From Onthophagus taurus (lineage: Eukaryota; Arthropoda; Insecta; Coleoptera; Scarabaeidae): 64,000 nucleotides of DNA. The notes beneath the pieces are model-generated. The model was not told where the DNA came from, made no database searches, and saw only the letters and a list, made by a program, of their open reading frames with translations. The stretch spans positions 13,461,501 to 13,525,500 of the forward strand of contig NC_091966.1 of NCBI RefSeq assembly GCF_036711975.1, in the 5' to 3' direction. The position numbers were made by a program, and so were the translations under genes. This document shows, one piece after another, positions 1-64,000 of this stretch (within the stretch, counting starts at the first letter, position 1; each line of letters opens with the position of its first letter).

Positions 1-1
1 A

Positions 2-606
2 AAACTTTTGACAACCCAATACAAGATCCGTCCGATATATGGCAGTAATCGCAATGTTACAACAGATAATTGGTACACTTTACCATCGCGTAAGAGGCAA
101 ATAGAAGGATCATCTTTATATGAATTCACAAAAGGTTCCACAATATTGTCGTATGTTCCTAAAAGAAGCAAAGCCGTGTTGTGACTTTCATCAATGCACC
201 ATTCAATTGAGACTGATTCTGCTAACCAAAAACCTGAGATAATATTTTTTTATAACAATACCAAAGGGGGTGTTGATTCCATGGACCAGAAGTGTAGTGT
301 ATATTCGTCAAGTAGCAGAATTCGTCGTTGGCCAATGGCAACTTTTTATCGCATCTTAGATATGAGTACAACAAATGCTTACATTTTACACCAATCATAC
401 CGGGACAGATCCATTATAACCAGAATGGAGTTCATGAAAGTTGTAGCTAAGATCCTAGTTGAACCGTACATGCGAGAACGGTTATATAATCGAAGACTAC
501 CTCGCGAACTCAGATTGCCAATACTGCTTATTTGTGTTTTTGTTGTAAAAGGCCAATATGCCTAGAATGAAGCAAAAAGATTTGTATAGATTGTGCTAAA
601 AGAGAA
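2..606 (+). pseudogene. piggyBac-family transposase, C-terminal half, broken
   Basis: The window opens inside a piggyBac-like (DDE_Tnp_1_7) transposase. Reading frame 2 gives a block with NRNVTTDNWYT, which carries a catalytic Asp of the family. It continues into SYVPKRSKAVL, then an in-frame TGA at 182-184 interrupts a segment that reads on as SSMHHS and KGGVDSMDQK, the usual piggyBac order. The stretch between NWYT and the SYVPK block is shorter than in intact relatives, so an internal deletion is likely. Near 525-532 the frame shifts by one base. In the new frame the C-terminal cysteine-rich domain is readable (LCFCCKRPICLE, then KKICIDCAKR), again cut by a TGA at 568-570. Two stops, a frameshift and a deletion mark a dead copy. 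The 5' part lies outside the window. Confidence 0.85.
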
Positions 607-632
607 TTTTTTGAAGGACTTTGATACAGCTT

Positions 633-690
633 TGGGATGGTATTTTAGGGGCGCATGGCCGTTCAAGAAGCCTAAGCGCTACCTTAGATC
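633..690 (-). mobile_element. Short fragment of a LOA/I-like LINE
   Basis: About 57 bp containing GGTATTTTAGGGGCGCATGG closely match the segments at about 1798-1850 and 40592-40650, which belong to one non-LTR retrotransposon family. The fragment sits directly between the piggyBac relic and the 173-bp tandem array and has the same orientation as the larger fragment beyond the array. Confidence 0.6.
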
Positions 691-1505
691 TTCTAATTTT
701 CATATTATCGAATATTTGTCGATATTAATGCAGCTGAAAGCAAAAGTGTTACACAGCAATGTATTAAGGGTAAAATTTGCTACAAACTTTGTTCTAAAAG
801 TTTTTCTGTATCATGATCGAAATACCGATTTTTTCCATTAACAACTTGTGAAGCTATGAATTCTGCTAATTGTCATATTATCGAATATTTCTCGATATTA
901 ATACAACTGAGAGCAAAAGTGTTACACAGTAATGTGTTAAGGATAAAATTTGCTACAACTTTTGTTCTAAAAGTTTTTCTGTATCATACTCGGAATACCG
1001 ATTTTTTCCATTAGCAACTTGTGAAACTACGAATTCTCCTAATTTTCATATTTTCGAATATTACTCGATACTGATGCAGCTGAGAGCAAAAGTATTACAG
1101 AGCAATGTGTTAAGAGTAAAATTTGCTACAACCTTTGTTCTGAAAGTATTTCTGTATCACGTTCAGAATACCGATTTTTTCTATTAACAACTTGTAAAGC
1201 TATGAATTCTGCTAATTTTCATATTTTCTAATATTTTTCGACATTGATGCATCTGAGAGCAAAAGTGTTACACAGCAATGTGTTAAGGGTAAAATCTGCT
1301 ACAACTTTTGTCTAAAAGTTTTTCTGTATCAAACTCGGAAAACCGATTTTTTCCATTAGCAACTTGTGAAACTACGAATTCTCCTAATTTTCATATTTTC
1401 GAATATTACTCGATACTGATGCAGCTGAGAGCAAAAGTGTTACGCAGCAACGTGTTAAGGGTAAAACTTGCTACAACTTTTGTTCTAAAAGCTTTTCTGT
1501 ATCAT
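691..1505. repeat. 173-bp tandem repeat, about five copies
   Basis: Five units each contain a TTTTCATATT(A/T)TCGAATATT core, followed by GCAAAAGTGTTACACAGCAA and TTTTTCTGTATCA. The core recurs at 701, 874, 1047, 1220 and 1392, giving spacings of 173, 173, 173 and 172 bp. Copies differ by scattered substitutions and one or two indels. No unit keeps an open frame across copies, so coding is unlikely. The array ends abruptly at the (ATT)n tail of the next LINE fragment. Confidence 0.9.
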
Positions 1506-1506
1506 T

Positions 1507-2060
1507 ATTATTATTGCTGCCAGACTGAGGGGAGCGGCCTCTTTCGTCACCGCGACTTATTACATCTATTGTAACTTCAGCCCTCCAAAAGTTTAGGGCA
1601 AATGTAGGTCCTCGAAGAACCTTAGTATTGCTCCAAGGTCTTGTTCCTTTATGTTGGTAGGTGTCAAAAGAACTTTACCAAAAATTTTGTCTTAAGTGGC
1701 TTCTGGCAATACAATTACACAGTATATGTTCAGCCGTTTCTGACTCGTTGTTGCAAAGTCGACAAGTTTGATCCTCAGCTTGTCCAATGTGGAAGAGGTA
1801 GTATTTTGGGACCGCATGGCCAGTCAGGAAACCTGAGAGCGTCCTTAGATACCCTTTGCTGAGGCATAAAATCTCTTCGCTTGTCTGTGACCTGAAAGTT
1901 CTTTCCAGCGTACCTTTGAGGCCTCCCAACTGTTGATTATTTGTTTTAGTTGGCTTTTTTTGTAGTCCACAACTGGGTTGGGGTCCAATGAAGGACCTCT
2001 CTGTGACCTGGAACCCATCATAGAGTAACATTATTGCTCCTAGAGAGCTCTCTGAGGTTA
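1507..2060 (-). mobile_element. 3' end of a LOA/I-like LINE (ORF2 C-terminus and tail)
   Basis: On the minus strand the reading frame encodes a typical LINE ORF2 end with a cysteine/histidine knuckle: GQAEDQTCRLCNNESETAEH, then ILCNC. Upstream lies the end of the RNase H-like region (FIGPQPSCGLQKK). The element ends in an (AAT)n tail after a CTGGCAGC motif, seen on the plus strand as ATTATTATTATTGCTGCCAG at about 1506-1524. Tails of short TAA-type repeats are known for I-superfamily LINEs. The same family occurs at 38722-39320 (plus) and 40592-42330 (minus). This copy is 5'-truncated. Confidence 0.75.
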
Positions 2061-2405
2061 CTGGTACAATCTATGCACATGATGTAACTATGTTTCTCAA
2101 TTTTACTAGCAATATACTTCACCATTATTTCATTGAATTATAAATATCTATTATTTATTATTTAGAACTATGTAGTTTAAAAAATAATACTTACTTATCC
2201 ATAAAAGTACACCAAAAACTCTTTGTTACACAAAAGTTAACTGAAAAGCACAGAACACAGGTTTAGCACATTTAATAATATTTATTGGAATGTTAACCGA
2301 GATTCAATTTGAATACATTCCAATATAAACAAATACTATATACAATTTTTTTTAACTATAAAAAAAAATAAGATAAACACAATACTTACTTATATATAAT
2401 AACAA
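2061..2405. other. Intergenic, no gene recognised
   Basis: AT-rich sequence downstream of the Tim29 stop codon. It contains possible minus-strand poly(A) signals (TTTATT on the plus strand at 2406-2411, overlapping the stop, and near 2281), but no recognisable coding or repeat feature. Confidence 0.5.
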
Positions 2406-2409
2406 TTTA

Positions 2410-3012
2410 TTAATAATTTATATCATAATCAATCATTTTGCTTCTTAAAATCCACCAAGTATTTAAAAACCCAATATCAATAACCCTACCATAAAATTTA
2501 CCATATTCAATTTGTAAATAAGGACACTCAGCTTCAAAAATTTTACATGCATCACTAAATTGGTCCACCCACACTATTGAAAACAAGCCTAAATTTGTAT
2601 ATCGTAAAACCTTAATATTATAACAATGTTCTATAAATTTTAAATGATCTGCCGACACTTGTTTCTGCAAACTTGTATGTACCAATATCAAATCATTACA
2701 TGCTTTTAAATAATCGTTTCGAAAATGTGTAGCGTCCGGATTCATTTTTGCACAGAAAGTAGCAAGTCCAATTCCAGTAAATATACCAAAGGCTTTCATC
2801 GGTTTTTGTCGCAAATCAGTCGTCACGTCCACCGCTACATCTTTGTAATCTTTATACACATTTTTCCAATAGGCTATCCATTTTTCTAGTATGGTTCCTT
2901 TAACCTTTGCGTCTATTTTAGCCGCTACATTATTAGCCGTTTTTTGTGCAGCTTCTTTATGATCTTTAACTGTTCTTAGAAACGCTAACGTACGAGTTCT
3001 TAACCCGAACAT
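2410..3012 (-). CDS. Timm29: Tim29, subunit of the TIM22 mitochondrial inner-membrane translocase
   Basis: A single-exon 200-aa protein. The C-terminal half is diagnostic for the Tim29 (C19orf52) family: a FGIFTGIGLATFCAKMNPD segment that would form the inner-membrane helix (about residues 73-92), then LRYTNLGLFSIVWV, AECPYLQIEYGKF, and RVIDIGFLNTWWILRSKM followed by a DYDIN end, all matching the vertebrate protein in order. The N-terminus is basic and hydroxylated, with few acidic residues in the first 15, as expected for a mitochondrial protein. In vertebrates Tim29 is part of the TIM22 complex that inserts carrier proteins, and it contacts the TOM complex. The start is the first ATG, and the length is close to that of the human protein. 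It is transcribed divergently from RIOK1, with 354 bp between the start codons. Identification rests on remembered family similarity, but several motifs agree. Confidence 0.9.
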   Translation of the reverse strand: MFGLRTRTLAFLRTVKDHKEAAQKTANNVAAKIDAKVKGTILEKWIAYWKNVYKDYKDVAVDVTTDLRQKPMKAFGIFTGIGLATFCAKMNPDATHFRNDYLKACNDLILVHTSLQKQVSADHLKFIEHCYNIKVLRYTNLGLFSIVWVDQFSDACKIFEAECPYLQIEYGKFYGRVIDIGFLNTWWILRSKMIDYDINY

Positions 3013-3366
3013 TTTATTTATTTGTTAAAATCTTTAAATAATTGATGGTTTTAATTGAAATGAAAATGTTAGGTTAGAAACACATGAATTTGACAGGTGA
3101 CAGATTTTTTTTTTAATCGTACCCAAAAGGAATGTCCGAACTCAAACAAAATTTCAATACGAAATTTAAATTATAAAAATCTTTTAAAAAATAGGATTTT
3201 TATTAAATTTTAAAATCCTCAAGTTATTTAATTTCATTTATATGTTTTATTTACAAACTTAATCATTATTTAGTACAAAATAAGACATTTCTTTTATTAC
3301 TTATTACTGTCAATGTCAAAATAACATAACCTAATTTTTTCACGTGTCAGTTTATTTAAAATCATA
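3013..3366. promoter_or_regulatory. Putative bidirectional promoter, Tim29 / RIOK1
   Basis: These 354 bp separate the start codons of two divergent housekeeping genes. Next to RIOK1 there is an E-box (CACGTG, 3341-3346) followed directly by an insect initiator-like TCAGTT (3347-3352), 15 bp before the ATG. No TATA box lies at a suitable distance. A bidirectional promoter is inferred from the arrangement. Confidence 0.5.
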
Positions 3367-4971
3367 ATGAATACTGTACAAGAATTGGACGAATACGAAC
3401 TTTATTGTGATGTGGAGGATGATTGTAAAGAAGAAGTTATCGAAGATATTAACGAATTAAACATAGGATACAGTTCAGACTCTGAAGATGATACAAATGA
3501 AGAAGATTACTCATTAAGTATCAAAAATCGCGACAAGAAAGCACAAAAAACTCAAGAAGAAACATCAAATATAAAGTATCAACCAACTGACAAACTTTTC
3601 CATAAATACATGAACAAACTTAATTTTGATTCTTACAACATTTCAAATCGAGTAAACAATCAGATAAATGAGTCTCAAAAAAAGATTGATGACGAGCGAA
3701 TTCGTCGTAAAGATAAACAGGATCGTGCTACTTCTGAGCAGGTTATGGATCCTCGTGTACGAATGATTTTATTTAAATTATTAAACACTAATTTAATATC
3801 AGAAGTACATGGGTGTATTTCAACCGGAAAAGAAGCTAATGTTTATTATGCTACGGGTCCTAATGAAGGCCAATATGCCATAAAAATTTATAAAACATCA
3901 ATATTAACATTTAAGAAACGTGATAAATATGTTTCTGGTGAATTTAGATGGAGACATGGTTATTGTAAACAAAATCCAAGAAAAATGGTTGGGACTTGGG
4001 CTGAAAAAGAAATGAGAAACTTACAAAGATTGTATTCTAAAGGAATCATTGTTCCACAACCAATTCTTTTAAGATCTAATGTATTAGTAATGACATTTAT
4101 TGGTGAAGATGGCTGGCCAGCTCAAAAATTAAAAGATGCTCCTTTAAATCAATCAAAAGCTAGAGAAATATATCGTGACATTATTGTCATGATGTGGAAA
4201 ATGTTTAATTTATGCAAATTGGTTCACGGGGATTTATCAGAATTTAACATTTTGTACACAAAAAAGAAAGAATTGTGTATTATTGATGTTTCACAATCAG
4301 TTGAGCATGATCATCCAAGAGCTTTAGATTTTTTAAAAATTGATTGTAAAAACATTAATGATTATTTTAAAAAGTTTGATGTAGCTACTTTGAGTTTGAT
4401 TAAATTATTTGAGTTTGTTACTGATGGTAGTATGAATGAGGAAGAAATGGAGAAAAAACTAGATGAATTAGCAGAAGAATCAGCAGAAAAAGCTATTTCT
4501 GGTACATCAGCAAAAGATCAGGTAATTAATTAACCCAAACAAGAAAATTCAAAAATTATTTTAATTTTGTTTCTTTAGATTGAAGAAGAAGTGTTTAGGA
4601 ACGCATTTATTCCTCAACAACTCAATGATGTAATTCATTATGAAAGGGACCATAAAAATTCAAACAATCAAGTTGAAAATCTTATATATAAGACCATAAT
4701 TGGTACCAAATTAGACTCAGAAAAGGAAAGTCAAAAAGATGATAGTGATCTGGATGAAAATAGCGAAGATTCTGCGCAAGGTGAAGATGAAGAAGGTGAT
4801 GATGATGGAAAAAGTAAATTTGTGAACTCTGCTCGACCTAAAGATGAAAGTTTGGAAGAGAAAAAAGCAAGAAAAAAGCAAGTGAGAGAAGAAAAAGCTG
4901 AGAAACGAAAAGAAAAAATGAAAAAGCATGTAAAGAAACGACAAATTAAGTTAAGACATAGTAATAAATAA
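3367..4971 (+). CDS. Riok1: Serine/threonine-protein kinase RIO1 (RIOK1)
   Basis: Two coding exons, 3367-4521 and 4579-4971, joined across a 57-bp GT-AG intron in phase 0, give 515 aa. The RIO kinase domain spans about residues 120-345. It has the flexible phosphate-binding loop STGKEANVY (152-160), the ATP lysine in YAIKIYK (Lys173), the catalytic loop LVHGDLSEFNILY (Asp289, Asn294) and the metal-binding IIDVSQSVEHDHP (Asp307). The N-terminus is acidic, and the C-terminus is acidic then strongly basic (KKARKKQVREEKAEKRKEK), as in other RIOK1 proteins. Exon 2 begins IEEEVFRNAFIPQQL, the RIOK1-specific segment after the kinase core. RIOK1 is a cytoplasmic ATPase/kinase that drives late 40S ribosome maturation; in animals it also binds PRMT5. 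Start: the first ATG, just downstream of an initiator-like element. Confidence 0.95.
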
Positions 4972-5009
4972 TAATATTAAGTGTTAATTAATTTAAGCCA
5001 TATCTTATT

Positions 5010-5015
5010 AATAAA
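5010..5015 (+). promoter_or_regulatory. Poly(A) signal of RIOK1
   Basis: AATAAA lies 39 bp after the RIOK1 stop codon, the usual spacing for a short 3' UTR. Confidence 0.6.
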
Positions 5016-5695
5016 ATTTTGACTAAATTGAGAGTTTTTTAGTGACTACTACTTTTTACATGAATTACATTTGTATTTGATATAATTGTATCTATGATTT
5101 CATATTTGTTACAGCACTTTCATTTGCCCTTTTAGACACTTCTTGCTTCCAATGAACCTTGATTCCTTTCTGATTAGCTTACTGTTGGCTTTTTTAGTAG
5201 ATTAACTTCTTTTCCTTAACTAAAGCAATTTCAAACAACCTATCCAGAAATTGTAATCCCTCGTAGGAAGGCGAATTTTATTTGATAGACTAACCCTGGT
5301 GTCACCCAAGTGTAACAATATGTTTTCGCCTTTGCTAAGTTCTACCTGCAAAGATCTCGAAGGTTCTTGTGAAGCGTAGTAGTACTAAGTAGGGCAGGTA
5401 CAAGAAGCCTCAGGAAATTCCACCCAGAGCAATTAGAATTCCCGGAATAACCACTGAGATGCAGATAACGTGAAAGTTGACTACTTTGCCGGCTCTTCAC
5501 GAATAAATCATGATCGACGAATCCGACGACAGTTTTCAGACCGCCCTGGATACCGCTAACAACTACAGAGACACAAAAAGTAGAAGAAACCTACGACGAA
5601 ATTGCCCAGAACATGCGGAACTTCGCACCAGTGTAGGACAAGTCAGGACATAAATCGACTGGAAGTAATTGTACGTTAGAATTATCTTCTCTGCA
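5016..5695. other. Intergenic, probable degraded repeat, unclassified
   Basis: From about 5220 to 5660 the base composition is less AT-rich than in the flanks and looks like old transposon sequence, but no frame holds a recognisable domain. It ends where the Harbinger relic begins. Confidence 0.3.
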
Positions 5696-5699
5696 TTTT

Positions 5700-5946
5700 G
5701 TTACTAATAAAAGTAAATTAAAATGGATAACGGCCTATTAATAACGTTAGTGCACCAACAAAGACGATCATTTCTTTCCACATATTTTCATCTGGAGTTG
5801 GCATAACTATCGGCTGTAGTTTTTCCCAAATTGCTTGACATGACGAGTAAACTATTTCATGCACTGTTGTCTCGCCCAACCGATAACTAATGTAGTGACT
5901 TGAAGGAGTTACCAGTAGCTAGAAACCTAAAACAAAAATATTTCAG
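5700..5946 (-). pseudogene. PIF/Harbinger transposase N-terminal fragment
   Basis: The minus strand reads FRFLATGNSFKSLH, then after a one-base shift YRLGETTVHEIVYSSCQAIW followed by EKLQPIVMPTPDENMWKE. This is the characteristic order of the HARBI1/PIF transposase region before its DDE catalytic core. The following VGAL resembles the FPNCVGALDG motif but is disrupted. No catalytic core survives. It sits head to head with the MADF/BESS relic, the two-gene organisation known for animal Harbinger elements. Confidence 0.75.
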
Positions 5947-5949
5947 GTA

Positions 5950-6470
5950 ATGTCTGCCGAGAACGTTGGGTTAGATAACGGGATAACCATAAGAAAACAC
6001 TTAAATTATGCCAAACAAAAAAAAAACGGCACGGCTGCAACAAATATTTATAAGGAGCTCACATTTTTACTTCCATATTTATTTAAAGATGAAGAGCGCA
6101 TTACGAATATCTTAGCTGTAACAAGTCCTGCCAATTCAGAAGGCACAATAAGTGATGCTGATGAACGATCACAAGTGTCATTCACTGAAGCCCGCAGCCC
6201 TGATAACCATAATGACTCTGAAATAAATAATACAACTCCAGTGACTACGTCAACTCGAAGTTCCAGAAAACGTGCCTCGTTTACACAGTCTACTTCGCAT
6301 ACTTCGTCCTTCTGTATCTCAAGATTATTTAATTAAAAAGACTGTTTCAGAAGATCCAATTACAATCTTTTTTCTATCAATGGCTAAAACTGTTAAAACA
6401 TTTCATTGGCGGATCAAATAGAAATAAAACGAAACCTAATTCAAAACGTAACTAAAGTAGAAATGAAAAT
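5950..6470 (+). pseudogene. MADF/BESS-type DNA-binding protein of a Harbinger element, broken
   Basis: The readable 128 aa start at the ATG at 5950 with the end of a MADF (Myb/SANT-like) domain (IYKELTFLLPYLFKDEERI) and a Ser/Thr-rich linker. After stops and a shift, a BESS-like motif is seen in pieces (EDPITIFFLSMAKTVKTF, then ADQIEIKRNLIQNVT). This is the accessory Myb/MADF protein that autonomous Harbinger elements carry opposite the transposase. The N-terminal MADF helices are incomplete and the C-terminus is frameshifted, so the copy is not functional. Confidence 0.7.
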
Positions 6471-7204
6471 CGTGTCAGCTAATGAAACATCCACAGTACG
6501 TTAGTTTTATGATGAAGATAGTGCACAACAGAATACATATCACAAACTTTAATTCTAAACGGCCGAGTATATAACTTGGAAACACTTTTGAGTTTATGAT
6601 TTAGTAAAGAAATAGATTTACATTAGCATAAGTATTTGATATTGGATATTTCAGTGTAAACTAGTATTATTACCTATGTATTATTGTTAAGATGCCTACT
6701 ATGCAATTGCAAACACCTCTTCTTCAAAACTACTTATTTTATAAACATAAAAAGATAGACGTTAGGGACGTAACGAAAAAACGTTGATCTCTCTAAGGAA
6801 GAATCTGGGAAAGAAACTTTCTACGTCCGGGGAAGCACGTGAAGAAAAATATTGCAGACGGTGCCAGATTCAGCGGTACATCAAATGCGCAAAAGCACAT
6901 TAGTTTTTCATTTGAAATCCTCTGGTGGCTTGCACCGAGCAGCTACTAGCCCTGTAAAGGAGCCTTACATGTCATCAGTCATCAGAAGATACTGGCTAGT
7001 GTGAAGTTTAAAATCAAAGCCCCAACAACTACTTAGTCTACCCCTAACCTGAGCCCCACTGGGAAATCCAAAGCGTTGTTGCCAAGATCAATAGATAACA
7101 CCGGTTTCCAGAACAAAGGTATCAAAATTACCTTAAAGAAACTCAAGGAAGTCTTACCAATGACATTACCTGAGCTGGTTTAATACAATACAGCTAAAAA
7201 CGCC

Positions 7205-8125
7205 GAAATGTTACTTATATCTTATTACTGTTCGGTAATGCTGAAACCCAACACCTGGATATAATTATCAATATCAAGATCCACTTGTAGCTGGCTGACT
7301 GTATAGGCGTTCCAAGTTCAGATTATAACGGACATATTATCTGATCAATCGGAGAAGTGGAAGAGCGATCATCAACAAGACCTCTATCGATCACCACGTA
7401 AACCATAGGGTTTACCTGGGACAGCCCAGGCCTACAATATTTGGGCGTTAATACAGGGTGTCAGATAAAAAACGCCTCAACCTGTAACTCTGTCATTTAC
7501 ATTCCGATTTTCATGAGCGAGGTATCAAATAAAATGGTTTGATGAATACTATGATTCATGCTACAAATAAATTTTTTCCAACGCCAAATTTTTCTTCAAT
7601 TTCAAGCGATATTAACTTTTGTTATGCTTTTGTTATATGCAGAAAAACAATCTCTAACTAATGACATGAAGAAAAATATATGAAGCAATTTGAAAAACAA
7701 AGGCTAATAAACGCTTAAAATTGAAGCTGGCATTGGAAAAAATTTATTTGTAGCATGAATCATAGTAGTCATCAAACCATTTCATTTGATACCTCGTTCA
7801 TGAAAATCGGAATGTAAATGACAGAGTTACAGCTTGGGGCGTTTTTTATCTGACACCCTGTATATCCTTGTCCGCAACGTATTGGAACAATACCTGGACG
7901 ACGATCTAACCGCTTTTTGGCCCGAGACAAAACACTTCTACGATTCAATATCTGCGTGACGAAGGATTTAACGATGTCTTATCAATCGTATTAGCATCAG
8001 ATTGCAATCTAGTTCTGTTACAACTAGGCATAGAAACTCCATTGGGGACGCGCAACTCGTCTGGAAGAAACTGCAGTCTTTCAGACTATACTCTTAGACA
8101 ATAGCTAGCTATAGAGAAAGCCACG
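7205..8125. repeat. Interspersed repeat of unknown class, copy A (interrupted by a MITE)
   Basis: This stretch is strongly similar in order to 13130-13815. Both contain CTGTTCGGTAATGCT(G/A)AAACC, CCGTATAGGCGTTC or a close variant, TTGTCCGCAACGTATTGGAA and TTTTTTGGCCCGAGAC. Copy A carries a MITE in the middle and lacks part of what copy B has near its 3' end. Neither strand keeps a long frame and no domain is recognised, so the family is left unassigned. Weaker possible extension from about 6780. Confidence 0.65.
7454..7860. mobile_element. MITE with long terminal inverted repeats, TA target duplication
   Basis: A 407-bp element starts CAGGGTGTCAGATAAAAAAC and ends with the exact inverse, GTTTTTTATCTGACACCCTG. 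Inverted similarity continues inward for well over 100 bp (for example ATTCCGATTTTCATGA against TCATGAAAATCGGAAT). TA flanks both ends (7452-7453 and 7861-7862). TA duplication and this terminus fit a non-autonomous Tc1/mariner element. No coding potential. Confidence 0.85.
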
Positions 8126-9036
8126 ACTATCACTCTATACAGTAATATATGATGTGTTCATAAACCAGACTGAAAGTTGTATTCAAAACTAAAAGTGTAC
8201 CTACACGAACTGATAGCATTCCTCATTGTTTGGTGCCACCTTGCTGGGGTGATAAATGTGCCAGTCCAAAAAATGCTTCACAGAACAGCAGGAGTGGATT
8301 TAATCTGTCATTTTTGATCCAAAACTGCATTATCGCTGTCTAAGACCTGTTACTACCATCTTCTGTTTCACCTAACTAAGGGGAAGATATAATAAAGACA
8401 AGACTCTAATCTGATATTTGAATAAAATTAGTTATATTCAAAAGTATGACATTTGATAACTTGTAACTCTGAGATAACTCTCAGGAGCTACTGGTGCCTT
8501 ACCATATACAAAATATAATGTTTAATAATGAAGTGATCAAAAAATCATACATATTGTTGTATTATATACATCACAGAAACTGTGAAAACAAGGTTTATTT
8601 CGTGAATTAAATTGTTTAAATTTATATCCAGGCAAAAATCATCACGTGTAACAATGAAATCAATATAAAACAACTGTTATAATTGAATGTTGGGATGTTA
8701 ACAAAAAAATGCACCGCTGTATTCAACATACAACATAAAATTGTGCACCTATAAGAGAACACACTGTATTTTTTACTATCAAGAGTATATGTAACAATTC
8801 GATTTTATTATAACATAAGCTGTAATACTGGTTTTGGTTAGTTATGATAAATTTATTTATGATAACATCCTATCTAAATCATTTTCATGTCAATTTATTG
8901 ATAACCGTCATGTGGTTCAAATTAATGGGAAAGCTAAAATCTTTTCTTTACAACACTTAACATAAGTGCTATACTTGGTAGATACTAATAAATATAAAAA
9001 TTAATAAATAAAACGTAATTATTTCTAACATAGGAT
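8126..9036. other. Intergenic, no gene recognised
   Basis: AT-rich sequence downstream of SIRT7. No open frame with family features, no tRNA and no clear repeat beyond simple AT runs. Confidence 0.4.
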
Positions 9037-9042
9037 TTTATT
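9037..9042 (-). promoter_or_regulatory. Candidate poly(A) signal of SIRT7
   Basis: AATAAA on the minus strand (TTTATT on the plus strand), about 120 bp past the SIRT7 stop codon. Confidence 0.45.
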
Positions 9043-9162
9043 TAAAAAAAAATCACATCACATCAGTTCATAAATTAGCAAAAACATGGACAGAAATGGT
9101 GTAAAAAAAGTAGTAAAAATAATTAAAAAATACCAACAGGACATTAATACTGATAAAAAATA

Positions 9163-12100
9163 TTATCTCTTTTTTAGTCGTCGGTTTTTTTTGTAGCCTT
9201 TTCCAAACCATCCTGCTTGAACTTTCTTCTCCGTCTTACTACCATTAGGATCCTCCAATTTCTGAATCTTATCGGATATAACGTCATCGCAGTTTTCAAC
9301 GTCTTCCTCTTCCGTCGAATAATCACAACATACACAAACGTTTGGTTTTTTGCTACCATCGATTTTACTATCGCGAAAATTTACATTAAGGAACTCGGGA
9401 TTTGATTTCGTATAAAACAAACAACTAAACGATTCGTAATTCTTATGACAAAACTTACATTCGGGCGTCGCGATAGTTTTTACCTGATTTACATTCGGAT
9501 AAAACGACGGATTTATAATACTGTGTATACCCGAATACAAAAAGTTCGTATACAAAGGATAATATAATAAATCTGGACACTCTAAAATACGTCTTTGCAT
9601 TAATAAATTTGATAATTGATAATATCTAACCAAAGTATCATTTATGGTGTTCGTAAACGTTCTATTTGTATCTAATATACTATCAATAGTAAACGATGAT
9701 TTTGGAGGTAGTACATTAGTGTTGTTCTCTATTTTTATTGGATTTGGAAGACTGACCTGATTTCTGGAGGTTGATATAATAGGAGTTTGAATGGTTGTAT
9801 TGCTCGTATTATTATCACAGTTGGTAAAACTGTAAGTAGCCGTGGCGTTGAGATCGTATTTGATCGTCTCCTTCACTATTTTTTGTTCACTGGCGGTTTC
9901 CGTTTTAATTTCTTCTTTGATTAAAACTTCCTCTTTTACTGATAATCTTTTTAAAACGCTCTGCGTTAGAGTATGTTCTTCACCTTCAAATAACGAAGTA
10001 CAATGATGAAAAATCGGATCTTTATCTCTATCATACTTAGGTACGTCCAATCCCAACAGTTCCATAACTCTTTTCATAACCAAATCGCATTTACCATGTA
10101 TTTTCACGTTTGCACACTCGTCTTTTGGTGTCCATTGTAAATTAACTATATACAAATTCGGTCGTTTCTTTGCCGGTTTATCCATTTGCCATAACCAAGG
10201 ATACTTTTTTAAAACTTTCAAACTAGAACCAAGGCAAACAATCGTTGTCGCTTTATCCGCGTTTTTACACGCACCAGACCAATTTACCGGATATTGTAAA
10301 TTGCCTCTTTCACCAAAATGAACGATCGTATCTAATAAAGGTGAATTACAAGAGTAACATTTTCTCATTGTTTTGTGGGCGAAACGAGCTGTATTTTCAG
10401 TAACGTCAAATAAACGGAGATATTCACGGACTGGTTTGCAATTCTTGCATACTTCAATGTACATGTTTCCGTGAACTTCGGAAAGGGCGGTTTTTGGTAA
10501 TCCCGATCTTAAATGAAGACCGTCACAGTTTTGGGATACTACGTATTTTAATATCTTTTTACGATAAAGTTGGGAAAGGGCCATGTGAGTGTATGTTGGT
10601 TCTGCTAGGCTTAAATCATAATTTCTGCAAAAAAAATTGTAATACAAATCAATCATCATTAAGATATACCGTTTGTATACATAATATACATAAAGATAAT
10701 TAAGAAAAATATATGTTTGGTAATAGTATTTAAATAAATAATTAAAATTGCAATAATAAGAACCGTAATATTGTGTTAAATAAATATTTGAAAGATGTGT
10801 AAATGAGTTTATTTAGAAGGAAAAAAAAAATCAGGCACCGGCGAGATTCGAACTCACGATCTCCTGTTTACTAGACAGGCGCTTTAACCAACTAAGCCAC
10901 GGCGCCTCACATCGAAGGATTCGTAAAATCCATTGATGTTTTACAGGCCAAAGAAAAAGCACTTGTTAGAATTATCGAACAAGATATCATAAATAATAAA
11001 TCATGTAATATTACAGTTTTATTTTTTTTTCTGAGTAACGTATAGTATATCCAGACGAAACAAATGTCCATAAATAAATATTGGGTTCCCAATATTAACC
11101 ACTCTGTAAAAAAAAGTAAATGGTAGGTTGAGGTTCAACAGACAACAGAGATGGGTCCCACAATAAATAATGTCAAAATCTAACAATAGGCTAATACAAC
11201 TTTGAGGAAGTGGAGGACTTTGTATGTTTGGGATCACTCAAACAATAAAAATAACATGGGGGGAAGTACAAAGGAAGCTTTTAGGAAATAGATGTTACTA
11301 TGAGTTACAGCCATGTCAAACTCAAAGTGGTGGGCTAAAAGCTGCTGAATATCTTAACGAAAAAAAGTAATATTATAGGACAAGTATATTTATTAAATTT
11401 TTGAGTAAAAAGGACATTACAGAAAAGTACAAACATTTACTTCTTTTCAAATTTACTCATTTTTTGGTATTTAACAGGCAAGTACTTATAAAATTCGAAT
11501 GTATCAACACTATTTATTTATTTTACACTGAATCTTAATCACTTCCGTTTGCAAGTGATGGGGAACTTTATCAATATCGATAGTGAAAAGCCCAGTAAAT
11601 AAAGAAAAAATTCTGAAAACGCTTTTCAAATTCTGCCAGAAGGCTTGCCATTTTCTTTGTATACATTTGAAATCGGGACACTTGTACTTTCCTGATACGC
11701 TTTACAAGTCAGAAAATGTGACAGATTATCCACTGCTAACTGTTTTTCCCACAGCAACATCTTACACTTGAAAGCTTTCACCACATGATTATGCATATCT
11801 TTTATAACTTGACGTGGTCCTTGCAATTTCGTGTATAATTCCGACAAGTGTTGTGTGATAAGAAAAGTACGTCGGTTAATAAGCTGACATCTTGCCCTTT
11901 CACTTCAATGAAAGAGCGTATTTCTGCTTTAAGTTTCCAAAACCGATCGAGAACCATAGAACACGAAAGCCATCGCTTACTAAATCACGTAAAAACACAG
12001 AAAACTGTCGCTGATTCAAGCCACGTAAACTTACGAAGTGTATCATTTTTTTCACTGATTTTAAAACGCTTTCCAACTTGATCACTTTTGAGCATAAAAC

Positions 12101-15100
12101 TTCTTAGTGGATTATACAATGAACACGATGAAAATCTGGTTTGTCATTGCCCATTTTTCTGATTTTTGTTAATGATTTTTATGTACTCCAGTCATGGACG
12201 GAGCTCCGTCTGTTGCAACGGAACACAGTTTTGACAAACCTAAATTGTACTTTTGTAGAAGTCCATAATCAACATTGAAAATATTCTTCCCAATTGTTGT
12301 ATCATGCAATGGTACTAATTCCAGTAATTCTTCATAAACGTTGATATTCATCAACAGCACAAAGAAAAATAGAGAGGCACAGGCAATAGAAAATGCAATG
12401 AAAGAATCTGATTTTGTTTTTACTGGTCACTTATATAGGCAGCCAACTCAGTAAGTCAGTATTTCGGCACAAGGATATATTTTGAAAAGCCTTCATGCTA
12501 CCGGGACTTACATTTTCTGCGGCCTTTACAAGGCATTCTTTTATAATTTCACCTTCAACAAATGGTTTTGAGTGTTTTGCGATCAACTTCGATAGTATGT
12601 AGTTCGCTTGAACAGCAATTTCGTTCTCTTGCTTTGGACGTGTAAACATAAGCTGTTGATTAACCATGATTTTAACTCATTTAACTCCTCGTTTCTAATC
12701 ATGCCTGCATAGTGGCTAAACTTAGTTTTATGACAATCATATTGACGTTTCATATTATAATGATTTTTTGACACCGACTGTAGTGTTACAAATCAAGCAA
12801 ATAATTTTGTCTTTTACTTCACAGCAAAAAAACTCTATTCCCCACATTTCTAGAAACATACGATGCTCATCCACGAGTTTCCTCTTACTTCCACTTGATT
12901 TTGAAATAGACATGTTGAAAACTTTATCTGAAATAAATAACAATAAGTATTGTTACGTGTACGTACGTACAGAGATGGACCGATGGAGGGGAAAGAGACG
13001 CCAGAAGAATTGAGATTGAACTGGATGGCCTTGAACCGGGATAGTTGGGGGAGAACTCTAGAGAAGGCCAAGACCCAGAACGGGTTGAAGATTCAATGAC
13101 GATGATGACAAAAATCCATCTCTTAAAAATTTGTTGGACCATGCCAAAATGTTGCTGTTCGGTAATGCTAAAACCCAACAACTGGAGACAATCATCAAGA
13201 TCCATCTGTAGCTGTCCGACCGTATAGGCGTTCGAAATTCAGATTATAACGGACAGATCCGTATATCCCACCAGACCATATCCCAGGCCTACAACATTCA
13301 GGCGTTAATAGAGCGAATACAATCGAACCATTGACACTCATCGTTGTCCGCAACGTATTGGAACAACACCTGGACGACGATATAACCGTTTTTTGGCCCG
13401 AGACGAACATTTATCTTGGACGGAGCTATGAACTGGTGAACATCTCAATAGACACTTCTGATTAACCCATTCTACCCACAAAACACTTCTACGGTTCAAT
13501 ATCTCCGTGACGAAGGATATAACGATGTCCTATCAATCGCCTTAGCATAAACTGCAATCTAGTTCTATTGCAACTAGGCATAGAAACTCCATTGGGGACG
13601 CGAAACTCTCCTGGAACATCGTCTCTTTGCCCACCTTCCCTGAGCGTCATGTCGACACGAGGGTATAGGGCAATATAGTGTGAAAACTCACAAATAACAT
13701 AACATCCTTAGCTGTTATTACAGATTTATTCAGCTGCTGCTAAGTCCGAGATTGCGAACACCATCAAACTGCAGTATTTCAGACATTACTCTTAGACAAT
13801 GGCAAAGCTTTGATTGCACTAATATATCATTGACTGATATTAACCATTTACGCCATCTATACAAAATCATCGTGGAACCAGTGAAACCAAAACAAAATTT
13901 GAAGGAATGCTGCACATCTCCTATCCAAAGGAATCTAAAGGGCCTGTTAGAGTTTGTCTGAAGTTTTTCACCAAAGCATTAGGTATAAGTAAAGATCTAA
14001 CTTTTTATGTAGAAAGTTGAACAAACAAGACGTTCTTAAAGATCGTAGAGGTGGCAAACTGAATTTCTCAAAGATAATGTCAATATGATATAATCATTAC
14101 AGAAACGGAAGATTATACAAAAACAACTCATTACATTGTATCAAGTAAAGACACATATAAAATTACCCACTTGAACATGACTCAAATCAAAATCAGGACG
14201 TGTCCATGTTTCAGTTGCAGCAAGAGCACAGATATTCTCACCCACAATGAAATCCTTTACATATGCAAAATGATGAACTAGTCAACATAAAGAATTGCAG
14301 TTATTTTATGGAACAGTGGCATTCAAACTTATATCTTTGATTTTGTTAATTAGATGATACTGCACTTGAAACAAATTTTATTGCAGAAAATCCACGTTTA
14401 CAAAAAAATAAGCAAATGAAATTAGGAATGTCAATACTTTTTTGGTAAACTGGATACTGACTATTTAGCTTTAACCATAATTCACTTAACTCTACTTGGG
14501 TAATCTGACTTCAAGTCTCCATCACAAGACAATTGCATTAAAGATTAATTTTCATTGATAGATGAATTGTTTAGATATTTATTATAAACAAATTGGTTTC
14601 TTGTCAAGAAAACTGAAAATAATCTTCTTTAAAATAACTACAAAAGAATCAACAAGAATTTGATAATGGTGTTTCATATTGTTAATAAAATTATCTTCTA
14701 TGTTCATGTTGTGCTTAGTCAGAAAATATCTAAATTATGAAAAGTTTCCTTTCAAAATGGCATTTATCAATACCAATTGATTGATTTTCCTTGCAAACTT
14801 AAATTGAAGATATTAAGGAGAATAAATATAGCCATAACATTGTTCAATCGATTACGCAATTCAAAATTAGTTGTCATCAGAAACATTTGCATCTGAAAAT
14901 TGAATTCAAACAATCTACTTCACATTTTCAAACGTGAATCATCTCTGCATAAAGTAACAATTGAATGTGGTCCCTACTATCTAGAACTGGTTAAGGCCAG
15001 GCAACATAAGTTATCTGCAATACCTACTACCTGGATATGAAAATAAATGAAATAAACGATACATAAAAATAGAATATTCTGTAACTACTTTGAGTTTACT

Positions 15101-16725
15101 GAAGACACCTCCATATTTTCTGGTTATAGCTCCAGCGCCATCAGTACCAAATATAATACATTTCTTTCAATCTAAGCCATTTTCCTCATAAAAGTTATTC
15201 AAATTCTTAAATCTGTAGTAGCATGCATTGATAATTGCAACAAATAGTGCTCTCTATTTCTTTTTCTCTCTATTCTGTACTCAACTGTATCATTTGACAG
15301 GGATACAACATCCAATTGTTTAACAGCATCAAAATTCAATTCATAATATCTTCTGCTGCAGATAATAACTTTTCACTTATTGTATGGGTATGAATTTTTC
15401 AACACTGTGTTCTTTTTAGCTGACCAAACATCCTTTTTAACCTTCACTGCTATTTAAGTTAATCCTGTATATGGAGACATTTTTAAACCTTTCTATGGTA
15501 AGATTGATTTCAGTAACAATAGTTTCATACACAGATGTGTTAGCATTTCAAAGCAGATTGCACATGAGGATGTGGTTCACTGTTGATCTCCATAATGGTG
15601 AATCTAATACCGCCATAGTTAGTATCACATCATCTAACAACTTTTCATACCTTACTTAGAAGCACTAACTAACCATCCTGACACTGAAATAGATTTTACT
15701 AGTTCTTTTCTGTACAATTATTTTTCTGATGTTCTTGTAAATCACTTAATCCAATGCAACAGACAAAATTGTCTTGATACACTGGTGAACATGGTTTTAT
15801 CTTGTTACTTATTTAATGTTTTTTAACATGAATGTTTTTGTAAATATAGATTCAATTTTCTATGTTTTATGTAATTAGTACATTATACATTATACTTAGT
15901 TGAAGACAGAAAAACTAACGTTTTCAAAATCAGTAACAAATATTTTTTTTATAAATTTATATCAATAAATCTTACTTCCATGCGCACACTTAGGAGGCCA
16001 GGGCTCGATTTGAGCTGTAACGCCAAGGAGGAAGAAGAAATCTTAGTTCCAACAAAGTTTACATTGATATCCTCTTATAATGAACCCCCATGGATCACAC
16101 TAAAGAGTTCATTATAACAGAAGTTCACTAAAATCAGTATATTGTTGTAACATTAAAAAAATTTTAATATTTTTTTGTAATTTTTAATTAATTTAGTTTT
16201 ATTGTACATACCCAATATCTTTCCCTTGTTGCATTCTAGTCCATATTCCATTGCTTCCTCTATAATCAGGAATTTTTGCTGCTGTACTAATTCCAGCTCC
16301 GGTATATACAACAAGATGTTGGGACTGTGCAATGGCTTGGGCAAGGACTTGGCATTTTACCTCTAAATCTGTAGGAGTATCTTCAATCTCCTCCAATCGT
16401 CTTTTAGCAGCATCACGTCGTTTCCATCTTGATTTTACTTCCTCAACTGCATCTGAATGTTCTTTCAACGTTTCCAAGTCATCCACCGTTCGTTCATCTT
16501 CAACTTTTTGTAATATAAGAGATACCTATAAAAATAATAATAATAATAAAGACTTTATAGGTTATGTCAATTTTTATTATTGTTTACCTTTTTAATGGAG
16601 GCATTTCTTTCATCTTTGGCACAAATTTTCTTATCAAGTTTCTGTTTGCGTAATATCCTACCGCATCCAAAGAAATTCTGTTCGATTTCCGACTCATTCT
16701 GACCATCAACATCATTTTCCATCAT
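9163..16725 (-). CDS. Sirt7: NAD-dependent protein deacetylase sirtuin-7
   Basis: Three coding exons on the minus strand, 16725-16588, 16525-16212 and 10624-9163, give 637 aa. Introns are 62 bp and 5587 bp, both GT-AG. An in-frame TAA precedes the first ATG. The basic coiled N-terminus is followed by the NAD-binding [17 protein letters not shown] (about 120-136), [14 protein letters not shown], the catalytic His202 in [13 protein letters not shown], zinc ligands Cys210/213 and Cys240/243, [23 protein letters not shown] and NLQWTPKDE, all in SIRT7 order. SIRT7 is a class IV sirtuin that removes acetyl (and longer acyl) groups from chromatin in the nucleus and nucleolus, notably H3K18ac in mammals. 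After about residue 345 there is a long, poorly conserved tail with several Cys residues and a Lys/Arg-rich end (KKNRRLKKR) that could be a nuclear signal. The long intron holds a tRNA gene and transposon relics. Confidence 0.93.
10833..10906 (-). tRNA. tRNA-Thr (anticodon AGT)
   Basis: The 74-nt minus-strand sequence folds as a standard tRNA. The acceptor 5' strand is GGCGCCG. The D arm carries the A-box-like GGCTTAGTTGG. The anticodon stem CCTGT/ACAGG encloses the loop CTAGTAA with anticodon AGT. The T arm is GTGAGTTCGAATCTCGC, and the 3' end is GGTGCC plus the discriminator base. There is no intron. A run of T on the minus strand directly after the gene (plus-strand A run at 10821-10830) is a Pol III terminator. 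It lies on the coding strand inside the large intron of SIRT7, about 200 bp upstream of the last exon. Confidence 0.93.
11300..12945 (-). pseudogene. hAT transposase relic (zf-BED, ZBED5/SCAND3-like)
   Basis: Several minus-strand pieces lie in family order. A BED-type zinc finger region ([20 protein letters not shown]) is followed by [20 protein letters not shown] and NISLCRNT. Next come [16 protein letters not shown] with [14 protein letters not shown], then [17 protein letters not shown], then [16 protein letters not shown] with [11 protein letters not shown]. These are the blocks of ZBED5/SCAND3-type hAT transposases. Frameshifts and stops separate them all. The ACTTTGAGTTTGAC-type sequence near 11310-11330 (minus) resembles the element's 3' terminal region. 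It lies in the SIRT7 intron in the host gene's orientation. Confidence 0.82.
13130..13815. repeat. Interspersed repeat of unknown class, copy B
   Basis: Homologous to 7205-8125 but without the MITE. It includes about 35 bp (GAGCGAATACAATCG onward) absent at the MITE insertion site of copy A, and about 150 bp near 13615-13765 absent from copy A. No recognisable protein domain in any frame. Located in the SIRT7 intron. Confidence 0.6.
14150..15700 (-). pseudogene. Second, more decayed hAT-like transposase relic
   Basis: On the minus strand, [15 protein letters not shown] (about 15320-15275) matches the SLSNDTVxRRIE block of hAT transposases. About 150 bp further, [20 protein letters not shown] matches the TDGAxAMxGxxxGV block that follows it in order. 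The rest is full of stops. A stretch near 14170-14280 ([19 protein letters not shown]) instead resembles a LINE endonuclease, so the interval may be composite. Boundaries are approximate. Confidence 0.5.
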
Positions 16726-17856
16726 ATTGGTGTTCACAATAAACAGGCATTCTTTTCTTTAGAATAAAGGAGGTTATTCATAAGCAATAAACACAAACAA
16801 TAACAAATTTATCATAACGATAATTCGTAATGAGTTGGTTTTTCTTTATTTTTTACGATTATATTTAAGAAATGCGGCCCGAGCAGAACTACACTAGGTC
16901 AACACCAAATAAAGAACAGTACTTTTTTTAATAGATTAATCGATCCATAAAGTTTAATTCGGAATTAACGGGCTAACTCTAGAACTGAATGATCTTAAAA
17001 TAGTTGCTGGTGCGTTCACTCCAATTTACAAGGTGCATATTATTTAGAAATCTTATTATAATTAGGAATAAATGTGACAAAAATAACCTGCACTCTACCG
17101 TGTCAATACTTAAACGTCAGTTTATTGACATTTCAACCGTGATTTAAATAATAATAAACCTTCCGCAATCTCCCCAAGGACATTTCCCGTTTTTAAATAA
17201 TTTTCTTCAAAAAGTAAAAAAGGATTATCTATATGTTGTAAATAATAAAAGAAAAAGTTGTCAAGTTGAGATATAAACAATAAAATAACATTTTTTAATT
17301 ATACGAATTATAATTTTATTAATAAATTACTAAAAATTATAATTACTATTATTTATTATTGACTATAATTAACTAATTTGCACAAATGTTGCTAAAAACA
17401 ATTATTTATAATCACTTTACACTAAAACTAGTTATTTAATTATTCTTACTTTGGCAACCTTTTTCTAATTTCGAATAATGTTTATCATAATTTAACAATA
17501 ATTTATTTTTTAATTTCAATAAAACTAAGTTCAAACTCACACGATAATCAACGTTTTTGCAAAAACGTTCAAGTCACAAATTAATTATAACCATTAAACG
17601 CTTCTTAAATATAAATCTAGTAACTTTTAGCCATTTTTTTTAAAGTGGCTAACATCACTAAACTTGCTGTAAACTTTTGCACCTTTTTTCATAATTTGCG
17701 AAAAGAAATCAATGTAAATTTCGATACAAAAGCATTGTTTTCGTTAATTTCGGTTGCTTCTACACATTAAGAATGTGAAAATATAACCAGTTTGCATCGC
17801 TGTGTGACGGCAACGCACACGTAGCCTTATCTCCAGATCGGTTCCATTATGTCCAA
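16726..17856. promoter_or_regulatory. Divergent intergenic region, SIRT7 / METTL23
   Basis: About 1.1 kb separate the start codons of two divergent genes. The middle (about 16900-17650) is very AT-rich without a recognisable repeat. The METTL23-proximal 100 bp is more GC-rich (around GTGTGACGGCAACGCACACG) and is the likely 5' UTR or promoter. No TATA box assigned. No gene seen inside. Confidence 0.4.
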
Positions 17857-20800
17857 ATGAGTGATGGTCCAAAAGAGAACCTAAGACGATTTATCTTCAC
17901 CTCCAAAACTAATTCAAGGGGCGAACCGGTTGAGGAACAATTGGAAATCGTAATTCCTGAGGTAAACAAATAATATAGCTAGAAATTGTATTTAATGTGG
18001 TTATTTTCGTTTTTATCCGGCTTTTTTATTATTAGGTAATCAACCATGTGCTAATTCGATCTTATGTAGTGTACGGTGTTACTTTTAACAACTTTTGAAT
18101 GCGTTATAGGTAAATATATGGTAAATAACATGCAGATTTTTGTATATGCGGGATTTATTAGAGATATTGGTTTAATGTAGAAGGATAGGAGTCCGTTTAG
18201 GTTAGAAAATGTTAGGTTAGGTTTGTATAAATGTTATATTTAGTTTTGTTAGTCTTTTTATTTATAACACCTCATTGTTTGCATGAGTTAGCACAATATT
18301 ATAAATTAGATGGGATGATATTTGTTGTGGGAACCATGGTGGAGTTACATTATAATTAATGTTGATTACTATGATGTTCACAAAATGTTTAGGAGGCATA
18401 AAATACCATTTAAAATGTTTTAAAAATCTAAAATAAGCAACTTTTTCTTAATAACTCAATTTAATTTGACAGATTTAACTCCAAATTTGACATTTTGACA
18501 ATTTAGTTCAACCGCCATCTATTAGCAGATGTTTTAAATAAATATATTTTTTGAAACATACATTGTAAAAAGCAATGATTTAATACAATAGAGATTTTTG
18601 ATATTAAAACAATTAATTTAAAAATTTATTGAATTATGATCCATTATTGGTCCAGGATTATGGCATTTAGTGGGAGTTTGTGACATAGTCACTTTAAATG
18701 TCAACATCCTGATCCTTGTAAGTATGAACTTGATTTCTTCTAATGTTGTAGTGGCGGAATAATTAGTAGACGCCAGAGGTTCCTGTCTTGGGATCTGCTG
18801 TCCAAAGAGAATGGCTTGAACAATGCAAGCTTCATTGTATTGAGATATTCAAACGGTTTGGAGCTCAGAAATGCTTTAAATTAAAGTTCACAAACTAGAC
18901 TCATAAGCTAAATAAACCAGGTATTGGTTAATTAATAATAATAAATATAAATCAAAATATTTTGGTGCAGAATGTATTTGCTAGGAATACAAGATCGCAC
19001 TTTGTTTCTAGAGGAAGTAGTTTACTTTAGTTGAAGAATACTAGTGATCTACAATCAAAAGTAGATGATGTAGAAATGACTGTATTAAAAACATCTCTAA
19101 GAATTCGTAGAACAATGCTGCGCAATGTAATTCCACATTGAGCTGATTGGGAATTTTGAAAACAATTGTTCACAAGATTCTTCAAGAGAATAATATGCAT
19201 CTTTGCCACATTGTTTTACATCAGACCTTAACAGACGCTGATTATAATAACAGACTGAACTATTGTCATTGGCTGTTAAATATGATATAGGCAAATCCAA
19301 ATTTTCTTTCATAAATATTATGGATGCATGAAGTCCATCTTTCAATACTGTAGGTGGTGTAAATATGCGTTGTTGGTTCGAGCAAAACCCACATTGGACG
19401 CGGCAGGTAGAGCCCTTATAGAGGGTTATAGACCCTCTTTTTTTTGACAACACTCAACGGAGAACAGTTTTAGCAAAACGTCTTTTAGAAAACGTAGAAG
19501 GAAGATGTGGTTCCGGCTTGTTAGTTGTTCAGCGCATTATGACCAAAACGTACATCAAGATGAGCAATATCCGAATCGCGTTATTGTAGTAGGAAGTCTA
19601 TTTTTTAAAGAATTTTATGTTTCTTTATGTCGGTTACGAGCTTCAAAATAATTTCAAGCTATTTCGCTTGCTCATTTTGCTCATTAGGATTTTTTCCCAA
19701 ATCTCTAAGCCTTAGGCTAAGCGCGCACTACGACTTTATGTCGCACGATTTATAGCAAAAAATCCAATTGTTTTGAATTAGAACACACGCACTTACAACC
19801 AAAAAACCGTAGTGACAGAAAAGATGAATAAATAGCACCCAACCGGTTCTATTTTTCTGCAACGCGACTGTCAAAAATGAGCGGTCTTTGATATGCAAGT
19901 GGATGTACCCAATATTTTTTTGTGGTTTTCTAGCTTTCATTCGTAATAATAAGGCTATTACACAAACGGACTCCACAAAATCAATTATGAATTGAAAACA
20001 AATCCGACTAGTTAAGTGCCCATTGCGCGGTATGTTTCAATTTATGGTGATTACGATTTTTCTGTTACTGCGACAAAAAGTCGTAGTGCGCGATTAGCCT
20101 TATCAATGTCGAGACATGTATTCTTATCGGGACACTTGGTATAAGGTATAGTTGTATTTGTTTATGCTTATCAGACATATGAGAAAACATGTATTTTTTT
20201 TGTTAAATGTTTCTTCTCGAACGTTTTATGGTCTTAGTTGCCATATTGCTTAACCATAAAGATAGGGTTTCGGTTTTCAAGAATCTTACTTTATCTCTTT
20301 TTTCTTATTCTAATTTTCACCTTTTCAAGCAACATCATGTTTTGGTAGATGTACGAAAACATTCTTGGACGTTCCTTACGTCTAGATGTCCCAGGCAGTT
20401 GAGGTCAATGATATTTTTAACTAATAAAGGAATCTTGGGGAAAAGAGTGCTTTTGATCATGAGGGCATGTATTAACATATTAGTTTCTTTTATCTTAAAT
20501 ATATTAATAGCTAGTGCACCAGTACAATAGCAATGTTATATATTTCACACATACATTAAGTACAAATGAGAGAAGTCAATTTAATATTACATTTCTCCAT
20601 TTCGATTTAGTAGTCAAAACGCTAGCACAATGTAAGTAATGTATACATCTGTGCATGTAATGGCTCATGTAATGTAAAATGTATTATTAATTACTTTCAA
20701 AAAACATTTTGTATGTTTTAATTCCGTTAATACGATGTCTGTCAAAAGTGTAAAATTAAAGAAGTATTAGGCCCCTCGCACACCAAAGCTACGCTACCCA

Positions 20801-22596
20801 TAAACAACCGGTTGTCAGTAGTTTTTCTGATGTCATTTGTATCGATATGAAGGATGCTGAAGGCCAGCATTCCTGTCACCTTTTCGATAAGTCTTCTCGA
20901 TGTCGGCTTCTCACTCTTGGGCCATTTTACCCAACACTCGTCGTCCATCGTGTCCACGTAGTCTCTTTAAGAACTGCGTCTCGCCCGTACAAATCGCACC
21001 ACATCAGGCACCCCCAGTTCCTCCCATATTGTCGAGCTTCTTGTTTGATCTCTAACGGTTAGTCCTTTAATAGTCCTTAGCGTTCTTATTTCAGTGGCTC
21101 TTATCATGCTCTTGGTTTTTGACATATCCGCCCTAGTTTCCGACGCGTAAGTCAGTGCCGGCTTCACTACCGTTTTGCAGATGCGGACTTTGCTCTCCTT
21201 GGTCATGTATTTATTCCCCCATACGATGTCTCTCAGATATCCAGATACTCTGGAGCCTTTATTGACTTGTGCGCTAGCTTCTTGGTGCAAATTTCTGCAG
21301 CTAGAGATGTCAACGCCCAGGTACCTACAGTGCTGGCTCTGTCTAATGGGGTTGGGTTGGCAACTGCCAATTTGCGTCTAATAGTCTCTTTCGATGTCAC
21401 CATTGCTTCAGATAAAAATCAAAGCGTATCGATTCTTGGACTTGAGTTTAATTTTAAGTTTATTTTTAAAGTTATTTTTTGAGTTTAATTTTAAAGCATC
21501 GGAATCGAGTCGGACTCAATTTTCAAAAATGGAACGATTCTCAAGAATTGAGTCAAGCATTCGATACTTTTCAAATCTGACTCGAGTCGACTCGATACCA
21601 AAAGTTGCGGACTCGTTGCATCACTAATAGTAATTATATGCTACAATAATATCGTCATCAGTTGATGACATCATTTTTACAAATCGTTTTTTGAAGGCTA
21701 ATGAGTGTCGAGTCATTTTATTACAAGGTCGTTGTAGTCGCGTAGCATTAGTGTAGGAGCTTCTATTTCATCGGTCGCCGTGTGACTTCTAATGAAATGA
21801 CGTCGAGGACGCGTAGCGTTGGTGCGCGAGGGGTTTTAGGTTTTACTTTAGTAATATAACCTTTAGGTTTACCCCAATAAGCGTTCGATTGCAAAATTTG
21901 GCATATTCGACTGAAATCACGAGTTAGATCTATAAAAATATGTATTATGTTTTTATATTTTAACATAAGGATATCTTTTATAATTATAATAATTGTTTCT
22001 ATTTGTTTCAGTTGGTTCAAGCAAGTTACTCCTTTTTAACTTGGTGTTGTGCACCAGTTTTGGCTTGGTTTCTCTGGGAAAAACGTCAAGAGCTCGTTAA
22101 CAAGCACGTCTTGGAATTAGGCTCTGGTACAGCGTTACCTGGAATAGTAGCAGCAAAGTGCGGTGCTAAAGTAACTCTAAGCGAATCGATCACTTTACCG
22201 AAATCGTTAGCTCACATTCAACGTAGTTGCCAACTGAACAATTTAGTGTTAAATCGTGATATTAAACTAATCGGACTTACTTGGGGATTATTTTTGCATA
22301 ACTTACAAGATCACGGTCCCATTGATTTAATTCTTGCGTCTGATTGTTTTTACGAACCTTCGAATTTTGAAGATATTTTGGTTACCGTTTCTTATATTTT
22401 GGATCATAACCCAGAATCGAAGTTTTTGTTTACGTATCAAGAGCGTAGTTCCGATTTGAGTATTGAACATTTGTTGGCAAAGTGGAATTTAAAGTGCTTC
22501 GTGCATAATATAAACAATTTAGGTTCGAGTGTTGGTTTGGACTTGCACGAGCTTAGCGGTGGTCACAGTATTCATTTGTTTGAAATTACGAGGTGA
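17857..22596 (+). CDS. Mettl23: METTL23-type protein arginine methyltransferase
   Basis: Two coding exons, 17857-17961 and 22012-22596, joined in phase 0 over a 4.05-kb GT-AG intron, give 229 aa. Exon 1 encodes RRFIFTSKTNSRGEPVEEQL and EIVIPE, matching the METTL23 N-terminus (RFxF...VxIPEVL). Exon 2 encodes the methyltransferase-16 fold: TWCCAPVLAWFLWEKRQEL, the SAM-binding VLELGSGTALPGIVAAKCGA (about 68-87), GLTWG, and the post-I/IV motif DLILASDCFYEPSNFEDIL. Mammalian METTL23 methylates histone H3 Arg17 in oocytes and is needed for cognition. A shorter ATG (ATGTCC, 17849) is followed at once by a stop, so ATGAGTGAT at 17857 is taken as the start. The stop codon is only 5 bp before the SLIRP ATG. 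Confidence 0.9.
19097..19453 (-). CDS. Unrecognised 118-codon ORF in the METTL23 intron
   Basis: An open minus-strand frame with balanced amino-acid usage and six scattered cysteines, including CRVQCGFC near the start and SSVCYYNQRLL in the middle. It starts with MLSKKRGSITLYKG and is not obviously repetitive. I do not recognise a family. Its position in a transposon-rich intron suggests a transposon-derived fragment, but a small host gene in opposite orientation is possible. No splice sites or poly(A) signal were assigned. Confidence 0.3.
   Translation of the reverse strand: MLSKKRGSITLYKGSTCRVQCGFCSNQQRIFTPPTVLKDGLHASIIFMKENLDLPISYLTANDNSSVCYYNQRLLRSDVKQCGKDAYYSLEESCEQLFSKFPISSMWNYIAQHCSTNS
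19715..20099. mobile_element. Harbinger-derived deletion element, TTA target duplication
   Basis: The 385-bp element begins GGCTAAGCGCGCACTACGAC and ends with the near-exact inverse GTCGTAGTGCGCGATTAGCC. TTA flanks both ends (19712-19714, 20100-20102), the 3-bp TWA duplication of PIF/Harbinger. On the minus strand it keeps the start of a Harbinger transposase (IALLLRMKARKPQKN, then in a shifted frame YWVHPLAYQRPLIFDSRVAE). It is therefore an internal-deletion derivative of an autonomous element. Located in the METTL23 intron. Confidence 0.82.
20760..21420 (-). pseudogene. RTE-type LINE, 3' end of ORF2, broken
   Basis: The minus strand reads KGSRVSGYLRDIVW, KESKVRICKTVVKPALTYAS, ETRADMSKTKSMIRATEIRT and LRTIKGLTVRDQTR, the C-terminal thumb region shared by RTE/CR1-like ORF2 proteins (normally LxPVLLYGSETW...). 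After a frameshift it continues as MDDECWVKWPKSEKPTSRR. No endonuclease or palm motif is present. It lies between the inverted termini of the 20770-21835 element. Confidence 0.7.
20770..21835. mobile_element. Composite element with 24-bp inverted ends and TTA flanks
   Basis: The left end CCCCTCGCACACCAAAGCTA and right end TAGCGTTGGTGCGCGAGGGG are imperfect inverted repeats (about 21 of 24 match when extended to GCGTAGC). TTA occurs just outside both proposed ends (20767-20769, 21836-21838). Termini of this kind with TWA duplication suggest a second Harbinger-like non-autonomous element. Its interior is mostly an RTE fragment. The outermost two bases do not pair, so the boundaries are tentative. 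Confidence 0.45.
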
Positions 22597-22601
22597 ATAA
22601 T

Positions 22602-22883
22602 ATGGGTTCTGTAAGTCGCGCCGTTAAATTATACGTTGGTAATATTCCGTGGACAGTCGGGCACATAGAATTGAAAAATTATTTTAGCAAATTTGGTCCG
22701 GTTGCTTTCGCGAACGTAATTTTCGACAGAAAAACGGGTTTATCGAGAAATTTTGGATTTGTTATGTTCAGTAATAGAGATGGGTTTGACAAAGCTACCA
22801 ATACAAAACAACATGAACTAGAAGGTAGAACACTCAAACTCCAAAAGGTGCATGACTCAACTACTTCTAACATTCAAATGTAA
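22602..22883 (+). CDS. Slirp: SLIRP, small mitochondrial RRM protein
   Basis: A single-exon 93-aa protein that is essentially one RNA-recognition motif: RNP2 KLYVGNIPW (about residues 8-16) and RNP1 SRNFGFVMF (about 46-54), with IPWTVGHIELKNYFSKFGPV between them, the SLIRP-type version of the fold. SLIRP pairs with LRPPRC in the mitochondrial matrix to stabilise mRNAs and aid polyadenylation and translation. No long presequence is evident beyond MGSVSRAVK, as in short insect SLIRPs. The start is the ATG at 22602; a GTG nine bases earlier overlaps the METTL23 stop and is not used. The METTL23 stop lies 5 bp upstream and ACBD6 begins 72 bp downstream, with no poly(A) signal between, so co-transcription is likely. 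Confidence 0.85.
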   Translation: MGSVSRAVKLYVGNIPWTVGHIELKNYFSKFGPVAFANVIFDRKTGLSRNFGFVMFSNRDGFDKATNTKQHELEGRTLKLQKVHDSTTSNIQM

Positions 22884-22955
22884 TTGAATGCACCTTAAGA
22901 AATTAATAGATATTTATAGAAATATTAAATAGTAAACTAAAATAGATTTATCACA

Positions 22956-23720
22956 ATGGCAAAGTCAGATAGTTTTAATGATATAGAGGAACTTTTAGAC
23001 TGCGACGATGAACTAACACAACAATTTAATCAAGCAGCGTCTCATTTGCAAACAATTGTTTCTGAGTTAGACAATAACACCCTGGTTTTATTATATGGGT
23101 ATTATAAACAAGCAAATGAAGGAAGATGCAACATCCCTAAACCTGGTTGGTTTGACAGCAAAGGGCGTTATAAATGGGAGGCGTGGCACAAACTGGGTGA
23201 TATGCCCCAAAATCAAGCCAAATCCTTGTACATAGAAAACATCAAGAAACTTGATGCAAACTTTACTTTCACCTCCACGACAACAAAAAAAGATAAAAAA
23301 GATAGTTGGGTAACCGTCTCAACATTATCAAGAGAAGTTATTCCTGAAAGTTCAAAATCGTTAACCGATTATATCAAAGATGACGACATTACGACAACAA
23401 ATAAAATCTTGAAAGCGTACAGTAAAGAACAACTTGCTGATGCGCTCCAACAACTAGATGAGGATGGATTGGCTTTAATACATTGGGCGGCCGATCGAGG
23501 ATCTTTGGATATCTTGCAGTTGTTGTTGTCTTTAGGGGCAGACGTAAATCTAACTGATTCAGAGGGACAAACTCCGTTGCATTATGCTGCAACGTGTGGA
23601 CATGATAATTGTATCAAGCTTCTTTTGGATTATGGAGCTAATTCCAAAGCTGTCGATGTAAATGGGGATACACCTGCTGATGTTTGTGGCGACACAGCAA
23701 CCAAAGCCCTGTTTTCCTAA
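22956..23720 (+). CDS. Acbd6: Acyl-CoA-binding domain-containing protein 6 (ACBD6)
   Basis: A single-exon 254-aa protein with the ACBD6 domain order. The acyl-CoA-binding domain covers about residues 20-108 (FNQAASHLQTIV, LYGYYKQANEGRC with the conserved Tyr-Lys-Gln-Ala, GRYKWEAWHKLGDM, Y-x-x-x-I-K-K-L). Two ankyrin repeats follow, from about 165 to 245 (DGLALIHWAADRGSLDIL, EGQTPLHYAATCGHDNCI, NGDTPADVC). ACBD6 binds long-chain acyl-CoA and stimulates protein N-myristoylation in vertebrates. It is the last of three co-directional, closely spaced ORFs and is followed by the only clear poly(A) signal of the cluster. Confidence 0.93.
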   Translation: MAKSDSFNDIEELLDCDDELTQQFNQAASHLQTIVSELDNNTLVLLYGYYKQANEGRCNIPKPGWFDSKGRYKWEAWHKLGDMPQNQAKSLYIENIKKLDANFTFTSTTTKKDKKDSWVTVSTLSREVIPESSKSLTDYIKDDDITTTNKILKAYSKEQLADALQQLDEDGLALIHWAADRGSLDILQLLLSLGADVNLTDSEGQTPLHYAATCGHDNCIKLLLDYGANSKAVDVNGDTPADVCGDTATKALFS

Positions 23721-23760
23721 GCGTAGCATAATGTGTATTAATTGTATTTGTTAAAATATC

Positions 23761-23766
23761 AATAAA
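23761..23766 (+). promoter_or_regulatory. Poly(A) signal for the METTL23-SLIRP-ACBD6 unit
   Basis: AATAAA lies 40 bp after the ACBD6 stop codon. No AATAAA occurs in the 5-bp or 72-bp gaps between the three ORFs. Confidence 0.65.
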
Positions 23767-25684
23767 ATATATCTTTTTTGTGGAAAAATTAGTTTGTTTT
23801 AAAATTATCATGATTATTGTTCATGTGTAAGACAACTACAACAAGACTACTTGTTGTAGTTGTAGCACTTAATATAACATAGAGTGTTTTGAATTTATTG
23901 TAGAGCATCTCCTCTGTACTCTGACGGTTTGAGATACCGCGACGGCTCTCTATACAACTCCTGCTCCGTGGAAGTTGGAAGGTCCACTCTGATGTGTATT
24001 GAACTTGTGAAGAACCAGGTCTTCTCGAAATCTGTGGTTGACTAACAATAAGTCAACATCTGTGCCCACATATATCCTGTCAAGCCATAACGCCAAAATG
24101 GTAATTTTTTACTTAGCTACACCCTTGAACAGGATTTGCAGGATCAGCATTCAACAGTTAAAGCAAACAAACTCGAATCCCTACAATATTGGTTTAAAGT
24201 TTATGCAAATGCCTATTTGGATAAGACGCGACGTGATGAAAGTTTCTTATGTTTTTTGACAAATTAAGTAAATGTTGTTTATCCCGTTTTGGCTTGGCAG
24301 CGTCGATATGGCACAAAAGTTATTGAACTGAAGTTGTCACGCTCAATTTATCAACAACGTGCTAGATGTTATTAAGATAAATATGGTATTTGATAATACA
24401 AATTAAATTAAAGTGCAGGTGTCCACAGACTAATCGATAAGTTTAATTGTGGTGATGAATATGCAAGGAATGTGAATTAGATTGATTTTAATCAGATTAT
24501 TATTGAAATGTTGTTTTGATGGAGTTTATATAATATACGAAAATATTATCGTGTACATAGGTTTGAAATATGCTGTTTAGAGAAAAACTCGTTTAATGTC
24601 ACATAGCTGTAATGTTCTACTGAGGAGCTTGGGATTTCTTCGAACATATTAAACATTTACTTGGACGCAACTGCAATCGGTTGCGTTCCAGTATGATAAT
24701 TTAATGACATTAATTAAAAGCAATATTTTTCAGTGTGATCATCGTATTTATAACCACGTTGAGAAATATTATAAAATTACAAAGATTATGTTGACACTAT
24801 AACCATAACAACAATTGGAGAGGGTAGAAAAGTTATTAAGCAGAAACGTGAATTTATACACATTTCTTTAAGAAAAATGTCATTTTGTATATAAAACAAA
24901 AAAATATACAATTGTTACATATCATGGCCGGTTTACATGGTCTATCAATGAAATTTGTTAAAATGTTTCACTGTATGTATAAGCTGTTACGCTGGATTAG
25001 CATATACTTTATTTTGCATACAAGAGATAAAAAGATAAAATCGACTGAATGTCGCGATAAAAGCAATTAATTGCTCAATTAAAAATAACGTATATGAGTC
25101 CGTTAAATTAAATAAACAACGACGACAAACAAGAAAAAACTAGATAAAAAGAAATGATCAAAATACAGAAATTAATTAGTTATATCCTCTATACTTTATG
25201 CGACGATTATAGTGTAATGTTGTGTAGAACTAAACATTGTAAAGGAAAATTATTACATTCGGCTAATTGTCTTCTGTAAATACAGCCTTAGTACCTAAGT
25301 TTGGCATCATTATGATTCATATTTTTTGTTACTGGATAGGTAACAATTATGTCACAATGATGTGTTTGGATTTGCATCTTCTTTAATATATACATACAAT
25401 ACTATGGTGAGATGAATATTCAAGTATTTTTTACTAATGATATGGTATACTATGTCTCGAATGAATTGTTTGAAATGAAAAGTCAATCACAGTCGCTTAA
25501 TTAGAATTAAAATTGCATAGTATACCTAGCAGTTAATATGCTGTTGACTATGTTCATATTCCAATAAGATATTTATTTTTCGTTTTCTCTTCAATCGCTT
25601 GTTGTAATTGGAGGCGCGTTTGTATATTTTTGTATATTCTACCAATTATCGACTTTTACTGACTTTGCTGCGAGATTTTTGTAC
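23767..25684. other. Intergenic, no gene recognised
   Basis: AT-rich sequence with only short chance ORFs. A small imperfect hairpin, GGACGCAAC/GTTGCGTTCC, lies near 24662-24690. No RNA gene or transposon domain was recognised. Confidence 0.4.
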
Positions 25685-26306
25685 AGTTGATGAGTTGAGT
25701 GTTTTTAGTTAATTTTGGGTTACTGATTTCAAATATGCCTTCAATTTTTCTGTTACACGTCACGTTTTTTTTTATTCAGGTGTCTCACTGCTGCTGGACA
25801 TAGGATTTTATAATGCAACTGTAGATGCAATGGATTTGATATTTGGCACCTTGATATAAGGTGAAGAGATCTACCTTTTATAGGTAGTAAAATAAAAACC
25901 ATGTAAAAACTAGTAGTTTCGGGTTACCCCATCAGCGACAAAGTCAATGAAGCTATAATAGGTGTAGACTGGAAATCAAATGAAAATAAAGCATTTTGCT
26001 ATCTGATGGATAAACAAAATGAAGATAAAAGATGAAATAGGAATGGCGACGTTAAAAAGTGTGGAATGTTAAAAATAAACGAGTAAATCTTTAAGAAGAT
26101 AGTACTAGTATGACTTTATATAAATAAATGCAAGTTAGAAGTTTTTATATGGTTTTTATTTGATTATTAATCTTGCAACATGGATAACTCTTTCAATTTT
26201 ATAGGTAGTGTCATATTTGTACCGTCGTTGTACCGACGTGTTACAAAAAAATGGAAGTCATATTTGAAATCAGCAACCCAGAATTAACTAAAAACACTCA
26301 ACTGAT
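25685..26306. repeat. Element with long inverted repeats (about 75-80 bp)
   Basis: The left arm (25685-25764) and right arm (26234-26306) are inverted copies with few mismatches. They share GTTGAGTGTTTTTAGTTAAT and GATTTCAAATATG in opposite orientation. Weaker similarity continues outward for about 40 bp. The interior contains CACTGCTGCTGGACATAGG, a segment like the 3' consensus of common insect LINEs, but no ORF. Confidence 0.7.
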
Positions 26307-26319
26307 CTACTCTACACAA

Positions 26320-27059
26320 AAGAAAAGTTAAAGTTTGCAGCACGGTGTTATTATTTTGCCCATGAAATAGTTTAATCTCCGTTTCGTCAGTTCCGCTCTA
26401 ATTTCTATTTTTGCGATTTTATTCCAGCTTTGTGAAAGCTCTTTGTAGGCCAAGAATTCTCTTGCTCAGCTACTTCACCTAAACAAAGTCATTTTATGAT
26501 TTTTAGGGTGATTAGGAGGCCCTCGATATTGTGGGAGATTCTGTGTTGATCTAATTTTATGTGTATTGTTAGAGCCTCTTTGAAGTTTTCGAGGGTTCTA
26601 AGAGGGCGAAAGCACTTCGCTGTGAAGAAGGTATATAATTTCTTTACAGGTTACAATTTTCTAATTTTTAATTTGTTATTAATGTTGTTTGAGTGATGAA
26701 ATAGAATAATAAGCGCGGATACCATTTTGTTGTCTTCCTCACAAACGGGGTGTAAGCCCAAATTTGGAGTATACATAAATAATCTGATTTTTGTAAAGGT
26801 AAAATAGCATCAGTATGCATTACATCCCTCTTTATCTCTGTACTTTAAAACTGTGACATCTGAGTTATTTTGACGCGCAATAACTGCTTTTCGAGTCAAT
26901 TTTTAGTAATAAATTCTTGGAGTAGTCTAACTTTATTTTTTTCTAGTCTTCTAAGAAAATCTTCTATTAGTTCTAAAACGATTTTCATGGTTGATACTCT
27001 TTTAACACGGCTTTTTCCGGCATATACAATAAATGTGTTTATAGCCCACCCTTCTGTTT
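26320..27059. other. Intergenic, probable transposon debris
   Basis: No gene recognised. The minus strand of 26870-27059 may be a continuation of the piggyBac relic that follows, but no conserved block is readable. Confidence 0.25.
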
Positions 27060-27420
27060 ATAGCATCCTCCTTCAGAGCACAATTTATATTTTTTAATAC
27101 CATATTTGAGTCACTTTCCTTTGATGTATTGTTTTCACTCAAAAGTGATTTTATATAGTTTAGCGATCTACTGTTTCACTGTCGACAAAGTGAAAGCAGT
27201 TTAAGATATGAACAAACTGTTTCTACTCATATAATTCGAAGAATATGGTTTGCTAAGTACAACATGAAGTGACCAGTAGTCCTTGAGACGAGGCTCTTTT
27301 CAATTCCCATATGAAATCAGATTGCCAAAAACTCTAGTAGTTCAGTTTCGTTAAGTTCAGGCCATGACGAGTATTTGTACCCACTATATTTGTTTGTCTC
27401 TGATAAAATTAAATTCAGAA
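27060..27420 (-). pseudogene. piggyBac-like transposase relic (N-terminal region)
   Basis: The minus strand reads YSSWPELNETELLEFLAI and FHMGIEK, followed in another frame by DYWSLHVVLSKPYSSNYMSR and NS. This is the piggyBac order W-x-x-L-T-x-x-E-x-x-x-F-L-x-x-x-x-x-M-G, then YW, then MSRxxF. Stops and at least one frameshift interrupt it, and no catalytic Asp blocks were found. Confidence 0.6.
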
Positions 27421-27715
27421 GGTCATCAGTCAGACAACTGCAATAAAACTGTCCCGGTTTAGTAAATTCATACATACGATTGTCTCATAATCATTTCCAA
27501 AAACTAAAACTAACATTGTCATCATATCAGTTTCTTCTAAATTATGAACACAGAAAATTTTGATATCGCATACCAATTCACAATAAATTTCCATCCGAAT
27601 TTTGAAATAGTCTTGGCCACACAGGTCAATTTTTCGAAAAATGCCATGGTCCACAATTAACACATTCCCTTAATAGATAGTCCTGCTCCCGTTGATGAAA
27701 ACTTTCTGCCATGGT

Positions 27716-28140
27716 GAAGTAATCTGTGATGTCGTTAGTACTTTCTAAATACATTCGTCAATCCGCCTGGCCAGTGTGATAATTTGTAGTGATTTTAAGG
27801 CCATGAGATCTACGGGGGAGGTTTATGTCCAACAGTGGACAGAACATGTAAATTCATGTTGAAGCTGTAGAGAAAGAGAGTTTGTCGGGTTGGGTTGGGT
27901 TGAGTTGTTGGGAAAAATGTGAGTCCTGTGGAAGTTCCTGTGGAAGTAATCTGTCTTTGAAGTAATCTGTGATGTCGTTAGTACTTTCTAAATACATTGG
28001 TCAACCCGCCTGGCCAGTGTGATAATTTGTGGCGATTTTAAGGCCATGAAATTTATGTAAATACATGTTAAAGTTGTAGAGATACCGAATCGGTCGGTTT
28101 GGGTTGGGAAGAGTGTGAGTCCTGACAGTCCTGTGGAAGC
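27716..28140. repeat. Direct tandem duplication, unit 243 bp
   Basis: The sequence starting GAAGTAATCTGTGATGTCGT occurs at 27716 and again at 27959. Both copies run through CGCCTGGCCAGTGTGATAAT and TTTTAAGGCCATGA to GTCCTGTGGAAG. Copy 1 has an extra GGGGGAGGTTTATGTCCAAC segment, a motif common in insect LINE 3' ends. Copy 2 is shorter and more diverged. Confidence 0.8.
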
Positions 28141-30487
28141 TAGTGGCTCGAACTAAGCTAGTAGCCTTAGGTGTTCGAAGAAATTCGGTTTGTTTCTGTT
28201 CATAAAACAAGAAAACCTATGAGGTCTGACATGTGATTCTTTTCTGGATACTTGTAAGCAAATTTCCTAGCGTCTTTTGTTGAGAGACCAAAGCATACAC
28301 TGCATCTAATGCTTTTTTAGATTTTGATTTAAATCCATTTCGTGTTGAAGTATAAATACCTACATGTAAAATAAAAAAAAATTAGGTATGATATAACAGT
28401 TGGTTAAGTACAAATAAGCAAGAAGATTAATTAGGCTTTGCTCCGGGGATTTTATAGACTTCTTACAATTCCAATTCCAGAGCCCCTTGCCTTTTTTAAA
28501 TATTTTGCTAAGCTTAGTACTGGGATGTGAAAGTCACTAGCTACTTGCCCAAGTTTTAATCTTGAACATAGTGAGCATAATCGACTCTGCTTACTTTCCC
28601 AATTAGTTCATTGGGAAGATAACCAGACTAAAAACAGTAAGTGGTTACTAAAACTGTGTAATAAAAAGCCTGTGAAAACTGACTGAGGATGCTTGTAAAT
28701 CTATTATATTATTTTAATATTAATTATTTGGAAAGCAGTTAACATTTGGGGGCTGTCGGAATTCTGTCTATCCCATATATTCAAAGGCTATTTGCAACTG
28801 GTGAGTTAAGATATAACTAATAGTACAAAAGTGTTATATATTTTGATGACGAGAATTCTTTATGTAACAAACAAATCCGTATTTATTAATTATTACAAAA
28901 TTTATCAGTACAATTCAAAAAATAATTAAATTTATATGCGGTTTTAATTTAAAAATGTTGTACAATTCAATAAAACATCACAATAGCTAGATTTTTTTAA
29001 TAAAAACTACAATGAAAATCGTAATTATAGAGAAACATTCATAAATGTAACAAAGAAGGAATTATATATTAAATTCCTATTGAAACTGAAAGTGTATGTG
29101 AGGCGCCTGCGTGTATGTTCTTTCAGCAATCTACCTTAAAGCTATCGTTTCAGAGAATTGTTTACACTGTCACTTCCGTAGTTGGTCGGCAAACGCCAAC
29201 AAAAGCGGTCTTTTAATCTAAAATTAAACCGAATTTAGTTAATTAAAACTCGTTAGATAGAATACACGTCAGTGATGATTCTATAAAAATTGGCTTTAGA
29301 TTTTTCTGTAAGTACGAATTGTTTTAGGTTAGTGTCACGAATCATCACTCATCGCATCCGTTCAATCTCGATCTGCTTTGTAATAAAAGCAAAACAATTA
29401 AGACTGAAAAGGTTAAAAATAGATTTCTCAAATCTGTTCATCTCCTTTAAAAATGACTCATGACGTCAATATCCGCACACACGTGTACTCTTTTCATTTG
29501 CCAATCGATTTACATTTTATGAGTTTGTTTTTATTTGTATGCACACAATAATGCATAAATGTACATAATTAATGCAAAGAATAATACAGTGTATACTTAA
29601 CTTAAATAACTTAAATTTTTACTTTGGATTTTTCAATTTTTGTTTTAATACTACAAAAACTACAAAACCATTTATCCTCAATTCGTAAATAATATATTAC
29701 GACACGATTAAGGTTTCGTCATTTTATGAATACTTAATGGTATGATTCAATACTCAATATCTGTATCACTCGTGTCCAAGTTTCTCGACCGAAGAGAAGG
29801 TCGTCATCAAAAATTAATATGGTATGATGATCGCTTGTTTGTCTTGTACCCACGTGAATTATTCAGGAAGTTGGTACGTTCAACCAGCCACGTGATGATA
29901 TTGAGATATCCTCATTTCAAATCGATGTTAAAAAATGTTCAGGAGTCTACATACTGACCGATAAGATTAATTCGCATGATTACTATGTATGGAACGCGAA
30001 TTAGATTGTTTTTAATCAGATACATTTTTATATTAAAAATATTGTTTTTGTAGAGTTCGTATAGATTTTTTTATGACAAAAGTTCAAGGGGAAGTTTTAA
30101 TGGGGAATGACAAAAAAATCATTACTAGTAATTACTGGTTTAAAGACAATTATAATATTTAGAATTGTTCTAGAAATTCTGAATAATCGATTTGTTTATT
30201 ATGTATTTAAAACAGTACTTAAAAACGATGGTAAAATTTCATTAGAATTACAAAAACAAATATTAATATAAATTATCTTAGGGAATTCACTAATTTTTCA
30301 GTTTTACGAATTTTTATTAATCATTGAAGCAATAATCATTTGATAATGAACTTATGATTAAGTGATGCAATCAGCTAGAAGGAAAACAAATATAAATGAT
30401 AACATTGACAAAAATTGATTGTTGTAAGAAAAAGTGACTAAAAAATTGTAGGAATTTATCTAAATACCAAAACAGACCAAAAAAGTG
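28141..30487. other. Intergenic, no gene recognised
   Basis: AT-rich sequence with no recognisable ORF family, tRNA or transposon terminus. Confidence 0.4.
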
Positions 30488-30712
30488 TTAACACTTTCGT
30501 GACCGATCACGTATTTTTACGTTTTTATATTGTCATCAGTGAGGAGCCGCTCACGTATTTTTACGTTTTTATATTGTCTATAGCCAGGCGCCGCTCACGT
30601 ATTTTTACGTTTATATGACATTACTTGCGGCTCCTGGCGTAACAATACGTAGCGAAGATGCCGGCCATTGACGTTATCCTAATTGTATGTTGAGCGGACG
30701 CGAAAGTGTTAA
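30488..30712. mobile_element. piggyBac-type MITE with TTAA flanks and internal repeats
   Basis: TTAA at 30488-30491 and 30709-30712 brackets 217 bp that begins CACTTTCGTGACCG and ends CGGACGCGAAAGTG, imperfect inverted ends. TTAA duplication with such ends is the piggyBac signature. Inside are three copies of TCACGTATTTTTACGTTT at 30507, 30551 and 30595 (44-bp period), each with a small ACGTA/TACGT hairpin. No coding potential. Confidence 0.82.
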
Positions 30713-31029
30713 CAGGCAATGTTTTCTTGCAATTTAATATTTATTGAGAAAATTATTTTACAAGCTTCTTAACCTTGTATATCGGCTAATTTATATTAAG
30801 TTGATATCTAAGATAAAACGAACATCAAAAATATTTATTTGATCACATCTTCCCTCATCAGAAATTAACAGTACTTAATCCATCATGGCTGGATTCCATT
30901 ATGCTAGGAATCGATTTTTTATTGTTCTGATAAATGGAAATTTAGTAAGTAAATTTTATTAATCCTTCATCAATGCTGAAATGTTTTATTTCTGAAAATA
31001 AAAAGTAAGTTAGTTAACATTATTCTTAA

Positions 31030-31806
31030 GGACGCTCCACAAAAAAATCAAGAGGTGTTAAATCAATCCATCGCCCAGCATAATCCAGATTTAAAGCTTC
31101 ACGTGCAATATGTAGAAAGTGTGCTGGACACCCATCATTTTGCAGCCATATATTTTGTCTTTCTTCCTTGCTGAAATCTACAAGTAACGTTGGTAAGACG
31201 ATATCTAAAAAATTTCAGTACTTCCCCCATTCAGCATACCATCAATAAAGTATGGACCGATCAATTTATCACCAATTATGCCATACCAAACATTACCATA
31301 CGCAACCATGTCGGATTTTCAACGCTCTAATAGTGCATGTTATGTCTATTGACTTGTCCCTGTAAAAGTAGACTCATCCGAGAATAGCACGTTACCAAAG
31401 AAATTGACGTCCAACTGCATTCGTTCTTGTGCCCATTGACAAAATATTAATCAATTTTCAAAATCACCTCCATAAAGCTGTTGATGCAATGAAATGTTGT
31501 ATGGATGATACTTGTTGCGCTTTAATATTCTTAAAATGCTGGTCTTCGATATTCCGGCGTCAATTGCAAGTCGTCGAGTGCTAACTTGAGGATTTACCTC
31601 AACGCTAGCTAATACCGCAATTTCGTTTTCTTCCGTAGTTACAGTTGCTCGCCGAGTTCTTTTTCTTAATTCCACATTTCCAGTGTTAGTGAAATCATTC
31701 ACAATTCTGTTAAAGGTACTTCTCGAAGGCGTCACTACTCTTTTCTGCCACTTTCTTCATAAATAAAAATCACTTCGACTTTTTCTGCCACACTTAGAGT
31801 ATCCAT
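31030..31806 (-). pseudogene. Mariner-like transposase relic
   Basis: A plausible start at 31806 (MDTLSVAEKVEVIFIYEESG) is followed, after a frameshift and stop, by a 94-codon helix-turn-helix region: PSRSTFNRIVNDFTNTGNVE, a basic linker, then NPQVSTRRLAIDAGISKTSI and LRILKRN. Further on, the end of the DDE domain is seen (WLQNDGCPAHF and, after a deletion, GRWIDLTPLDFFVERP), matching the DG-x-P-x-H and TPLDFF blocks of mariner-related elements. Most of the catalytic core is missing. Confidence 0.75.
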
Positions 31807-32620
31807 AATTTAATTACTTAGTTTAAACACTTTGCCTTAATGTAAAACGATGGAATGAATTTAGAATTTGTTGCCGAGCAGTTTTTATGCAAATTTAGTT
31901 TTACCTGTTACATTTTAAAACAATTCAACCAATTAAGTCTCTGAAAGCGATATTATTTCCGACGAGCCAGATCACCCGATGTACCTCTTCTGGATTTTTT
32001 TTGTTGAGCATTCTTAAATAGTAGTCTAAGAATTAAGAACTAAAGACAATGTATCGAAGCGGGTAGGAAAATGTTTAAAAATTCATAAATCTTATTTGTT
32101 CTTGCTAGATTATAAACGTTAGTTAATTGTTTCTGAAGAAGTTTCAGTTTTTTCAAAAGATGTTTTGCCGTTGTACTGGCAAAACCGCACAGTAAATTTT
32201 TTTTATTTTTTTTTACTTTACTTTTATCCACAGATTTAGATTTTACAATAAAATATCGTCGTGACCTTTATATAACCTTGAAAATAAGGTCAAGGCCAAA
32301 AAATGTTATTGTCATATGATTTCCCCCTTCGCACAGAACAACTTTCATTTTACATAAAAATGAACCGTTTTCGAGATAATCGTTTGTCTCACGTTAAATG
32401 AACCAACCTGTAAGTAAGTCATTTTGAAATTATAATACATCAATAAAAGAATATCACTATGAAATCTTCTTAATCACTATTTATATTGATGGAAATCATT
32501 GAAACAGTTGGAATGGTTATTAAAACAAAATATACACTACACATCAAACATTTAATGTATGTCACCTTTCTGCAGTTGGGGTTTTTACATCGTAACCTGC
32601 TCTCTATGTTTCGTGGCTAA

Positions 32621-32680
32621 TGTGTAACAGCATCATTTTGTACATTCCACCATGAATGTACAAAATGATGGTGTTACATA
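32621..32680. repeat. Near-perfect hairpin, 27-bp arms, 6-nt loop
   Basis: Arms 32621-32647 and 32654-32680 pair at 25 of 27 positions, including an unbroken 17-bp stem (CATCATTTTGTACATTC against its inverse). The loop is CACCAT. It is isolated from any recognised element. Confidence 0.75.
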
Positions 32681-34726
32681 TGATGGTACCCATACATAGG
32701 ATGTACATAGGTACATACATGTCATAGGTACAGATAGCGTAGGTCCTCTTTTCTTCTTCACTGCAAAATCTTGTTCTGCAAAGATGGTTTTCCACGTTTC
32801 TTATGATTTTCTGTCCGTGATGTACAAGTTCTAAAGTGATTTTCTTTCACCTTTTAAATTTCTTTGATAAAAAATCCAGCTATTAGTTAGTGCAAGATAA
32901 AGAGATGGTAAAAAATACGCATCTACCATTTCTCTCACTTAGCTTAACTTTGTTCTTTCTTACAAAATGGTCTAATGTCCGCTCATATGATGGTTATGTT
33001 GTTTAAGTATATTTGGGCAAAGTTTTGTAACTTTTTTATTAAATTTAATTTTTATCAAATCGTTCAATTTATTCTAACGGTAACATCTCAACGAAATTGG
33101 AAACTAGATTTATAGGTTTATTGTATCTCCAGACCACTGTTCAAATCGTTACATCATTTGCGTTAGCGATCTACCTTTTTTAGCACTTTTTCCGGCGGTA
33201 ATTTGCAATTATGAATATGATATCTTTTGGGTACCCAAAAAATGGATTCTACTAAATAAACTACTAAAGAAATCGAGCTATAGTAATTGTCGAAATATAC
33301 TCTATAAAACTTATTCTATGGAACATTTCTTATAAGCAAAACTACATACTCCACACAAAATAGACAGTTTCAACTCCCTATTTATATGGCTTCATAGGAA
33401 CATTTTGCTTTAAAACTTTAGCATACAAATCTATGAAACCTTGGTAGAATACAACTGTTCGTCCACACATAAGTATTCCTCATAGGGCATACTTTCAAAC
33501 TTAACATATGAGTGGTTAATAATTGGCAAAATAAAATTTGATTAAGATTATAAAGACGGCCACCTTCATGGTCATCTTTTAACTTTAATTTTGTCTTATC
33601 TGCAAAATAAACGTTAGATCTATTACTGTCAAAGCTACGCTGCCTCACAGTCTGTTTCATAAGAAGTATTTCTATGTTAATAGACCAGTATTAGTGTGCA
33701 CTATGTAAATTTATGATAGATATATAGATTAATATTCCTATACATTTTTTAATGTCTGCAACGTCGATTAAATAGGATTTTGCAGAATTTTTGTACATAA
33801 TGTATCGTCAAAAAATATCTAAAAGACGAGTAAGGCGTTTCACGTTCTTGAATGTGGCAAATGTCTTCAATGGCAGGTTTTTATTTTTCCATATTACGTC
33901 TTTTCAATATGTGCAATTGTGATATGCAAGTAAGTAGGAGAAGGAACCTTTTCATATTGCTGTAGAAAAAGCAGAGTACAGTACGTGGAGTGACTCTTTG
34001 TATAAGCTTGTAAAAACTTGGTTGTCAGAAGAAACCACTTTAATTGTAATCTACCACAAGAATTATGAGATATAAGTTGATGGTTATGAATATTTCTTGT
34101 TGTGCTCAACGAATACTAATACGGGCGTTATTAGACCTATACATAACATTTTACAACTTGAGTTATTTCTTTCCTGATAGATAAAAAAAGAAAAATGAAA
34201 AATAACAATAATTTTCGTTACATGATGTTCATTCAATACGTTACTGTCTCACATAAACAAAGAAAACAGGATAATAATACAGGGTATAACAAAAATAAAT
34301 ACACTCCATCAAGGTGGTAATAGATGGTTGTACAGGGAGGTGAAAAAAATAATATCCTATATTTAAAAATACAAAATATATTTTTTAAAGTTAAATAATA
34401 ATTAACACAACAATTACAGAAACAATAAGCAGTGTGACGTACATAATAATCATAAAGGACAGTGGGGGCATCTAGCGTAAACTAACTTTTGTGCACATAT
34501 GTAGCGACGTCATTTTGTTGAAGGAAGTTGTTGATATTGCGAGGTAACCTCCGTAACCTTTCTTGTACTTAAACACTTATTTTTAAAACGTGTATGATTA
34601 TTTTTGTGTAGTCATTTGCGATTTTAGTTGTGTTTTTCTATTAGTTCGTTGTTGTTATCTTTCTTGTTGGTGACGTAAAATGGATTGAATGTTTAGCAAA
34701 AATTATGACACATATCGTAATATGTT
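32681..34726. other. Intergenic, no gene recognised
   Basis: AT-rich sequence with only short ORFs that lack family features. A short ACAGGGTATAACAAAAA near 34279 resembles a transposon terminus, but no partner end was found. Confidence 0.4.
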
Positions 34727-34984
34727 TTATCTACAACTATTGAATTATCTATTCGTTATACAATTGATTTTTGACGGGTAATGACACTCATTACCCATGA
34801 CAGACAAAGTGTTGAATAATGAGGCCATTATTCCACACTTCTGACACTGCCTACTAATCAAAAAATAAAATATTAACAGAAATGACAGCTTTCTTATATT
34901 GAGGTTATGTCTGAAATGTCTATCAAGTTTATTTTTTTTTCGTTTTTTTGATTTTTTTTTCAAAATTAAATAGTTGTAGATAAA
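34727..34984. mobile_element. Small foldback element or MITE
   Basis: TTTATCTACAACTATTGAAT at 34727 is matched in inverse by TTAAATAGTTGTAGATAAA ending at 34984. Near the centre is a further quasi-palindrome, GGGTAATGACACTCATTACCC. No coding potential. No target duplication was assigned. Confidence 0.6.
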
Positions 34985-35116
34985 GTATAGTATTCAACTT
35001 GCGTATAATGGATGTTACCCACTCAGATTACAACACTCGCTCGCTTCGCTCGCTCGTGTTGCAACTTCTTCTTCGTGGGTAACAGCCGCCATTATACGCT
35101 TGTTGAATAATATACT
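34984..35116. repeat. Large imperfect hairpin around a CGCTCG-rich loop
   Basis: The left arm 34984-35022 (AGTATAGTATTCAAC, GCGTATAATGG, TGTTACCCAC) pairs with the right arm 35075-35116 (GTGGGTAACA, CCATTATACGC, GTTGAATAATATACT) with a few mismatches. An inner CAACAC/GTGTTG stem encloses TCGCTCGCTTCGCTCGCTC. It abuts the preceding foldback element. Confidence 0.75.
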
Positions 35117-36744
35117 ATTTCGATTCAAATTAGAAATGGACAGTTTCATTATTCATTTTAAATCATTTTCTACAGAAAATCCATTTGCCAACTTAATAGT
35201 ACCAAACAAATTTTTGAATTCGAATTTAATTATGTTACAAGATCTTTGAATTACCTTATACTCCCACCCAACGATATCTTGTATCTCGTATGTCTGTTGT
35301 ATTTCATTACTCCTTATTTTGTCGTTAAGCATGATTATTAATTTATGTATCCAGTTATCTCGCACTTCATTAGTTCTTTTTCTGGTATGATGATATATAT
35401 GGTTTTGTTGTTTATTCAATAAAATTGGTGGTTTTTCTACAGGGTGAAAATGTTGACCGTCTACTTAATACTTGTGAAGAAGTGATTGGAAGTTCAGTTG
35501 CTTGTGGATGATGGGATGTAGAGATTTGTGATGTTACAAATCTTTATACTGAAGTAGCACAGATTTGTCATTCAATATTCTGTTTTTCTGAATAAATAAC
35601 CTGAGCATACATTTATCCGCATCGTATCGTTCTTAAATCTTGATTTTAGACTCAATGGGTATCATGTCAATGCTCTCGATTGCATTGTTTTCTTCATGTG
35701 ATCCTTGGGGATGTTACAAATCGTAATATGTTAAACTAAAAATCCATCGTAGCACCCACCTAAGCCGATCTGTCAACTCATAACTTCATTACTTTAATGA
35801 AACTATCTCATTTTAAAGAAAGCTGTAAAATCAATTTATGTTTAATGATTTCTAGTGATAGCCCACTTTCTTCTGGCACTTAGTAGCTCACTCTTAAGTT
35901 TTAACCACTAATGGCTCATTTTGGGATAAATAACATAGTTTGATAGGTATGTTTCTTTTTAATGAATTGATTACGACAAAACTCCATACACTAAGTAAAA
36001 TAACTTAAGTAACCAGTACACCGTTGCAATCTTTTGTAAGATTTGTTAATTGCAAACTAGATATAGATGTTTATTTATTATTTAGATTCTCTTAGTGTAT
36101 CTCAATTTTTTGAAAATGTTGCAGTACATTATTCCATATCTGGCACCGAATAATGTTTGCAAATCACTGGTCTTCATTGATTGATTGGCTTTGGAATTGA
36201 AGCCTTACATCAAAAAAAACCAGGACAAAAAAAAACTTAAAACAGTGTTTCTAAAACTTCAATTCTACCACTTCCGGAATGAAGTCTTTCCCTTAAGCTG
36301 ACACAAAACCTTACCTCTCCAAAAAGGTGTCGCACTAGATGATACATTCTGAAAATACTGAAGGGTAACAAAAGACTAACAAATTCGATGTGTTTAAAAA
36401 TTTTTATTGAAAAATCAACAAAAATCTGTTGGAATACCTTCGAATGGTTAGTTTTAATTCAATCACCTTTAATATAAAATAAAACTTATATAAACAGAAA
36501 ATTTATACTGATCATACATAAATTCACTCTTTTAAAGTTGCTTTTTGCGTGAGAATATCCTTGGGTGTGCCAATTTTATTTCGTGGCATGTTTATTTTCT
36601 TACCACTAGCATCATAACCGTTCCCAATATTATCTCATTTCTAATGGATTATTATGGACCATCTAAAATTATACTTCTTCAAAATATTTACTAAATAATT
36701 CATCAATATCTTTTCATTCAAAAATGTTTTTCTTGAATCGATTT
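35117..36744. other. Intergenic, no gene recognised
   Basis: AT-rich sequence with no supportable coding region or transposon domain. Confidence 0.4.
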
Positions 36745-37115
36745 TGAAATTATTGATAAAAAAAACTGAATGGTACGGATAATTAATTGTAAATTTTATT
36801 GTATTATAAAAATCGTGTGATTCAAATTTATTGCGAATGATGTATAAATTTCCACCTCGTTCTAAACACGTGTTTTTTTTGGCAAAATATATATAAACAA
36901 CGTGACAAACGTTTCTTTAATAACCCCTAATATTTCTTGAAATTATCGATAAAGTGGATAGTAGAAACAATTAATTTTATTGCATTATAAAAATCATATG
37001 AATCTAATTTATTGGGAATAAAGGATAAAATTCCCCGCCAGCTCGTTCTAAACACGTGTTTTTTGCAAAAATGCGTATAAACAACTCGACAAAACACCGA
37101 TTTGACTGGGCATCA
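36745..37115. repeat. Two diverged tandem units, about 194 bp apart
   Basis: GAAATTAT(T/C)GATAAA, ATTGTATTATAAAAATC or a close variant, and CTCGTTCTAAACACGTGTTT occur in the same order from 36745 and again from 36939. The CACGTG-containing block is the best conserved part. Function unknown. Confidence 0.65.
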
Positions 37116-38429
37116 CGTTTCGGTAATGATCCCTTAATTAGATAACACACAAATAATAATAATTGAGAACCAGATGTTCCTCTTTATGACACCTATCACT
37201 TCACATGCATATTATTATTTTAAATAGATACGAGTTGATAAATATCCATGATTTTATTGTATTCTACATTGATTGTTCACGCGTGAGTAGATAATTAAGT
37301 GAATGTAATTGATTTCAACCACTGATTACGATACCGTTTATCTATCTATATTTTTTGCAAGATAACGTACTCATCTCGTTTTAAAAGATCTTAATGGAAT
37401 TTTATTTATGTTGATATAATAATCGTTATCGTTATTCAACAAGTTGACAGTGTGAATCAAAAAAAATTAAAGAAAAAATAGCGATATAGTATGTTTCATA
37501 ATGTATAAAATATTTTGATTGAAGTAATAAATTTTAGGTAATACAATTAATTTTTTTAAATCTTATCGACATAAAATGTATGACTAATAATGAATAAGAT
37601 AAACTTTAATTAAAATTCTGACATTATTAATTAATTTTTTATTTAAAATATATTTATGTAAAGCATTTTATTCATAAAACATGAAAAATTATTTAGATCA
37701 ATCAGTACCTAATAAGTAATAATAAAAGTAAAATTTTGGACTTTACATATTTCTTACGACTGTTATAATTAACAACAAATGATTCATCGTTTATCGATAA
37801 TTCTATTACTTTTGAAGTGTTCCAGGTAAGTTATCATCTGAAGAGGGTAATTAATGTTTATAGCGGAAATTCATCTTCCAATGTCTTCGCTGTCTCTATT
37901 TTATTTTCACCGACGATTGTATTTGATTTAAATAATGAAAATGATGCTGGTTAACATTGATTCGGTTACTAAGACAAAATCTTATCACTGATTTTGGTTA
38001 ATCTTAGATGATTCATGTACCAGCGATGTTGTTAGGCATTCAGTGTCCGGAGATTTTCAATACAATTATTTCAAAATATGTACACATTGATCGAAATGAA
38101 CATTGTTAACCATTTCTTTTTGAACAATGAGACAATTTTGAGACACATACAATTGTATATGTAGATTTAGAAAGCAATTTGTTAGAACTGGCCAATTTTG
38201 ATTCAGCTAATAAAATTATACCTACCTTATAAGTGTTTGGGATATAAATTATACCTTCTCTTATACAATATCTACCAATAAGTATTTGGACACATGTACT
38301 ACAGAAGAGATATAAACTTAATACGTATTCAGTACTTGGAACAGACTTCAAGAGGCAATTATCCTCCTTAGCATGATTTGGCATGATTTTCACAAGTCCT
38401 TGTATGGCTGCTAGAATTTTCTTCCACTT
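37116..38429. other. Intergenic, no gene recognised
   Basis: Very AT-rich sequence. No supportable feature. Confidence 0.4.
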
Positions 38430-39470
38430 GGAGACGACACGTAAGTTCTTTCACTTATTTTGAACGATTGTTGTACTCCTTGAATCAGCGATCCAATTCA
38501 ACCTAGAGGTTCTTGATGGGGTTTAAGTCTGGGTTCACATGGGTTCACTCCATAAAAGTGCTGTAATGTAGAAAGCATATTGTTATCTAATATTGCTGTA
38601 CGAGTTCATACCAGGAGAAACACCTCCATAAGCCCACCTGGGCCAAATTTTACTGTTGGCACAATGCTTTCCTGTGGGAAGCATTCTCCAGGTTGACGTC
38701 ATTCAAAGGGTAGAGGGTGAAAGGCGAAAGATTTATTCGCATTGTCGGGTTCCAGGTCACAGATACATTAAGGGCAATGAAAAGGGGGCAAGCTGGCGAA
38801 AGAGGAACCGAAAACGCCCTTTATTGGACATAACCCGGTTGTGGACTACAAAAAAGGTACTTAAAACAGGTAAAATCAATAATTGGGAGGCTTGAAAGGT
38901 CTTACGCTGCAAGGAACTTCCAGGTCACAGACAAGCGGAGAGTATGATAACTCCGTCGCAAAACAAAACCAAAGACGTTTTGTACCTCAGCAAAGGACCG
39001 CCCATGCGCCCCTAAAATACCATCTTTTCCACATTGGACAAGCTGAGGATCAAACTTGTTGACTTTGTAACAACGAGTCAGAGACTACTGAACATATACT
39101 GTGTGAATGCGTCGCCAAAAGCTGCCTAAGACACAAAATTTTCGGTAAAGTACGCCTGACACCTACCGACATAAAGGGACAACACCTTGGAGCAATACTA
39201 AGGTTCATCAAAGACCTACATTTGTCCTAAACTTTTGGAGGGTTTAAGTTACAATATATCTTATAGGTCGCGGTGACGAGAAGGGCCGCTCTTCTCAGCC
39301 TGGCAGCAATAATAATAATAGGGTAGAGGGCGAATCTTCACTCATCACTCTAGAGAACCTATTTCCATTAATCTACAGACCACTGTTGACGTATTTTGTG
39401 TGGCTCGGTTAGATTTAGTGATCAAAGGCAATATTAATAAGCGACAGCACCACCATTAAAACCAAGCAGA
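38430..39470 (-). pseudogene. Tc1-like transposase relic, split by a LINE insertion
   Basis: Reading the minus strand from 39440 downward gives QQWSVD, WK, and VL-stop-SDE-stop-RFALYP, the Tc1 VLWSDESRF block. The frame breaks at the LINE insertion. Below 38721 it resumes with RQPGE, IVPTVKFGPGGLM, ILDNNMLSTLQHFYG and, after a deletion, NPDLNPIKNL followed by ELDR. This is Tc1 order (catalytic SDE, VPTVKxGGGS, DNxxPxL, SPDLNPIENxWxELDR). Stops are frequent, and the segment holding the third catalytic residues is shortened. Confidence 0.8.
38722..39320 (+). mobile_element. 5'-truncated LOA/I-like LINE inserted in the Tc1 relic
   Basis: The plus strand carries the end of RNase H (RVPGHRYIKGNEKGASW, frame later broken), then, in pieces, HIGQAEDQTC and the knuckle with CNNESETTEH, and ends CTGGCAGCAATAATAATAAT. 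The element is flanked by GGGTAGAGGG(T/C)GAA at 38708-38721 and 39321-39334, a 14-bp target-site duplication with one mismatch. Same family as 1507-2060 and 40592-42330. Confidence 0.85.
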
Positions 39471-39560
39471 TTTGGACTTCGAAATAATATACAACTCTAA
39501 CGCATCTCTGCAAACATTTCTCTGCAACATCTCCGACGCATCACGAGCTTCACAAGCTTT

Positions 39561-39620
39561 CGAATTACTCTGGATAGTACTATCCAGAGTAATTCGGTCG
39601 GTCGGTCGGTCGGTCGGTCT
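39561..39620. repeat. Perfect 36-bp palindrome running into a (GGTC)n microsatellite
   Basis: CGAATTACTCTGGATAGT (39561-39578) is followed without spacer by its exact inverse (39579-39596). The tail of the palindrome merges into about six GGTC repeats up to about 39619. Confidence 0.9.
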
Positions 39621-40429
39621 CTATCTCCTTATGAATATCCATGCGAAACCTAATTGTATTATTTGTATGATACAATGCAATGATCATATAATAATATATA
39701 ATGTGGATTTTTGTACAAGAAAATTTTGTGATGGTGTCACAAACAATTAAGAGTCATCCGTCGCGTCGAATTTAACCATCCGCCCCATGGCTGATTGTGC
39801 GATGATCATTACCTTCTACGACGAATACCATAAAAATCGCTTACAAATGCTTTAGAGCCCGTATCACAATTAGACGGCACCAAAATATCACAAAGCTGCA
39901 CTTTCGGTTTCCTAATGAGTATGTGATGTATAATATACTGCAATTAATACCATACCAATAGTAAATTGGACAGCGTATAATGAAGCTGTGTCATACTTGA
40001 TGAAATACTGCCTGAATTTCGAGGCAGATGTTCATTTATACAATATATCCCACCTAAACTCACCAAATACGGTATAAAAATATTGTATTTCAGTGCTGTC
40101 AAATTTTATTCTTTTGCCAATTTGGAAATCTACTGTAATTAACAACCGGAAGGTCCTTTCAGTCAATACAGCTCAACAGATTCCTTAGAGATACAGTTTT
40201 CCACATCGATTCTTGAACTTGGTCGAAAAATTGCTGCATAATTGGTTTACTAATTTCAAATTGCTAAAACAACTGAAAAAAAAACAATTATCGAGAACTC
40301 CAAAGAAAATTGTTAAAAAAATGGATTAAGAATTCAAAATTAAATAGGTTAGGTATAAACAACGCTTAACAAGGTCGTACACAACCGGCAATAATGTTTG
40401 ATTTCTATTCCCTTCAATTCTGCTGTGTA
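39621..40429. other. Intergenic, no gene recognised
   Basis: No supportable coding or repeat feature was identified between the microsatellite and the LINE relics. Confidence 0.35.
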
Positions 40430-40590
40430 TTGTTATGATTTTACAAGTAGTAGTTCTTCTTCTTCTTTTAGCGCTATAGCCCGGATGGGCTTTGGCTTCT
40501 ACCACTATCCTCTTCCAGTCCTTGCTCTTCAGAATTTTTGCATCGTCCTCCATCCTACCTTTCCATCTCGTTCGTGATCTGCCTCTAGAA
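40430..40590 (-). mobile_element. RTE-type LINE, last part of ORF2
   Basis: The minus strand reads MEDDAKILKSKDWKRIVVEA and KAHPGYSAKRRRR, the typical end of RTE-like ORF2 proteins (W-x-x-x-V-x-E-A-K-x-H-x-G). The fragment joins the LOA-like element directly at about 40590. Confidence 0.65.
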
Positions 40591-40591
40591 G

Positions 40592-42330
40592 AGGTGGTAT
40601 TTTAGGGGCGCATGGCCGGTCAGGTAACCTGAGAGCATCCTTAGATTCCCTTTGCTGAGGCATAAAACCTCTTTGGTTTTGTTTTGCTACGGAGTTATCA
40701 TACTTTTCTTTCTTTTTTTTTGTAGTCCACAATCAGGTTGGGGTCCAATGAAGGGCGTGTTCGCTGCCTCTTTGGCCAGCTTGTCCGCCTTCTGATTGCC
40801 CTCAATGTTGCTGTGACGTGGAACCCAAGAGTAACATCATTACACCTAGCGAGTTCTCTCAGGTTGCTGGTACACTATCTGATCAGTGCGGAGTCACACG
40901 TGTAGGCGCCTGAATTGCCTTGAAGGCGGCCCGACTGCCTGTGATAATGTTTATGGATGCACCTTTCTGTCCCTTCTGTAGGTTTAAAGCTGTGCAGAAG
41001 TTTATAGCAAGAACTTCTGCTTGGAAAATTGTTACGTCCGAGCTGAGACGCAGGTTAATGTGGCTATTTGGTCCACTGATGCCCATACCTACTCCGGATC
41101 TAACTGTCTTTGAAGCATCGGTGTACCAGGCTAGGGCTCCCCATTTTAGTTGAGGCCCACCCTTCGCTCAATCATCCCTGCTTCTAAATATGACCTTATA
41201 CGGCTGGTTGAAATTGTATTCTGTCGGTATAAGGTCCGTTTTCATTTCAATCAGGTGATTTAGACATGGGTCCTTGAGGATTTCGAGCTCTCCTCTGAGG
41301 TTACCCAGCATCAACTTGAGTGAAGAAACTGTTTTCAGTGATAAGGCACTTGAAGCTGCCTCCTTTTTTATATATAAATGGAGTGGTGTGAGACTCATTG
41401 CACCCGTTATATTAAGACATGGTAACCACTGGATTTGCGCCAGCTGTTGTTGTGCTGTCTTATGTTTTGTTTTTGGCTACCAAACCAATGAGGCGTAGGC
41501 GACCATGGGTCTGATTATTGCTACGTAGGCCCAATAAGCCATTCGTGGTTTGAGACGCCAGTTCCTTCCTAGAAGCCTGCGGCAGATCTGGTTTGCCGTG
41601 ATGGTTTTTTCCTCGCCTTGTCTAAGTATGAGTTCCAGTTTAGTTTACTGTCTAGTATTACCCCTTTAATTTAACTTATGTTTTGATGTTAATAGTTCTG
41701 CTTTTAATGGAGGGTGCTTTTATTTGTAGCTTCCTCCTCCGAGTGAAAGGGGCGATTTCGATTTTATTTGGATTAATGCTGAGCCCATTGCTTCTACACC
41801 AAGTACTGGTACTAGGGCTTTCTGCATTAGTTGAGTTATGATTGTACCATATTTGCCTCGGATTGTGATTACCAGGTTATCACCATACCCCTGAATCTTG
41901 AATTGAGTCAACGACTCGCATCGCAGACTGGCTGTGATCTGCCGACTTTTCAACGTGGCTATACACCATTTGATTGTCGACAGATGTATATCTTTTACGT
42001 TTAGAGCCTTCTCTATGGATTCATAGGAGGTGTTATCAAAAGCACCCTCTATGTCTATGAAAGCACATAGGGCTATCTCTTTGGTTGTAATTGCCTCCTC
42101 TAAAGTGCTAGCTAGTCAAAGCATGGAAAGCAGTAATTGTTGATTTTGTTTTCTGGAAAGCATGTTGGCTAGGGTGGAGTGGATTAGTGACAAGCACTCC
42201 ACTCCTAAGGTATTGATCGATTACCTTTTCCATCCCTTTGAGGAGAAATGAAGATAGGCTAATTGGTCTGCATGCTTTGGGGTCGGCGTTTGAACGCCTA
42301 CCACCTTTAGGTATGAAGACCATCTTTACT
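40592..42330 (-). pseudogene. LOA/I-like LINE ORF2: reverse transcriptase and RNase H, broken
   Basis: Read from 42323 downward, the minus strand carries reverse transcriptase block 1 (VFIPKGGRRSNADPKACRPI, SLSSFLLKGMEKVIDQYLRS), motif A (FIDIEGAFDNTSYESIEKAL) and motif C as GYGDNLVI where YADD is expected. RNase H then follows (VTIFQAEVLAINFC and later WVPRHSNIEGNQKADKLAKE), and the copy stops near the segment matching 1798-1850. Frameshifts separate the blocks, so it is dead. The DIEGAFDNTS motif and RNase H domain fit the LOA/I superfamily. The 3' end, including the (AAT)n tail seen in the other copies, is missing. Confidence 0.85.
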
Positions 42331-42339
42331 TTCCGCCAT

Positions 42340-43021
42340 AGTATATATATAGTAGCTATATATTAATCTAAGAGATTGCCATTTCCCTTAGATTAAACTC
42401 AAGTCCTTTGTGTACTGTCAAATGCCTTCCTAATGTCTATAAATATACATACAGTGTAGGTTAGTATTATAGTGACCCGCACTGTTTCTCCATTACGTGA
42501 CTAAAAAGGAAACTTTGGTCCATCAATAAAGCCACGCTAATATTCACCCAGTATGTTCTCGACATGTGGCGTTCAAGAGAGTGATTTCTCTAAAGTTTTT
42601 GCAGCTGGTCTTGTCCTTCTTCTTATGTATCAGGCAGATGAATGCCGTTTTTCATCTTCATTGTTATCTCGTCAAAAGTAGTAATTATTAAATTATATTT
42701 ATTATTGCATATTTATAGTAGGTATTATTTGAAATAAAAAAAATCTTTAAAGATTGTAATTATGCATATTAAATATTTTGTTTACTTTTGAAATCTGAAA
42801 AAGTGACCCTTACTCAGTTTGTGTGAATAATCCTGACTCAACTGATTTAGTGCGGAGATAAAAGTATTAAAAAGTGCCATTTTGTTATTCTAAATCATTA
42901 GGGGTTTTCTTATCTCTCACCGTTTCGAATATTGTATATCTGATAAAATGGTAAAATGATAAAATGAGTATTGTGATATCGGTAGGCATGCCAAAAATTA
43001 TTTAACGGATCGATTTTAGCG
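42340..43021. other. Intergenic upstream of the ABCA gene
   Basis: 42420-42660 may be further LINE debris, but no motif is certain. The rest is AT-rich flank of the ABCA transcription unit. Confidence 0.3.
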
Positions 43022-43125
43022 TCAGTGTTGTGTCGGTATTCTTACGAGTGAGATTGTTAATTATTAAATTTTCGTTAGATTGGGTGTAATGATTTTGTAG
43101 TTGTGTTTATTAAACATTATTAAAT
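43022..43125 (+). promoter_or_regulatory. Possible promoter and non-coding first exon of the ABCA gene
   Basis: An initiator-like TCAGT (43022-43026) is followed about 100 bp later by a strong donor (AAAT|GTAAGT at 43126). The first coding exon is preceded by an acceptor (TTGTTTAG, ending 43710) four bases before the ATG. Together these suggest a short 5' UTR exon and a 585-bp intron. Inferred only. Confidence 0.4.
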
Positions 43126-43714
43126 GTAAGTACCTATTTCATCAAAACAATATTAATAACTTTAAATTAAATGGCGTTTTTTGGTATAATATAAAGTATA
43201 TATTTATATAAAGTATAAATCTCGTAATTTGTAATACATTTATGGAATTTAATTATAAATTTGATTTAAATGTAAACTATCTTATCATTTAAATCGATGT
43301 TATTAACTTGTATCAACTGTATTTTAAAAATAATCATCGATCATATTTAACTTTTCTCAACTCATCATATATTTTATTGATTTCATCAAGTTCCGAAATT
43401 CATTTTCATAAAGCTTTCGCTTTATATGACCTCGACAAGAGAGGACACTTATACCTAAAAGTGAAATGACGTCAACTACAGACAATAGATAATAATAGAT
43501 AAGATATGTCACACAAAAAAAATAATATTTCTAGATAACTCAAATGAGCAAAAATTAATAAATTATTTGTATGTAAAATAATTGGTAACATGTGCGTTTA
43601 TTCCAAGTGTTGTTAATTTAATGAAGAATACAATAATGATATAAAAAATTATGATGGTTTAAGATTCTGTAATTTTCCTTTCTTTAATTCATTTTTATTG
43701 TATTGTTTAGAAAA

Positions 43715-46700
43715 ATGGGTAGAAATTTTCAAAAATTTCTTCTTCTTTCTTGGAAGAATTGGCTGTTACAATGGAGACATCCAATACAAACGCTAATCGA
43801 AATTCTAGCGCCCGTTTTATTTGCTGCTCTCTTAGTTCTTATACGAAGCTTGGTCGATCCAGAAGAAGAACAGTCGGTGACATATGACGAATTCTCACCG
43901 GTTATTAATCCCACAATCAATATACCTGACAACTTTTTACAAAATTTTACTTTCAATAGAATAGAGCCGTAAGTTTGATTACTACATTCCTTTTAAAGAA
44001 ATAATGTTACTTTATTTTTCTTGAAGGGTAAAACTTTATTGGTCACCATGTGGAAATAGAGAGTTAAAAACAATTATGTCTATTATCGGTTTCAAATTCC
44101 TACCATTGCTCTCTCAGGCTTGCGTTAACAACTCCATAGAATTACAACGAACATTAGAACTTCATAGAGATAATATGTTTGCGGGTATTCAATTTGATGA
44201 TGCATTAGCTGACGCTGATCTGATTTCTGACGACATGGAAGTTGTTTTAAGGTGATAAATTATAAACGTAACATTAAAACAAACTAAATATATTTTTGTA
44301 GATTTCCAGGAGAGTTACGAACCAACGGAAGTGCAACTGCTGTGGTAAATAATTGGTTTACTCATTTAACATTTCCTATATATCAAATGCCTGGACCCAG
44401 AAACGATGATAACAACTACGGGGCAATACCAAGTAAGAAAAGCTTTAAAAAGTTAAATTTAAAGATTAATTTTGTTTTATTATTTTACTTAGATTACTAC
44501 TTCGAAGGCTTTCTAACATTACAACATGAGATTTCCGTGGAAATTATTAATGCACACGTGCGACGAAAAACAAACGTGGAAGCAGATTTTCCCCCCATTT
44601 TGATGCAGAGATATCCGTATCCAGCTTGGATTAGTGACTTTTTATTAGAAGCCTTGAAAAGTTTTGTAGGAATTATTATAATGTTGAGTTTTGTTTACAC
44701 TTGTATCAATACGGTGAGGGTAATTACGAACGAAAAAGAAACGCAGATGAAGGAAGCAATGAAAATCATGGGTTTGCCAAATTGGTTGCATTGGATGGCA
44801 TGGTTCTTGAAAATATTCGTCTTTCTTTTAATCTCTATTATTTTGATGGTGGTGCTGTTGAAGGTTTCTTGGTATCCAGATACGCATTTTAGTGTGTTTA
44901 CTTATAGCGATGGAACTGTACTATTTGTGTTTATGTTGTTTTATATTCTTTCGACTATTACATTCTGTTTCCTTATAAGTGTTTTCTTTACAAAAGGTTA
45001 GGAATCGTAAAAAATTTTCGTTTCTTTTTTTTTATTATTATATTCAATTTTTAGCTAATACCGCTGCTACAATTGCTGGATTGGCATGGTTCTTATCTTA
45101 TTGTCCATATTTGTTTTTACAAGAACATTACAATACCTTATCGTTATCAGCGAAACTTGCAGCTATGTTGGGTGCTAACACTGCAATGGCTTATGGTTTT
45201 CAATTATTTGTTATGTTTGAAGGAACTGGAGATGGTAAAACATTTTTTGTATTTCCTTTTTTTTTTAAATAAGTTTAATAACTTTTTAGGTTTACAATGG
45301 GACACCTTCTTTAGTTCTGTTAACCCAGATGATAGCCTAACGTTAGGACATGTCGTTATGATGCTGATAATCGATACAATAATTTACTTGTTAATTGCTT
45401 TATATGTTGAATCGGTGTTTCCTGGGGAATTTGGAGTAGCACAACCTTGGTATTATCCATTTACAGCTTCTTATTGGTGTGGACAAAGATATGCTGGTAA
45501 GAAACTCTATCTATCTATACTAATACTGTCCATATTAAACAGTTAATTAGAGATTATTCTTTGGATTTTTCTGCAAAATCAAAAACAAAATCTTATATGG
45601 CAGTATAGAAAATGGAGGACTTCCATGATGTATTGCATCATAGTTTATGATAGGCATTTAGCATCATTTTTTCATGGAAATTTGCTTGCTGCCGAGGGCA
45701 TTTTTTGTCTCTCATCCCTGTCTCTCTATTCTTTAAAGAAATTCCTTCTTTGATTTTAGACTCATTGTACATAGAAAATGTATTTTCATCAAAATTCCGC
45801 TATTCTTCCTCAACTCACCATTTAGATCATTGAATCGCTCACATTCTCCCATATCTTTTTAACAGTGGTGCATCCCTGGACCACTGTTAACTGGAATCTT
45901 CAATTTCATGTCTTGTAACCTCCTAACAAGGTTGATTGAGTTAGATTCCAAGATGAAAGCTTTACTGTGAACACCAATAAATAACTTTGACCTATATCTA
46001 ACCACAAAACTTTTCCAAATGTTCATAATGTGCCATTACCATAAAATATTATTAGCCATTGAAGTCGCTATTATTCTATAGCTCTTAATCAGCTAACACA
46101 TCTACAACTGTAATATATTTCTTATATATCTACAATTTATATTTTTTTAATTTTAAAGGTGTTGAAGATGTTGGATCAGATCGAATAGCAGAAACAGATA
46201 TTTACGAAAGCGAACCAGTTAATTTAAAAGCGGGTATTAAAATAAAACATTTAAGAAAGATGTATTCTAATAAGAAGGTGGCTGTTCGCGATTTATCTTT
46301 GAATATGTTTGAAAATCAAATTACGGTTTTGCTCGGTCACAATGGTGCTGGTAAAACAACAACGATGTCGATGTTGACGGGAATGATTGCTCCAACTGGT
46401 GGTACTGCTGTAATAAATGGTTATGATATAAGGACCGAAATGAATGGTATTCGTGATAGTTTGGGATTGTGCCCGCAGCATAATATTCTATTTGATGAAT
46501 TAACGGTTAGAGAACATTTCTATTTCTTCAGTAAGTTGAAAGGAATGACGAATAAACAGGAAATCGAAGCTGAAATTAAAAAATATACTGATCTTTTGGA
46601 ATTAACTCCGAAGGTAAATAATCTTAAAATAAATTAAAGCGGTTATTTTTCAATTCTTTTTACATAGGCTGATGCAATGTCAAAAACATTATCTGGCGGT

Positions 46701-49700
46701 ATGAAGAGAAAACTATGTGTCGGAATCGCTTTATGCGGTAAATCAAAAGTATGTATGTTTGATGAACCAACAGCTGGTATGGATCCTGCTGCCAGAAGAG
46801 CTTTATGGGATTTGATGCAACAACAGAAAAAAGACAGAACGATTTTATTGAGTACACATTTTATGGATGAAGCCGATTTATTAGGTGATAGAATTGCAAT
46901 TATGGCTGGTGGTCAACTACAATGTTGTGGAACAAGTTTCTTCCTCAAGAAAAAATATGGTGCAGGATATTCTTTGGTGATGGAAAAGAAATCTAAATGC
47001 AATGTAAGCGAGGTCACCAATGCACTTCGAAGACACATTCCAAATATTGAAGTACAAAATGACATTGGTTCGGAATTAACATATCTTTTAGCTAAAGAAC
47101 AATCTTCGGTGTTTGAAGAGATGTTGCGTGATTTCGAAAATCAAGCGGATGAACTTGGAATTGCAACTTTTGGTATATCATTAACAACAATGGAAGAAGT
47201 GTTTATGAAGTATGTTTTTTGAAATAACAAAATTAAATATTAAAATAACATAAACAATTTATTCTTATAGAGTTGGTGCCGACCATGGACAAGAAGAAGA
47301 AAATGATATATTAGAAAATATTAACGGAAATGGTACTGTAATGCGCAATGGAGATAACGGTGTGAAACATTCTTCGGATACGAGATGTAAGCTTATTTTT
47401 ATTAAGATTAATTGAAAGTGTAATACTGTTTTATTATAACTTTTAGTGAACGTAAATGATGAACACACAGTAACCGGTCTTCAATTAAAAATAAATCAAA
47501 CGATAGCCATGATGATGAAGAAAGTTTTATCTACGTTTAGATCTTGGGTATTACTTGTGATTCAAAATTTGATTCCGGTAGCATTCTTGATTATTGCTAT
47601 TTTGGTAGCTAGAGTTATGACTAACGACACGGAACCCGCCAGATTAGACTTATCCCTAGATCCATTTCACAATCCAATTACACCAGTTGCTACTGAAGAC
47701 GTAAATAACGTGTATTATAAAAGATATAAGGGAATTTTAGAAAATGATGACCGAGAAGTGTTAGATTGGCGTACAGAAAATTTCATTACGAATTTGTTAA
47801 AGTTGGTGCGTAATTTAATTAATCCTTTGTAAAAAGATATTAAGTGAAGTTTTTAGGGTGAAACTATTATTACAACCATAAGAATGCGTTATATCATAGG
47901 AGCCATTTTCTATAATGATAGATTTGTTGCTATGTTTAATAATGAACCATATCATTCACCACCACTTGCATTGCAACACATAATGAATGCAGTTTTACAA
48001 GAGCAAATGGATTCGGATAAGTACAACATAAGATTTACTAATCATCCTCTACCTTACAATGTCGAAACACAGGTAACATAATCATTTAACATACACTTCT
48101 CCTTTCATAATTCTCTTTCTCTATATTTATAGACTGATCGAATGTTTCAAGGAAATACAATGGGATTCCAATTAGCTTTTAATATTGGTTTCAGTATGGC
48201 TTTCGTATCATCGTTTTACGTTCTTTTTTACGTAAAGGAACGTGTTAACAAATCTAAACATCTTCAATTTGTCTCCGGGGCAAATGTGGGCGTTTACTGG
48301 GTAACAGCGTATGTTTGGGACTTTTTAACCTTTGTCTTTACTTCGCTATGTTTGGTAATAACATTGGCGTGTTTCCAAGAACCTGGATTTGCTACCTTTG
48401 AAGAATTGGGTAAGTGTGTTAATTCTTAGGGACTAGTTATGGACATGTTTTACCTTTAATCGAATAATGATATGAAAAAAGTACTGTTTTAAGCGTTATT
48501 TCAGCTAGTCAGAATCTTTTCTTGTCGTCTTTACAGTCTGGTTTTATTTTCACATAAGGTATTTTACTCTTAAGAATGGTTTATGTTATAAATTTAGTGT
48601 CACACGAAGTCGTCATCCATTCTTTTTATCGGAAAAAATAGCTATAGCGCAAATCTTCAGTTTGATCATCATCTTTTTCCATGATTTCAAAAGCTGGCTA
48701 ACCGAAGCTATCGAACCTACTTAGTATAGCTAATTTATATCACCAATTTATCAAAAAGAAAATTGTCTGAAAATCTAAGCTTAAAAACCAGTATGTCAAG
48801 AACGATTTTGGAGTTATTTTAGAGTTGTAATAGCACCGCTTCCATTGTAAACCCAAATGTAAACAATAAAAGAAACCTTTTTTCACCAAAATCCATCTGA
48901 TGCCGATCTGCGATTGCTTCTGATGAGTTCCGAACCAGTTGGAATAAATTTTTCCCATTTTTCTTGTTGCAATAACTACTTTTTAGAATCGCCTCACTTT
49001 GCTTATGTTAATGCCAACTTACGAGTCCTTTGGTAAGGCTTTACCTTAACATTTTATCTTGATTCTTTTACCTAGAGTGTTTTGTAGGAATTCACAAGGA
49101 TTAAGGAACTTCGAAGGTATTTTATTTTCTTCACCTAATAATATCAGTTTGATCTGGTGAACCATATGTAGAATTGCTCTTGTTTACATAATTTCTTATA
49201 TGTTACAATATGTTTTTAGTCATTTTGGGTTGTATATCGAATATGTGGAGCATATCAAGTTAAAAAGAAACGCACTCACATGTGTCAAAGCTAGTTGTAT
49301 AGTATCTTTAATATATCTAAGTCTGATTTTTATCATCCCTCTTTTTCATATAATATTAACACTTTTCTTTTTCAGTTTCCTCCCTCTATTCCTTCGAAGA
49401 TATGTTCCAAAACATCGCCTTCGCCGCATATCAGGGCTTTTCACACTTGAACAGAATCACACCCATGTTATCCACATTAACCTATCTTCATTATTCATCT
49501 TTGCCTAAAATCTTTAAATTAATAGCACATAAGTGTGCTCTGAAATCTTACTTTGATGTCAGAACCAACATTTATCGTTTTGGGCTTTCATTATACCTAA
49601 CAACTGGTTATCACTGGTTTGTAAAATGATCGTTTTCTCCATATTTACTTGTTAGTCAGCTTTCTAAGCAAGGTATAAAATATTTTGACCACACAGCATA

Positions 49701-52700
49701 GATTTTCTAGCTCTCGTTCCATTATTTCATAATGTTTTCGCTAGCCTTATAACTATTCCTGTTTTCGTAAATCTATCTTTCCATTAACAACAGACCTGGA
49801 GTTTAATGAGTGCTTATCACCTCTGTAGGTACTATATTAGGCTGACCACGGAGAAGCTGGCAATTTTATGTGATTATCCTGGGCAACTCGGAAGCTTCAA
49901 AGCTGGTACCTTATAGATCTACTTTCACAATCACCAGGTCCATAACAATGCCTTCATGATGGATGCTTTTATTCTTTCTACAATTTTCCCTACTGTAGAA
50001 CGTGATCATTTAACGTTCTGTTCTCTCGATTACATCATGTTTATGTTCCTTTACTAGTACTTCCAAAAGTTTCCATGTGGATATCAATCGAACATATTGG
50101 AATAAACGTAGTTTCGATTTTTTTGACTTTTGAATAAGCTTCGTCAGTGTTACACCTCACAGGTTTGAATTGTTTCCTTCGAGGTTATCAATATATCGGT
50201 TATAATTCTATTAGGGTGGTGCTTTCATTTTATTAATTTTTTTAAATACCATATCTAAATTCCCCATTTTAAGTTCAAGGATGTCTAGTGGCATAGTTTT
50301 TCATGCTTCGCAAATAACTTGCGTATTTGGCCCTAACCAGTACGATCAGAGATGGGGGTGCCACTCAGTCTTCCTTCAACCATCATCGTCCAGCTCATCG
50401 CAAAGTTATATCCATTTGCTGGCCATGTTTTGCAACGAGGATTTTTTGGCCCTATTTTCATAAAGTTTCTTATAACCTTAACAATTCATAATATACTTCG
50501 AACTTGTTTTTGAAGAATGTTGCAGCACAGCATGGGCGGATCCAAAAAAAAACGAAACAGCTTAACCCGAAAGTTTTAGTTCAATTAATACCTTTTGCCT
50601 ATTACTAACGTTTTTGAAGATTTTGTTGAATCTAGTTGGAATGTTAGAATTAATACTTCTGCGGTAGGATTTTCGTGAGTGGAGTACCACTTTCTGCATT
50701 TAGGGCGGTATGTTTGCATTGCATACTTTGTAGATCTCATTTTGGTTGCTATAAAAGTGAAATCCAACCCAACTTAAGTCATCTCGTTCAACGCAACTCA
50801 TGCTCTTGCTTTATCAATCTGTTTAAATATGCTTGGTTTTCAAGTATATTTGCAAGAAAGTATATATGAGAAACAACATATAACCCAACCCAAAGATTTG
50901 TTAAGCTCCAACACAACATGCTCTGTATCTTTGTCAGAATCGGAATATATTGCGGACAATTACCTTTTGGTGATATAATCAGGATAAGGACTATTTGGGA
51001 TATTGTAAAAGTTAAAACTAAGCAGTAATCGCCTGTAATTATATGTGACAGAATATATCCAAAACTAGTACACAAAATAAACATTATTTTAAAAAATTAT
51101 AAGTTTTACCTTTATTAAAACTTTTATATTATCATAATTTCAGGGAGAGTATTCTTGCTGTTAATATTGTTTGGTTTGGCGATGTTACCACAAACATATT
51201 TGCTGGCGTTAAGATTTGAGGTGCCATCAACTGGATATACTCGTTTAACACTGATTAATATTATTTTGGGTAAACATATATTGGTACAAACGTCTCCATT
51301 TAATTTTTAATTTGCTTTCTATTTTTGAATAGGTGTTGCTGCCTTTATGGTTGTACAAACATTGTCAGTACCAGGATTGAATTTAGAGCACGTTGCAGAC
51401 GCATTACATTGGGTATTTCTTTTAGTGCCACATTACGCTGTGGCCAGTGGGGTTCAAGATATGTACACGAAATTTACCATCAATACTCTTTGTGATCGTT
51501 TGGAGGAAATTAGTAAAGGTTTTGCTTGCGAAACTACTGAGATGTGTTGTGGTTAGTTCTTTTGTCATATTACTTTTTTATATTTACGTGTATTAATTAA
51601 TTTCATTTACGTGCAGATAACAATGAATTATATCTTGCGTGGGACCAAAATGGAATTGGAAGGAATATTACATTCTTGTTCATAACAGCTACAGTTTTAA
51701 CCGTGCTATTATTGTTAATAGAATTCAGAGCATTTGAAAAAGTTACTTATGCCTTTAGAAAACAAGTAGCTCGCACTCCTCCATCCGATGACGTGGATGA
51801 TACTGATGTATTAGAAGAAAAGAGAAGAGTACGGGATGGGGAGATTAATAAAAAAGATTACAGTGTTGTTTTAAAAGATGTTACAAAATACTACGATGAT
51901 TTCTTAGCTGTTAATCAATCTTGCTTGGGTATTAAAGGAGGTGAATGTTTTGGATTACTCGGGGTTAACGGTGCTGGTAAAACAACCACGTTTAAAATGA
52001 TGACGGGTGATATCCCATTATCCAGTGGTGATGCTTGGATTTATGGATTAAACGCTAAAACTGAAATGAAAAGTGTTCATAAACACATAGGGTATTGTCC
52101 CCAATTTGATGCTTTATTAGATGATTTAACTGGAAAAGAAACCCTAATTATGTACTGCTTGTTGAGAGGCATCACCCTTGAAGAAAGTAAATACATCGCG
52201 GTTAATTTGGCTAGAGAATTTGATTTTTATAGACACATTGACAAGCAAGTGCGTGAATACAGTGGTGGTAACAAAAGAAAATTAAGTGCAGCCGTTGCAT
52301 CGATTGGAGATCCCCCGATTGTATTTTTGGACGAACCAACTACCGGTATGGATCCTGCAACAAAACGTAACTTATGGAACACTCTCTGTCGTATCCGAGA
52401 AAGCGGAAAATGTTTAGTGTTAACTTCTCATAGTATGGAAGAATGTGAAGCTTTATGTACAAGATTAGCCATCATGGTTAATGGAACATTCAAATGTCTT
52501 GGTACCACCCAGCATTTAAAGAATAAATTTTCGCAAGGTTATACTTTAACCGTAAAGGTTCAAAGAAGTAATGCGAGCGCAGATCTCGAAACTGCAGATA
52601 CAGAGCCCATAGAAAGATTCGTGAAAAGTAATTTCCCATCAGCTATTTTAAGGGAAAGTCATCAAGAGTTAATGACTTTTTATATCCCTGACACGGAATG

Positions 52701-52892
52701 TTTGAGGTGGTCTAAAATGTTTGGAATTATGGAACAAGGAAAACAATCATTGAATATTTCGGATTACTCTTTGGGTCAATCGAGTTTAGAACAAGTATGT
52801 TTTTTTATGACAAATAAAGTGTAGATTTATTAATTTTGTTTTATATTTTTTAGGTGTTCTTACATTTCACGAAATTCCAACGTGAAGAATAA
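43715..52892 (+). CDS. Abca3: ABCA-subfamily full transporter, ABCA3-like
   Basis: Sixteen coding exons: 43715-43968, 44027-44251, 44302-44432, 44493-44996, 45055-45234, 45290-45496, 46159-46613, 46668-47209, 47271-47386, 47447-47805, 47857-48072, 48133-48409, 51144-51269, 51333-51551, 51617-52794 and 52854-52892. All joins keep frame with GT-AG borders and give 1675 aa, near human ABCA3. Order: N-terminal helix and large luminal loop; membrane block 1 (about 290-500); NBD1 with Walker [11 protein letters not shown] (560-569), CPQHN, signature LSGGMKRKL (660-668), Walker [13 protein letters not shown] and H-loop STHFMDEAD; second membrane half; NBD2 with [10 protein letters not shown] (about 1386), [26 protein letters not shown] and SHSMEECEA. 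Both ATP sites look intact. ABCA transporters move lipids at membranes; ABCA3 loads phospholipid into lamellar bodies in mammals. Intron 12 is 2.7 kb; most others are 50-60 bp. Confidence 0.93.
48410..51143. other. Large intron 12 of the ABCA gene
   Basis: 2734 bp between exons 12 and 13, with donor GTAAGT and acceptor ATAATTTCAG. No transposase domain, tRNA or nested ORF with family features was recognised. Confidence 0.6.
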
Positions 52893-53122
52893 AATTGTGA
52901 TGCTTTAAATCAATTATAAATGTAAGTTTAAATGTTTAATTTATATTTTAAATTATATTAGATGGCAGAATTTGTACTTAAGTAAGACGATGTAAGATCA
53001 TAAGTGCAAAGAGATGTACGTGGCTTTGTCACGGTGATATGTAAGCAAGAGATATGTTATTGTAAGTATTTCAAATATGTATCTTTATGGAGAACTAATT
53101 AGATTCATTATATTTCAAAATT

Positions 53123-53128
53123 AATAAA
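53123..53128 (+). promoter_or_regulatory. Poly(A) signal of the ABCA gene
   Basis: AATAAA lies 231 bp after the ABCA stop codon. No earlier consensus signal was noticed. Confidence 0.55.
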
Positions 53129-53678
53129 GAATCTTAAATATTATTGATCTAAAATTTCCTGTTATTTATTCCTCACAATTCCTTTAACATGCACATTATT
53201 GAAATAACGGAATTATTGATTACCGGGACGAAGAGTTCCCGCGCCAGGTAAAATTCGAAACTTTGCGACATGTTTGATCAAAGATCGCATGATTATGGTA
53301 TTCGAGTTAATTTGTGAAAATAATCAATAGGGGGATGACACGCGACACAAGCAATAGTATCAAAGGGGCATCGGGAATGGCTACATTACAGGAAAAGCTT
53401 TACGTTCTGCTGGAAAAATTAAAAGTCCGATTGTTCAATTTATTATGCGCACTATAATTCGTTTGATATGGATCATTTTCTAGGAAACTGACCACAATTT
53501 GTCCGTGTGTGTGACTTTACTTCACCAATACCTTAGGAAAGAAGCAATTACGCATCAACAAGTAAGTTATTTTCTTCTACCGATTTTTGCAAAGTTACAA
53601 AAAAATCTTTAATATTTTATGTATATATTATTTTATTTTAAATCACGTTAAATCTACAAAATCACATAATCCCTGTTT
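53129..53678. other. Convergent intergenic region
   Basis: Between the 3' ends of the ABCA gene (plus) and the histidine-rich gene (minus). No gene or repeat recognised. Confidence 0.4.
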
Positions 53679-54864
53679 TTAAATAGACTTAAAAAGATGA
53701 TTATTGTAAAATGAGTTAAACTGATCGAAATGTTTCAAACCTCCAAAACTTCCAAAATGACCACCGAATCCAGTGTGTATCGGTATGTAATTCGTGAATA
53801 ACCCTGCGTAATTTGTTGGATGATGATGATGATGAATTTCATGAACACCATGATGTAAACTATGGTGGTGTAGGTTGTGGTAACCATGGTGTAAGTGATG
53901 CAAACCGTGATGTAAATGATTTAATCCGTGATGCAAATTATGGTGGACTCCGTGATGATGAAGTCCATGATGCAAATCATGATGATGAAGCCCATAGTGA
54001 TGAAGTCCATGATGCAAATCATGGTGATGATGCCCATAATGATGAAGTCCATGATGCAAATCATGGTGATGATGCCCATAATGATGAAGTCCATGATGTA
54101 AATCATGATGATGAAGACCATGGTGTAAATCATGATGATGAAGACCATGATGTAAATCATGATGATGAAGACCATGATGTAAATCATGATGATGAAGGCC
54201 ATGATGTAAATCATGATGATGAAGTCCGTAGTGATGAAGTCCATGATGTAAATTATGATGATGAAGTCCATGGTGATGATCTAAACTATGATGTAAATCG
54301 TGATGACCACCATGGTGTAAATCATGATGAAGACTGTGATGTGATCCGTGATGTAGATCATGATGTAATGCATGATGTGAATCATGATGAGTACCGTGAT
54401 GTAAGCTATGATGGTGACCATGATGATGTGAGTGGTGACCATGATGATGTGAGTGATGACCATGATGATGTTTTCCTATTCCAAAAGTGTTATAGATTAA
54501 ATTGGATAGAATCCCCTCATGATGATCGTCTTCATGATGATCGTCGTGATGTATTAGTCTATCGAGGGTATATTTTAAGATATGGTAAGGAAAATTTTCT
54601 ACGAAATTTGTATATGCTGGGGCGTATCCAAATAGTCCATGTCCTTTCTTTTTATGGCGGCCACCATTACATAAAGAAACGACAGCTACTATTAATATAA
54701 CGCTCTGAAAAATAAAAGAAAAATGTGTACAAACACTTACTCAAGTCATAAAATCCTTAAAATAATCTCAAATAATTTTAACACCTTTACACACAAGGAA
54801 AATAATCATTCTTGTCACTATCACAAAACTACCACAAAAATAGAAAACTTACTGTAATTTTCAT
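53679..54864 (-). CDS. Secreted histidine-rich repeat protein, function unknown
   Basis: Two exons on the minus strand, 54864-54853 (MKIT) and 54704-53679, joined in phase 0 over a 148-bp GT-AG intron, give 345 aa. The start MKITSVILIVAVVSLCNG is a clear signal peptide, split by the intron as in many small secreted insect proteins. A spacer follows (GYAPAYTNFVENFPY, then DRLIHHDDHHEDDHHEG). Next come about 230 residues of short repeats built on L-H-H-(H)-D/G-L-H-H-G, in which about half the residues are His. The tail has no His repeats and is Gly/Phe/Asn-rich (FGGHFGSFGG, KHFDQFNSFYNN). No cysteine pattern, cuticle or enzyme domain was seen. Histidine clusters suggest metal binding, pH-dependent assembly or a structural role, but none is shown. 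A TATA box lies at the expected place. The opposite-strand D/H-rich ORF is an artefact of the repeat. Confidence 0.82.
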
Positions 54865-54927
54865 GTTTTTGTAGTGAATTCTTTTGCAGTTAAACCAACA
54901 TTGAAATAATGTCACAAATCTTTTTAC

Positions 54928-54935
54928 TATTTATA
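54928..54935 (-). promoter_or_regulatory. TATA box of the histidine-rich gene
   Basis: TATAAATA on the minus strand, 64 bp upstream of the start codon. This puts transcription start about 30-40 bp before the ATG, a typical spacing for a short 5' UTR. Confidence 0.6.
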
Positions 54936-56559
54936 CGGAATTCTGTTATAATTTGTACGTTATTGTCGCGTGCGCTCAAAATAACCCCTTGGTAATTATT
55001 CCGCATGGAAAATAGCAGGGTTTCACTTACCACGCCGGCTTTTTTACCTCCCGTAAATACAGACGTTACAAAATAGCGCACACTTCCATGTGTTCGGGAA
55101 CGATTTCGTGCGTTGTTGTTGATTCTCTGTTAGGGCGTACACTTTTGTTGAACGCTTTACTGGACATTGTTTTATAATAAATAATTTCTCTTACGAAACG
55201 AATTCGTATATCGTTTGAATGAATTTAACGTAATAAATAAGTATAAATTAAGAAATTCTATTTTCCATTTTTATATTTTATATGATATAATTTAATAAGT
55301 CTGTCTCAATAAGTCATAACTCATAATTCATAATTAATAAAATTAATAAAAACATTAAACGAAAAGATAATAAATTTAGCAATTAGTTAACCTGAAAAGA
55401 AATTGAAAACAAACATTTTTGGGAGTTTCTTCAATCTTTTCCTTATTAGTCCCATATTTAAGTCGTTGCTTGTAGAATAACATACTCCTTTGATAAATAA
55501 CTAGTAAGAAATGAATATAGATAGCAGATAAGAGAGCTCGAAAAAAGATGACTCCAGCTAAGGATAAAATTGTAATGTAAAAGCTTACTTGGACTTACGA
55601 ACATTAATCTATAATCGTGCTGTATTGAAGATTTGGATCACTTATACGAGAATGTACTTGACAATAGATACCAGTCGAGGTCACTACCGGTTCAAACACT
55701 AGTCCTTCAACTAGTTCAAAAGCGTTCAGAGCTGATCAAGAGAAAATAGTGCTAGCATGACGTCGATTGACGACTGATTTGATTCCGAAACAAAGAAAAC
55801 AATAAGTCCAAATAAGTACAAATTAAAAGTTTTAAAAATGCTAAGTTATCATTTCATTCCCCACCATTAAAACAATCTACCAGATTTATTGCAAATAATT
55901 AACAAAATACATGACAAAATCGCGAAAGAGATAATATCCGCTGATCAAAATTCGATACCTGCCTTAACGGCGTTGAAGCAATATTGCGAAGCCTAGGTAC
56001 TTGACAGCTAAGTGATTTCTGAAATCCTAACTCAATCGATGAACATCATTCGGCTACACGTTGCTGGTTTTTATGGGAAGACTAAGAACAGGATCAACAA
56101 CAAGAAGTGCTCGATTAAAAATATTTTGTTATTTTTGTAAAAACATATTTGGCATATGAATACGAATATGTATTATGTATATATTTTTGTTATGTTTATA
56201 TATATATTTTTTTAATAGAGCCCTTGATGGCACATCTTATGGAAAGCTTGTGTCACGTCACGGGAAAGTCAAGAACAACCTTTTCCCACTTTTAATTCAC
56301 TATGCTTTTTCGATACTTGTTCTATGTACCGGATCCACACTTGACTATTTTCCTTTCATCAGAAACATTAACACATTGATCAACGTTTAAAGAATTAAGC
56401 AGGTCACATCAATTGACGCTCGCCAATACACCTCTAAGACCGTCATAATCCGCCAGTCAGTTCGAATCTGCGTAGGAAACAAATTCAAAAGCTGGGTGAT
56501 ACGTGTCCAAGTCGACTAGCGGTTCATCACTCAAGATTACAGAATGTATTACATCAAAA
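54936..56559. other. Intergenic, no gene recognised
   Basis: AT-rich upstream flank of the histidine-rich gene followed by unassigned sequence. A (TA)-rich run lies near 56160-56215. No supportable gene. Confidence 0.4.
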
Positions 56560-57350
56560 TTCCATAAATTAAATCTAATGTTCTATCATTTATTTAAAAT
56601 GTTGTTGGAATGATAATAGATATTAAGAAGGAAATCTTTTGCCCGAGTATCCAAGCCCAACAGGAATGAGTCCATACACAGCAAACATAGACCAGGAAAC
56701 GGTAGGGATATTAAAATCACCAACGTCCAGAAGGCAGATGTTAGAATACCAATCACGTCCATCCTGAAGTTGTCGAAGAAAAGCACTGAACGGTATAGGA
56801 TCACATGGCGGCAGATAAACACTGTACAAAATCATCCGTGTATTACCGCAACACACAAACAACCACAAATTCTCAGCTTACATCGCAAGCGTAGTCAGTG
56901 ATTCGCAATAACAAGACCTTCACAATGGGATTTTTCAGAATACGTCGAGCATCTGTCACGATGATAAATGTCGCACTCATTTCAAAGGATTTCCCCATCG
57001 TAAATCTAATCATTGAAATACGTTTCGGTAAGGCATACAAAATCGTGAGTAATGTTTAGTGAGTTCGTGTAGCTAGTTTCAGTTTTTGTGCGTAACCCGC
57101 GCATGTTTTGATAATAGATCGTGAAAGACGTTGCAGCAACCGAGAAAGTTGATTCGATCGTTATAAAAATAGATAACGCAGTGGCTACAAATACTTTCTC
57201 ACGACACTTCTGTTTAGGTTTTCTAAAGAATTCTGCGTTGTAAGCTGTAAGATGCTCGTTTACAAACAATGTATCAGTTAGATTCGGGATGTAGATGCCT
57301 GTTGGGTTGGGTTGGGTTGGTACTGCTTTTAATAGTACTGTCAACATCAG
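56560..57350 (-). pseudogene. Jockey/CR1-like LINE, endonuclease region, broken
   Basis: The minus strand reads SFTIYYQNMRGLRTKTETSY, then NITHDFVCLTETYFND, the start of an AP-type endonuclease (YQNVRGLRTK...CLTETWL). About 200 bp further comes the strand before the active site (SVYLPPCDPIPFSAFLRQL, then LLDVGDFNIP, normally GDFN). Frames change between blocks and no reverse transcriptase follows. A possible ORF1 remnant at 57382-57705 is not recognisable. Confidence 0.65.
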
Positions 57351-57729
57351 ACGTGAATCATACGTGAATATTTTTAATATCCTACTGGATTGATTTCAAA
57401 ATACGTAGCGACTCAGGTACGGTAGACTCAGATGAAGACAAGGGTAGAGTAGGATCATTCATCATCCACAATAATTGTGCAATTTGCACCATTTTTACAA
57501 TAGGGTATTTCCAAAAAACGCCATCAGCTTTAAATTGAACCAAATTTACTTCTTGATGTAAATATAAACTAAATATCTTGTAATAATGACCAAGTACAGG
57601 TCTACGAACACATGAAAGAGCACCAATAAATACCAGGTACCGAATGTCACAATACACATTTAAAAATACCGAGTAAATTGACCGGACAGAAACATGCTCA
57701 TTCATGAAAATATTATTGTTTTTATAGAC

Positions 57730-59830
57730 GTCGCGTCGTCTACTTAACGGTTTAGGCCTTGTTGACCTTTACCTATCCTTCAGACCACATCTTTTTCGGG
57801 CGTCCCACTGATTGTCTTCCTCTTAATTTATGCTGCAGTGCCATCAATTTTGTATTCTGTCATCCTGCATTCTCTGGACGAGGTCCATCCATTTCTCTTT
57901 GCATTCTTTGATTTAATCGTTAACTGCGAAAATTTCCAGTTCCTCTCTAATATCTTCGTTTCTGATTTGATCCAATATGTTACAGCCGTTGGTCGCTCTT
58001 AGAAACTTAATTTCCGCGGACTTTATCTTGCTTAGGTCCTTTTTCCTTGTCACCTATGCTTCGCTGATATATAGCAGAGTCGGTATTGCCATTGTCTTAT
58101 AAAATTTCATTTGAGTATCCTTCCTGCATTTATTACCCAAAGTTCGTCTAATAGTTCCACACATTCTTGTGAAGATTGTCAATTTGTGATGTATGTCCTT
58201 ATCGTGTTCATTTCTTATGAATGCCATTGTATTTGTTTTTGTCTTAGAGATTTCGAAGTTGTAATCTCTACTTATGCTATTAACAAAGTATACAGCTTTT
58301 TCAAGGTTATCTTCTGACGTAGCACAAATTATTTCAGGACGTTGTTATGATGTAAGCGGATTCTATTTGGAACTTGATTCTTCCAATTTTTTATTAGATC
58401 ATCTATATACAAATCGTATAAAAGCGGTGATAGACAACAGCCTTGTCTTACTCCTTGATTAATGTAGATCAAATCCAAGTCTTCGTCTGAGATACTGTTT
58501 ATTATTATAGCGGTGTGTCTGTAAAGGCTCTTTGTTGCTCTGCTTAAGTGACCAGAACAGCCTCTTTTTTTCAGTATTGACCACAATTTGCTTCTTAATA
58601 CCCTATCCAAGAATGTTTCAGCGATTACTTATGTTCTTGTTGTTACTATGCGGCAATATAGTTTGTAGTTTGAATTCGAAATGCTAATTCTACGATAGTT
58701 GTTGGCTTCATTCTTGTTACCCTTTTTAAATAAAGAGACATCATCTTGGCTATCGTCCAGTCGTGGGGAACTATGGTGCGCTTCCAACACATATTTATAA
58801 AATGTAGAAAACATAACATCAAAATAATACCTCCATATTTTATAAGTTCAATGTTAATATTATCGGTTTCAACAGCTTTTCTATTTTTGAGCCCTTTCAG
58901 GCTATCCTCTCGGATTGAACCGTAGTTCTTTATAGTGCTGTTTCTATCGATCCTTATCTAATACATTTATCGTTGATGTGTCTTTCACATGCTTATTCAG
59001 ATGTCTGAGAATTTTGTATGCATATTCTTGCCTACCTTGGTCGTCGTCTTCGATGTTGGAGATGTATCTTTTCCAGCTTTCTCTATGTGCTTTTCTTGTA
59101 AGCTGTTTAGCCTTATTCCGTGTTTCTCTATATTCTGGGTTGCTCTGTTGGCTAGCATGGTAATATATGCCTGTTTCTTCTCGTTAATCACGTCCTGTAT
59201 TTCTTCATTCCAAACTTTCAGGCCTCTTTGTTTTTAGTTTTTCTTCCTTTTTTATAAGACTTCGTTTGCGGGGTTGTGGATTATCTTTTTCAAGTTTTTC
59301 TATTCAGTTTCGATTTTATCTGCCGTTACTATTGATTGCAAGTAGTTAGCTAATCTTTTTTGATATAAATGTTTAATGCCATCATCTTGTAATAGATATG
59401 TTTTATATGTTTGTTCTGTTTTTTGCTTGTTCCTGTCTTTGAGCCATGGACGTGATATTGCAATTTTACCTTTTAGCAAATAATGGTCTGTTCAAATGTG
59501 TGATCCTCTATAGACATGTGCATGCAACACCAACCTACAGTTTTTTATTCACTATGATGTAGTCAATAATGATCTGTTTACATTTTGCGGTCCCCTTCTC
59601 GTTTAATTTTTGTTCTCCATGATTTCCTACTATGTTTTCGATCGGTTCTTTCTCCACACTTGCATTCAAATCTCCTGCAATGATTGTATATTGATTTTTA
59701 TTTGTTTGGTTGTATGTATCTTGCAAGTGATTATAGAACTCTTTCCTTTCTTCTTTCCGGCCTTCCTTTGGGGCGTATACAGCTATTACTTTAAGATGCC
59801 CTCTGTTTGTTTTTAAATCTACCGTACAAA
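57730..59830 (-). pseudogene. RTE-like LINE ORF2 (endonuclease plus reverse transcriptase), decayed
   Basis: Blocks run from high to low coordinates on the minus strand. Endonuclease: YTIIAGDLNASVEKEPIENI (59700-59640). Linker: INEKKQAYITMLANRATQNI (about 59190). Reverse transcriptase: SLFKKGNKNEANNYRRISIS (about 58730), then LDLIYINQGVRQGCCLSPLL and YDLYIDDLIKNWK (about 58470-58380), where the catalytic YADD is lost. End: RGRQSVGRPKKMW near 57800. About 2.1 kb, with many frameshifts. Order and motifs fit RTE/BovB-like elements. Confidence 0.75.
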
Positions 59831-62800
59831 TTCTTTCATTTATATGCTATTGTTTTTATTGTTATAATTAATAGCTCAGGATAAAATAAAAAGATTTAGT
59901 TAATTTGTTATTCAAATTATATCTTAATAATTAAATTAATTATTTATTTTATTTAAATTTTTTTTTGTTTAGATTTTCCATTGATGTTTTATAGAAACCT
60001 GTCTTTATGTAATAAAAAGTAAGTGATCGTGTGTACTATAAAAAACAGCAGATGGTGACCGTGGAGAAGGAGTCCGCGTGGCTCAAAAATTTCACCAAAA
60101 AATTAACATTTATATAGGTTAACTACTCTATAAAAGTTAAGGTATTCATTTACACTTGAAATATTTTTTTGATTATGTAACAATAATATAACATTTTTGA
60201 GAAATAGTCTAATGTTCTTTTAGACAAAATAGTAATTTGTTTATTAGGACATATAAAATGCGTTTTAAATAATATCACCATCAAGTTGTTTAATAAATCT
60301 TATTTGTGATATGGTTCGGTAGTTTACATGGTTTAAAGTAGATAAGTAGGAGACATTTATTATACACAATCTGATATATAAAATTTCCATTACCCATGTT
60401 TGTGTACAGTTTAATTAACGTATATTTTCAGACATATTTATCTCTGCATCTGTTTGTACATTGACTGGAGGAATTTAGGTTACAGTGGTTGACGTCAATT
60501 TTTTCTGGACGTGCAATATATCACCACAGACAAACAATTTAAGATCACACGGAGATTATATTGCAAATTAAATCGTTCTCCTTTTTGTATTCTCTTTATT
60601 TTTTCGAAAGTTTAAATCCGATTTTTTTATATTTAATACAATACTTTTATAATCCCCAAAATTAAAAACGATATCAGTATAATTTAAAATAGTTACGAAA
60701 ACTATATAAGTAGAGCACTTTATATCGCAACTTCGAAACGTATCAAGTATCACAAACAAGATTCAAAGGTATTTCAATGATCCCATAAAAACCGTGGCAC
60801 CTGAGACGGCATTGTGTGTAAAGGAAACTGAAACCAAGATTTGAATCTCATTTTTAAAGACATCGTTTAACCAAAGTTGAGTAATTTAGATTTATGTTGT
60901 CCTGTCACTTTTTTATAATAAATCGTGTTAAAAGTTTCATTACCATGTGATGGTGAAATATCTCCAAAAACTACTATATCAGATAAAATTTTATGTTTAT
61001 TTTATGCAGTTATAACAGTTATTATAAAATTAAATCTCTCATTATAACCTTTATGAATTTTTAAAGATCTTTTTCAAGGTTTCAATGAGTTGCAATTTGT
61101 TTTTATTACCATCCTTGGATAATCCAGGTGGTGAACGAAACAACAATTTTTCTTTTCGACCTTTTATTACATAATAAAATTATTAAATCGGGGAACACAG
61201 TTGTTTATCCGTGGAAAGTGATTGTATTCCGTCAGATATCATAAAGCAGTGTAGTTGTACTTTCATTCGTTGTTTTTTTTTTGTTAAGCTCCGCTGTTAT
61301 CGTGGCAAATTTATCATCGTCTTTTACACTTGGTATTATAACATTAATTTTCTACCAGAGTCGAATTATAATTGGAAACGGGAAATTGGCGGCGATTTCG
61401 TCGTCGACACTCCTATTTATATGAAACGTACGCCTTAAGCTCTTACATTACGGTATCCATTAAGATAATTTATACAGAACTATTTATTACAGAACTAATT
61501 TTTTGTATTTTGGCTTAAATGAAATAGAAAAAAGGTAGGAAAATATTTTATAATTTGAACTTCCGAACGTGTGACTCAAGAGAACGGTGATTTTGCAATA
61601 ATAAAAAAGAGACAAAGACTTGACGGTCAAATGTGCGTTGCAAAATTGCAGGATTTGCTAATTAGTTCGACCGTTGACGGAATCCATTATACGAGACTTT
61701 TCATGAGAATTCTGTCTTATGTTCCGGACGGTATGTATATGAATTGCCTCATCCGGGATAAAAGAGTTATTGTAATCAAAAAAATATATATCGGTCAAGG
61801 AAACTCCCATTTTTATGTTGCGTTTAAAAATTTTTTAGGTTTCACATTTCAAAAAATTTACAACAACGTCTTTCGACTTAAATGGTACTCGCTCTAAATA
61901 TTTTTCTACCTTGAATCATGGTTCCGTTAATCGTTGACGTTGCTTTATTATACAGGTGGCTAAATATACCGATCGAATCCAACTTGTTATACAAATTTTG
62001 TATACATAGAATGAGTCATTAATATCTATAAAAATGAAAGTCTCATTTACATTTTTAAGGTTGATACGTTTCCATAATTATTAATTTACGGCTTTCATTA
62101 ACCTTTAGTTTTTATATAAAATTAGTAATGTATTTAAATATCCGGGTTTTGAAACTAATTGAACCAATAATATAGATTTTTTATTGCGACAAAAGGAAAT
62201 TTTAATTGCTTGAAGATACCTTTCGATATTAAAAAAGTGATTAAAGTATGCTAATAATTTGTTACTTAAAGAGAGGATTCTAAAGATAGTAATCGGTAAA
62301 TGGTGTAAAACACATTATTTTAGATATTTTATGTTTGAACTTTTGCAAGAAATATATACAGCAGAAGAAACACAGTATTTAAAATATCATATATAAGTGT
62401 TGTTGTAGGCAAATAGTTAGGACTGTTATTTTTTTTCAAATAAATAGTATTGATTATTTCTTTTCTCTTTTTGATTATTATATAACCAAGTCAAAAAATC
62501 GTCTAAAAATCCTTTTCATATACGAGAATCGAAAGCAAAGGAAAAGTAACACAGTGTTTTTGTCTCCATCTGAAAGCACTTTTGTTTGTAAAAATTCTAG
62601 GCAATGACCCGTCCATGAATGTATATAGTAACAATAAACTATTCGATCCTGCGACTTATAAATAAATATTAACAAATCAATCACTAAACTAAGCAAAGTT
62701 CAGTTTGTCTGAATTCGATGCTTTTATATCAATACTTGGTGGTTGATTTTAATACTATTAGCAATAATAAGATAATTTTACCCGATGTTTAAATTGTTAG

Positions 62801-64000
62801 AACAATTGTGCAACTGTGAGTCGTTCCATATATAGATTGAAGATCTGTTTAAACTTTATAAATACCTTATAAGGCTTTCATGGCTGAAAGTTTCGAGTTC
62901 TAGTGATAAAGCTAGTATTAATTCTAGATTTAATTTAATGTTTCTACTTTCTTTGTGCCTTTGAAATCCAGTAAACGTCCCCGGTGTATTTTTAAACTTG
63001 ATGGAAAAAGAATATGATTTTTTTTTAATATTTTTATTTATTTAAATAATAATCAGTGCATAACATATCTGTTACACGCTTCTTGGGATAATTTTTTGGC
63101 TGTATGTATGAAAGTGTTTATTTGTGGCTTGAGCAGCCTCTTCTGATAGTTGCCCGATTGACAATAAGACATGTGAATTAAATTATTAGTAAATCATGGT
63201 TTCGTTAACTCCAGTAATTTTGCTTGTGAATTTAGGGTTTTAGCAAAATTTTCTAATCAGATTCCGTTCATTAGTATTTCTAAAACCAGCTTTTAGAATC
63301 GTGCAACGAAGAGACCGATCTCCTATTTGGATTTCTTTTCAATTAGTTTTTTTGGCTCCGCTGTAATCTTATAACCTTCTCTAGATTTTGCTGGTGTGAC
63401 AAGTGAACGATTGATTCAACAACTATATTTTTGTATCGTCATTGAAACTTTTTAAAGTCAGCCAAGAGAAGTAGCATCGCATTCTAGATGCTGTGCTAGT
63501 GCGGCATTACATATTTTCCCACCAACCATGCTAAATAATACCTTTTCTTTAACTTCATGGTCAGTGCCCCTTTTTTCTTGGTCACATCCTTATTATCTAG
63601 GTCATGAAGAAACCTAGCGGGGAGGAGGACAATATTTTCCCATATTTATCTAAGTGGAACAACGGAGCTTTGGAAGATATTTGCATCACAGTCTCTTGTA
63701 TTTTTAAACTTCTGTTTGAATTGAGTTTGCAAATCAGTTCTAAAATAGACCGTTCTTCTTTGCTGCATCAAAAAGTTTATTTAGATACTGGTATAAACGG
63801 CAACAAGTGTGGTTTAAAACATATTGCAATAGCACTTCAACACATATGCATGTTACAAGAAAAGCTTCAGGTGCCGAATAGCATTGCTGTTTTGCCTTTT
63901 GTAATAATGAGTAGGTACATGGACAGCGCCGTTTTTCAATTTTTCTCATAATATCGTATTGACTCCTCGTTAAATCCTACCACAAACAAACATAACGCTT
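59831..64000. other. Intergenic, no gene recognised
   Basis: Over 4 kb of AT-rich sequence. The open stretches at 61571-61897 and 63604-63951 have no recognisable domain, no clear initiation or splice context and unremarkable composition, so neither is called a gene. No tRNA and no transposon terminus were found. An exon of a gene beyond the window edge cannot be excluded near the right end. Confidence 0.4.

Follow-up and report, generated by a model that had tools for sequence, protein, structure and literature searches.

A nearly AUG-free METTL23 cistron suggests an mRNA shared with SLIRP in the beetle Onthophagus taurus

The METTL23 gene of Onthophagus taurus is almost devoid of AUG beyond its own start codon and nearly touches the SLIRP gene downstream of it, and together these features suggest a common mRNA. 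The scarcity of AUG is a signature expected of a message in which ribosomes travel through one cistron to reach the next. From the sequence, we consider it likely, with a probability of about 0.6, that a single spliced mRNA accounts for at least part of the expression of METTL23, SLIRP and the following gene, ACBD6, with SLIRP being reached by leaky scanning. Such an mRNA would begin upstream of METTL23 and end at an AATAAA at 23761. Some scanning ribosomes would bypass the suboptimal METTL23 AUG, or resume past the short upstream ORFs near it, and would then initiate at the better SLIRP AUG. ACBD6 would follow SLIRP as third cistron, in keeping with the SLIRP1-ACBD pair published for flies, and might be translated after reinitiation or from another, shorter mRNA.

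Organization of the locus

The window analysed is a stretch of 64,000 nt, and all positions given here are counted from its first letter. The original prediction of three intact, unrelated ORFs on the same strand was confirmed. METTL23, which has two exons, comes first and ends exactly 5 nt short of SLIRP, and exactly 72 nt then separate SLIRP from ACBD6. The features are as follows, all on the plus strand.

17849..17860, +, upstream ORF of three codons, its TGA overlapping the METTL23 ATG (ATGA)
17857..17961, +, METTL23 coding exon 1 (35 codons, phase 0)
17864..17884, +, six-codon out-of-frame ORF, after whose ATG the message, spliced as modelled, has none until SLIRP
17962..22011, +, METTL23 intron of 4,050 bp, GT-AG, predicted from the sequence
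22012..22596, +, METTL23 coding exon 2 including the stop (Methyltransf_16), ATG-free in all frames
22560..22570, +, TGGTCACAGTA, Motif 1-like, possible internal SLIRP promoter, one mismatch, with an Inr-like TCATTT at 22572
22597..22601, +, METTL23-SLIRP gap of 5 nt (ATAAT)
22602..22883, +, SLIRP ORF (93 aa, single RRM)
22884..22955, +, SLIRP-ACBD6 gap of 72 nt
22888..22932, +, out-of-frame 14-codon ORF within that gap
22924..22929, +, ATTAAA within the 72-nt gap, may act as a weak poly(A) signal
22956..23720, +, ACBD6 ORF (254 aa; ACBP plus ankyrin repeats)
23761..23766, +, AATAAA 41 nt past the ACBD6 stop, likely to serve the unit as poly(A) signal

The METTL23 splice junctions read GAG|GTAAAC ... 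TTTCAG|TTG, and the resulting protein of 229 codons matches Pfam Methyltransf_16 (1.6e-20). When a human METTL23 sequence was searched against the genome, this locus was the sole match at E <= 0.001 (1.3e-43), with 45% identity across 186 columns. SLIRP matches RRM_1 (6.6e-15) and was the best of nine genomic matches to human SLIRP (1.5e-9, the second being 3.2e-6), the query being identical to PDB 8any_A6. Against this name, a forward PDB search ranks the SLIRP chain only 41st of 201 (3.7e-11), behind chains of hnRNP type, many of them with two RRMs. The name ACBD6 is given solely by the ACBP (4.7e-27) plus ankyrin architecture. A search for second copies of the genes found none. No retrocopy that would have proved the existence of a spliced polycistronic message turned up either: among the best candidates scored, the stretch from exon 2 to ACBD6 matched only itself at E <= 10. 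Scans of viral contig and genome contig collections, other than insect genomes, likewise found no relatives.

Depletion of AUG in METTL23

In the modelled spliced message, the ATG at +7 is followed by 688 nt without an ATG in any frame, up to that of SLIRP. The METTL23 protein contains no internal methionine (P 0.005, given the 58 methionines among 2,504 residues in ten other CDS pieces), and the gene has a single out-of-frame ATG, the one at +7, against 5.9 expected from permutation of its own codons (P 0.0012) or 7.9 with pooled codons, where none of 20,000 trials gave so few. When all 64 triplets are compared in the gene, z is lowest for ATG. The depletion lies entirely in exon 2, which has no out-of-frame ATG where 4.5 are expected (so low a count arose in 17 of 20,000 codon permutations). 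In exon 1 one out-of-frame AUG remains, at 17864, and it has G at both -3 and +4. Similarly, the exon 2 frame holds no ATG, whereas 32 other open frames, each at least 195 codons long though not all of them proven genes, have three or more in every 582-nt window; of the 57 frames first listed, the comparison left out the 24 that come from repeat loci at contig ends (L021, L022, L024 and L026). Neither SLIRP nor ACBD6 shows any ATG depletion.

The three neighbours might simply be transcribed independently, with the AUG shortage in METTL23 arising by chance, a reading that we regard as improbable. The P values near 0.001 belong to a single gene in a single species and are not extreme for one gene. 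ATG is a little scarce in a SIRT7 piece as well (P 0.009 to 0.018), and 53 of 372,600 overlapping 685-nt windows sampled from both strands of the genome are free of it. The missing methionines are, however, a further departure from chance, the fly SLIRP-ACBD pair has a common mRNA in print (in the accessible text of the source), and in a gap of 5 nt neither a promoter of SLIRP's own nor a poly(A) site could fit without entering the coding regions.

Start-codon contexts would also favour leaky scanning. The METTL23 AUG has C rather than a purine at -3 and A at +4, and both the SLIRP and ACBD6 AUGs have A at -3 and G at +4, so that the first start is poorer than the second by a consensus not derived from this species.

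Other possible routes to SLIRP

The confinement of the depletion to exon 2 raises another possibility, namely that an mRNA with exon 1 makes METTL23 while a separate, non-coding first exon is joined to exon 2, which would then serve as an AUG-free 5′ leader for SLIRP. The 4,050-bp intron could house the necessary promoter, and exon 1 has kept its AUG. In a related form, an alternative acceptor would lie within exon 2; when AGs between 22012 and 22956 were ranked by pyrimidines in the preceding 16 positions, the best, at 22441, had 12 of 16, close to the 13 of 16 at the real acceptor. We nonetheless consider this arrangement unlikely, as the C at -3 of METTL23 suits leaky scanning without any such exon. 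As for an operon resolved by spliced-leader trans-splicing, which would place a splice acceptor just ahead of each later ORF, the nearest AG upstream of SLIRP (22592) has 9 of 16 pyrimidines, compared with the 13 at the exon 2 acceptor.

Somewhat less likely still is a SLIRP core promoter within the 3′ coding end of METTL23, giving rise to separate or additional mRNAs. The candidate is TGGTCACAGTA, 42 bp before SLIRP and 12 bp upstream of the Inr-like TCATTT, and it was recognized with the Motif 1 consensus of fly core promoters, a motif that this species may or may not use. It is one of three sites in the window (both strands) within one mismatch of Motif 1, and one of seven in the 318 kb scanned. 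Moreover, the 260 bp upstream of METTL23 contain no exact core-promoter motif save minus-strand TCT-like and Inr-like matches. Weighing against the site, eight motifs were scanned, and when METTL23 is shuffled synonymously, its final 120 nt contain an equally good one in 4.6% of cases. An internal promoter would also leave the missing AUGs further upstream unexplained.

It is also conceivable, if improbable, that ribosomes terminating on METTL23 reinitiate at SLIRP, or that SLIRP is translated from an IRES. The 5-nt gap would be suitable for reinitiation, but the 229 codons of METTL23 are long for such a route, and neither process predicts any depletion of AUG. Three stretches around the junctions fold ordinarily (z -0.65, 1.73 and 0.34), and a search of 16.5-24.5 kb found no Rfam family at gathering score, the two matches up to E 1 both being far below it. 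A METTL23-SLIRP readthrough fusion was rejected, as a second in-frame stop lies five codons on and the SLIRP frame is itself closed by a stop that six codons separate from the ATG of SLIRP.

Comparison with known dicistronic genes

The SLIRP-ACBD half of the proposed shared message is already known. The original prediction named the fly genes CG33714 and CG33713 as dicistronic, and the accessible text of PMC2276209 bears this out, describing one fly mRNA with an RNA-binding protein first and an acyl-CoA-binding protein second, and an old pairing for which a crab EST is the most distant case. The order is the same here, the SLIRP orthologue lying directly 5′ of the ACBD6 orthologue on the same strand. 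The difference is METTL23, 5 nt upstream, no counterpart of which is mentioned for the fly in that text; the likeness is in gene order. A Tribolium screen paper, in its accessible portion, mentions only fly CG33714, and the METTL23 extension was not found in the literature searched. The locus would extend an arthropod SLIRP-ACBD dicistron.

Leaky scanning through AUG-poor first cistrons was tested in Drosophila by Wall et al. 2005, and it is reported to reach the second cistron of stoned and Snapin (both as described in PMC11291117 section 13). These share with METTL23-SLIRP an AUG-poor first cistron and a non-consensus start context, but they involve other genes, a third cistron follows here, and leaky scanning through METTL23 is a prediction from sequence. 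The sloth1-sloth2 pair of Drosophila, where reporter evidence backs leaky scanning, has the same 5-nt gap and a weaker first AUG context (accessible text of PMC9681215), although its products are two short paralogous peptides, whereas here the proteins are unrelated and the first has 229 aa. Bicistronic genes of green algae likewise show ATG depletion upstream of ORF 2 and a weak ORF 1 context (PMC11291117 sections 8 and 13), and for these algal genes transcript and mutant evidence exists. For fly loci making only polycistronic transcripts, gaps of -34 to 319 nt have been reported, a range that includes both the 5 and the 72 nt seen here.

Two other published dicistrons were examined in this genome, and both are also tight. 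MOCS2A-MOCS2B, bicistronic and leaky-scanned in humans according to the accessible text of PMC9607355, has a 2-nt gap here and a MOCS2A without internal methionine, whose ATG count is not significantly low (1 against 2.0 to 2.2); unlike METTL23 and SLIRP, its products are two subunits of one enzyme. SNAPIN-N6AMT1 has an 18-nt gap, and SNAPIN, the leaky-scanned first cistron of flies, is not AUG-poor, so the AUG-poor rule is not valid for every pair in this genome.

A bolder proposal, which we offer tentatively and think somewhat less likely than not to hold in full, is that METTL23 joined the old SLIRP-ACBD pair to form a three-gene animal operon, and that its coding sequence, methionines included, was shaped by selection to double as an AUG-free leader for SLIRP. 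This would be a natural case of mRNA sharing constraining the amino acids of a conserved enzyme. It predicts that METTL23 will have almost no AUG in genomes where SLIRP lies right next to it and a usual number elsewhere, which is testable in public insect genomes. A single mRNA would also set the ratio between METTL23, a protein methyltransferase, and SLIRP, an RNA-binding protein whose human counterpart is mitochondrial. The suggestion that mitochondrial RNA and acyl metabolism link all three products found no support; METTL23 is reported to methylate arginine in histone H3, a review adding, in its accessible part, that more biochemical evidence would help.

Access to ACBD6 and 3′-end signals

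The prediction of one polycistronic unit fares differently at the two junctions. It is favoured at METTL23-SLIRP by the almost AUG-free first cistron, and it gains nothing of the kind at SLIRP-ACBD6, where six ATGs separate the two starts, five internal to SLIRP (5.4 expected) and one in the gap. Since SLIRP is not AUG-depleted, leaky scanning was rejected as the route to ACBD6.

It had further been claimed that neither gap has room for a poly(A) signal plus a promoter. This is true of the 5-nt gap, but in the gap of 72 nt a poly(A) signal could fit, the candidate being the ATTAAA at 22924, a common variant of the hexamer. The AATAAA after ACBD6 is present as described, at 41 nt rather than 40, although it is not the only one, as a second occurs at 23400 within ACBD6; an ATTAAA is also found at 22261 within METTL23. 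Downstream T/G richness is highest at 23761 (0.62), followed by 22261 (0.57), 22924 (0.47) and 23400 (0.38), a modest excess for 23761 over the baseline of 192 sites in the window (mean 0.50, sd 0.09).

Gene arrangement and identities

The METTL23-SLIRP-ACBD6 arrangement is of a kind already known in insects. What seems to be new is its first cistron, METTL23, the codons and residues of which seem, from sequence, to bear the mark of ribosomes scanning through it. The window corresponds to C1:13461501-13525500 in a genome of 290.8 Mb and 33 contigs.

Coding segments of METTL23, SLIRP and ACBD6
17857-17961, plus strand, METTL23 exon 1, open
22012-22596, plus strand, METTL23 exon 2, open
22602-22883, plus strand, SLIRP, open
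22956-23720, plus strand, ACBD6, open

The tight, same-strand spacing of the original prediction was borne out, with measured gaps of 5 nt and 72 nt, and the domain of each product is backed by Pfam. A human METTL23 query matched the METTL23 locus alone in the genome at E <= 0.001, with 45% identity; the top matches in the forward structure search were METTL21-type (1.6e-11; seven distinct sequences, none named METTL23). For SLIRP, the human query (identical to PDB 8any_A6) ranked the ORF first among nine genome matches, while a forward PDB search counts against the name, with a SLIRP chain placed 41st of 201 and outranked by hnRNP-type chains. Genome searches found neither a second full-length copy nor a retrocopy of the three-gene stretch.

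Divergent to METTL23, a minus-strand sirtuin gene (SIR2 domain), which we read as SIRT7-like, lies within 9163-17857. TIMM29 (minus) and RIOK1 (plus) are also divergent at 2410-4533, where the 354 bp between their ATGs are possibly a bidirectional promoter. The METTL23 intron carries a minus-strand ORF (20967-21290) with a translation that, as we read it, resembles the tail of a LINE reverse transcriptase.

The AATAAA at 23761, previously described as the only clear one, is joined by a second at 23400 within ACBD6, and ATTAAA occurs at 22261 (in METTL23) and 22924 (in the 72-nt gap). Downstream T/G richness is highest at 23761 among these four signals, by a modest margin.

Published dicistrons

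The Drosophila SLIRP1-ACBD6-like dicistron is in print and old. In Hayden and Bosco (2008), CG33713/CG33714 is one of the pairs credited to Misra et al. as dicistronic; its first ORF encodes the RNA-binding protein and its second the acyl-CoA-binding protein, and the most distant case given is a Carcinus maenas EST (PMC2276209). SLIRP-ACBD coupling is therefore known and old. Loss of either CG33714 or CG33713 reportedly reduces viability (PMC11674832). For D. melanogaster, Crosby et al. (2015) put the number of dicistronic pairs at 159 and of tricistronic sets at seven; where a locus makes polycistronic transcripts only, the distance from stop to start ranges from -34 to 319 nt (PMC4528330). 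No paper on a METTL23-SLIRP unit was found in the literature searched, which lay mostly outside subscription journals.

AUG depletion in METTL23

ATGs were counted to ask whether ribosomes can scan through METTL23. Beyond the start codon and one ATG at +7, there is none in any frame across 688 nt to SLIRP. Permutation of the gene's own synonymous codons predicts a mean of 5.9 out-of-frame ATGs (P 0.0012), and codons pooled from 11 CDS pieces predict 7.9 (0 of 20,000 permutations as low); under both schemes, the z-score of ATG is the lowest among the 64 triplets. Eight of ten other CDS pieces show no ATG shortage; a mild one is seen in SIRT7 (P 0.009 to 0.018) and in a single ABCA piece (P 0.04 to 0.09). 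Internal methionines are likewise absent from METTL23 (P 0.005, taking the methionine frequency of those ten pieces, 58/2,504 residues). The comparison kept 33 open frames with 195 codons or more, of which only that of METTL23 has an ATG-free 582-nt stretch; the other 32 have at least three ATGs in every such stretch. ATG-free windows of 685 nt number 0 of 614 in other coding pieces and 53 of 372,600 (overlapping, both strands) in 200 kb of sampled genome.

The depletion is confined to exon 2 (0 ATGs vs 4.5 expected; 17 of 20,000 permutations), and this also fits an alternative first exon upstream of exon 2. An internal promoter before SLIRP is possible as well, given a Motif 1-like site at 22560. 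A motif scan upstream of METTL23 found no convincing core promoter.

Start contexts and possible leaky scanning

The METTL23 AUG has C at -3 and A at +4, and those of SLIRP and ACBD6 both have A at -3 and G at +4. Three AUGs cluster around the METTL23 start (17849-17884), two of them opening short frames.

Short ORFs at the METTL23 start
17849 (start), plus strand, three-codon uORF, its stop overlapping the METTL23 ATG (ATGA)
17864 (start), plus strand, six-codon out-of-frame ORF

The uORF would belong to the leader only if transcription starts upstream of 17849.

The METTL23-SLIRP pattern matches the description of stoned and Snapin in Drosophila, where first cistrons are AUG-poor and have non-consensus start contexts, and leaky scanning is reported to reach the second cistron (PMC11291117, citing Wall et al. 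2005). The same article describes green-algal bicistrons with ATGs depleted ahead of ORF 2, including one in which restoring an AUG to a methionine-less ORF 1 brought ORF 2 output down to background. The 5-nt gap equals that of Sloth1-sloth2 (PMC9681215). By analogy, ribosomes may scan through METTL23 and initiate at SLIRP.

SLIRP itself is not depleted (5 ATGs vs 5.4 expected) and six ATGs lie ahead of ACBD6, so ACBD6 needs a route other than scanning.

Other published dicistrons in the same genome

Two other published dicistrons were sought as same-genome controls, and both were found, both tight.

Control loci
L019, G000:C7:39880-43110, MOCS2A-MOCS2B, 2-nt gap, MoaE match
L017, G000:C7:10520374-10523562, SNAPIN-N6AMT1, 18-nt gap

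At L019, 2 nt separate the end of the MOCS2A-like ORF from the MOCS2B ATG (TAACAATGG); the first ORF, which we name from its Gly-Gly ending, has no internal methionine and one out-of-frame ATG. At L017, SNAPIN-like exons are followed 18 nt downstream by an N6AMT1/HemK2-like ORF (the N6AMT1 name is our reading). A PF14712 search returned two genome loci, L017 and L018, and no N6AMT1-like partner ORF was seen at the latter. The METTL23-SLIRP gap fits this tight-gap series, which is short. Drosophila Snapin is described in print as AUG-poor; SNAPIN at L017 lacks this shortage, with 7 ATGs in one listed frame and 2 in the other (splice ends unplaced), and its translation may differ between the two species. 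Together with the undepleted SLIRP, this SNAPIN result cuts the other way, weighing against the scanning picture.

Elsewhere in the window, a low-complexity repeat (53679-54740) is open on both strands, His-rich on the minus and Asp/His-rich on the plus. Finally, a beetle as the source is plausible. CCCAA/TTGGG telomere-like repeats stand at three of the six contig starts sampled (C1, C2 and C5; loci L021, L022 and L024), a motif described in some beetles (PMC8233369) and also in a lacewing (PMC12564400).
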